Shown: positions 1 to 33,073 of the stretch, in pieces
How positions within the stretch are numbered: the first letter of the stretch is position 1
How the letters are laid out: every line of letters begins with the position of its first letter
Virus record (IMG/VR): IMGVR_UViG_3300013006_000006
Coordinates: 1-33,073 of that record
Length of the DNA: 33,073 nucleotides
Reading direction: 5' to 3' (one strand)
DNA from: a virus
Made by a program: the position numbers and the translations under genes
Notes under the pieces: generated by a model
Seen by the model: the letters and a program-made list of their open reading frames with translations, nothing else
Told to the model about the DNA's origin: nothing
The model's database searches: none

Positions 1-123
1 AACCGCTGCCAGAGCGCGTCTAGCGCGGCCTGCGGGATCGTGGCTCGGCGGTTCGGCTTCGGATCATTTACGGATGAAACTTGCTCGACGGCAACGCCGT
101 TGAGCGTATCTCTGATTGGTTCT
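1..123. repeat. Terminal direct repeat (copy 1), assembly overlap of a circular genome
   Basis: These 123 bases are identical to 32951-33073. An open reading frame (the DUF1376 gene) runs unbroken through the joined ends, which shows that the two ends are one locus. I infer an assembler overlap on a circular or circularly permuted genome rather than a biological terminal repeat. The joined genome would be 32,950 bp. Confidence 0.9.
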
Positions 124-581
124 GTCTCTGATAGTGATTGTGTATGTGTTTGTGTTTGTGTTTGTGTTTGGCATGATCCAAGCATGGCTGGAGCATTGCT
201 ACGAGCATTGCTTGGAGCATCCCACCGTGCTGCTGCGGCCTTGCGTGCCCGGTCTGCGTTGCGCTTGCCGGACTCGCGCATCTCTCCGCGCTCGCGCTCT
301 TGCCGTGGGTTGCGCCGCTTGCCGTCGCCGTACACCGGGAACTTGTCCTCCAGCAGATGCCACGCGGATCGGATGTCTGGGTCGAGCCTGAACAGCCGCT
401 CGGGATCGCTAGGCAGTCCGTCACCCTCCCACGCTGCCCAGAGCAAGATCATGTACGCGCCGCGCTCGCTTGCGCTCCACCCCAGAGTTGCGGCCATGAA
501 GTCCGTTCCCCAAAAGGGCATCCACGGTGCGCGGCCCTTGGCCGTGCCATCCGTTTCATTCGTCGCATTCGCTACACTCAC
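1..581 (-). CDS. DUF1376/YdaU-type phage replication protein, N-terminal part (continues at 32950 to 32725)
   Basis: This is the 5' portion of a 268-residue protein that crosses the contig ends. The start is GTG at 581, chosen because a perfect AGGAGG lies at 590-595, six bases upstream. Residues about 20-120 look like DUF1376: MPFWGTDFMAATLGWSASER, then GAYMILLWAAWEGDGLP, then a basic Arg/Lys/Glu helical stretch. This family (YdaU-like) occurs in phage replication regions, often next to helicase-loading or origin-binding functions. A Gln-Thr alternating linker (residues about 138-148), encoded by a TG-rich microsatellite, separates it from the C-terminal domain. The gene lies 82 bp downstream of 663..989. 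The role in initiating phage DNA replication is inferred from family and context. Confidence 0.8.
   Translation of the reverse strand, partial: MSVANATNETDGTAKGRAPWMPFWGTDFMAATLGWSASERGAYMILLWAAWEGDGLPSDPERLFRLDPDIRSAWHLLEDKFPVYGDGKRRNPRQERERGEMRESGKRNADRARKAAAARWDAPSNARSNAPAMLGSCQTQTQTQTHTQSLSETEPIRDTLNGVAVEQVSSVNDPKPNRRATIPQAALDALWQR
141..170. repeat. TG/TTTG microsatellite inside the replication gene
   Basis: On the plus strand the run is built from repeated TGTTTG units. On the coding (minus) strand it reads as alternating CAA and ACA codons, giving a Gln-Thr repeat linker between the N-terminal DUF1376 domain and the C-terminal domain. It is in frame and probably length-variable. Confidence 0.75.
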
Positions 582-624
582 TCAAAGCCTCCTGCGCTCT
601 TGTCAGCGCGGTTACGGTCAGAAG

Positions 625-650
625 CGGCTCACCTAACGCAAGGTGGGCCG
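625..650. terminator. Hairpin between 663..989 and the DUF1376 gene; possible terminator or processing site
   Basis: The arms CGGCTCACCT (625-634) and AGGTGGGCCG (641-650) pair over 10 bp with one G-T wobble and a 6-base loop. It lies in the 82-bp gap before the GTG start at 581. On the minus strand no good U-run follows, while on the plus strand TTTCGCTTTG follows. It could be a weak terminator, an RNA-processing hairpin or a leader structure for the replication gene. Confidence 0.4.
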
Positions 651-662
651 TTTCGCTTTGCA

Positions 663-989
663 TCATCCCTGATCCGGGGCGGATTGCAAGCCCTGCGTGC
701 TGCGCTCCACAAGCCCGCGCACCTCGTCCAGCCACGCCTGCCGCTCCTCTGGCGATCGGTAGAACCCCGCCGCTGCCTGCTGCATCACCAGCGCGGTCGT
801 GGCCGTGCAGCCGATGAGTTTGGAGATGCCGCTCGGCGTGCCGTTCGTCAGGCTGTGCAGCGCGTCGTAGGCGAGTCGGCGTGCCGCAACGGCATCCTTG
901 CCAATGCCGCTTCCGGGCTTGGGGAACGCGAAGCCCCGGCGGGACAGGGCTGCTTCGACGGCTGGAATGACAATGGCTGCTGCGTACAT
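663..989 (-). CDS. Small protein with possible DnaA-C-like helix-turn-helix, 108 aa
   Basis: The start ATG lies one base after the TGA of the Gp157-like gene (TGAGATG), so translation is probably coupled. The N-terminus (MYAAAIVIPAVEAALSRR) is helical. Residues about 34-75 read as two to three helices with ISKLIGCTATTALVMQQ. This is faintly like the DnaA domain IV signature, in which an Ile-Gly-Arg-Asp-His-Thr-Thr-Val type motif contacts DnaA boxes. The conserved Asp-His is not present, so the resemblance is suggestive only. Position between the Gp157-like and DUF1376 genes fits a replication role. Otherwise the gene is of unknown function. Confidence 0.7.
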   Translation of the reverse strand: MYAAAIVIPAVEAALSRRGFAFPKPGSGIGKDAVAARRLAYDALHSLTNGTPSGISKLIGCTATTALVMQQAAAGFYRSPEERQAWLDEVRGLVERSTQGLQSAPDQG

Positions 990-990
990 C

Positions 991-1506
991 TCAACTCACT
1001 TTCAAGTATGGCTGCTTGGGGACGAACATTGCGAACGGTAGCGTCTGGCCGGATTCAAGCGCGGCGCGGATGCGCTCCTTGTCCGGCACGATTTCAATCT
1101 TCTCGGTGATGAACTCTGGCGGGATCTCGCCGACAATCTCCATCGCGGGCTTGCCACCCGGCTGCGCCACGGTCGCACGCCAGCGGGCCGTCTCCAGTTT
1201 CTTCAGCCCCTCGGCCTGCATCGTGCGAAGCACCTGACTCTTGAACCACGCCGCGACGGCTTCATCACGCTTGGCTCTCTGCTTCAGCCTGTCGGCCTCG
1301 GCCTTGCGTGCCTCTGCCCGTGCTTCGATGTCGCGGACGAGGGACAGCACATCGTCGATGGCTGCTGGCAGGCTCTCGGCCTGCTTTGCGAGGATGTCGA
1401 AGTGGCCGTCCATCGCCTCGGTCAGTTCGCCTTCGGCCTCGGTCAGCATCGCTTCAAGTTCGCGGGCGGCTCCGCTCGCTTCGTACAGTCGTGTGAGTGC
1501 GCTCAT
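991..1506 (-). CDS. Siphovirus Gp157-like protein
   Basis: 171 residues. The layout matches the siphovirus Gp157 family. The N-terminus is short and helical (MSALTRLYEASGAARELE). A long charged coiled coil follows, roughly residues 35-95 (DIEARAEARKAEADRLKQRA). A compact C-terminal beta domain carries GEIPPEFITE, PDKERIRAALESGQTLP and a final LKVS. Family members sit in early or recombination clusters of siphoviruses; one was linked to phage resistance in Streptococcus thermophilus, but no biochemical activity is established. Here it lies between an unknown gene (overlap of 4 nt) and a small putative DNA-binding protein, downstream of ERF, which fits a recombination/replication cassette. Confidence 0.8.
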   Translation of the reverse strand: MSALTRLYEASGAARELEAMLTEAEGELTEAMDGHFDILAKQAESLPAAIDDVLSLVRDIEARAEARKAEADRLKQRAKRDEAVAAWFKSQVLRTMQAEGLKKLETARWRATVAQPGGKPAMEIVGEIPPEFITEKIEIVPDKERIRAALESGQTLPFAMFVPKQPYLKVS

Positions 1507-1922
1507 CGCTTGTCCTTTGGTTGAAATCCGAATCGCATGATGTCATCACTAACCCAGCACCATGATCGTCCAAGTTCGCTTGATACTTCTGGCAACCCAG
1601 TAAGAGACACCATTGCACCGCGAGCCTTCTCAACAAGTCTTTTTTCGGTGGTTCTGATTTCTTCAAATGCTTTCTTGCTGTGTCGCTTTGAATTGAACCA
1701 TCGCACGATGACGAATCGCGCCTCAATATCACGCACTAGCATCGCTGCTTCAAAGGCAACAAGGCATCGGTAGTAATCGCCTTTTTTTCCCCACGGCTTG
1801 ATGTCCGCAAATATCGTGTGCGACCGATCATCTAGCACCATTTCAATCGGTGCTTTCATATCAACCGAAACTTCGTGCCTGTCAGAATCAAAGCATTTCC
1901 AAAACTCGTATGGCCCGCTCAT
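1503..1922 (-). CDS. Hypothetical protein, 139 aa, in an A+T-richer island
   Basis: Not recognised. The start ATG at 1922 is well supported by AGGAGACACC immediately upstream (1923-1932). The protein is mixed alpha/beta and soluble. It has alternating hydrophobic strands (IEMVLDDRSHTIFADIKPW, then IEARFVIVRWF) and a basic helical stretch (KKAFEEIRTTEKRLVEKAR). There is no signal peptide or membrane segment. The gene is visibly less G+C-rich than its neighbours, and four perfect 10-bp tandem repeats lie in its leader, so it could be a late acquisition (moron-like). It overlaps the Gp157-like gene by 4 nt. Confidence 0.7.
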   Translation of the reverse strand: MSGPYEFWKCFDSDRHEVSVDMKAPIEMVLDDRSHTIFADIKPWGKKGDYYRCLVAFEAAMLVRDIEARFVIVRWFNSKRHSKKAFEEIRTTEKRLVEKARGAMVSLTGLPEVSSELGRSWCWVSDDIMRFGFQPKDKR

Positions 1923-1932
1923 GGTGTCTCCT
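1923..1932 (-). promoter_or_regulatory. Ribosome binding site of the AGGAGACACC type
   Basis: Minus strand reads AGGAGACACC directly before the ATG at 1922. The same ten bases precede starts at 3917 and 5221, and nine of them precede 32728. Confidence 0.75.
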
Positions 1933-1972
1933 TGAGGATGCGTGAGGATGCGTGAGGATGCGTGAGGATGCG
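1933..1972. repeat. Four perfect 10-bp tandem repeats (TGAGGATGCG)
   Basis: Four head-to-tail identical copies of TGAGGATGCG (CGCATCCTCA on the minus strand) lie in the leader between the possible terminator after ERF and the start at 1922. The 10-bp period, about one helical turn, suits phased protein binding, as in iterons or multi-site operators. Slippage is an alternative explanation. Confidence 0.9.
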
Positions 1973-1976
1973 TTAT

Positions 1977-2013
1977 GGAAATAGCCCCGGCGGACTTTCG
2001 TCAACGCCGGAGC
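1977..2013 (-). terminator. Possible intrinsic terminator after the ERF gene
   Basis: On the minus strand GCTCCGGCG and CGCCGGGGC form a 9-bp stem with one G-U pair around a 12-base loop, followed by TATTTCC. It starts 12 bases beyond the ERF stop codon. The U-run is weak, so it may be leaky. Confidence 0.45.
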
Positions 2014-2024
2014 CTTCCGGGGGT

Positions 2025-2945
2025 TCAGAACGGGATCTCGTCAGCCTCAACCGCGACTGGCGCAGCCTGCTGCTCGGTGGATTCTAGCGTGGTGCGGATG
2101 CCGTAGAGAGTGAGTCCGTAGGCTCCCTCTTGAATGAACCCCGCAACGGTCTGCCCGCCCATCGCATCCTGTGCCGCCTGCATTACGCGGTCATCGAAGC
2201 AACTTGCCCATTGCTCCGACCCGCCAACTTCCAGCAGGATGGGGTAGCGCATGCTGCCCTTCGCCGTGGGCTTGCCCTGTCCGACGCGCTTGACCATCAA
2301 ACCGTCACGCCATGTGCAGTCCTTGGCGGGCCGGGAAGCCAGCACCTCGCCAAACGCGCTAGGAGCCGTCGTGGCGGATTCCTTGGCCTTGGGTGGGGTT
2401 GGGCCCGCCTTTGGAGCCGGGGCGGCTTGTGGGGCATCCTGCTGCGCCGGAGCGTTTGCGGTACGGTTCTGCGAAACTGTGGTGGAATTGCTCCGCGCCG
2501 GGGCCGGGGCTGCCTTGCGCGGCTCGTACTTGGTGTCATCCCGGCGATCCATCTCGCTCTCGTCCTCGCGGGGAACCAGTAGGAGGTCGCGCAGGTAGTA
2601 GCCGAGGCTGGAGGTCAGCGCGCCAGCCATCGCCTTGTCGATGGGCCTGCCCTTCTCTGGCACGCAGATCCACGCGATCTCGTCGCTAACCGACTCGCCT
2701 GTGGGGCCGTGGGTCAAGACGAAGGTGGAGTTCACGATGCCGCCCTCCGGCGATCCGTCGTACTTCCAGCCTGCGCGGCGCACGGTCAGGCCCGCGCCGT
2801 GCAGGGCTTCTCTGCACGCGCCGATCATGGCTTCCGCGCTGACATAGGCGTAGTGGTGGAATGAGTTCTTTGCATCCTTGCCGACGCTCGGCAGGGCTTT
2901 CTGTGCAGCCAGCAACGCGCTGGCGAGTGTCTTGGGGTCTGTCAT
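2025..2945 (-). CDS. erf: ERF-family single-strand annealing recombinase with an SSB-like acidic tip
   Basis: 306 residues. Residues 1-130 match the ERF superfamily. ALPSVGKDAKNSFHHYAYVS is the conserved N-terminal segment, GAGLTVRRAGW follows, and GALTSSLGYYLRDLLLVPRE corresponds to the family's conserved Gly/Tyr block near the catalytic core. ERF proteins form rings that anneal complementary single strands for phage recombination and genome circularisation. A Pro/Ala-rich linker (about 145-195) leads to a compact beta-rich C-terminal region (about 200-285). The last residues, EADEIPF, resemble the acidic DDIPF tip with which bacterial SSB recruits partner proteins. The gene is in the leftward early operon with the Gp157-like gene, a usual pairing. 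Confidence 0.85.
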   Translation of the reverse strand: MTDPKTLASALLAAQKALPSVGKDAKNSFHHYAYVSAEAMIGACREALHGAGLTVRRAGWKYDGSPEGGIVNSTFVLTHGPTGESVSDEIAWICVPEKGRPIDKAMAGALTSSLGYYLRDLLLVPREDESEMDRRDDTKYEPRKAAPAPARSNSTTVSQNRTANAPAQQDAPQAAPAPKAGPTPPKAKESATTAPSAFGEVLASRPAKDCTWRDGLMVKRVGQGKPTAKGSMRYPILLEVGGSEQWASCFDDRVMQAAQDAMGGQTVAGFIQEGAYGLTLYGIRTTLESTEQQAAPVAVEADEIPF

Positions 2946-2978
2946 GGGGTGTCTCGTTTCTCCTGCGGAGCAGGGCAG

Positions 2979-2996
2979 GCCACCCCGTGGGGTGGC
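2979..2996. other. Perfect hairpin in the leader of the ERF gene
   Basis: GCCACCCC and GGGGTGGC form an 8-bp perfect stem with a 2-base loop in the 65-bp gap between 3011..3313 and the ERF start. On the minus strand a second small hairpin, CTCC-GCA-GGAG, lies between it and the start and would mask a GGAG. The pair could tune ERF translation. No U-run follows, so it is not a standard terminator. Confidence 0.6.
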
Positions 2997-3010
2997 GAGC
3001 CTTGATCCGT

Positions 3011-3313
3011 TCAGATATCCAGACCGCCGCTCTGCACCATGATCGTTGTGATCGGGTTGCAGGTCAGGATGCGGGGTGCGCTCACATATCGCTGCCCACC
3101 GTACTGGGAACTGCGCTCCTGTCGGGCAAGCGCATTCATAATGTCCTCGCGGTTCATCTCTGTCAGGTTGCCATAGATCGTGTGAGTCTCACGCCAGCCT
3201 TCAGTCGGCTCGTCGCCTTCTTCAAGGGTCTTGATGATGTCAACCCTGAACTCCTTGCCCGTGGTGTCGTCGCGCAGGCTGCGTTCGTAGGTTTCAGACT
3301 TGATCTGCTTCAT
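3011..3313 (-). CDS. Hypothetical early protein, 100 aa
   Basis: Not recognised. The start ATG at 3313 is chosen because GAAAGGAA lies a few bases upstream and because the reading frame beyond it has Arg/Ser/His-rich composition typical of non-coding sequence. The protein is soluble and polar. It opens with MKQIKSETYERSLRDDTTGK, has a predicted beta segment (EFRVDIIKTLEEGDE), and ends with hydrophobic ILTCNPITTIMVQSGGLDI. It is the second gene of the leftward early transcript, between a CxxC protein and ERF. A role in early takeover or recombination is inferred from position only. Confidence 0.7.
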   Translation of the reverse strand: MKQIKSETYERSLRDDTTGKEFRVDIIKTLEEGDEPTEGWRETHTIYGNLTEMNREDIMNALARQERSSQYGGQRYVSAPRILTCNPITTIMVQSGGLDI

Positions 3314-3336
3314 GGTCGTGTTCCTTTCTGCGAGGT

Positions 3337-3639
3337 TTAGGCGTAGGCAATTGCCATGACTTCTTCGTGAATCTTTCGGATCGACTTGGTGTTTGCCTCG
3401 GCGGTGTTTGCGTTTGCTGCTGTCAGTCGATCCTGAAACGCATCGGCCTGCTCCTTGGTGAAATTGTGGCCGTGGTCGGACATCATGTTCTGAATCTCGC
3501 CTTCCAGATTGCAGGCAAGGCACATTCCAAGGCTCGACTCGTCGTTGCCGCTCTCGCGAGTGCGCTTGCCGCAGCATTCGCAGGTGTAGGTCGAGCCGTT
3601 ACGGGTGCTGCGGAATCGGTTGTTGTTGCTGTTGCACAT
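3337..3639 (-). CDS. Small CxxC zinc-ribbon-like early protein, 100 aa
   Basis: First gene of the leftward early transcript. The start ATG at 3639 has AAAGGA seven bases upstream. The N-terminus MCNSNNNRFRSTRNGSTYTC is followed by CECCGKRTRESGNDE and GMCLAC, giving two CxxC-type pairs that could bind zinc. Beyond residue 50 it is a polar helix (KEQADAFQDRLTAANA). Small Asn-rich, CxxC-bearing proteins of this look recur in phage early regions, but I know of no assigned function. Its transcript begins about 48 nt upstream with a perfect hairpin. Confidence 0.75.
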   Translation of the reverse strand: MCNSNNNRFRSTRNGSTYTCECCGKRTRESGNDESSLGMCLACNLEGEIQNMMSDHGHNFTKEQADAFQDRLTAANANTAEANTKSIRKIHEEVMAIAYA

Positions 3640-3666
3640 TGTGGTGTCCTTTCGGTTGGGTGTCTC

Positions 3667-3685
3667 GCAAGCCGCCCCGGCTTGC
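3667..3685 (-). promoter_or_regulatory. 5'-terminal hairpin of the leftward early transcript
   Basis: GCAAGCC and GGCTTGC form a perfect 7-bp stem with a 5-base loop. It begins about where transcription from the -10 box at 3694-3699 should start, so the mRNA would begin with this stem-loop. Such 5' hairpins commonly stabilise phage mRNAs. Confidence 0.6.
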
Positions 3686-3693
3686 ATGGGTGA

Positions 3694-3721
3694 ACTGTAC
3701 CACATATCAGCAGGCTGTCAA
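3694..3721 (-). promoter_or_regulatory. Leftward sigma-70-type early promoter
   Basis: On the minus strand a perfect TTGACA (3721-3716) is followed by a 16-base spacer and TACAGT (3699-3694). It faces the minus-strand early genes. Its mirror partner is at 3830-3857, and both -35 boxes lie within one 10-bp inverted repeat. Confidence 0.65.
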
Positions 3722-3835
3722 GCCCTTCCCAAGTATTTCTTCAGATATTTCTACAGGGTTGCCGTCCACTATATATATGGATGCGCCGGTACTATTTCAC
3801 AAATCTTTCGGAAATGTTCCTATAGGGGCTTGACA
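3716..3835. promoter_or_regulatory. 10-bp inverted repeat over both -35 boxes, flanking an A+T-rich control region
   Basis: TGTCAAGCCC (3716-3725) and GGGCTTGACA (3826-3835) are exact reverse complements and contain the -35 elements of the two divergent promoters. The DNA between them is markedly A+T-rich for this genome. It holds a 12-bp-spaced direct repeat TATTTCT (3734-3740, 3746-3752) and the run ATATATATGG. Candidate regulator-binding sites, or an origin, could lie here. Confidence 0.6.
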
Positions 3836-3857
3836 TTGGGCCGGGATGGGGTAGGAT
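3830..3857 (+). promoter_or_regulatory. Rightward sigma-70-type early promoter
   Basis: A perfect TTGACA (3830-3835), a 16-base spacer and TAGGAT (3852-3857) face the plus-strand early genes. The expected start, about 3864, coincides with a perfect hairpin. Confidence 0.7.
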
Positions 3858-3863
3858 GTGGGC

Positions 3864-3880
3864 GTAGTCGGGGCGACTAC
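3864..3880 (+). promoter_or_regulatory. 5'-terminal hairpin of the rightward early transcript
   Basis: GTAGTCG and CGACTAC form a perfect 7-bp stem with a GGG loop, beginning seven bases after the -10 box. This mirrors the arrangement on the leftward transcript. Confidence 0.6.
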
Positions 3881-3886
3881 ACCGCG

Positions 3887-3901
3887 CAGGCCGGATGCCT
3901 G
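3887..3901 (+). promoter_or_regulatory. Second leader hairpin before the first rightward gene
   Basis: CAGGC and GCCTG form a perfect 5-bp stem with a 5-base loop, ending four bases before the AGGAGA ribosome binding site at 3905. It may position or expose the ribosome binding site. Confidence 0.45.
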
Positions 3902-3904
3902 ACT

Positions 3905-3914
3905 AGGAGACACC
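3905..3914 (+). promoter_or_regulatory. Ribosome binding site AGGAGACACC for the first rightward gene
   Basis: AGGAGACACC followed by CC and the ATG at 3917. It fixes the start of the first plus-strand gene and belongs to a recurring leader sequence in this genome. Confidence 0.75.
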
Positions 3915-3916
3915 CC

Positions 3917-4138
3917 ATGACTGACAGCGCGACCATCGCTTCCTCCGCTCGCTTCTCTTGGATCGTCGGCGGAGATCGCCGGGTTGAGATCCTCACGCTC
4001 GGCAGCGTGTCGATTGTCCAGATCGCTAGCAAGTCCTACGCGGTTGTGCGCGACGAGACTCGCGAGTTCCTCGCCTGCTGCCCAAGCCTCGCCAAGGCTT
4101 CGGCATTCGCCTCGCGCACCGTGAAGGGAGGCCGCTAA
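3917..4138 (+). CDS. Hypothetical early protein, 73 aa
   Basis: First gene of the rightward early operon. The start is set by AGGAGACACCCC directly upstream. The sequence MTDSATIASSARFSWIVGGD, then RRVEILTLGSVSIVQIAS, then KSYAVVRDETREFLACCPS suggests a small beta-sheet domain with one helix. There is no membrane segment or recognisable family signature. Its stop overlaps the next start (TAATG). By position it could be an early host-takeover or regulatory protein. No function is assigned. Confidence 0.75.
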   Translation: MTDSATIASSARFSWIVGGDRRVEILTLGSVSIVQIASKSYAVVRDETREFLACCPSLAKASAFASRTVKGGR

Positions 4139-4473
4139 TGCGTAACACGATCAAGGCCACGGTGGAAGAGATCATCAACCATCACACCCGGATCAACGGG
4201 CCGACCGAGGATCAGCGGATGCGCCAATGCGCGGAGGCGATCCAGAGCCGCGCCGGGGTCGGCCCAGCGCAACTGGAGGCGGTGCATGTGTACCTCGCGG
4301 CCTGCCGCATCCTTGAGCAGCGTCGCGCGGAGTTTGACCGCGCAGGCGACGGCATGCCGGAACTTCAGGCCGAGGCCGCGCTAGACCGCGCACATAGCGC
4401 GTGGATCGAAGCCGAGTCGCATCTGCTGCGCCTGTGCGCCAATGTGGAAGTGGAGGTCGCTCATGCGGTGTGA
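4138..4473 (+). CDS. Hypothetical helical early protein, 111 aa
   Basis: Coupled to the preceding gene through a TAATG overlap. Almost wholly alpha-helical by composition: ATVEEIINHHTRINGPTEDQ, then AVHVYLAACRILEQRRAEF, and ALDRAHSAWIEAESHLLRLC. No Cys pairs, membrane segment or known motif are visible. It overlaps the next gene by 11 nt, and that gene's ribosome binding site (GGAGG, 4452-4456) lies inside this one. Not recognised. Confidence 0.75.
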   Translation: MRNTIKATVEEIINHHTRINGPTEDQRMRQCAEAIQSRAGVGPAQLEAVHVYLAACRILEQRRAEFDRAGDGMPELQAEAALDRAHSAWIEAESHLLRLCANVEVEVAHAV

Positions 4474-4666
4474 CCGCAAGCCAAGCGTGCCGGGGACGGG
4501 CGACCGCAAGCCGCTGTGCGGGTTCACGCCCATCAGGTCGCATCTGGAAGCCGCGAAGGCTCTAGGCATGACCTCGCACCAGTTGCGGCATGCGGAGCAG
4601 AAGTTGCTGATCAAGTTGCGCGAGGCTTTGACGGTCTATGGCTATGACCGACAGGAGAACCGATGA
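4463..4666 (+). CDS. Small sigma-70-region-4-like helix-turn-helix protein, 67 aa
   Basis: The start ATG at 4463 follows GGAGG by six bases. After a basic, Pro/Gly-rich N-terminus, residues about 30-57 read HLEAAKALGMTSHQLRHAEQ followed by KLLIKLREAL. This resembles sigma-factor region 4, where an analogous helix-turn-helix (ALGVSxxxVRQIExxALxKLR) binds the -35 element. The protein is too short to be a full sigma factor, so it may be a stand-alone DNA-binding regulator acting on phage or host promoters. Placement in the rightward early operon next to a winged-helix gene fits a switch role. The HTH call is from sequence; the target is unknown. Confidence 0.75.
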   Translation: MRCDRKPSVPGTGDRKPLCGFTPIRSHLEAAKALGMTSHQLRHAEQKLLIKLREALTVYGYDRQENR

Positions 4667-4800
4667 GCAACTTTCCGAGCGGATTCGATTCCGACTACTG
4701 GTTCGGTGATGAACCGGAGCAGGAGCCGGAGGAGGTGGACGAGGAGCCGGAGCCGCTGGACGAGCCGGAGCCTGACGCATTCCCACGGGAGGAGCCATGA
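4663..4800 (+). CDS. Very acidic Glu/Pro-repeat micro-protein, 45 aa
   Basis: A short reading frame with ATGA overlaps at both ends (start over the 4666 stop, stop over the 4797 start), which argues that it is translated. The N-terminus MSNFPSGFDSDYWFGDEP is followed by a run of Glu-Pro, Glu-Glu and Asp-Glu pairs to the end. About a third of residues are Asp or Glu, with a single Arg. It is probably disordered. Acidic phage micro-proteins sometimes mimic DNA or bind basic surfaces, but nothing here proves that role. Confidence 0.7.
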   Translation: MSNFPSGFDSDYWFGDEPEQEPEEVDEEPEPLDEPEPDAFPREEP

Positions 4801-5210
4801 CCTACCGCGATACGAGCCGAGCGGCCTACGCGACGGCGCAGATCGGCGAGAACGAAGAGCGCGTTCTGTCGTTCGTGAAATCCTCGGGCAGCCACGGGGC
4901 TACCTGCGATGAGGTCATCCGCACGCTTGGAATGCAGCACCAGTCCGCGTCCCCGGCGTTCACCACGCTAGAGCGAAAGGGCTGGTTGCGGCGCACGGAT
5001 CGTCGCCGGACGACGGGAACTGGCAGCGCGGCAGCCGTCTACATCTATACAGAACCCGGGACTCTGTTTTCAAGTCCACGGACAGGGCGAGCCGATGGAC
5101 TACGAGCCGCGATTCGTGCAGCGATTGCTGCGCGAGCATCGGGCGACTGGGCAGCGTTCGATGATGCGGTAGGCGCGTTGCCTGCCGCCGAGCGCAAGAG
5201 ACTGAACTAG
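4797..5210 (+). CDS. Winged-helix (MarR-like) DNA-binding protein, 137 aa
   Basis: Residues about 15-85 form a winged helix: ENEERVLSFVKSSGSHGATC, DEVIRTLGMQHQSASPAFTT as the recognition-helix region, then LERKGWLRRTDRRRTTG as the wing, and a final strand (AAAVYIYTEP). This is the MarR/MerR-like wHTH form common in phage early regions and in segregation or replication-initiation proteins. The remaining 50 residues are an Ala-rich helical tail. It overlaps the acidic micro-protein gene (ATGA). Autoregulation at the divergent promoter region is a reasonable but untested idea. Confidence 0.75.
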   Translation: MTYRDTSRAAYATAQIGENEERVLSFVKSSGSHGATCDEVIRTLGMQHQSASPAFTTLERKGWLRRTDRRRTTGTGSAAAVYIYTEPGTLFSSPRTGRADGLRAAIRAAIAARASGDWAAFDDAVGALPAAERKRLN

Positions 5211-5218
5211 GAGACACC
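5209..5218 (+). promoter_or_regulatory. Ribosome binding site AGGAGACACC for 5221..5421
   Basis: AGGAGACACC overlaps the stop codon of the winged-helix gene (TAG at 5208-5210), followed by CA and the ATG at 5221. It is identical over ten bases to the sites at 1923-1932 and 3905-3914. Confidence 0.7.
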
Positions 5219-5220
5219 CA

Positions 5221-5421
5221 ATGCGACTGACTTTGACCGACGACGAGGCACGATTCCTTGAAGCGCAGATGCGCCTGACCGTGATGAATGAGCGAGGGCA
5301 GACCGCGCTGCACGCCGAGCGCATCCTTGACGCGCTGACCGATTCGCGCCGCCTGCGGAGCGCGACCGATCACATCACGGAGATGTTCGCCGACCTGTAC
5401 CCGGCAGGAGGCCGCGAATGA
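5221..5421 (+). CDS. Hypothetical early protein, 66 aa
   Basis: Start supported by AGGAGACACC just upstream. Entirely helical, amphipathic: MRLTLTDDEARFLEAQMRLT, then NERGQTALHAERILDAL and DHITEMFADLYPAGGRE. It resembles small helical phage proteins but matches no family I can name. It shares an ATGA overlap with the next gene. Confidence 0.7.
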   Translation: MRLTLTDDEARFLEAQMRLTVMNERGQTALHAERILDALTDSRRLRSATDHITEMFADLYPAGGRE

Positions 5422-5537
5422 AGCGCAGCGAGTCCTACCTTGACTTCTGGCTGGGCTTTGCTTTCGGCTCCCTGTCCGTCGCAGCGTTCCTCGCGGGGAC
5501 TTGGGCTAACGGGGTACTCTTGGAGATCATCCCATGA
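5418..5537 (+). CDS. Single-pass membrane micro-protein, 39 aa
   Basis: Short frame with ATGA overlaps at both ends. After MKRSESYLDF there is a hydrophobic segment (WLGFAFGSLSVAAFLAGTW, residues about 11-29), then a short tail ANGVLLEIIP. It is probably an inner-membrane peptide with its basic N-terminus in the cytoplasm. Early membrane micro-proteins in phages may act in superinfection exclusion or takeover. No function can be assigned here. Confidence 0.65.
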   Translation: MKRSESYLDFWLGFAFGSLSVAAFLAGTWANGVLLEIIP

Positions 5538-5869
5538 CACCCATCCAAACCGCCGCTGACATCCTCTCCACCATCCCGCAGGTTGCAGCCTGCTGCGGAT
5601 CGTCTGCTACCCAGCCCGTCAACTGCTCGGCTCTGGTTGCGCTACGCGAAGCCGTAGCCAATGCAGCCGACGAGGAAGAGATTCAGGCTCGCCTGCTCGC
5701 TCGCGTCCGGCCAGTCCTTCGCATGCATGTAGTGCGAATGCAGGCGCAGGCGGATTCCGATGCCGTTGCCAACGGCGGCACGCCCAACGCCACTAGCGAG
5801 GAGTGGCTACGCCAAGGACGGGAACTGCTGCTGGCCGTCGAGGCTCGCCTAGGAGTCACCAATGATTGA
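5534..5869 (+). CDS. Hypothetical early protein, 111 aa
   Basis: Not recognised. It is mostly helical, Ala-rich and acidic in the middle (ALREAVANAADEEEIQARLL), followed by basic ARVRPVLRMHVVRMQAQ and a C-terminal helix WLRQGRELLLAVEARLG. Three cysteines near the N-terminus (a CC pair and one NC) could pair or bind metal. It overlaps neighbours at both ends (ATGA; 8 nt), so it is co-translated within the rightward early operon. Confidence 0.7.
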   Translation: MTPIQTAADILSTIPQVAACCGSSATQPVNCSALVALREAVANAADEEEIQARLLARVRPVLRMHVVRMQAQADSDAVANGGTPNATSEEWLRQGRELLLAVEARLGVTND

Positions 5870-6362
5870 ACTCATGCAAATCCTCATAGGCTGCTCCATC
5901 ATCATGGTGTGCGCGTGTACTTACATCGTTCTCACGCACAAGCGCACGCCGGAGATGCGCGTGGTGCTGCCGGGTGATCCGATGAACCGACCGGACATGG
6001 CTTCGCCGATCCCGTGGCACAACGCCCGCTTGCCACGCGATGCCACGCACATCGCATGGATCATGCATGGGAACGGTCACATCGGGCGCGTCCATACTCT
6101 CTACATGCAGTCGCTAGAGAACCTAGCGCATGAGGTGATCCGAGCAAAGAGTCCGTGGGGGCCGATCATCACGCACAGCATTGAACTGGAATGCGACATC
6201 CGCGACCGAGGCTGCGTGCCGGATGGCGAAATCATGTACGCCGTGGCGCGGATCGACGGCGACGGGAACGAATACTGGCTGGGCAAGCGCGGCGACTGGG
6301 TGAACCGCTGGGATGTCGATGCGTCGATCTACGATGTCTTCGGCGCGGACTCGCACCACTAG
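5862..6362 (+). CDS. Membrane-anchored hypothetical protein, 166 aa
   Basis: The last gene before the operon terminator. Residues 4-25 (LMQILIGCSIIMVCACTYIV) form one transmembrane segment with flanking THKR, so the remaining 140 residues could lie in the cytoplasm or periplasm. The soluble part is rich in Trp, His and Asp (PIPWHNARLPRDATHIAWIM, and DGDGNEYWLGKRGDWVNRWD) and has two cysteines, which suggests a folded beta-rich domain. No family is recognised. It ends 60 bp before an intrinsic terminator. Confidence 0.7.
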   Translation: MIELMQILIGCSIIMVCACTYIVLTHKRTPEMRVVLPGDPMNRPDMASPIPWHNARLPRDATHIAWIMHGNGHIGRVHTLYMQSLENLAHEVIRAKSPWGPIITHSIELECDIRDRGCVPDGEIMYAVARIDGDGNEYWLGKRGDWVNRWDVDASIYDVFGADSHH

Positions 6363-6422
6363 CCGCTACAATCTCATCGCTGCGCGGTCGCCCCCATCAC
6401 TACACCGCGCTGCGGGTGTCTC

Positions 6423-6460
6423 GCCCCTGCCGTACTTCCGTGCGGTAGGGGCTTTCTTTT
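6423..6460 (+). terminator. Intrinsic terminator of the rightward early operon
   Basis: GCCCCTGCCG (6423-6432) pairs with CGGTAGGGGC (6443-6452) over 10 bp with one G-U pair and a 10-base loop, followed by TTTCTTTT. It is a textbook rho-independent terminator on the plus strand, 60 bp after the last early gene. The minus strand lacks a U-run, so it is one-directional. Confidence 0.85.
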
Positions 6461-6473
6461 GTACGCTGCTCGC

Positions 6474-6761
6474 ATGGCAAGGAAGCCACCACCAAGACCA
6501 CCATCCATCACAGACATGCTGCGCGATGTAGCGGACACGCTGCGCGACATGGAAGCCCACGGCCTTGCCGGGGATGTCGAGGCTGCGAGCGAATCGCTTC
6601 GCACCATGCTCGACTTGACCAAGTTTGGCGATTGCCTGTTCGGGGATGAAATACGCAACATCCTGAACATCCGGCACGCGCTCCGGCCACGGAGAGGCAC
6701 GGCAATCGATCCGATGCACGGGCAGCGCAAAGACCGCCGCGCACGCCGCCCGATGCGTTAG
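6474..6761 (+). CDS. Possible small gene downstream of the terminator, 95 aa
   Basis: ATG at 6474 opens a frame of 95 codons with plausible protein composition: basic start MARKPPPRPPSITDMLRDVA, amphipathic helices DTLRDMEAHGLAGDVEAASE, and a basic tail ending in ARRPMR. However, it begins only 14 bases after the intrinsic terminator, lacks a clear ribosome binding site, and no promoter is visible. Its stop overlaps the stop of the convergent minus-strand gene (6758). It may be expressed by read-through or may not be a gene. No function is recognised. Confidence 0.45.
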   Translation: MARKPPPRPPSITDMLRDVADTLRDMEAHGLAGDVEAASESLRTMLDLTKFGDCLFGDEIRNILNIRHALRPRRGTAIDPMHGQRKDRRARRPMR

Positions 6762-8113
6762 ATCGTCACCAGCGTGTCGGCAAGGGTGTTGGTTCCGGCC
6801 AGCGGCAGATAGATGCCCTGACGCTCTGCGCCAACCCATCGCGAGAAGCCCTTCATAAACTTACCCGTCGTGCTTGAATCGCTCACAGCCGCGATGGTTC
6901 CCGAGTCGCCAGCCGCCCAGTCCGTCGCGCCACAGGTGATTAGGACGGAGGGGCCAGCCGAATAGAGCCGGGTCATGGGAGCCAGCACCAATTCGTCGAT
7001 CATCAGCGTGCCCGTGTTGGCGATAGCAGCCGTGCTGTAGATGTCGAGGTATAGCGTGGTCGGCAAGGCCGACTTCGCGATGCTGAATGTCACACTCTGC
7101 AAGGTGTAGGTTGTGGTCAGGCTGGCAAGGTTCAGGGTGATCGCAGTTCCGACCACCGTGCCCGAAGCATCACGCAGCGCAACGCCGACCGTTCCCGTCG
7201 TGGCTGCCGCCACGCGAGCGTAGAAGGTCAGCGCGTAATCAGTTTCGGCCTGCACGCTCGTAGGTGCGCCAGAGCCGGACGCGATCTGCTGCCGAATGCG
7301 AGTGAGCGTCGAGCCGTTCCCGACGAACTGGAGCGCGTAGGTTCCACGGAACGGAGTGCTGCCCTGCGTCACCTGCGTACCCGCCGTACCAGTCACAATC
7401 GTCCACGCACGCGGTGTGTTGCTGCTCCAAGATTCGAAGTCACCGTTGGCAAGAATGCTCACGCCCGGTGCGCCGACGCTAGCGGTGATCGCTGCGCTAG
7501 TCGCCTGCACCGTAGTGTTCAGGCCAGAGCCACCCGGCCACGCAATGTTGTTCATGGCGTAGGACGAGAAGCCCGTGAAGGCAAAGGTGGCCTCGCCGAA
7601 GTTCCCGATGTCGCCGCCAACCGTGCAGTTCATGCGGATGGTTTCGTCGTACATCTCTTGCAGGAACAGGCTAGACGAGGCCGGACGGTAGGCGCGAACC
7701 AGAACCGTGCCCGTTCCTTGATTGCCGCTCGTCGCTGTGTAGGTGACGCTGCTAGTTCCAACTGTCTGAAACTTGTAGTCGTCTGCAATCATCTGATCGC
7801 GCAACTTGCGGAGAGCCGTTGCCAGCGTTCCGTCGTATGCGCTGTACATGTTCCGCATGTCGTTGATGATCGTTTCCGTGATGCTCTGCTGAATCGCTGA
7901 ATACACAGACAACCCGAGCGTGGATGAAAGCCCGGTTGAAAGATTCTGGAGCGGCGCAAGATTGGCGGTGTCTTGTCGAAACGATGTTCCCTCGTAGAAC
8001 GACAGCACGGTTCCGATGTTGGTGGTGTATAGCGGCGATGTGACGGTCTTCACATTGTTCGCGTAGCCGAACAGCGATCCAAGACGCGCACCGAAGGCAG
8101 GTAGCAGGCTCAT
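6758..8113 (-). CDS. CBM-like virion/tail protein, paralogue of 15138..16418 (451 aa)
   Basis: Last gene of the tail cluster, 451 aa. The middle (about 200-380) has the look of a galactose-binding, CBM4/9-type beta sandwich: ANGDFESWSSNTPRAWTIVT, then ETDYALTFYARVAAATTG and LMIDELVLAP. Such folds bind sugars, which suits a tail-surface adhesin. The protein shares several blocks in the same order with 15138..16418: WPGGSG, NG(D/G)F...W(T)IVTG, GATDW..GD, and a final LP...N...VI, so the two are paralogues. N-terminal residues 1-110 are helical and may attach it to the tail. Receptor binding is inferred, not shown. Confidence 0.75.
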   Translation of the reverse strand: MSLLPAFGARLGSLFGYANNVKTVTSPLYTTNIGTVLSFYEGTSFRQDTANLAPLQNLSTGLSSTLGLSVYSAIQQSITETIINDMRNMYSAYDGTLATALRKLRDQMIADDYKFQTVGTSSVTYTATSGNQGTGTVLVRAYRPASSSLFLQEMYDETIRMNCTVGGDIGNFGEATFAFTGFSSYAMNNIAWPGGSGLNTTVQATSAAITASVGAPGVSILANGDFESWSSNTPRAWTIVTGTAGTQVTQGSTPFRGTYALQFVGNGSTLTRIRQQIASGSGAPTSVQAETDYALTFYARVAAATTGTVGVALRDASGTVVGTAITLNLASLTTTYTLQSVTFSIAKSALPTTLYLDIYSTAAIANTGTLMIDELVLAPMTRLYSAGPSVLITCGATDWAAGDSGTIAAVSDSSTTGKFMKGFSRWVGAERQGIYLPLAGTNTLADTLVTI

Positions 8114-8122
8114 GCGGGCAGT

Positions 8123-8494
8123 TTAGCCTTCGGCAGCCCACTTTCCGATAGGACATGCCTCGGCTGGCAACCGCACCTTCAGCCCGGTGAAGCAGCCGCA
8201 TTGCCTGCACCGCGATCCGTCCCATTGGTCGCAGCCCTTGCAGATGGCTAGTCGCCGCTCGGACATTGGGCTGTCGGCGGTCACGGAGGCAACTACCGCC
8301 TTCGCTGCGCCTGCGATGTAGTGCATGGGGCCGTGAGCCGGGGTCTGCTGCGCTGCCGCTTGTGCAGCCTTGTCGCGCTCCCAGTAGGTCGGATCTTCCG
8401 TCTGCTGTCGGAGGTGGTCGGCTCGCACGCGATCCATCGCCTCGCGCATGTCTCGCATGAGGATGAACGATGGTCGGGGAAGTGGGGTCAGCAT
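8123..8494 (-). CDS. CxxC zinc-ribbon phage protein in the tail cluster, 123 aa
   Basis: The N-terminal 80 residues are helical (RDMREAMDRVRADHLRQQTE) with a central Ala-rich stretch. The C-terminus holds ERRLAICKGCDQWDGSRC, then RQCGCFTGLKVRLPAEACPI and GKWAAEG. The pattern C-x2-C...C-x2-C-x-C...CP-x-GKW is a small zinc-ribbon-like module that recurs in phage tail clusters. Function is unknown; it may be structural or a chaperone for neighbouring tail parts. Its start overlaps the end of the Cys-rich gene. The 9-bp gap to the next gene has no obvious signal. Confidence 0.75.
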   Translation of the reverse strand: MLTPLPRPSFILMRDMREAMDRVRADHLRQQTEDPTYWERDKAAQAAAQQTPAHGPMHYIAGAAKAVVASVTADSPMSERRLAICKGCDQWDGSRCRQCGCFTGLKVRLPAEACPIGKWAAEG

Positions 8495-9189
8495 ATGGTG
8501 ATTTGAGCGCAGGCTGTCGGGATTCGCTGGCAGCAGCAGTCGTAGCAGTAGCCAAAGCCCGATGGGTAGTACGGCGTGTCTGTTGTGATGCGTGTAGTGC
8601 TAGTCGGATACGGGCCGCTGGTTGTTCCTTGATTGTCGTAGTAGTAGTCATCCGGCCCGGATACGGTGCGCGTAACGCTCACTGGATTGCAACACTCCTG
8701 CGTATCTCGGTATTCCTGAACCGTCACATTTGAGGTCGCATCGACATCGCCGAAGTGATAGTTGTTGAATCCAAATTGGTAGCCAGTTGGATTGTCGGTC
8801 GGTATCGCTGGCAGCAAGCCTGCATCAATCTGCGCTTGCGTCAAGTAGTACGAGGTCGTGAAAAATGTTGTGGTGCTTGACTTGTAGTACAGCCCTGCCG
8901 CCTGTGCATTGGCATCCGCTTCTTCGACAATCGTGCGCGTCCAAATGCGCGTGACGGTGATTCCCAAATTTGACTTGCGCCAAGTCGCATCGTCGCAGTT
9001 GCACTTCTGCGTAGGCGGAACGCACGGATTGCCAGAGCATTGGACATTGGGTCGAAACACTCCGCCCTGTTGCGAGCAGTAGTGAGCGCACGCCACATCT
9101 CGGCACGATCCATCAGGGAAGCAACAACTCCCGCTCGGGCCTTGACACGGATTCGATTCGCAGCAGCAGCCAGCGAGCCTGTGGCTCAC
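8488..9189 (-). CDS. Cysteine-rich putative tail protein, 233 aa
   Basis: GTG start at 9189 with GGAG seven bases upstream and a GTGA overlap. About 27 cysteines are packed at the two ends. The N-terminus reads GCCCESNPCQGPSGSCCFPD, then GSCRDVACAHYCSQQGG, and VQCSGNPC. The C-terminus reads YCYDCCCQRIPTACAQ. The pattern (G)CC-x-x-DGSC...C...GG.....C...C is like a Cys-rich repeat I associate with planctomycete surface proteins. The middle is Tyr/Thr/Asn-rich, without Cys until ECCNP. Disulphides would form outside the cytoplasm, so it probably stiffens an exposed tail part. No function is proven. Confidence 0.75.
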   Translation of the reverse strand: MSHRLAGCCCESNPCQGPSGSCCFPDGSCRDVACAHYCSQQGGVFRPNVQCSGNPCVPPTQKCNCDDATWRKSNLGITVTRIWTRTIVEEADANAQAAGLYYKSSTTTFFTTSYYLTQAQIDAGLLPAIPTDNPTGYQFGFNNYHFGDVDATSNVTVQEYRDTQECCNPVSVTRTVSGPDDYYYDNQGTTSGPYPTSTTRITTDTPYYPSGFGYCYDCCCQRIPTACAQITIC

Positions 9190-9506
9190 TCAAACACTCC
9201 AGAGCCGACCACGCTGATGTAGTCCGCATGTCCCGCGTTCACATATCCCCGCAATTCGTGGCCGTCCGGCACAAGCACATTCTCCACCACGAAGATATCG
9301 GTGCTGCCAACGCTGTACTCGTACAGGATGAAGTCGCCCTGCTGCGCGAATGCTCGGCCAGCCGTGACGGCTAGCGTTACCTTTACCGCTGCGCTGTGTG
9401 CGTTGCACAAGTTGATAGAGCGGAAGAAATACGAACCACCAGACGCGATCAGCAGCGGCGACTCGGTTTCGGACAAAGCCTTGCGTAGCAGGAATGGTGT
9501 ACTCAT
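9186..9506 (-). CDS. Small virion structural protein, 106 aa
   Basis: A compact all-beta protein: PLLIASGGSYFFRSINLCNA, HSAAVKVTLAVTAGRAFAQQ, then VENVLVPDGHELRGYVN and HADYISVVGSGVF. This strand pattern, with a dense hydrophobic alternation and a Val-Gly-Ser-Gly end, is common in small phage tail or head accessory proteins with Ig-like or jelly-roll forms. It overlaps the large tail-tip gene and the Cys-rich gene by 4 nt each, so it is a co-translated tail part. Confidence 0.65.
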   Translation of the reverse strand: MSTPFLLRKALSETESPLLIASGGSYFFRSINLCNAHSAAVKVTLAVTAGRAFAQQGDFILYEYSVGSTDIFVVENVLVPDGHELRGYVNAGHADYISVVGSGVFE

Positions 9507-12010
9507 TGCTTGATCATACTAGCGATGCTTGCGCTGCTATTGTCCGCGATGCCGCTCGCTCCGGACTTCTGCCACGCGGGGTTGGGAGCCGTGAACGGAA
9601 CGGATGTCGGACAAGTCACATCCACACCGTTTGGAGCCATCAAGTAGTACATCGTGAAGCCGCTTGGGTGCGCGTACTCGTAGCACGGTGCAACACCCTT
9701 CGGAGCCGTTCGCACGATCAGCGTTTGCGTTGAGGTTGCGTTGTAGCGCAGCAAGCCGCCGTCGAAGTTCAACTGCGGCGCACTTGAGAGGCTTCCTGTC
9801 ATCTCGGCCAAGTTCAACGCCACACCACGCGCACCCAACGCACCGTCGCCGTACTCGTTGCCGGGGCTGAATGTGCCATTGGTCAGGCTGTTTGGAAACA
9901 CCTCGTTGAAGCGATATAGCCACACATACGCCTGCCCGTTGGCATCTTCCTTCAACACCTGCGACTGCTGGAATTGCGCGAGGAAGGTTCGCACGATGCC
10001 GCATCGCTTTGGGATGTGGACGAGGTTGACAAAGCCGTTGGCTCGGTACTGCGACCCAAGCCCGTAGGACTTCACTCGGGCATCCGGCATCAGATGCGGC
10101 ATCAGCAGCGCATCGGCATTGCTTCCGAATATGCGATACATCAGCGGCACGCCACCACGCCCGAAGTGAATCTGGTCGTACTGGAAGCCGCTAGAGCAAG
10201 TGCGGTTCATCGGCGAGTTGCCGGGGTACGCAGGGATGCGGTTCAGCGTCACCTCACCGTCGATGATGTACTGCGCTCGGTTGTAGCGATTCACCACCAC
10301 GGCCAAGCGAGCCTCTAGGCTCGTCGTCCAGTCTTTCTTCCACCAAGCGCATTGCGTACTGGTCGCGGTAGCGTTCCACGGCGTAGACGGCATGGAACTG
10401 CCCGCAGCCGTCGCGGCATCAACAAACCATCCGGCTCCGCTGGTTGTGTCGCTCTGGTATCCAATGAAGGCCGGGATGTGGTCGCCGATGAAGGCCACTC
10501 GGCCCGTCGTGCCGTTCTTGTTCAGTTGGAAGTAGAGCGGCGGGCGCGGCGAGCCAGCCATAGCCAGATGCGGCGCGGTCGCTTCGCTGCCCGGTACGCG
10601 CACGCCATCGGGCGACTGCGACGCTCGGTTGTCAACATACACCTCGCTCTTGCCGCCAGTCACCTTGCCCCAGCATGACACATGGCGCGTCTGATGCACC
10701 GTGCCATAGAGAAGGTCGGGCACTTCATTCGTGATCTGGTTGAACCCTCCGCCCGTTCTGAAGGGCGAGTTCGCGCTGTGCCACATGTTGATGTTGGTCA
10801 GGTCAGTCGGCCCCGGCGTGTAGTTCTGAAGCCAAGTATTTCCGTAGTCCAACCTGACAAGCGACAAGCGCATCAAGAACCGATCCCAGATCCAAATGCA
10901 GCCGATGCGCGCTGCGATCTCGTCCAACGCTTCGCCGATGTTGCGGCCTCGGAGGTCGAGGTTGAGCATGTCGCCGCGCTGTTCTTGAATCCCTGCCACG
11001 GACTTGTAGTCGTAGGTGATTGGGTAGCGATCCCATGACGCGCGGCCCACATTGTTCGCTGCCACGCCCGTGTAGTAGTCGAGGATCTCAACCGCTGACC
11101 ACGGCTTGTCGTCGTACCAGAACTGCGGCGATGGGATTCCGGCAAGGCTTGCAGTAGGGATGTCGCCCGCGCTTCCGGCGGGAATCGCACTAGCCGGATT
11201 GTCGCTCGGCGCGTAGGCGGTGCTGCTCTTGCAGGTGGCAGCGACGAGATGCAGCGGGTTCTCCGCAAGCATGTTCCATTGGTCGGCAGCAAAGCCGGAC
11301 AGGGCCGTGGTTCCATCATTGCCACGCGACGGCATCGCAATGCCCTGCGCCTGCAAGGACAGCCGAGGATCGGCAAACTTGACCACCCACAGACCGCTCG
11401 TCTGCGACGCGTTGGGCAGCGTGGCGATCAGGCCGGGGCCAGTCACGCTCACCATCAACTCCTGCGCCGACAGTTGAATCATGCCCCGCCAGCGCAATGC
11501 TCGCCCCAGATTCATCAAGGCCAGCGTGCTATAGGTTGGCGCGGTCAACCCCTGTGGCGCGAAACTCTCGCGCGTGTCGCCGCGCGTGTCCGGCTCCACA
11601 TCCGGCAGGGTGTCTGGAATCTCGCCACCACCCACACCCGGCCCCGTGATCGGCCCGCCCGTGTCGCCGCCTCCGGGCTTGTCGGTGTTGCCCGCAAACG
11701 GTTCCCAGACAATGATCGAAAAGCGATTTGATCCGTCAACACCGTTCAGGAATTGCGCTCCCGGCAATGGATTCGTGCCGCCCGTTGGCGTGCTTGCTGC
11801 ATTGACCGCCACAAGCAGCGACACCTCTGCGTAGCGGCTCGCACCGATCATGGGCGTGGTGATGCAGTTGACGCTGTTCGGATCAATCCCAGCCCTGTCC
11901 AGCATCGCGTCGATTGTCTCGCTGCGATTGATGACATAGCCCGCAAGCGATTCGTTGAACGGGTTTTTGACATCCGGGCTATAGGTGATCGAACCGATGA
12001 CGGTAGTCAT
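9503..12010 (-). CDS. Large tail-tip / hub-like protein, 835 aa
   Basis: The largest gene of the window and second after the tape measure. Residues about 110-150 are a Gly/Pro/Asp-rich linker (DTGGPITGPGVGGGEIPDTL). Around residues 300-385, LDLRGRNIGEALDEIAARIG followed by CIWIWDRFLMRLSLVRL resembles segments of phage tail-hub proteins, where a domain assembles on the tail tube end. The C-terminal half is beta-rich with many aromatic residues and Cys pairs. Position after the tape measure and before small tip proteins fits the baseplate or tail tip. Exact correspondence to lambda J or T4 gp27 is not demonstrable by eye. Confidence 0.7.
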   Translation of the reverse strand: MTTVIGSITYSPDVKNPFNESLAGYVINRSETIDAMLDRAGIDPNSVNCITTPMIGASRYAEVSLLVAVNAASTPTGGTNPLPGAQFLNGVDGSNRFSIIVWEPFAGNTDKPGGGDTGGPITGPGVGGGEIPDTLPDVEPDTRGDTRESFAPQGLTAPTYSTLALMNLGRALRWRGMIQLSAQELMVSVTGPGLIATLPNASQTSGLWVVKFADPRLSLQAQGIAMPSRGNDGTTALSGFAADQWNMLAENPLHLVAATCKSSTAYAPSDNPASAIPAGSAGDIPTASLAGIPSPQFWYDDKPWSAVEILDYYTGVAANNVGRASWDRYPITYDYKSVAGIQEQRGDMLNLDLRGRNIGEALDEIAARIGCIWIWDRFLMRLSLVRLDYGNTWLQNYTPGPTDLTNINMWHSANSPFRTGGGFNQITNEVPDLLYGTVHQTRHVSCWGKVTGGKSEVYVDNRASQSPDGVRVPGSEATAPHLAMAGSPRPPLYFQLNKNGTTGRVAFIGDHIPAFIGYQSDTTSGAGWFVDAATAAGSSMPSTPWNATATSTQCAWWKKDWTTSLEARLAVVVNRYNRAQYIIDGEVTLNRIPAYPGNSPMNRTCSSGFQYDQIHFGRGGVPLMYRIFGSNADALLMPHLMPDARVKSYGLGSQYRANGFVNLVHIPKRCGIVRTFLAQFQQSQVLKEDANGQAYVWLYRFNEVFPNSLTNGTFSPGNEYGDGALGARGVALNLAEMTGSLSSAPQLNFDGGLLRYNATSTQTLIVRTAPKGVAPCYEYAHPSGFTMYYLMAPNGVDVTCPTSVPFTAPNPAWQKSGASGIADNSSASIASMIKQ

Positions 12011-13758
12011 TAGATGAAGTCCATCTGCTTCGATGTGCCGCTCGTATCAACCTGCTGGGTGTTGATTTGATTGTCCTTGCTGTACGGGTCGCGTGCTTGC
12101 CCAATGCTTGTGGGAGCGTACACCAGTCGCGGAGGCCCGCCGAGTTCGTCCCCGCCTGTCTTGCGGACGGTGTTGGGGCTGTTCGCTGCCTGCGCCTGTA
12201 TCGTGCGCGTAGCCACAATGGCGTAGGTTGGCTTGCCCGTAGCGTCGATGGGCGCATTGTTGACCGCGATTGTCTGCGCCTTCACGATGAACGCATCGTT
12301 GATCTGCGGCCACGGGATCGGCTGCGAAGAACTCGTCGTCACCATCCGCACGGTTTGCGTGATCATCACCACGGGCGTGCGGACTTGGATTGGATACTGG
12401 AACGCGCCTCCGGTCGATTCCAGATACGCCATGCCCGTATCGGCGATTTCGTAGGTCTGCGATGACTCAAAGTGCTTGACTCCGTTGGCCGTCTGCGGAA
12501 TGCCAGCGTCAGGCTCAACTGGCGTGGTCTTGGGATCTTCGGGGTTGCCTACCGAGGCATCCTTGCTCTCATCCGTGACCGTGATGGTCGTGCCCGTGGT
12601 GGCATCCTCGGGGTTCGGGATGACATCCTGCACCAATGTAGGAGCGTTGCAGGGATCCCACTCTAGGAAGGTGTTGCTCTCCAAATACACGCCACGCTGC
12701 GGGTAGGCGTTTACATACTTCGTCGAGCCGCCCGTATGCGGTGCGCTGAAGATTTGCTTCATCACAGCAGGGTCAACCTTGTCGGAACCCTGTCCCTTCG
12801 CCGTCACCTCTAATTCAATCTTGTTGCGCGAGTAGATATTCGGCTCTCGCACCGTGATCGACTGAACGAAGTCGTTTGTGAAGTCGATGCGTGACTGTGC
12901 GGCCTCGTATGCAATCGCCAGCAACTGCTGCGGTGGCGTGTTTGGCTCGCCCTCAAAGGTGGCCTTGAAGGTCTTTGTTCCTAGCGGATTGTCGATGCTG
13001 CGCTGGTAGTCGAACGAGGCATCGCCCATCATCACCGGGTACTTGAGATCGCGCAGCACCAAGTGATCGTCGATTGCAAAGGTGAGATGGTGCAGGCTTG
13101 CGTCTAGCGTGAACTCCTGCTTGATGCGACGGAAGCCCGGTGCTGGCGTTCCCGCAACCAGTCGGCGGTATAGGTCAGGGCTGTTGCCCGTCGATGTTGC
13201 CTGTGCTGGCCCCGTGATGATTGAGTTCGGCGTATTGAGTGGAACTGTCGATGCACTCGCCTTGCGCGATACGGACAGCGTGCCGGATCGACTCATCGTG
13301 ATGAACCCGGCCTCGTCAATCGACTGCGTCACGATCATCTCAAACCGCTGCACTCGCGTGTCGCCGCAGTTGAAGAAGGTGTACGAGAACCCGACGATGA
13401 TCGCGTTCCTATTGTTGCCGCCGATGATCTCGCTGACCGTCACGCTCGGCAGCGGGCCGTTGCGCGTGTCAGCCGTTGCGGTTCCCGAGTCCGATGACGA
13501 TGCAAGTGCGACGGTGCTTCCATCATCAAACTTCAGCGACAGCGTGCCGCGAGGACGGTTCAAGCCCTGTCGAATGTCGGCGATAGTTCCCGTGAACGGA
13601 TCGCTTGTGCTTTGAATCAGCCCCGTTCCTTCAATCGTGTGCTTGCGTCCGGTGCGGTTGAACGCATCGCCCTCGTACAGATTCTCGGTGGAGAATCGCG
13701 TCAACTTCACATTGTTGACTGTGTAGGTCGTCGCTCCAAACACATAGGTCAAAATCAT
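12010..13758 (-). CDS. Tail protein downstream of tape measure, 582 aa
   Basis: The first gene after the tape measure, where the distal tail protein usually lies. It opens with MILTYVFGATTYTVNNVKLT, a beta-rich segment, then repeats strand-loop patterns (EGTGLIQSTSDPFTGTIADI, FKATFEGEPNTPPQQLLAIA). The region around residues 380-430 is an acidic, Pro-rich linker (NPEDPKTTPVEPDAG). The end is polar and Gln/Thr-rich. No signal peptide or enzyme motif is visible. A role as a distal tail or tail-tip adaptor is inferred from order. Coupled to its neighbours by ATGA and TAATG overlaps. Confidence 0.7.
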   Translation of the reverse strand: MILTYVFGATTYTVNNVKLTRFSTENLYEGDAFNRTGRKHTIEGTGLIQSTSDPFTGTIADIRQGLNRPRGTLSLKFDDGSTVALASSSDSGTATADTRNGPLPSVTVSEIIGGNNRNAIIVGFSYTFFNCGDTRVQRFEMIVTQSIDEAGFITMSRSGTLSVSRKASASTVPLNTPNSIITGPAQATSTGNSPDLYRRLVAGTPAPGFRRIKQEFTLDASLHHLTFAIDDHLVLRDLKYPVMMGDASFDYQRSIDNPLGTKTFKATFEGEPNTPPQQLLAIAYEAAQSRIDFTNDFVQSITVREPNIYSRNKIELEVTAKGQGSDKVDPAVMKQIFSAPHTGGSTKYVNAYPQRGVYLESNTFLEWDPCNAPTLVQDVIPNPEDATTGTTITVTDESKDASVGNPEDPKTTPVEPDAGIPQTANGVKHFESSQTYEIADTGMAYLESTGGAFQYPIQVRTPVVMITQTVRMVTTSSSQPIPWPQINDAFIVKAQTIAVNNAPIDATGKPTYAIVATRTIQAQAANSPNTVRKTGGDELGGPPRLVYAPTSIGQARDPYSKDNQINTQQVDTSGTSKQMDFI

Positions 13759-14687
13759 GGAGTCACCTTCGGCTTGGTTGGGTTGTATCCCGGCGCAGTC
13801 GGGCCAGCAGGGACGAGCGCAGGAGTCAACGCTCCGCCGCTAGACAAAGCATTCAGCGTGTTGATCGCCCATTGATTCGGGTTCTGCGCCTGCTGCTGAT
13901 TGTTCAAGGAGTTCAGAATCTGTCCGAGCGCACCGACAATCGTCAGCATGTTGAAGCCGATGTTGGACAGTCCCTGCGAGAAGCCCGTGAGCGGGCCTGA
14001 CAGATTCGTGAATGACTGCGCCAACCCAGCCACGAACACGGAGAACAGATTGGCCGTGAATGCAAGGGTCTGGAAAATGGTGATGATGAACTTCAATACT
14101 TGCGGGATGTACTTCGCCAACTCATTCAGCCGTACCACCAAGCCGTTGAGGATTGGGATGATGATGGCCGTGAACAACCCCTTGAACAGAACCAAGAACG
14201 GCTGAATCGCATCCTTGAGCGAACGCATGATCTCCGACACCCTTGCGTACAACGGGCCAAGAATCCGAGCCTCTGCCATGTCCCTGCGAATGTCGGCGAT
14301 CTGATTCAACGCCTCCTGCTGCGCCATGCCTGCATCCACGCGAGCCAGTTGAGAGATTCGGTTTTGAATGGCAGACACCCCGGCCTTGATGGCAACAGCC
14401 GCCGCAGCAACAACGCCCAATCCAATCGCAACTCCAGCCATCGCTGCACCACCAACGCCTGCACCCGCAGCCATGCCGAGTCCTGAACTGGCGATCTCGC
14501 CAACGCCTGCGCCGCGCGTGCCCATGCGGATGACATCTAGCGCGGACGACATCTTCGACATGGCCTGCGTGATTGATGACACGGTGTTCTGACCGCCACC
14601 ACCTGCCGCACCGCCACCGACAGCCCCGCTAGTCAAGCCGCTAGTGACCATGCGAAGGTCAATGTGTCCCAGAGATTCGTCAGCCAT
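13755..14687 (-). CDS. Short tape-measure protein, 310 aa
   Basis: Typical tape-measure composition: a Gly/Ala-rich N-terminus (GLTSGAVGGGAAGGGGQ), a hydrophobic run (GAAMAGVAIGLGVVAAAAVA, about 78-97), an amphipathic helix (QNRISQLARVDAGMAQQEAL), and two long hydrophobic segments (LFTAIIIPILNGLVV; VLKFIITIFQTLAFTANLF). It precedes two large tail-tip genes. Known tape measures set tail length at about 0.15 nm per residue, so 310 residues would give a tail near 45 nm, very short for a siphovirus. A minor tail or membrane-penetrating protein is the alternative. Confidence 0.75.
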   Translation of the reverse strand: MADESLGHIDLRMVTSGLTSGAVGGGAAGGGGQNTVSSITQAMSKMSSALDVIRMGTRGAGVGEIASSGLGMAAGAGVGGAAMAGVAIGLGVVAAAAVAIKAGVSAIQNRISQLARVDAGMAQQEALNQIADIRRDMAEARILGPLYARVSEIMRSLKDAIQPFLVLFKGLFTAIIIPILNGLVVRLNELAKYIPQVLKFIITIFQTLAFTANLFSVFVAGLAQSFTNLSGPLTGFSQGLSNIGFNMLTIVGALGQILNSLNNQQQAQNPNQWAINTLNALSSGGALTPALVPAGPTAPGYNPTKPKVTP

Positions 14688-15141
14688 CTGCCATGATCCT
14701 CACGAATGAACGCATCGTCGCGGACGCACTCACAAGCCCGGTCAGGTCATCGTGCGTGCCTGCATCTAGTTTCATCCACACTTGTTCGCTGCTACCCGAG
14801 TTGGGCACATAGCCCTTGAGCGCAGCCGCAGCCGCGTTGGCAGTCAGGAACGCGCTCTTATTGTCTACGAGGCTTTCGGTCATGCGCTTGGCAAAGTCGT
14901 ACTCAACCTTGACCACGGCATGCACGCGGTACTCAATCGCGGAGCCGTTCAGGCCGCTCATGTCGCCGAGAGCCGTCAGGCTCACGGGTTCAATTTGGAT
15001 GTTCGGCACAGCCGAATCCTGTAGCCGCAACTTGTCCACCACGAACACGCGATTCCCGGCGAGGGACAGTTGCGATGCAATCCGTCCAGCAATCGCGGAG
15101 AAGAAATCGCCGAGCGTGGTTGTGGCGGTGATGTCACTCAC
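14680..15141 (-). CDS. Putative tail-terminator-like protein, 153 aa
   Basis: GTG start at 15141 (GTGA overlap with the upstream stop). Helix TTLGDFFSAIAGRIASQLSL, then a strand RVFVVDKLRLQD, then VPNIQIEPVSLTAL and EYRVHAVVKVEYDFAKRM. This helix-strand-strand layout with an upstream helix resembles tail terminators (lambda gpU-like) that cap the tube. In most siphoviruses the terminator precedes the tube gene, whereas here it follows the chaperones. The call rests on layout only and an unknown minor tail protein is possible. Confidence 0.55.
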   Translation of the reverse strand: MSDITATTTLGDFFSAIAGRIASQLSLAGNRVFVVDKLRLQDSAVPNIQIEPVSLTALGDMSGLNGSAIEYRVHAVVKVEYDFAKRMTESLVDNKSAFLTANAAAAALKGYVPNSGSSEQVWMKLDAGTHDDLTGLVSASATMRSFVRIMADG

Positions 15142-16418
15142 GGGATGACGCTGTTTGTGATGCTTCCCGGCGATGCGGTCGGCAGTTCAATCCCGTTGGC
15201 AAACGGAGCGAAGAACCGCTCGGTGTAGGTCAGCACATTCGACTGGTAGTTGTTGGAGATCGCCACGGTCGCGTAGTCGCCGATGCGCCAGTCTGTCGCG
15301 CCGCCGATGATCTGGATGAACTGGCCGTTCGTTCCAGCCTGCGGAGGCACAAACACGAACGCGCAGTCGATGGCCTTGACGCATCCAACATCCTGCGAGA
15401 ATCGGAACTCCACGGTGACACTTGCAGCCGGGGCATCGAAGGGCATGGTGTAAGAGAACACATTCAAAGCCCACGATGTGGTCAGCAAGGCGGCATCTTG
15501 CTCGACGAGATCGCCAGTCGGCGTGGACAAAGCCATTGCGACATCCGTGGTCTGCGTACCACTCACCTTCTTGGCCCAGAAGCCAAACACGATGCGCTTG
15601 CCGGGGCCAAGCACAACTTGTGCGCTCGTTTGCGAGATCGTTCCTGCAACCGAACCGCTGTGCTGAAGCGCAGAACCGTTGCGGAATGTTCCTGTAGACA
15701 GTTGAGACAGAGATGCAGCACCAGTCACAACCGTCCACCCGTCCGGCACGCCGCCCGTGAAGGTATCGAAGCCGCCGTTGGTCAGCGTGTTCTTTGAGTC
15801 ATTGTAGTCGCTGCTCGCAAGCGTGAAGTTCGCCCCGCTGCCACCCGGCCAAAGGTTGGAGGTGACATCCGGCACGCGCAGACCGCCCGTGATCTGGAAC
15901 ACCTCGCGGCCAGCCGTCGCCCCAGTCGTGGTATCGCTGATGCACTGGAAAGTGATTGTCTCGCTCGGCGACATCTGCGAAGGCGTGTTGTGGAGAATGA
16001 TCTTGCCCGTGCCGACATTCGCAGCCGCGTAGGAAACGCTGCCCTGCGTCACCACATTCTGATAGAGCGTGGTGCTAGCCGCTCGCATCTGGCGGTTCAG
16101 TTCCTTGAACGCCGGAATTGCGCTCTTGGGGATGTTGCCATTGTCAGCCGTCACCATCTCGGTCACGGTCTTGGTCGCGCCGCCGATGGAGTTTGTGATG
16201 CTGGTGTCTGCCGTCCGGGTCAGGTTCAGGAAGTAATCCAGCACGCCGGAAATCATGTACCGCGTCGATGCGTCGTACTGACCGTCGAGGCCCGAGCCTG
16301 AAAACGATCCCGTCCCCTTCACGCGGTCTTGCAGCGCGGAGCGGGCATCAATCTGCGCTTTGGCGATGCCCATCAACTTGCCGATGCGGGCATACAGGGT
16401 TGAAAAACTAACGGTCAT
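15138..16418 (-). CDS. CBM-like virion protein, paralogue of 6758..8113 (426 aa)
   Basis: Lies between the tail chaperones and the tape measure, an unusual place for an adhesin. Residues about 1-130 are helical (TLYARIGKLMGIAKAQIDAR). The middle has NLWPGGSGANF, NGGFDTFTGGVPDGWTVVTG, and IVFGFWAKKVSGTQTTDVAM, which is the shape of a CBM4/9 or galactose-binding sandwich. The C-terminus has QIIGGATDWRIGDYATVAIS and ends in SVIP. All these blocks recur in order in 6758..8113. A role as tail-tube decoration, or a fibre with sugar-binding potential, is inferred. It overlaps the frameshift extension of the chaperone gene by 11 nt. Confidence 0.7.
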   Translation of the reverse strand: MTVSFSTLYARIGKLMGIAKAQIDARSALQDRVKGTGSFSGSGLDGQYDASTRYMISGVLDYFLNLTRTADTSITNSIGGATKTVTEMVTADNGNIPKSAIPAFKELNRQMRAASTTLYQNVVTQGSVSYAAANVGTGKIILHNTPSQMSPSETITFQCISDTTTGATAGREVFQITGGLRVPDVTSNLWPGGSGANFTLASSDYNDSKNTLTNGGFDTFTGGVPDGWTVVTGAASLSQLSTGTFRNGSALQHSGSVAGTISQTSAQVVLGPGKRIVFGFWAKKVSGTQTTDVAMALSTPTGDLVEQDAALLTTSWALNVFSYTMPFDAPAASVTVEFRFSQDVGCVKAIDCAFVFVPPQAGTNGQFIQIIGGATDWRIGDYATVAISNNYQSNVLTYTERFFAPFANGIELPTASPGSITNSVIP

Positions 16419-16913
16419 GGCTTCTCCTCAATTCGCTGAATGATGCCGCAATCTGATCCCGAACGCTAGGAGTTTGTCCAAAGAGCGTGGGCATGAAGCC
16501 ACTCATCGAATCCTTGCCTCCGAACGCTAGGCCGACACCTTGCACAACGGGTACGGACTTCCAAGCATTCGCAAGGCCAAGATTCATCATCAGGCCCAAC
16601 GCCACCTCTGGTGGCAACTGCCAAGGAGTCACACCGTAGACAGCGGCGAAGATCGCTACGGTGCGCCAGCGTTTCCCAGTTGCTTCAGACTCATCATCAC
16701 TCGCAGCGCGAGCGCGTGGGCTTCGGCATTGGTCATCGCTTCTGCATCGGAGACAGGACGCACCGCAGCCTTGACGGCCTTGATGAGTTGATCGGATGTG
16801 GGATTGTCCGTCGCACCCGCAAGGGTGAGTTCGGACAGAACCAGCAGCGCGTCGATCTTGAACGCCTTGTCGCCGACTGGGTACTCGGAGATGAATTGGG
16901 TTTCTTTGCTCAT
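16408..16913 (-). CDS. Tail assembly chaperone, -1 frameshift fusion product (GT-like), 168 aa
   Basis: Read as the 85-aa chaperone frame up to the AAC codon at 16673-16671, then a -1 slip into a second frame ending at TAG 16408. The slip site is GGGAAAC on the minus strand (16677-16671), phased as G GGA AAC, the same form as the lambda G/GT site GGGAAAG. The extension begins RWRTVAIFAAVYGVTPWQLP and adds 87 residues, with no convincing start codon of its own. In lambda, G and GT chaperone the tape measure and recruit tube subunits. Placement between tube and tape measure agrees, although a CBM-like gene and a small gene intervene. Confidence 0.8.
16656..16913 (-). CDS. Tail assembly chaperone (G-like), 85 aa
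   Basis: The unshifted product. It starts at ATG 16913 with ATGA overlap to the tube gene. Sequence: a short strand (MSKETQFISEYPVGDKAFKI), then helices (DALLVLSELTLAGATDNPTS, AHALALRVMMSLKQLGNAG). Small helical proteins directly after the tail-tube gene are the usual G-type chaperones. Most translation should stop here at 16656, and a minority should slip at GGGAAAC to give the longer form. Confidence 0.75.
   Translation of the reverse strand: MSKETQFISEYPVGDKAFKIDALLVLSELTLAGATDNPTSDQLIKAVKAAVRPVSDAEAMTNAEAHALALRVMMSLKQLGNAGAP
16671..16677 (-). promoter_or_regulatory. Slippery heptamer GGGAAAC for -1 programmed frameshifting
   Basis: The minus strand reads GGGAAAC, in the zero frame CTG GGA AAC, so it has the exact X XXY YYZ phase. 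It lies 15 bases before the stop codon of the short chaperone, and the -1 frame is open for 87 further codons. This matches the arrangement found in lambda-like tail chaperone genes. Confidence 0.85.
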
Positions 16914-17383
16914 GCGACTGTAAAGATAGCCGAATCAAGCGAGGACGGATTGGGCAGGGCTTCGTAGTGGAACACCACGCGGCTCGCCTTGTTGCCAAAG
17001 TCTTGATGCTTCATCGAAATCAGCCGAGCGCGGGACACCGTGATGGTCTTTGCGCCAGTCAGCACAATGGCGACGGTGCTGCTCTGTGCATCCGTTCCTA
17101 CCTTCGACCATGCGTAGCCGCTGGTGGTCTGTCCACCGTCGGTGGCTTCAACGGCGGTCGCAATATCGGCGCGACTGATCAACACCAGCGAGAAGTACAC
17201 CTGCGCCTTCGCGCCCGTGCGAATCGCCGCTGCGGGCATAGTTCCGCTCTCATTGGTGAAGACATCGGTGTACGCGTATTCGACCTCGATGCGAAACAGA
17301 TCGTCGTTATCGCCACGGCCCAAAACAACGCCGCCGACGGAAATGGTGTGGGGGCCGACTACTTCGATGACTGGTGTTGCCAT
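16910..17383 (-). CDS. Probable major tail-tube protein, 157 aa
   Basis: All-beta protein placed directly before the G-like chaperone, the usual place of the tube gene. Strands include TPVIEVVGPHTISVGGVVLG, FRIEVEYAYTDVFTNESGT, AKAQVYFSLVLISR and RVVFHYEALPNP. Strong ribosome binding site AGGAGGA upstream of ATG 17383. It has no enzyme motifs. Tail-tube subunits are commonly 130-250 residues with a beta sandwich, consistent here. An alternative is a tail-decorating or minor tail protein, as no family signature is decisive. Confidence 0.65.
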   Translation of the reverse strand: MATPVIEVVGPHTISVGGVVLGRGDNDDLFRIEVEYAYTDVFTNESGTMPAAAIRTGAKAQVYFSLVLISRADIATAVEATDGGQTTSGYAWSKVGTDAQSSTVAIVLTGAKTITVSRARLISMKHQDFGNKASRVVFHYEALPNPSSLDSAIFTVA

Positions 17384-17404
17384 GGGGATTCCTCCTGTTT
17401 GATT

Positions 17405-17935
17405 CTAACGCGCACCCAGAGCGCGAGCGATAGCGCGAGCCAACTCGGCCTTCGCGGCGGGTGGCATGGCGAAGATGGGGCGGGCCGGGACGGTCACTCC
17501 GCTCTTTGCGTATAGATACTCCTTGGCCTTCATGGCCTTGGGGTCGCGCCGGACAGCACCACGGGTGAACGGGATGAAGTTGCCTCCGCTCGTCTTGAAG
17601 CCGTGGTGCTGGAACACCGCATAGAGCGGGCCGCGCAGGAACAGCCGCACGCCGTTTGGGATCTCCTGAATCGTCCCGTTCAGGCTCTGAAGCAGGTTGC
17701 CCGTGTCGGCCAGCGGCACGCCACCAGCCCGGTAGTGAGGCAGATCGACCTGCTTACGGTTCTTGCCCCGGCCCTTCCAGACCTTGATGGTGGCCGTGTC
17801 GGCCCACAGGCGCGCGTAGCCGCCTACATCCGCGCCTCGCGTGCGAATGCGTTGCTTGGCCTGCTTGACCAGCACGAGGGCCACATTGGCCCCCTTGCTG
17901 CCCAGCCGCCGGACTAGTTCACGCCCTAGATCCAT
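17405..17935 (-). CDS. HK97 gp10-like neck / tail-completion protein, 176 aa
   Basis: Begins with a long helix (GRELVRRLGSKGANVALVLV), then KQRIRTRGADVGGYARLW. The middle has GGVPLADTGNLLQSLNGTIQ, and the end has TVPARPIFAMPPAAKAELAR. The ADTG motif and the PARPIF ending are hallmarks of the HK97 gp10 / virion-morphogenesis family, which bridge the connector and the tail. Position after the Gp36-type connector and before the tube is as expected. Start overlaps the previous stop (TGATG). Confidence 0.8.
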   Translation of the reverse strand: MDLGRELVRRLGSKGANVALVLVKQAKQRIRTRGADVGGYARLWADTATIKVWKGRGKNRKQVDLPHYRAGGVPLADTGNLLQSLNGTIQEIPNGVRLFLRGPLYAVFQHHGFKTSGGNFIPFTRGAVRRDPKAMKAKEYLYAKSGVTVPARPIFAMPPAAKAELARAIARALGAR

Positions 17936-18426
17936 CAGTACGCTTCTGTTCGCCGGGTCGGGTAGAACGAGTCATCAGATGCCATCCGAAGGCTTCCCCG
18001 CGTGGAGGCCGTTATGATCGACACAGAGGCCGTCCCAGCCCCTCGGTTGGCATCCACGGCAAACACCCGCTTGCCGTCTCGGAGCGATCCTAGAGCCTCC
18101 TGCGCCCTATTGGCCTTGGCCTTGACGGACTCGGGCACATCGCCGCCGCGACGCTCAAACAAGAAGCACAGGGCTAGATCGGCGACTAGCCCGCGCAGCA
18201 GCGCGTTGCCCTCGGTGGCTAGAGCCTCAAGTTCAATCACGGTGTACGAGTTCGACCGAGTAGCCGCGCTCGCCACCTCTTCGCCGCCCCGGAGCAGGGC
18301 TTCCGTGATGATCGTGGACGACGAAATCGTGCCGTCCGTATTGTCGTCGGTAGCCAGTTCCTTTAGCAGTCGCTCGTCGGCGTAGCGGATGAAGAGCGTG
18401 TTGGAGAGAAGTTGCGCCATTGCCAT
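17935..18426 (-). CDS. Gp36-type (DUF1320) head-tail connector protein, 163 aa
   Basis: Helical protein with the Mu gp36/DUF1320 layout: NTLFIRYADERLLKELATDD, TIITEALLRGGEEVASAATR, then YTVIELEALATEGNALLRGL and ADLALCFLFERRG. In this family the protein docks on the portal ring as a head-completion adaptor. ATG at 18426 has GGAGG upstream at 8 bases. It follows the capsid gene after a hairpin terminator, and precedes the gp10-like gene. Confidence 0.75.
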   Translation of the reverse strand: MAMAQLLSNTLFIRYADERLLKELATDDNTDGTISSSTIITEALLRGGEEVASAATRSNSYTVIELEALATEGNALLRGLVADLALCFLFERRGGDVPESVKAKANRAQEALGSLRDGKRVFAVDANRGAGTASVSIITASTRGSLRMASDDSFYPTRRTEAY

Positions 18427-18440
18427 AGGTCAGTCCTCCA

Positions 18441-18477
18441 TGAAATAGGGCCGCCCCGGGGTTAGCGGAGCGGCCCT
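18441..18477 (-). terminator. Terminator-like hairpin after the major capsid gene
   Basis: On the minus strand AGGGCCGC and GCGGCCCT make a perfect 8-bp stem with a 15-base loop that itself contains CCCCGGGG, followed by ATTTCA. It lies 23 bases after the capsid stop. A partial terminator here would boost capsid over distal tail mRNA, a usual arrangement. Confidence 0.6.
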
Positions 18478-18499
18478 GAAGTTGCAGAGTCAGAGCCGA

Positions 18500-19570
18500 T
18501 CAGGACTTCAGGTCGGCGACATACACCGCAGCCAGCGGGGCAGTTAGTGCAATCGCGCTGTTATCCGTCACGCTACCACGGATGCGACGGTTCCACGGAT
18601 CGTCCAGCGTCTCCACGGTCATGTCCTCGTAGGCGAAGATGCTGACCGTCGAGAAGGACGGGCCTTCGTTACCGATCATGCCACCGGGACGGCTCACGAA
18701 CGCGATGCCGGGGGCAGACTCGTCGCCATAGAAGAACCCAGTCGCCTTGGTTGAACCCTTGCGGTTCGACACGCGCACGGTGTCATCCACCACGACATTC
18801 ACTCCGAACATCTGCGACGGGAGGCCGTAGGTAGCAAACTGCGCGTCACCCTGAAGGAAGTTCAGAGCAGCGGGGTAGTTCTTCACATAATCGCGAACAC
18901 CCTCGGTGCTAGCGATCAGGCGAGCCGTGACGGGATTCATCACCGCGCAAATGTCAGTCGGGCTGACAGCCGCGTTGGTGGACTGCACAATCTTCTCGCA
19001 CGCCGCACGGAACAGAGCCTGCACGCCATCGGCAAGCACGCCGCTGCCGAGGATGTTGTCATTCACCAAAGCCGTAGCCGTGGTGTAGTGACCAGCCATG
19101 TTCGATGCCGAGTACGAGGTGTATCGCATCGCCGAGTCGTATGAGGTGTTGGTGCTGATCAGGCTCGCCGCGCGGTAGCCACGGTGAGTCATCATCTTCG
19201 CAGCCGCGATGCGAGCGTGCGAAGCCACGATGTCCCATTGCGCCTGCCGAGCAGTCTCCTGCGGGATGCTGAAGGAAGACTGGTAGCGAGCGCAGCCGTA
19301 AGCCACGAAGTCAAAGTCGCTGTTGATGCCCGTAGGACGATCCTCGCCGAGCGGCCAGATATTGTCCTGCGTCTGCACTACGCGAGCAGTCTCCTCTTCG
19401 TCAATCCGCAGAAAGTATCCGGCCATTTGCTGGACGGGAACCAACTGCGCGTAGCGCGTGATGGCGAACTTGTTGGGGCTGCGAGTGAACTCAATCTGGA
19501 TCTGCCCAGTTGCGGCAGAGAAGGTGGGGACGAAGGTATTCAGACCTCCACCGGGTGCGACTTCAGTCAT
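18500..19570 (-). CDS. Major capsid protein, 356 aa
   Basis: A 356-residue protein of HK97-like capsid size, after the protease/scaffold and decoration genes. Strong ribosome binding site (AAGGAGA) and ATG at 19570. It begins MTEVAPGGGLNTFVPTF, whose motif GGGLNTFVP recurs exactly in the protease/scaffold. Body features include YQSSFSIPQETARQAQWDIV, an alpha-helical spine (SHARIAAAKMMTHRGYRAAS), and DICAVMNPVTARLIASTEGV. The end is EDMTVETLDDPWNRR. It lacks a long delta domain, consistent with a separate scaffold. Abundant expression is expected and a terminator follows. Confidence 0.85.
   Translation of the reverse strand: MTEVAPGGGLNTFVPTFSAATGQIQIEFTRSPNKFAITRYAQLVPVQQMAGYFLRIDEEETARVVQTQDNIWPLGEDRPTGINSDFDFVAYGCARYQSSFSIPQETARQAQWDIVASHARIAAAKMMTHRGYRAASLISTNTSYDSAMRYTSYSASNMAGHYTTATALVNDNILGSGVLADGVQALFRAACEKIVQSTNAAVSPTDICAVMNPVTARLIASTEGVRDYVKNYPAALNFLQGDAQFATYGLPSQMFGVNVVVDDTVRVSNRKGSTKATGFFYGDESAPGIAFVSRPGGMIGNEGPSFSTVSIFAYEDMTVETLDDPWNRRIRGSVTDNSAIALTAPLAAVYVADLKS
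19526..19552 (-). other. Motif GGGLNTFVP at the capsid N-terminus
   Basis: Codons GGT GGA GGT CTG AAT ACC, then TTC GTC CCC, encode residues 7-15 of the major capsid protein. The amino acids equal those at 183-191 of the protease/scaffold. Confidence 0.9.
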
Positions 19571-19595
19571 TGATCATTTCTCCTTGTTAGTTGTT

Positions 19596-20036
19596 TTAGA
19601 GAGTGGTGGGGTAGTAAATCATTCCACCATTCTTCACGATGCGAATGATTCGGCCGGACGCGCCTGCTTCCAGAGCCACATAGCCCTGATAGCGGAATAC
19701 GGCTCCGCCAGTCACGACCGCCGTGATTGCCTTGCCGTCCGTGTCAGCCTGCACGCGACTACCGCGCGCAACTGCACCGCCGCATTGCACAAGAACCACA
19801 TCGCCACCCTGAAGGGTGATCGGCTCGCCATCAAGCGCGTGCGTGCCGTCGCTCGTATCAAAGCGACGGGTGCTGCCATCGGTCACGCCGATCACATTGT
19901 CAGCCGCGCTGTCAACCTGCACGCCCGTGTTGTCATCGGTGTTGGCAGTCGGGCCAGTCGCATCGACCTTGATGAAGCGGTACGCATAGACCGTGCCGCC
20001 TGCGATAAGTGCTGGAGTGTCAGAGAAAGATCCCAT
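19596..20036 (-). CDS. Head decoration (capsid cement) protein, 146 aa
   Basis: All-beta protein between scaffold and capsid genes, where lambda gpD-like or DUF2190-type cement proteins lie. GGTVYAYRFIKVDATGPTAN, NVIGVTDGSTRRFDTSDG, EPITLQGGDVVLVQCGGAV and SRVQADTDGKAITAVV are typical of the trimeric beta-tulip decoration fold. ATG at 20036 follows AAAGGA. It probably binds the capsid surface at threefold sites. The assignment rests on layout and composition. Confidence 0.75.
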   Translation of the reverse strand: MGSFSDTPALIAGGTVYAYRFIKVDATGPTANTDDNTGVQVDSAADNVIGVTDGSTRRFDTSDGTHALDGEPITLQGGDVVLVQCGGAVARGSRVQADTDGKAITAVVTGGAVFRYQGYVALEAGASGRIIRIVKNGGMIYYPTTL

Positions 20037-20054
20037 TGTCTTGTGTCCTTTCGA

Positions 20055-21314
20055 TTAGGCCTTCTGGCCCGTGTACTTTGCGAACAGTTGCTTGAACTTG
20101 GCGAGATCGCCAGCGGCCTCCTGCACCGCACGCGCGGTAGCAGCCTTCACATCCATGCTCTCGCGACCTTCATCGGTCACGGTGTGCTGCGCCACGGTCG
20201 GAACATTCAGCGGCAGGCGGGCCATCGTGGCCTTCCAGAACGCGATCTTCGCGCCGGGGTTGGCAGCGTCCGACAGTTCCTCCACCATGCTGTTGCGGAA
20301 CTTGCCACAGCGGTAGCCGTCGCGGATCATGGAATCGACTTCCTTGCCGAACCGCTCCAACTTCAGTTGCTTCTCAAGTTCCTGCACGCGAGCGAACAGA
20401 GCCTTCGTGGACTTGTCACCCTTGCTCATCTTGGCCTTTCCGCCGTAGGCGGCTTCCATCTCTTCGTCCTCTTCCTCTTCCTCGCCCTGATGCGAGCCGA
20501 TATCGACATGCACGCCGTCGGCGAAGTTCTCTTCGTCCTCGTCGCCGTCCATTGGGCCAGCGAACTCCATGCCCTCGGCGGCCATCGCCTCGGCATCGGC
20601 CTCCTCGGCCATCTTGTCCTCGTCCTCGTCAACCGCGCACTCCATAGCGGCAGCAGCCTCAAGAGCCTTCTTGGCCTCCTCGTCGGCTTCCATCTTCTTC
20701 TTCATCTGCTTTGGCATGTTCTTCCTTTTGGTTCCTGCGGACGGGACGAAGGTGTTAAGTCCTCCGCCGACGCCAATTTCATCAAACTTTTCCTTGGAGT
20801 CAATAGAAACGCGCACCACTCCAAGCGGACGCTCAAAGACCACCTTTGAGCCGTTCTTCGTGAATCGTGTATCCGGCAGCGGCCTGCGTGGCGTGTCGCG
20901 CCCGAGCAGAGCCACCTCCGACAGATGATTGTCCTTCCAAATCTCCGCGCTGCGGCGAGGGAATGCGTTGGTCGCCAGCAGCGAATCGAACGCCTCCTTC
21001 GGCATCTCGACATCGCCGACCACATAGGCAACGCCGTTGCGCTCTTCGTAGCGGACGCTGGTGATGTCGCCGACCGCCTCGGGCCGCGTGGCCTTGCCGT
21101 CCTTCTCGTGTTCGATGACGAGTTTGGGACGCGAGCCGCGCTGGATGAACTTCCCGGTGCGTGAAACGATGTCGCGCACCTTGCGATTGTCGTACCCCTG
21201 CATGGCCTCGTCATCGTCCGAGTCGATGGACGGATCGAAGCCCATGAACAACTCAAGATTCTTGATGCGAACCTTGCCTTCTTCGGTCTTCTCGACGGTG
21301 TGGGATGCTGGCAT
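20055..21314 (-). CDS. Head maturation protease fused to scaffold, 419 aa
   Basis: ATG at 21314 is preferred to an upstream in-frame TTG because it follows the previous stop by two bases. Residues 1-182 look like a phage prohead serine protease: PKLVIEHEKDG (likely catalytic His69), then a strand-rich core, and FPRRSAEIWKDNHLSEVALL with Ser122, followed by GRDTPRRPLPD. Residues 183-191, GGGLNTFVP, recur at the capsid N-terminus. The remainder is scaffold-like: Lys/Glu-rich helices, a very acidic stretch with long Glu/Asp runs (about 230-290), and a C-terminal helix AKFKQLFAKYTGQKA. Lambda C/Nu3 or Mu I/Z give similar protease-scaffold units. The capsid and decoration genes follow. Confidence 0.8.
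   Translation of the reverse strand: MPASHTVEKTEEGKVRIKNLELFMGFDPSIDSDDDEAMQGYDNRKVRDIVSRTGKFIQRGSRPKLVIEHEKDGKATRPEAVGDITSVRYEERNGVAYVVGDVEMPKEAFDSLLATNAFPRRSAEIWKDNHLSEVALLGRDTPRRPLPDTRFTKNGSKVVFERPLGVVRVSIDSKEKFDEIGVGGGLNTFVPSAGTKRKNMPKQMKKKMEADEEAKKALEAAAAMECAVDEDEDKMAEEADAEAMAAEGMEFAGPMDGDEDEENFADGVHVDIGSHQGEEEEEDEEMEAAYGGKAKMSKGDKSTKALFARVQELEKQLKLERFGKEVDSMIRDGYRCGKFRNSMVEELSDAANPGAKIAFWKATMARLPLNVPTVAQHTVTDEGRESMDVKAATARAVQEAAGDLAKFKQLFAKYTGQKA
20742..20768 (-). other. Motif GGGLNTFVP at the protease/scaffold boundary
   Basis: Codons GGC GGA GGA CTT AAC ACC, then TTC GTC CCG, encode residues 183-191. The same nine residues lie at 7-15 of the capsid protein with five silent codon differences. 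See the finding on this motif. Confidence 0.9.
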
Positions 21315-21316
21315 GG

Positions 21317-22186
21317 TTATGCCCAAGTGAGACTCCAAAGGCAAACGCTTCCGGCTGGCGAGCGAGTCAACTTGAACACATCCGAGAAGTCGCTATCAAA
21401 CTTGCCACCCTTTTCTATCGCCTTTGCAATTGCCGAGTGATATCCGCTGACATCGGTTCCGGTGTTGTTTGCATAGAGACACGATCCGGGCTGTCGCGTG
21501 ATCGCAAACCGCTCGGGCTGGCCGGGGCGGGAGAAAGACAGAACACCAGCAGCCCGAGCAACCGCTGACCATCCCTTGTCCTCCCAAAACACAGCGTCAT
21601 CCTCAAAGATCCTCTGCATCTTGTTCATTGCGTTTACTGCTTCGTCGGTGTTCCGAGCGTAGTTGGAAATCCAGTTTCGCAAGTGCCCCAACTCTTGCGA
21701 AGTCATTCGTCGCTCAAACCGCTCCTTGCGGCCCTTGCCGAAGTAGAAGCGATCCTCGACCTTGAAGGTCGCCTTCGCGCCGGGGCGAGAGAACTTGAAC
21801 TTCAACGCGCTTTCCATTGCCGACTTCGTGATGCGATATAGTTCTTCCTTGCTTGCGTTGGGGAACTGCTTTTTCGCCTGCGCTTCAATCTTGTTCCATG
21901 CCTCCATCATCTTTGCGATGGCTTCAGGAGTAGTCATATCACCTGCCGCCATCATGTCCTTCGCGCCGGGGCGAGAGAAGCGATGTGTTTCGGCATATCG
22001 CTTCAACTCATCCACGCTGCCATCCTTGACTTTTGTTGATGCCCCACCGGGTGCAGAGCGATAAAGAGTTCCTTTGCGAGTTCTCTCGTCTACCACAATC
22101 GAAAACTTTGTTCCATTGATGGTTGCTTCCCATCCCTCGGAAAAATCTCCCCAGCCTTGCGATTGCGTATGCGACCAATTAGCCAT
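21317..22186 (-). CDS. Repeat-bearing head-cluster protein of unknown role (B), 289 aa
   Basis: Unrecognised. Alternates helical blocks with a short motif: HRFSRPGAKDM (69-78), KFSRPGAKATF (131-141), EDRFYFGKGRKERFER (144-159) and SFSRPGQPERFA (217-228). The N-terminal 65 residues form a small beta domain (WEATINGTKFSIVVDERTRK, then GTLYRSAPGG). The C-terminal 50 residues have two cysteines. It is somewhat A+T-richer than its neighbours. Two start-to-stop overlaps link it to the sister protein (22179..22922) and the protease. The same motif class occurs in that sister and, in partial form, near the portal C-terminus. It may be an ejected or internal head protein, but this is inference. Confidence 0.7.
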   Translation of the reverse strand: MANWSHTQSQGWGDFSEGWEATINGTKFSIVVDERTRKGTLYRSAPGGASTKVKDGSVDELKRYAETHRFSRPGAKDMMAAGDMTTPEAIAKMMEAWNKIEAQAKKQFPNASKEELYRITKSAMESALKFKFSRPGAKATFKVEDRFYFGKGRKERFERRMTSQELGHLRNWISNYARNTDEAVNAMNKMQRIFEDDAVFWEDKGWSAVARAAGVLSFSRPGQPERFAITRQPGSCLYANNTGTDVSGYHSAIAKAIEKGGKFDSDFSDVFKLTRSPAGSVCLWSLTWA

Positions 22187-22922
22187 TCTTCACCTCCACA
22201 TTCCAGTAGCGTCCGATGGACTGCACCGGAGCCGTTGCGCTGTAGCCGTGGCTCGCCACGCGGCGAGCGAAGTTCCCAGCCACATCGCCGTCCTCAAACG
22301 AAATGACCAGCGAACCGCCGCCTGTCTCGACCGCACGCCATCCGCCCTCGGGCATCTGCTTCTCGGAGAGCAACTTGCCGAGCATGGGCGAGGACGAAGC
22401 CTCCGCAAACCCCTTGCGGTCAAGGCTCGACGCATCGAACCGCTCGGGCTGGCCGGGGCGGGAGGAGCGATGCCAAGGAGCCTGTGGGACAGAAGTTCCA
22501 AGGTGCTTGCGTTCAAACCGAAGCATCTTGAGATACCGCGCTGCTCGCTCATCTCCCATATTTGCTGCCGCCTGCAAAATGGGTTCGATCTTGTTCAACT
22601 GCTGCTCGTTTCCTGATTGAATATCCGAGATGCGGATTTTGGCGGCTTCTTCAATTGCTCCAAACTGCTCGGGCTGGCCGGAGCGGGAAAAAACTCCCAT
22701 CGCACGCGCCTGCTGAATGAGTTTGTTCAATTCCTTTGCTTGTTCCGCAGACAACCCTCCGCGATTCCGTTCCTTGACTAGATCGCTCAAGATTGCGCTT
22801 GCCTCATCATCTCCATCTGCGATATACGCAGACGCATCTGAAAGCATTGAATCGACGCGCCCAAACCGCTCGGGCTGGCCGTGCTTGCCGAAGTAGAACC
22901 GATCTTCTGTCTTGTTGGTCAT
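22179..22922 (-). CDS. Repeat-bearing head-cluster protein of unknown role (A), 247 aa
   Basis: Unrecognised. Motif copies: FYFGKHGQPERFGR (9-22), FSRSGQPEQFG (78-88) and SSRPGQPERFD (153-163), separated by helical blocks of 50-65 residues. The C-terminal 70 residues are a compact alpha/beta domain (GGGSLVISFEDGDVAGNFAR, then IGRYWNVEVKNG). No membrane segment or enzyme signature. ATGA overlap with the MuF-type gene suggests that it is made with it. Placed between MuF and the protease, where some phages carry polyvalent or ejected effector genes. Not proven. Confidence 0.7.
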   Translation of the reverse strand: MTNKTEDRFYFGKHGQPERFGRVDSMLSDASAYIADGDDEASAILSDLVKERNRGGLSAEQAKELNKLIQQARAMGVFSRSGQPEQFGAIEEAAKIRISDIQSGNEQQLNKIEPILQAAANMGDERAARYLKMLRFERKHLGTSVPQAPWHRSSRPGQPERFDASSLDRKGFAEASSSPMLGKLLSEKQMPEGGWRAVETGGGSLVISFEDGDVAGNFARRVASHGYSATAPVQSIGRYWNVEVKNG

Positions 22923-23971
22923 CGTTTGAATCCGGGGTCGGGGTAGTCGCCTCTGTCGATGATGCGTTGCCGGGTTGCGTTATACCGTGCCAACGCAGCA
23001 CGATCTAGAGTTTCGTCCTTGCGGATGAAGCCCATGCTCTTGGCCTCATCGAAGGTGACAGGCTCTAGCGAGCCTCGACAGTTGAAGCCGTTGGGCGGCA
23101 CAAGCCCCTGCGAGCGCATGTCAGCCGCCGTCGCTATGTAGCCGTCCATCTGCCAATGGCTACCGGGGTTCTTGCTCTTGCCCTTTGGGCGGTACACGCC
23201 GCCGGGTGCGCCTCGCGTCCGGCTATCGTGAATCTCGACCAGCCGCACAAGTGGCGCCCATCGCGCAACCGTTGGGCTGTCCATCGTTTCGGCGGTCGCT
23301 TCGTTGTAGGCCGTGGCCGTGTTCGTGCGGTAGACCGTCTCTAGACGAGCCGAGGTCATGCCGATGATGCCTTCGACTTGCGCCCTGCGGATGAACGCAG
23401 ACAGGCTCCCAGTCTTGAGTCCCTTCGGAATGGACTGGTTCACCATGCTCTGCGCGATCAGGTCGCGGATGCGGCGAGCCTGCGCGTCGGTCGCGCCCTT
23501 GACTCGGAACGATCCGGACAGCGTGTCTTGCAGGGCTTGCAGCCGCTTGGTCAGGTCGCGGATTGCTTCCCGGCTCTCGGCCTTGGCGATGCGCTCGGCC
23601 AGTCGTCGCATCTTCGCCCGGATACGGCGAACCTCTAACCATGAGCGCGGGATGCGGTTCCTGAACGCCTGCACAGCCTTCCAGTACGCGCCGGGGCCGA
23701 AGCCTGCCGACGCAGCCGCGAATGTCTCCGGACGCTCTTCCGGCCATTCTCCGGCCTCCCAGTCGTTCCCCTGCTCCTTGGTGGCCGCGTGGGCCTGCGC
23801 TGCGCCCGCTAGAGCCGTCAGAGTCATCACCTGCCCCAGAACCTCGCCGTACCGCTCCCACGCCTCGGCGGCATCCTCTGGCTCGTCGCGCACCTGCGCG
23901 GCTAGGGCCGCGAGATACCACCGCCGGACATCGGCAAGCCCGCGCCTGTAGATGCGCTCAAACTCCGTCAC
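22919..23971 (-). CDS. MuF-type minor head protein (SPP1 gp7 family), 350 aa
   Basis: GTG start at 23971 overlaps the portal stop (GTGA). The N-terminal half is helical with many Ala/Glu. The C-terminal half has the MuF core: GMTSARLETVYRTNTATAYN, EIHDSRTRGAPGGVYRPK, HWQMDGYIATAADMR and GLVPPNGFNCRGSLEPVTFD. The Tyr-Arg-Thr-Asn and Cys-Arg positions are conserved in this family. MuF proteins attach to the portal and help head assembly or DNA ejection. They follow the portal gene in Mu, SPP1 and related phages, as here. Confidence 0.85.
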   Translation of the reverse strand: MTEFERIYRRGLADVRRWYLAALAAQVRDEPEDAAEAWERYGEVLGQVMTLTALAGAAQAHAATKEQGNDWEAGEWPEERPETFAAASAGFGPGAYWKAVQAFRNRIPRSWLEVRRIRAKMRRLAERIAKAESREAIRDLTKRLQALQDTLSGSFRVKGATDAQARRIRDLIAQSMVNQSIPKGLKTGSLSAFIRRAQVEGIIGMTSARLETVYRTNTATAYNEATAETMDSPTVARWAPLVRLVEIHDSRTRGAPGGVYRPKGKSKNPGSHWQMDGYIATAADMRSQGLVPPNGFNCRGSLEPVTFDEAKSMGFIRKDETLDRAALARYNATRQRIIDRGDYPDPGFKR

Positions 23972-25812
23972 TTGCTACGGCGGGCCTTGGACTTGCTGGC
24001 CTTGGTCTTGCTGCCGCGCTTCTCGCTCTCGTCCTTGCCCTCGGCGCGATCCAGTTCAGCAGCCTTCTTCTTGGCCCACGACTTGCCCGCGTCGCCGCCC
24101 CAAAGCAGCCACGCGATGTAGCCCGCGCTGTCCTCGCCCCAGCCCTCGCCCTGCTTGTCCACTTCGTGCCGTGCGAAGTACGAGTTCATGCGGCGCACCG
24201 TTGACGGCGAGAGCGTCTTGCGGTTCGACAGGTCGCGTGCGCGAGCCACGCCGACTTCCGTGCCGCCCCTGCCGTGCTTGCGGCGCAGTTCAAGCCCACG
24301 GGCAGCGGCCTCGGCTGCGCCCTTGGGCGGGGTCAGGTCAACATCGGATAGCGCGAAGCGATCCTTGCTGAACGGCTCTGCGTCGCCCTCCGGGCCTGCG
24401 TCACCCGGCTCGTCGCCCATCGGTCGGACATCAAGCGGAGGCATTCCGCCACCGCCCATGCCGCCCTCGGACGGAGCCTGAAGCACCATCTCGTCATCCT
24501 CCGGCTCGGCAAGGCCCAACACCTTGCGTGCCTCGCGCTCGCTGACGCGGCCACCCAACTTGGTGAACGCCTCAATCGCCTTCATGTACTCATCCGGGTT
24601 CGGCTTGCTCACGCTGAATGAGAACGAAGGCGGCACGGCATCGTCGCCGAAGTTCATGCGGAACAGCGGCGTGACGATTTCGCGCGTGATGGTTTCTGCC
24701 AGCGCGTTGGCGATGTAGGTGACTTGACGGTTGAGCGTCTGCGCGTGCTGATCGCCGATGCTTGAGCCAAGGCCGCTCGACACAGCCTGCGAAGTGCCAG
24801 TCTGGCCGAGGATGACTTCCTTGATGTTCTCCGTCAGGTACTCAACCATCTTGGCGAACGCTTCTGCGTTGCCGCCGTTCGGCTCCATGATGTTGATGCC
24901 GAAGCCCGCGTCGCTGCCGTCGGCGTTCTTCGGAATCAGCACCGACACATCGCCGAGCAAGTTCTGCATGGCCGATTCCATGTCAGCCTTCGCGGCCTCA
25001 TTGCCCACGGGGTAGTTGCCCACGCGGATGCCCATGCTGTATCGCTCAATGTAGGTAGCCCAGTTCTGTAGTGCGGCCTGCTTCAGCGACCAGTAGTACC
25101 AGACCAGATCGCGCATGCCGCGACCGAGGTAGGCGTTTTCGGCATCGTATATTTCGTCGAAGTCCACCCCTTGCTGCTGGTAGGTGTGCAGCGCGATGGT
25201 CGCTCGCTGCTGATCGTCTAGCGGCAGAACGCGGCTATCCCATCCGATGACCGTGCCATTGATCTTGTCCGTGTCTGGGGCTGCGCCGCCGATGGTCTGC
25301 GTGTAGTAGCGCGGGCCGACCTTCAGGCCCAACTGGCCGAGTTCGGTCATGGTCAGGCTGTCGCCGTGGATCGGCATCCAGTCTCGGATGTAGATCGTTT
25401 CGCCCTGCTTGCCGAACACCATGTTCACAGCCGACCGCCCGTACCAGAGCGCGTCGAGCAGATGGCGCATCATGTCCGTGAAGCGTGGGGTGTTCTTCAG
25501 CAGTTTCTCCACGAACGCGGCCTGCTCCGTGGCTTGCTCGTCGCCCTGCATGTCGGCAGGAACCTGAACCGCCCACTCGGCGCACGCGACCGAGAGTTGC
25601 AGCATGACGAGCGGCCCCATGATGTCGGGGTCGTATCGCATCTGCCGCTGAAGGTTTCGATCCTTGCGGAACGCCAGCGAGCCTTGACGGAGGATCTTGT
25701 TGACGGAGAGGTAGTACGACCTCTGCATCTCGACCGGGGTGACGAGTGCTTGGAACACGGGAGCCACTCGGATCTGGTCGCCGCCTTGGGTCTGGTTTGC
25801 GTCGCTTGGCAT
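23968..25812 (-). CDS. Mu gp29-type portal protein with extra C-terminal module, 614 aa
   Basis: ATG at 25812 overlaps the terminase stop (TAATG). Residues about 20-470 match the DUF935/Mu gp29 portal: SYYLSVNKILRQGSLAFRKD, QRQMRYDPDIMGPLVMLQLS, then YIERYSMGIRVGNYPVG, and EVILGQTGTSQAVSSGLGSS. Portals form a 12-subunit ring at the vertex through which DNA passes. Residues 486-614 are an added module: KGAAEAAARGLELRRKHGRG, VRRMNSYFARHEVD and GYIAWLLWGGDAGKSWA, then a Lys/Arg/Ser-rich tail. Such modules recur in phage head genes, but I do not know the function. A motif-like FSKDRF sits at 481-486. Confidence 0.85.
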   Translation of the reverse strand: MPSDANQTQGGDQIRVAPVFQALVTPVEMQRSYYLSVNKILRQGSLAFRKDRNLQRQMRYDPDIMGPLVMLQLSVACAEWAVQVPADMQGDEQATEQAAFVEKLLKNTPRFTDMMRHLLDALWYGRSAVNMVFGKQGETIYIRDWMPIHGDSLTMTELGQLGLKVGPRYYTQTIGGAAPDTDKINGTVIGWDSRVLPLDDQQRATIALHTYQQQGVDFDEIYDAENAYLGRGMRDLVWYYWSLKQAALQNWATYIERYSMGIRVGNYPVGNEAAKADMESAMQNLLGDVSVLIPKNADGSDAGFGINIMEPNGGNAEAFAKMVEYLTENIKEVILGQTGTSQAVSSGLGSSIGDQHAQTLNRQVTYIANALAETITREIVTPLFRMNFGDDAVPPSFSFSVSKPNPDEYMKAIEAFTKLGGRVSEREARKVLGLAEPEDDEMVLQAPSEGGMGGGGMPPLDVRPMGDEPGDAGPEGDAEPFSKDRFALSDVDLTPPKGAAEAAARGLELRRKHGRGGTEVGVARARDLSNRKTLSPSTVRRMNSYFARHEVDKQGEGWGEDSAGYIAWLLWGGDAGKSWAKKKAAELDRAEGKDESEKRGSKTKASKSKARRSK

Positions 25813-27242
25813 TAGGGGTTGTTTCCGTACAGCCGCCACAGTTGCGGCTTGGTGCTTTTGATTGTGGCTGGCTTTGCCCGTGGATCATATCGGCGGGTTC
25901 GTGCATGCTCTAGCAAATCCACCACGGCATCCACGGTGTCATCATGCTCCCCTGCGGGGAATCCGACGAGTTCATCAACGATTGGCTGCTGGGACGCTTC
26001 GACCCGGCCATCCGCTCGACACCGAAGCCGGAGCCGATGCTGCTCCACCATCGCTTGCGCCTCGCTAGCCCTCGTGATCTTGTCCTTCGTGCGTGCGACT
26101 CTCCGCACGGGTATGCGGGTGGACTGTTGGAGTTGCTGGCACAAGCCAGCCTGCGGGCCGTTGCCCTCGGCGATGATCTGCGCGACTCCTAGACGGTCGC
26201 AGGCATCCACGGCTCGGCGTAGGAACTCGGGGAATGTGGCCTGCATGCGGAGGCATTCCAGCACCCAGACATTGGCTTGCGCGTCCATCAGGGCAATGAC
26301 GCACACGCTGTAGTCGCCGCTGCCTGTGGCGTTTGCGGTGAATGCCCAGTCAATCGCCGCTACCACCGTTCCGTTGGCGGTCGCATCGTGGGCCGGGTCG
26401 CCCGTGTAGTAGCCCCGCTCCAGCCACTCGGGCCGGAAGATCAGGCTCTCGTCCGACACGGGGATGAGTTCGTAGGCGCGTGCGTAGCCGAGCGGCCCCA
26501 TTTCTCGCCGCTGCGATTGCAGGATGTCCGGCGTGAACACCTCGCCCCACGGACTCTCAAAGCCCCGGCACGGTCGCCAGAACAGCGTGCCGTCCTGCTC
26601 GCCTACGCGCTTCCATTCGGCGGTCAGATCGTCCGAGTGATACGGCGTGAACAGTCGCCAAGTCCGAGGCCGACCCGCGCTGAAGTCGCGCATGGGTAGC
26701 CAGTTGTTGCGCCAAGCCTCCTTCACCTTCTCGCGCTCTGCCGGGATGAGGACGGAGTTGCGAAGGTCGCACACATCGTCGCCGATCAGCAGATCGACGC
26801 GGCCACCTGCGCGTCCGAAGATGTTCGCAGCCTGCATCGTGGGATCGCGGTGCATGGTTTCCGACTTCACGATGATCTCGCTAGAGCCATCGTCATCGGG
26901 CTTGGGCTTGACGATCTGAATCTCGGGGAACACCTCGCGGTACACATCCGAGCGCATGATCTGCACCACCATGCGGATCTGCTCTTGCGCCTTCACCACC
27001 GTCTGTCCCACATGCTTGATGCGGATGTGCGGATTCCGCCCAATCTCCCACGCTTCACGAATGCCGATCTGCACGGACTTGCCGTGACCGCGCGGCACGC
27101 CGATGGCTGCGTCGCCGTGCTTCGATAGGTGCGCTTGCATCTCCGTATGTAGGCCGGACTGGTTGAAGCCTAGCAACTCGGCGAACACATCCGGGCACTC
27201 ACGCGCTGCCGCGATGACCGCGCTAGTTTCCGGGTCGATCAA
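25812..27242 (-). CDS. terL: Terminase large subunit (packaging ATPase and nuclease), 476 aa
   Basis: TTG start at 27242, with AGGAA a few bases upstream. ATPase domain: Walker A GVPRGHGKS (48-56), Walker B LLIGDD (151-156), and coupling motif FTPYHSDD (198-205). RNase-H-like nuclease: Asp298 (AAIDWAF), Glu359 (IIAEGNG) and Asp434/435 (HDDTVDAV). The enzyme moves DNA into the head and cuts it, with the small subunit upstream and the portal downstream. All motifs are intact. The short length (476) is normal for this class. Confidence 0.9.
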   Translation of the reverse strand: MIDPETSAVIAAARECPDVFAELLGFNQSGLHTEMQAHLSKHGDAAIGVPRGHGKSVQIGIREAWEIGRNPHIRIKHVGQTVVKAQEQIRMVVQIMRSDVYREVFPEIQIVKPKPDDDGSSEIIVKSETMHRDPTMQAANIFGRAGGRVDLLIGDDVCDLRNSVLIPAEREKVKEAWRNNWLPMRDFSAGRPRTWRLFTPYHSDDLTAEWKRVGEQDGTLFWRPCRGFESPWGEVFTPDILQSQRREMGPLGYARAYELIPVSDESLIFRPEWLERGYYTGDPAHDATANGTVVAAIDWAFTANATGSGDYSVCVIALMDAQANVWVLECLRMQATFPEFLRRAVDACDRLGVAQIIAEGNGPQAGLCQQLQQSTRIPVRRVARTKDKITRASEAQAMVEQHRLRLRCRADGRVEASQQPIVDELVGFPAGEHDDTVDAVVDLLEHARTRRYDPRAKPATIKSTKPQLWRLYGNNP

Positions 27243-27636
27243 TGGTTCCTAACCGCTTGGCGATGATTTCGCGTGCGCGTGCTTGGATGGCAGGGCTGAT
27301 CTCCATGCGCTCCGTGGCCTGCCCATCGTCAAGCCGCTCCATCTTGTCTAGCGCGATGGCCGCTGCAACCTTGTCCCGCATCATGGCCGCCAGCACCTCG
27401 GCGGCTCGCAGGCGGTCGCGGGACTGGCTCAAATCGTCGTTTAGGATGCGCGAGCAGATGTCCGGAGCCTGCTCCATGACGGCATCAGGAATCTTCCACC
27501 CGGCTGTCACGGCACGCTGTAACAGCCTCAAGGATGCCTTCTGGTTGCGCTTGTCGATGTCTAAAGCCGGATGGGCTTCCACCACGGTTGGCGGCTCTGC
27601 GGGCTTCTCCGGCTGCTTGCGTGGCTTGCGTGCCAT
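27223..27636 (-). CDS. terS: Terminase small subunit-like protein, 137 aa
   Basis: Upstream of and overlapping terL by 20 nt. The basic, Pro/Lys-rich start (MARKPRKQPEKPAEPP) is followed by helices (QKASLRLLQRAVTAGWKIPD, RILNDDLSQSRDRLRAAEVL, DKVAAAIALDKMERLDD). Small terminases are small helical DNA-binding oligomers that pick the packaging start. No family signature is decisive, so the call leans on position and layout. Confidence 0.75.
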   Translation of the reverse strand: MARKPRKQPEKPAEPPTVVEAHPALDIDKRNQKASLRLLQRAVTAGWKIPDAVMEQAPDICSRILNDDLSQSRDRLRAAEVLAAMMRDKVAAAIALDKMERLDDGQATERMEISPAIQARAREIIAKRLGTIDRPGN

Positions 27637-27645
27637 GCTGCGAGT

Positions 27646-27879
27646 CTAGCGCGGCTCGTCCTTCTCCACGAACGAAGGCGGGACGCAGTACCAGCCCTCG
27701 GGGATGGTCACGGCGTTAGGTGACAGTTCCCACCCGTCACTAGTGAGGGTGTAAACCCGCACTCGACACTCCGGGCCAATGCGAACCGGGCTTCCCTCAC
27801 TTACCAATGTGACACGAGCGCACCCAGTCGCGCACGCGCTCGCCAGCGCGAAACAGTAGAGCCTTGTCTTGCTTCGCAT
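27646..27879 (-). CDS. Small lipoprotein, possible o-spanin-like, 77 aa
   Basis: N-terminus MRSKTRLYCFALASACATGC: positive residues, hydrophobic stretch, and Cys20 after Ala-Thr-Gly, a lipobox-like end. The mature part (57 residues) is Val/Pro-rich: LVSEGSPVRIGPECRVRVYT and VTIPEGWYCVPPSFVE. Its gene overlaps that of a small membrane protein (27797..27967) in another frame by 83 nt, like Rz/Rz1 overlaps. I infer an outer-membrane lipoprotein that may act in lysis. Short lipoproteins of other roles are also possible. Confidence 0.75.
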   Translation of the reverse strand: MRSKTRLYCFALASACATGCARVTLVSEGSPVRIGPECRVRVYTLTSDGWELSPNAVTIPEGWYCVPPSFVEKDEPR

Positions 27880-27967
27880 CGGTTGCCTCCGTCTTTCCGA
27901 TCTTGCCGCCGAAGCGGCCTAGCACCTCGGCCACGATGGCCGCGATGAGTGCGGACAGCCACGCCAT
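27797..27967 (-). CDS. Small N-anchored membrane protein, possible i-spanin or lysis protein, 56 aa
   Basis: ATG at 27967 inside the stop of the upstream gene (TGATG). Residues 2-18 (AWLSALIAAIVAEVLGRF) are a membrane segment. The remainder is charged and helical (ATDAKQDKALLFRAGERVRD). The 3' end overlaps the lipoprotein gene by 83 nt in a different frame. Membrane anchor plus overlapping lipoprotein is the layout of i-spanin/o-spanin pairs, but the soluble part is very short for a spanin. Confidence 0.65.
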   Translation of the reverse strand: MAWLSALIAAIVAEVLGRFGGKIGKTEATDAKQDKALLFRAGERVRDWVRSCHIGK

Positions 27968-28149
27968 CAGTCGGCCTTCTGCGCGTCCTTGGCGAGAATT
28001 AGACCCACGCCAGCCATGATGGCCGCGATGCACGCGCCGATGTCTGGCACGGTGGTGGGGTCATTATCCGTGAACGCCTTCAAGGCCGAGCCGACGGCGA
28101 CGAGGATGGCAGCGATGCCTGCGCTAGTGGTTTTCCAGTTGGTCTTCAT
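27967..28149 (-). CDS. Small two-helix membrane protein, holin candidate, 60 aa
   Basis: MKTNWKTTSAGIAAILVAVG (segment 1, about 9-25) and GACIAAIMAGVGLILAKDAQ (segment 2, about 37-53), joined by a polar loop (TDNDPTTVPDI). The basic N-terminus and charged C-terminus suit a class II holin that makes lethal holes at a set time. It lies in a run of membrane/lipoprotein genes just before the terminases. Holin is the most likely role, but many phage membrane peptides look alike. Confidence 0.65.
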   Translation of the reverse strand: MKTNWKTTSAGIAAILVAVGSALKAFTDNDPTTVPDIGACIAAIMAGVGLILAKDAQKAD

Positions 28150-28158
28150 GTTGGTTCC

Positions 28159-29004
28159 TTATGCAAAGAATCGCACGCCAATACCCCATGAACTCACGGC
28201 GATTGTTCCACTTGACACCTGAATGGTCGTAGTGATGGTAGGGGATGCAGAACCACCCGTCACCAATGCCGTCACGGTGTCGCATCCGTATGTTGGAATC
28301 GCACCCTCGGGAGCAATCGCACCGATTGCCATTGCCGCAGCCGTTGTGTCGTATGGATACTGAATGCGTCCTGTTGGCGTTTCAAGATAGTTGTTGTTCG
28401 ACACATTGTGAACCATCGAACCGATGACCGTTCTCGTGAGATTGTCTGCGCTAGCAGTCGCAAGACACATCGTGCTTGGCGCCATGCTCGTCAGAAGTCC
28501 CGTTGAAGAATGGTCGATCACGCAGTAGTTCAAGGTTCCACCAGAACTCGCGGTCATCACATACGCGCCAAGAGCCTGCCAGTATCCGTATGTTGCATCA
28601 GAGACGGCGCTGGTCATTCCGGCATCGGTCGGGCCATACGCATACGGAGATCCTGCGCGACGGATTCGACCATAGAAAACTGCTCGCGCCTTCGTCAACG
28701 ATCCGTGCGTGAGCGTCAGTCCCAAGTATGTGAAATTGGCAGTTGATGTTCCGGCAGACACCGACAGATTCACAACATGGTATGGCACGAAATATCGTGC
28801 GCCCGAAGGAACACCGACCAGAACAGAATACTGCGCTTCTGTTTCGTTTCCATCGATCACTTCGTTGATGGTGTTCGGACTTTCCATCGTCTTCGTGATG
28901 TCTTTGTGAATGATGTACAGCGGTGAACCCCATCCGGATTGCATTGCGTGTCGAGGCTGCGTTGCAGGATCGAATTGGGAAAAAGTTGCTGCGGGGTCTG
29001 GCAT
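28159..29004 (-). CDS. Putative virion protein of unknown role, 281 aa
   Basis: Not recognised. Begins with a polar stretch (MPDPAATFSQFDPATQPRHA), then a beta-rich body with many Ser, Thr and Gly (YFVPYHVVNLSVSAGTSTAN, TLTHGSLTKARAVFYGRIRR, GIGVRFF at the end). No signal peptide or enzyme motif. The Ser/Thr-rich beta composition is like phage head fibres, decoration proteins or small tail adhesins. It is A+T-richer than its neighbours. TAATG overlap with the previous gene, and AAGGAA before the start. Its separation from the tail cluster is odd for a fibre. Confidence 0.65.
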   Translation of the reverse strand: MPDPAATFSQFDPATQPRHAMQSGWGSPLYIIHKDITKTMESPNTINEVIDGNETEAQYSVLVGVPSGARYFVPYHVVNLSVSAGTSTANFTYLGLTLTHGSLTKARAVFYGRIRRAGSPYAYGPTDAGMTSAVSDATYGYWQALGAYVMTASSGGTLNYCVIDHSSTGLLTSMAPSTMCLATASADNLTRTVIGSMVHNVSNNNYLETPTGRIQYPYDTTAAAMAIGAIAPEGAIPTYGCDTVTALVTGGSASPTITTTIQVSSGTIAVSSWGIGVRFFA

Positions 29005-29288
29005 TATGGATTCCTTTCAAGTCGGTCGATTCGGGACTGGATGCTGTCGATGCGGGCTGCGTACTCGCGGTCGGTAGCGGATAGGGTCGATACGGTGCGT
29101 GCGAGGTCTGCGGTGATGGCTGCGAGTTCCTTCATGCGTTCGGCTTGATTGTCGATGGCCGCATCCCGGCGGCCCACCATCAAGAACGCGCCCGCGATGC
29201 TGCCGAGCAGCACAACGGTCTGCACGCCCTGCATCAAGGTCTGAAGGCTCACCTGCTTGCCGATTTTCGTTTCGGTCTGCTCGCTCAT
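29004..29288 (-). CDS. N-anchored coiled-coil membrane protein, 94 aa
   Basis: ATG at 29288 overlaps the upstream stop (ATGA). After a polar N-terminus (MSEQTETKIGKQVSLQT) comes a membrane segment (MQGVQTVVLLGSIAGAFLMV, about 19-38), then a coiled coil (IDNQAERMKELAAITADLAR, TVSTLSATDREYAARIDSIQ, SRIDRLERNP). This single-pass-plus-coil form resembles i-spanins or phage structural membrane proteins. The predicted topology is N-in with a long periplasmic coil. Its place in the lysis-like run supports a lysis link, but it is not adjacent to the lipoprotein gene. Confidence 0.65.
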   Translation of the reverse strand: MSEQTETKIGKQVSLQTLMQGVQTVVLLGSIAGAFLMVGRRDAAIDNQAERMKELAAITADLARTVSTLSATDREYAARIDSIQSRIDRLERNP

Positions 29289-29587
29289 GGCTTTTGGGAT
29301 GGTAGCGGCTTCCTGCGCCAGCCTAAAGAGAAAAGCGCACGACCGAGGACGGCTGCCGCGTCGGTTGTGGCCTCCTCGGAAAGCGAAGGTAGCGCAGCAT
29401 GCAGGAGTTCGTGGCAGACGATCTCGGCTAGACGCTGCTGCGGCAGGTCGCGGCGTACGCGGATGGTCGGATGCGGCCCCGGTGGATGGTCGCAGTCGCC
29501 GAAGCGGTCGCGTGGCAGTTCGCTGGCCTTGACCAGTCGCACGCGCCACTTGCGCCCATTGATCTTCAGCCGCGCCTCATTGTGCAT
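29285..29587 (-). CDS. HExxH zinc metallopeptidase-like protein, 100 aa
   Basis: Start set at ATG 29587 because the upstream gene ends there and GTGGGA precedes it. Contains VCHELLHAALPSLSEEATTD, with the HELLH zinc-binding signature followed by an acidic third-ligand candidate (Glu). The N-terminus is basic (ARLKINGRKWRVRLVKA). It resembles small SprT- or ImmA-like metallopeptidases. These can cut regulators or DNA-bound proteins. It may instead act on envelope components. Substrate unknown. The rest of the peptidase fold is short. Confidence 0.7.
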   Translation of the reverse strand: MHNEARLKINGRKWRVRLVKASELPRDRFGDCDHPPGPHPTIRVRRDLPQQRLAEIVCHELLHAALPSLSEEATTDAAAVLGRALFSLGWRRKPLPSQKP

Positions 29588-30560
29588 CGTGAACATCCCA
29601 CGCGATGCGAGGTACGCCCCTGCGCTTGCTGTCCTCTCCCGTTGCATCCCATTGCAGGTAGATTCTTACCCACTTCTGCCGCAGCGGAGACGGGCCGAAG
29701 TTCTTCTCTACCTCCCAGCCGTGGCTGCCATCCTTCCAGCCATCCTTGGTCGTGCCCACCCGAATGAAGTCACAGTAGCGTTTCTCGACCTTGTAGACCC
29801 CATTCTGTGTGGACAGGAACTCGCGTGAAATGCCGACCACATTGCTGGTATGAAGATGGCTCGTCACGATGCTGTCTGCGCCTTCGATCATGGAGTACAT
29901 ACGGCGAACATCCAACACTCCAAAACTCATCAAAGACGAACCACCGCCGCCGTGATGGTAACGCTGCGTGTAGGTCAACTTGTTCCCGCCCAACTCAAAC
30001 TGCCACTTGATCCAGCCTCCGTAGCCGCCCGTGCCGACTTGCGAGTGTGCGCGATCCTTGATGGCCCGGACGAGGTGCGCGGTAGGGTCGCTTTCGCGGT
30101 GTCGGAGCCATGCGCTTTCGTGATTGCCTTGCGCGACCATCCCGATGTGCGATGCGTACGGTGCGAACAGGTCAGCGGCTTGATCTATCACCCGGTCGAA
30201 GTAATTGTCCGAGAGCAGCGTGCTACGCAAAGCCGACTTGCTGCCACGCTTGTCGCCGACGCCCTGCATTAGGTCAAGGCTGTCGCCGATGCAAAGCACC
30301 ACGGCGTCGCGCTCAACGGCTTGCGCCAGCAGGCGCGTGGTCATCTCGTTGTTCGCGCCCTTGCTGTCCACATGATTGTCCGCGAGCAGAAGACACCATT
30401 GCTCAAACTGCTGCATATGAGGTCGCTTCACCTTGACCACATGGATGTTGCTGCCGTGGTGTTCAATGCTCCATCCGCGCTTGCGGTCTGGGAACCGCTT
30501 GATGCCGGGAACCACGATCTCGCCGTTCTTCGACGGCTTGGGCTTGGGCTTGCGCTTCAC
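29577..30560 (-). CDS. Calcineurin-like metallophosphoesterase, 327 aa
   Basis: GTG start at 30560 (GTGA overlap with rusA). Metal-site motifs in order: DNH (61-63), GDSLD (92-96), GNHE (145-148), HHGGG (202-206) and SHLH (234-237). These match the calcineurin-like superfamily, in which two metals hydrolyse phosphodiesters. The basic N-terminus and the final 60 residues lack motifs. Possible roles are nucleic-acid processing, removal of signalling nucleotides or DNA repair. The neighbour rusA supports a DNA-processing role, but this is inference. Confidence 0.8.
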   Translation of the reverse strand: MKRKPKPKPSKNGEIVVPGIKRFPDRKRGWSIEHHGSNIHVVKVKRPHMQQFEQWCLLLADNHVDSKGANNEMTTRLLAQAVERDAVVLCIGDSLDLMQGVGDKRGSKSALRSTLLSDNYFDRVIDQAADLFAPYASHIGMVAQGNHESAWLRHRESDPTAHLVRAIKDRAHSQVGTGGYGGWIKWQFELGGNKLTYTQRYHHGGGGSSLMSFGVLDVRRMYSMIEGADSIVTSHLHTSNVVGISREFLSTQNGVYKVEKRYCDFIRVGTTKDGWKDGSHGWEVEKNFGPSPLRQKWVRIYLQWDATGEDSKRRGVPRIAWDVHDAQ

Positions 30561-30982
30561 GCGGCCTCCTGTGTGAGATGCAGTTCCACGCGGGGGTTCT
30601 TGGGATCGACCGCCAGCACTAGCGGCAGGTGCGTGATGCCGCTGTCATCGACTAGCAGCCCGGAGTCCGTCAGACCGTCGAAGGTGGCCTTCAGGCTGGC
30701 TAGGCAGTTGTCACGGTCGCGCCTGCGCGAGTCGCGTGCGTACCAATGCACGACGCATGACGCGGCCTTCCAGCCGCCCTTGCAGTTCGTTTCGTGCATG
30801 GCGATCTGGGCCTGCGCCCACGCCTCGACACGCGCACGCTTGACGGCTTTGGCCTTGACGGCCCAATGGCAACGAGCGTTCGGGCTCAACACGCGAGCGC
30901 ATATCCCAACCGTCACGGTGAGGCTCTCGGGCATGCGAGTAGCGTGCCACGCAGGGTCGCGAGATGGAAGGGGAAGAGCCAT
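30557..30982 (-). CDS. rusA: RusA-like Holliday junction resolvase, 141 aa
   Basis: RusA-family hallmarks: SPNARCHWAVKAKAVKRARV (core helix), then RRRDRDNCLASLKATFDGLT with the catalytic Asp-x-Asp-Asn and Lys/Asp pair (DRDN 89-92, K98, D102), and SGLLVDDSGITHL with paired Asp residues (112-113). The family cuts four-way junctions formed in recombination or replication, here probably with ERF. ATG at 30982 is chosen, although a later ATG at 30934 would also leave the core intact. Confidence 0.85.
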   Translation of the reverse strand: MALPLPSRDPAWHATRMPESLTVTVGICARVLSPNARCHWAVKAKAVKRARVEAWAQAQIAMHETNCKGGWKAASCVVHWYARDSRRRDRDNCLASLKATFDGLTDSGLLVDDSGITHLPLVLAVDPKNPRVELHLTQEAA

Positions 30983-31015
30983 CCTTGGCTTCCGGCGCGT
31001 CCTGCGCTGGGAATC

Positions 31016-31258
31016 CTACTCCGGTGGTCGCCGCTTCCTGCGTGGGATCGGTTCAACTGCTGCGAAGACCTGTGCAGCCAGTCGCAGCCCGCTGATGGCC
31101 TCGTCCATGTCCATCGGGCTGGGGTAGTGCTTGAGGCACGCTGCGGCCTCGTCCCTGATCGGCTTCGGTATTCCCGGCGTTCGCTTGGCATCGCACAACG
31201 CGCTTAAAAGGTAGCGCGTCTTGGAGATGGCTCGGAATCGCTCGCGTGGCAAGGTCAT
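31016..31258 (-). CDS. BPSL0761-like small protein, 80 aa
   Basis: MTLPRERFRAISKTRYLLSA, then LCDAKRTPGIPKPIRDEAAA and CLKHYPSPMDMDEA. The Arg-Thr-Pro-x-Val/Ile-Pro-Lys...Arg-x-Glu-Ala pattern and the His-Tyr-Pro turn recall BPSL0761-type proteins found in Proteobacteria and prophages, whose role is unknown. The C-terminus is basic (RRKRRPPE). A 48-bp gap follows from the nuclease-like gene, with an AGGGG patch near its end that may be a weak ribosome binding site. Confidence 0.65.
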   Translation of the reverse strand: MTLPRERFRAISKTRYLLSALCDAKRTPGIPKPIRDEAAACLKHYPSPMDMDEAISGLRLAAQVFAAVEPIPRRKRRPPE

Positions 31259-31306
31259 GGCAGTTTTACCCCTACCCCTTATTTCAAAGGGCTTGCAATG
31301 GTAATT

Positions 31307-31858
31307 CTAACGAGGATCAACATGATGCAGCACGGTCAACTTCCGAACATCAAAAAGCCAAGATGCTTTGGCGTTCCCCCCGGTGTCATTGACTCGGGCT
31401 TGGTAGTCGTGCCGATGGAATCCGCTATCTGTGATGGCTCTGCTTACCTCATCTAGCGTTCCAATGGCAACAAGGTGCATCGGCTGTACATGTACGGGTT
31501 CAGGCATCGCGCTAGATGCCAGCGATCCGCCATCAAACTTCACATCGAACACGATGCGGATGCTGGGATAGTGTTCCCTGTAACGCTGTCCGTCCTTGTG
31601 ATTGAAAGTCACGGCAAACTGTGGGTCGATGCCGTACAGATGCTCGGACATGAAGAATGGCGTACGGACGGTCTTGAGGTCTGCTGGCTTGCCGTCATAG
31701 AGCAAGTCGAATGTGTACGGGTCTTGATCTTTGGCCGGGTTCGGCATGACATCAACACCCAAGACTTGCGTTGCCCAGTCGCAGAACTTCCGTTCGGTCT
31801 TGGGGCCATATTCGTCGCACCACGCCTGCTTGTCCTCGTTTCTGGCTGGCCTGCTCAT
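31307..31858 (-). CDS. Possible PD-(D/E)XK-fold nuclease-like protein, 183 aa
   Basis: Layout: an N-terminal helix with Glu22 (EYGPKTERKFCDWATQVLG), then a strand with Asp51 (YTFDLLYDG), and D60-L-K62 in KPADLKTVRTP. E...D...(D/E)xK with helix-strand-strand spacing is the pattern of PD-(D/E)XK nucleases. The middle (GIDPQFAVTFNHKDGQRYRE) and end are beta-rich. No family name is certain. A role in DNA processing or in host-DNA breakdown is possible. It overlaps a small coiled-coil gene by 4 nt and is somewhat A+T-richer than its neighbours. Confidence 0.65.
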   Translation of the reverse strand: MSRPARNEDKQAWCDEYGPKTERKFCDWATQVLGVDVMPNPAKDQDPYTFDLLYDGKPADLKTVRTPFFMSEHLYGIDPQFAVTFNHKDGQRYREHYPSIRIVFDVKFDGGSLASSAMPEPVHVQPMHLVAIGTLDEVSRAITDSGFHRHDYQARVNDTGGNAKASWLFDVRKLTVLHHVDPR

Positions 31859-32097
31859 TGCTCCCTCGCTTCAAGTTCATGCAACTGATGCGTGAGTCGG
31901 TTGCACCGAGCCTTGAGGTCATCGCATTCGATGACAAGCAGCGAGTTTTGGCGAGTCACAACGCGTGCTTCATCGTCCAGTTGCGCGATGCGTTCTCGCT
32001 GGGCTTCGATCTGTGCTGCGGCCTCTACGCAGAGCGTCATGCCCGTGCTTCGCCAATGCTCCAGCAGACGCTCGGTCAGTTCGCTTGGTTGTGTCAT
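31855..32097 (-). CDS. Small coiled-coil protein, 80 aa
   Basis: Nearly continuous heptads: EAAAQIEAQRERIAQLDDEA, RVVTRQNSLLVIECDDLKAR, CNRLTHQLHELEAREQ. N-terminal MTQPSELTERLLEHWR. It probably forms a dimer or a helical adaptor. ATGA overlaps link it to the genes on both sides. No family or role is recognised; it may partner the nuclease-like protein downstream. Confidence 0.7.
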   Translation of the reverse strand: MTQPSELTERLLEHWRSTGMTLCVEAAAQIEAQRERIAQLDDEARVVTRQNSLLVIECDDLKARCNRLTHQLHELEAREQ

Positions 32098-32279
32098 GCT
32101 GGCTCCTTATAGCAGTCCCAGCCGAGACGATTTGCGTACCAATGTTGCTCTGCACTACCACCCATCAATTTCGACACCTCCCGCCTCGCCTCATCGCGCT
32201 CGGCTTGGGCCTTCAAGAGCAATCCATGCAGATTCGCCACCTGCTGTCGAAGTTGCATGATGTGATCCGAGTCAGTCAT
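32094..32279 (-). CDS. Small coiled-coil protein, 61 aa
   Basis: Helical, MTDSDHIMQLRQQVANLHGL then LLKAQAERDEARREVSKLMG, and a Trp-rich end (EQHWYANRLGWDCYKEPA). Coupled to neighbours through ATGA. No function is recognised. It may form a heteromer with the next coiled-coil protein. Confidence 0.65.
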   Translation of the reverse strand: MTDSDHIMQLRQQVANLHGLLLKAQAERDEARREVSKLMGGSAEQHWYANRLGWDCYKEPA

Positions 32280-32728
32280 CCGTGTGCCTCCTCAATCGCG
32301 GCATAGACCATGCCGACGGTGTACGCGCTCCACTCCTCGACCTTGGGAGACAGCGGCGTGCCGTCTAACGCGCCCGCCTTCCGGCATCGTGCGACTGCTG
32401 CCGCGATGACTTCGCGCGGCGCGAGGAGGACGGCGTTGCGTGCTTGCTTGCGCTCGCGTTCGATCTCGTCCGGGTTGATGCCGTCCTTCCAAGCCTGTGA
32501 GTGAACCTTGGCACGCTTGGTGTTGCGCTTGATCTCCCCGGCTAGTTCCTCCGGCTTGACGCTAGAGCGCGATAGGGTCAAGCGCATCATCTTGCACGCC
32601 TGCACGATGTCCTCATGGCTGAACTCGTCCAGCACCTTGGCGGCTTCGGCGTGCCGCTTGGAGTCGGGCTTGGCCCATGTGCTGCCTCCGAAGTGTTCAA
32701 GGATCACGGCTGCGGTTTCTGTTCTCAT
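32276..32728 (-). CDS. Putative replication partner protein, 150 aa
   Basis: Follows the DUF1376 replication gene (ATGA overlap), where helicase loaders often sit. Start ATG at 32728 has GGAGACACC just upstream. Helical throughout: TAAVILEHFGGSTWAKPDSK, then AAKVLDEFSHEDIVQACKMM, SRSSVKPEELAGEIKRNTKR and IERERKQARNAVLLAPREVI. No Walker motif, so it is not an AAA+ loader. It could be a lambda P- or DnaT-like adaptor, but this is inferred from position. Confidence 0.65.
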   Translation of the reverse strand: MRTETAAVILEHFGGSTWAKPDSKRHAEAAKVLDEFSHEDIVQACKMMRLTLSRSSVKPEELAGEIKRNTKRAKVHSQAWKDGINPDEIERERKQARNAVLLAPREVIAAAVARCRKAGALDGTPLSPKVEEWSAYTVGMVYAAIEEAHG

Positions 32729-33073
32729 GGTGTCTCCACGGGATCAAGGTAGCGGCCTTGGCCTAGCCAAGTCGCCGGGTGCGGTACAAACTTCGGGTCG
32801 GTCGTCTTGTGCTGCTTGGCGAGCGCGTCGATGCGCTCCTCCATCCAGATCAGGGCATCGGTCGGCTCGTCATGCTCAAAGTCCTCCATCACCTCGCGCA
32901 CGGCCTTGTCTAGCAGGGTCATGGCCTTCTTGCGGCCGACCTTGCGCGGAAACCGCTGCCAGAGCGCGTCTAGCGCGGCCTGCGGGATCGTGGCTCGGCG
33001 GTTCGGCTTCGGATCATTTACGGATGAAACTTGCTCGACGGCAACGCCGTTGAGCGTATCTCTGATTGGTTCT
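32725..33073 (-). CDS. DUF1376/YdaU-type replication protein, C-terminal part (continues from base 581)
   Basis: C-terminal portion of the 268-aa gene that crosses the contig ends. It reads RRATIPQAALDALWQRFPRK, then VGRKKAMTLLDKAVREVMED, and KFVPHPATWLGQGRYLDP. A basic FPRKVGRKKA helix followed by a PHPATWL ending is the usual C-terminal signature of phage replication-organiser proteins that bind DNA or helicase. The stop TGA overlaps the next start (ATGA). An internal ATG at 32922 would give a 65-residue product, but the in-frame continuation through the junction shows that the longer gene is the real one. Confidence 0.8.
   Translation of the reverse strand, partial: EPIRDTLNGVAVEQVSSVNDPKPNRRATIPQAALDALWQRFPRKVGRKKAMTLLDKAVREVMEDFEHDEPTDALIWMEERIDALAKQHKTTDPKFVPHPATWLGQGRYLDPVETP
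32729..32738 (-). promoter_or_regulatory. Ribosome binding site TGGAGACACC for 32276..32728
   Basis: The minus strand reads TGGAGACACC directly before the ATG at 32728. Nine of ten bases equal the AGGAGACACC sites elsewhere. Confidence 0.7.
32951..33073. repeat. Terminal direct repeat (copy 2), assembly overlap of a circular genome
   Basis: Exact second copy of bases 1-123. Removing one copy restores a continuous minus-strand gene from 581 through the junction to 32725. Confidence 0.9.

Follow-up and report, generated by a model that had tools for sequence, protein, structure and literature searches.

In phage Mu, gpI consists of an N-terminal enzyme followed by scaffold, gpZ starts inside gpI, and the gene adjoins that of the capsid protein. 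The prohead proteases gp245 of SPN3US and gp21 of T4 act at very short sites, with a known consensus that places Glu before the cut. Cleavage by gp245 takes place in the enzyme itself and in the N-terminal propeptides of head proteins (PMC10052503). Herpesvirus assemblin has an ordered protease and a disordered scaffold part, and the scaffold is also made separately (PMC13030845). In phage 80alpha the capsid protein (CP) and the scaffold (SP) share a terminal motif that is cut by one protease, the host enzyme Prp; cleavage itself is dispensable, and the scaffold peptide is required (PMC5744158).

We analysed a window consisting of a virus record of 33,073 bases, whose minus strand encodes a Mu-like head module. 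The order of the module is large terminase, portal, Mu-F-like protein, two small proteins, protease/scaffold, cement-like protein, capsid protein, and Mu gp36-like and neck proteins. Residues 7-15 of the capsid protein read GGGLNTFVP, and so do residues 183-191 of the protease/scaffold. This resembles 80alpha in that one short peptide is present near the capsid N-terminus and in a scaffold-type protein, with a role in assembly that is here a probable one. The peptides themselves differ: those of 80alpha are KLKFNLQFFA in SP and KLKLNLQHFA in CP, and GGGLNTFVP does not match the Prp recognition sequence. Furthermore, both 80alpha copies are N-terminal and cut by a host protease, whereas the second copy of GGGLNTFVP is situated between the fold of a phage protease and the scaffold, and its cleavage is putative.

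The two proteins that carry the peptide

The 356-amino-acid protein encoded at 18500-19570 (minus strand) matched phrog_29 (E=0.006), and members of its family matched phrog_1005, 'major head protein', with E-values down to 2.7e-12. A Foldseek search with its AF2 model (pTM 0.77) gave 338 matches at E<=0.001, among them the HK97-fold capsids BB3626, T5 and the HK97 head. From the model and these matches the protein is classed as an HK97-fold major capsid protein. Residues 1-26, which include the motif, had pLDDT values below 50 and are predicted to be unstructured in the monomer; the remainder was modelled in the HK97 fold. Between the two motif carriers, and in this respect different from the arrangement in Mu, lies a gene for a cement- or decoration-like protein (19596-20036, minus strand) that lacks the motif. 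This protein matched phrog_673 (E=9.7e-14), and also PF09956 at a level below the curated cut-off (E=2.5e-4).

The second carrier, identified from its open reading frame, its relatives and Foldseek matches in BFVD as a maturation protease-scaffold fusion, is 419 amino acids long and starts at an ATG at 21314 (20055-21314, minus strand). Its AF2 model has a folded domain at residues 1-139 (20898-21314), disorder at residues 140-201 (pLDDT below 50) and helices from residue 202, the first of which spans residues 202-246. In BFVD the folded domain matched a Gordonia phage Jumbo protein annotated as capsid maturation protease (E=2.6e-10), and prohead serine proteases, several in number, at below 1e-3; in the PDB, Foldseek found T4 gp21 (5jbl) as a weak match (E=0.43). 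The protease/scaffold matched no Pfam family, and a PDB sequence search gave nothing useful. The domain is described from its model as having the predicted fold of tailed-phage prohead or capsid maturation proteases (T4 gp21-like), and its identity as a protease, from fold and position, is well supported. Two residues in invariant columns of alignment A2, H69 (21108-21110) and S122 (20949-20951), were invariant in 35 sequences and are candidate catalytic residues of a putatively active enzyme; they stand in the same order as EH...S in Mu gpI, at similar spacing. A comparison with Mu gpI by hhalign gave a probability below 1%, with shuffled sequences scoring as well, and hhalign against PB1 ORF21 was not significant.

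The predicted protease fold is followed by a disordered linker (residues 140-199, 20718-20897, minus strand) that carries the element F160-x-R162...F177 and the motif. A preliminary description of this sequence had placed the motif exactly where the protease domain ends, but the predicted fold stops near residue 139, some 40 residues earlier. The motif is the best conserved block of the linker, with a mean top-residue fraction of 0.78 compared with 0.41 over the eight residues that follow it.

The motif ends nine residues before an in-frame methionine, M200 (codon 20715-20717), which is present in 97% of alignment A2; in relatives the methionine lies 6-13 residues past the motif. A Shine-Dalgarno-like sequence, AAGGA (20723-20727), is located 5 nt upstream of this internal ATG, and the forms found ahead of the internal methionine are AAGGA, AAGGAGG or GAGG. 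Among 126 genes, Shine-Dalgarno-like sequences of at least 4 nt preceded the internal methionine in 98%, compared with 34% at other in-frame ATGs, and synonymous resampling gave an observed score of 5.33 against 4.85 expected. Codon-level proof of the internal site was considered and rejected, since Lys, Glu or Arg before the methionine already favour such DNA and the amino acids explain most of the signal. The conserved methionine, the Shine-Dalgarno-like sequence and the predicted helix together suggest that the internal ATG probably starts a free scaffold (20055-20717, minus strand), as in Mu gpI/gpZ; the nested scaffold of herpesviruses differs in arising from an internal promoter. The probable free scaffold begins nine residues past the motif and would therefore lack it, leaving the motif in the protease form only. 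The preliminary description had offered a cleavage site, a peptide that ties capsid to scaffold and a targeting tag as possible roles; the second of these accordingly needs to be changed.

Conservation and parallel change of the two copies

The capsid copy (19526-19552) is encoded as GGT GGA GGT CTG AAT ACC TTC GTC CCC and the protease-tail copy (20742-20768) as GGC GGA GGA CTT AAC ACC TTC GTC CCG, both on the minus strand. The five silent differences are exactly those listed in the preliminary description, and 5.2 would be expected if codons were drawn independently. In the window's clade the similarity of the capsid copy to the tail copy reaches back to E3-V4 (19564), and E179-I180 of the protease tail (to 20780) likewise resemble the capsid N-terminus. 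Nine residues is the longest word common to the two proteins. Shuffled pairs shared at most seven, and none of 3,000 reached a 9-mer. The sharing is beyond chance, and the presence of the motif at both reported positions is borne out. Sharing of more than five residues between other structural-module proteins of the window was confined to orfA and orfB, through a repeat of their own.

No third copy was found in the six frames of the window or in the other plus-strand ORFs of 220 related loci, where two hits first counted as 'other' proved to be in the protease frame of one frameshifted contig. On the single contig represented by L021 and L129, the protease and capsid genes contain frameshifted stretches in which the motif is intact in another frame; these are due to sequencing error or a decaying copy.

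Relatives were found in IMG/VR only, as uncultured contigs, together with one 6.5 kb contig (L221) in a Nitrospiraceae metagenome-assembled genome. Among 84,980 genomes of bacteria and archaea nothing else matched; L221 is a weak hint of the host, and may be a stray viral contig. A tblastn search of the 50,697 phage records of INPHARED, using capsids from four clades and from the L039 lineage (described below) plus three protease-scaffolds, yielded no cultured relative, the hits at E<=10 being weak and unrelated. Within the collections and literature searched, the shared motif is previously undescribed.

Both copies were kept in nearly all of 125 distinct protease-capsid pairs, while the linker and flanks diverged. 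Agreement between the copies amounted to 8.0 of the 9 positions when both came from one genome and to 7.0 when they came from different genomes. At positions with the same residue in both copies, the codons differed in 588 of 997 cases (59%), compared with 547 expected from independent draws on each locus's own codon usage. This saturation indicates that the copies are old or convergent and that the peptide is under selection; it contradicts recent copying or gene conversion. The view that selection on the peptide, and not recent copying, accounts for the identity thus held up across the 125 pairs, with several changes common to both copies.

These changes were followed on a tree of 72 protease-capsid pairs, built with the motif columns left out. 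In the LS clade Asn is replaced by Ser in both copies (capsid GGGLSTYVP, tail GGGLSTFVP). In the PG clade both copies are one residue shorter (capsid PGQANTYVP, tail PGSANTYVP), and inside this clade Phe changed to Tyr in both. Pro became Ala in both copies of L057, and Leu was lost from both in the L020/L117/L122 group. At offset -4 from the Pro, identity was 0.99 within a genome compared with 0.39 across clades. Upstream similarity of the copies depended on the clade, 81% of the LN1 group having Glu at -12; after the Pro the similarity dropped sharply. Freely varying positions were V/I at -1 and, outside the PG clade, F/Y. A tree-aware coupling test gave a mostly consistent direction at the key positions from fewer than six informative pairs. 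Coupled change of the two copies is suggestive, with too few independent events for significance.

The capsid N-arm is conserved in its entirety, including the residues upstream of the motif. Drifted capsid copies occur in L011-L014 (GGGNNAFIP) and in L070. In the lineage of L039, L041 and L218-L220 the capsid copy is degenerate (GAGMNTFTP) and the tail copy is absent. The preliminary description had proposed a search of related phages for the motif in both positions, and had stated that its absence from one protein while both genes are kept would refute the proposal. Both positions were maintained across the 125 pairs; the L039 lineage has both genes and no tail copy, and this limits the claim to the main family without removing it. 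In the main family the motif is real and conserved.

A second element in neighbouring head proteins

A shorter pattern, F-[ST]-[RK]...F, appears repeatedly: portal C-tails have it, and so do the array proteins encoded upstream, the protease tail and the capsid N-arm. This low-information sequence may be a procapsid-targeting or processing element, and its recurrence lowers confidence in GGGLNTFVP as a general protease site.

Two minus-strand genes, at 21317-22186 and 22179-22922, encode the array proteins; they lie after the gene for the Mu-F-like protein and ahead of that for the protease. The proteins consist of segments separated by a stereotyped unit, [FA]SRPG[QA][KP]xx[FM][AD]. We counted 154 distinct instances of this unit, spaced 62-184 amino acids apart; such proteins are also present in L020, L065, L077, L115, L122, L132 and L139. 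Eight such proteins were scanned against Pfam and PADLOC, and no convincing match was obtained. Their sequences give the impression of several internal head proteins strung together, each supplied with a unit for targeting or cutting.

Portal C-tails, among them those of L030, L035, L038, L060 and L080, contain an FSR/FSK element: PFSKDRFALSD in the window (about 24320-24365, minus strand), and ...AFSRRSWW at or near the extreme C-terminus in the LS clade. The portal element resembles the unit of the array proteins as well as FTRSPNKFA, a stretch of the capsid protein. An extra domain, RGLELRxKHGRGGTEVGVARARDL...GYIAWLLWGGDAG, is fused in the window's clade to the portal C-tail (23968-24365); in L022 and L054 it is attached N-terminally to the protease ORF. 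Portal or other head-protein tails of L101, L113 and L180 carry unrelated cargo-like segments: a stretch judged by eye to be ADP-ribosyltransferase-like in L101, and G..PGFQPGNTC in L113 and L180.

Possible roles of the shared peptide

We tentatively prefer, at a probability somewhat short of even, to regard the peptide as a site at which the maturation protease encoded by the phage itself recognises or processes its substrates, thereby freeing the enzyme from the scaffold and trimming the capsid N-arm. The preference comes from the precedents, in which a peptide found in both capsid and scaffold or protease is a processing site, and from the tail copy, which is placed like a release site. In this scheme the peptide, with the weaker similarity over about five residues upstream, would serve in two flexible regions, the protease-scaffold tail and the capsid N-arm, as one short linear recognition element. 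Within the procapsid, self-cleavage in the tail would release the enzyme from the scaffold and give a product only about 8-16 residues longer than the scaffold from the internal start. Cutting of the same sequence in the capsid N-arm would remove about 7-15 residues. Here we infer three things: that the protease fusion is active, that the internal start is in use and that the peptide is cut.

Several observations favour such processing: the persistence of both copies in spite of saturated codons, the parallel changes, and the high within-genome identity at offset -4 together with the sharp drop after the Pro. Both sites are predicted to be disordered and hence accessible. The tail copy stands after the enzyme fold and ahead of the scaffold start, as would be expected of a release site, and corresponds in position to that of herpesvirus assemblin. 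In herpesviruses, to our knowledge, the release site has no counterpart at the capsid N-terminus. The likeness to SPN3US gp245 and T4 gp21 is that of a prohead protease with a fold resemblance, weak for gp21, but the conserved core of the motif lacks Glu. Against processing, the motif is present in two proteins only; a general protease site might be expected in scaffold, portal or internal proteins too, where the F-[ST]-[RK]...F pattern recurs instead. With 9-14 conserved residues, its footprint is also long by the standards of protease sites. The conservation of the whole capsid N-arm suggests that the arm may be retained, which argues against trimming. The L039 lineage, with a capsid motif and no tail copy, also speaks against processing, as do the lack of a significant profile match to Mu gpI, the small number of coupled changes and the dispensability of cleavage in 80alpha (PMC5744158). 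Mu also differs in that no significant peptide is common to gpI and gpT.

The main rival reading, which we regard as somewhat less probable, is that the protease tail mimics the capsid N-arm: both would act as uncut strands that dock in a single receptor groove, located either on an adjacent capsid subunit or on a common scaffold or portal surface, and the tail would thereby recruit the protease-scaffold into the procapsid. We know of no documented precedent for such mimicry. A docking strand would nevertheless suit the long footprint with its shared changes of sequence and length, the conservation of the entire N-arm, and the restriction of the motif to two proteins. Its confinement to the protease form is as expected when a minor component is to be recruited, and the L039 lineage has a capsid copy alone, as if the role in the capsid were independent. 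The 80alpha scaffold peptide, too, is needed even if uncuttable (PMC5744158). However, a scaffold is already part of the protease fusion and should carry the enzyme into the procapsid, and the absence of the motif from the probable free scaffold is against a general capsid-scaffold tie. A variant that we consider unlikely combines recruitment with release: one groove would bind the N-arm strand of both capsid and fusion, place the enzyme in the shell, and free it once the N-arm replaces the tail at maturation.

Recognition of both peptides by a host factor, either a processing enzyme or a chaperone, appears improbable. It would correspond to the cutting of the peptide common to CP and SP of 80alpha by host Prp (PMC5744158), and the capsid copy is indeed near a terminus, but the motif is unlike the Prp site, the second copy is internal, and the phage apparently encodes a protease of its own. 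Coincidence, or a functionless recent duplication or gene conversion, is scarcely credible: although the genes are neighbours with only about 1.2 kb between the copies, the shuffled pairs, the independent codons and the persistence of both copies while their surroundings diverged all stand against it.

A motif that is kept and often changed alike in both proteins probably serves for recognition or cutting during shell building. It provides a specific and testable nine-residue signal for the coordination of enzyme, scaffold and capsid in a large group of uncultured phages, and the natural variants already on record (LN, LS and PG-short) could reveal whether recognition changes along with the peptide. 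Should the motif be a processing site, it would define what is specifically cut by a family of proteases recorded in metagenomes alone; should the tail mimic the N-arm, the recruitment of a maturation enzyme in this manner would be new.
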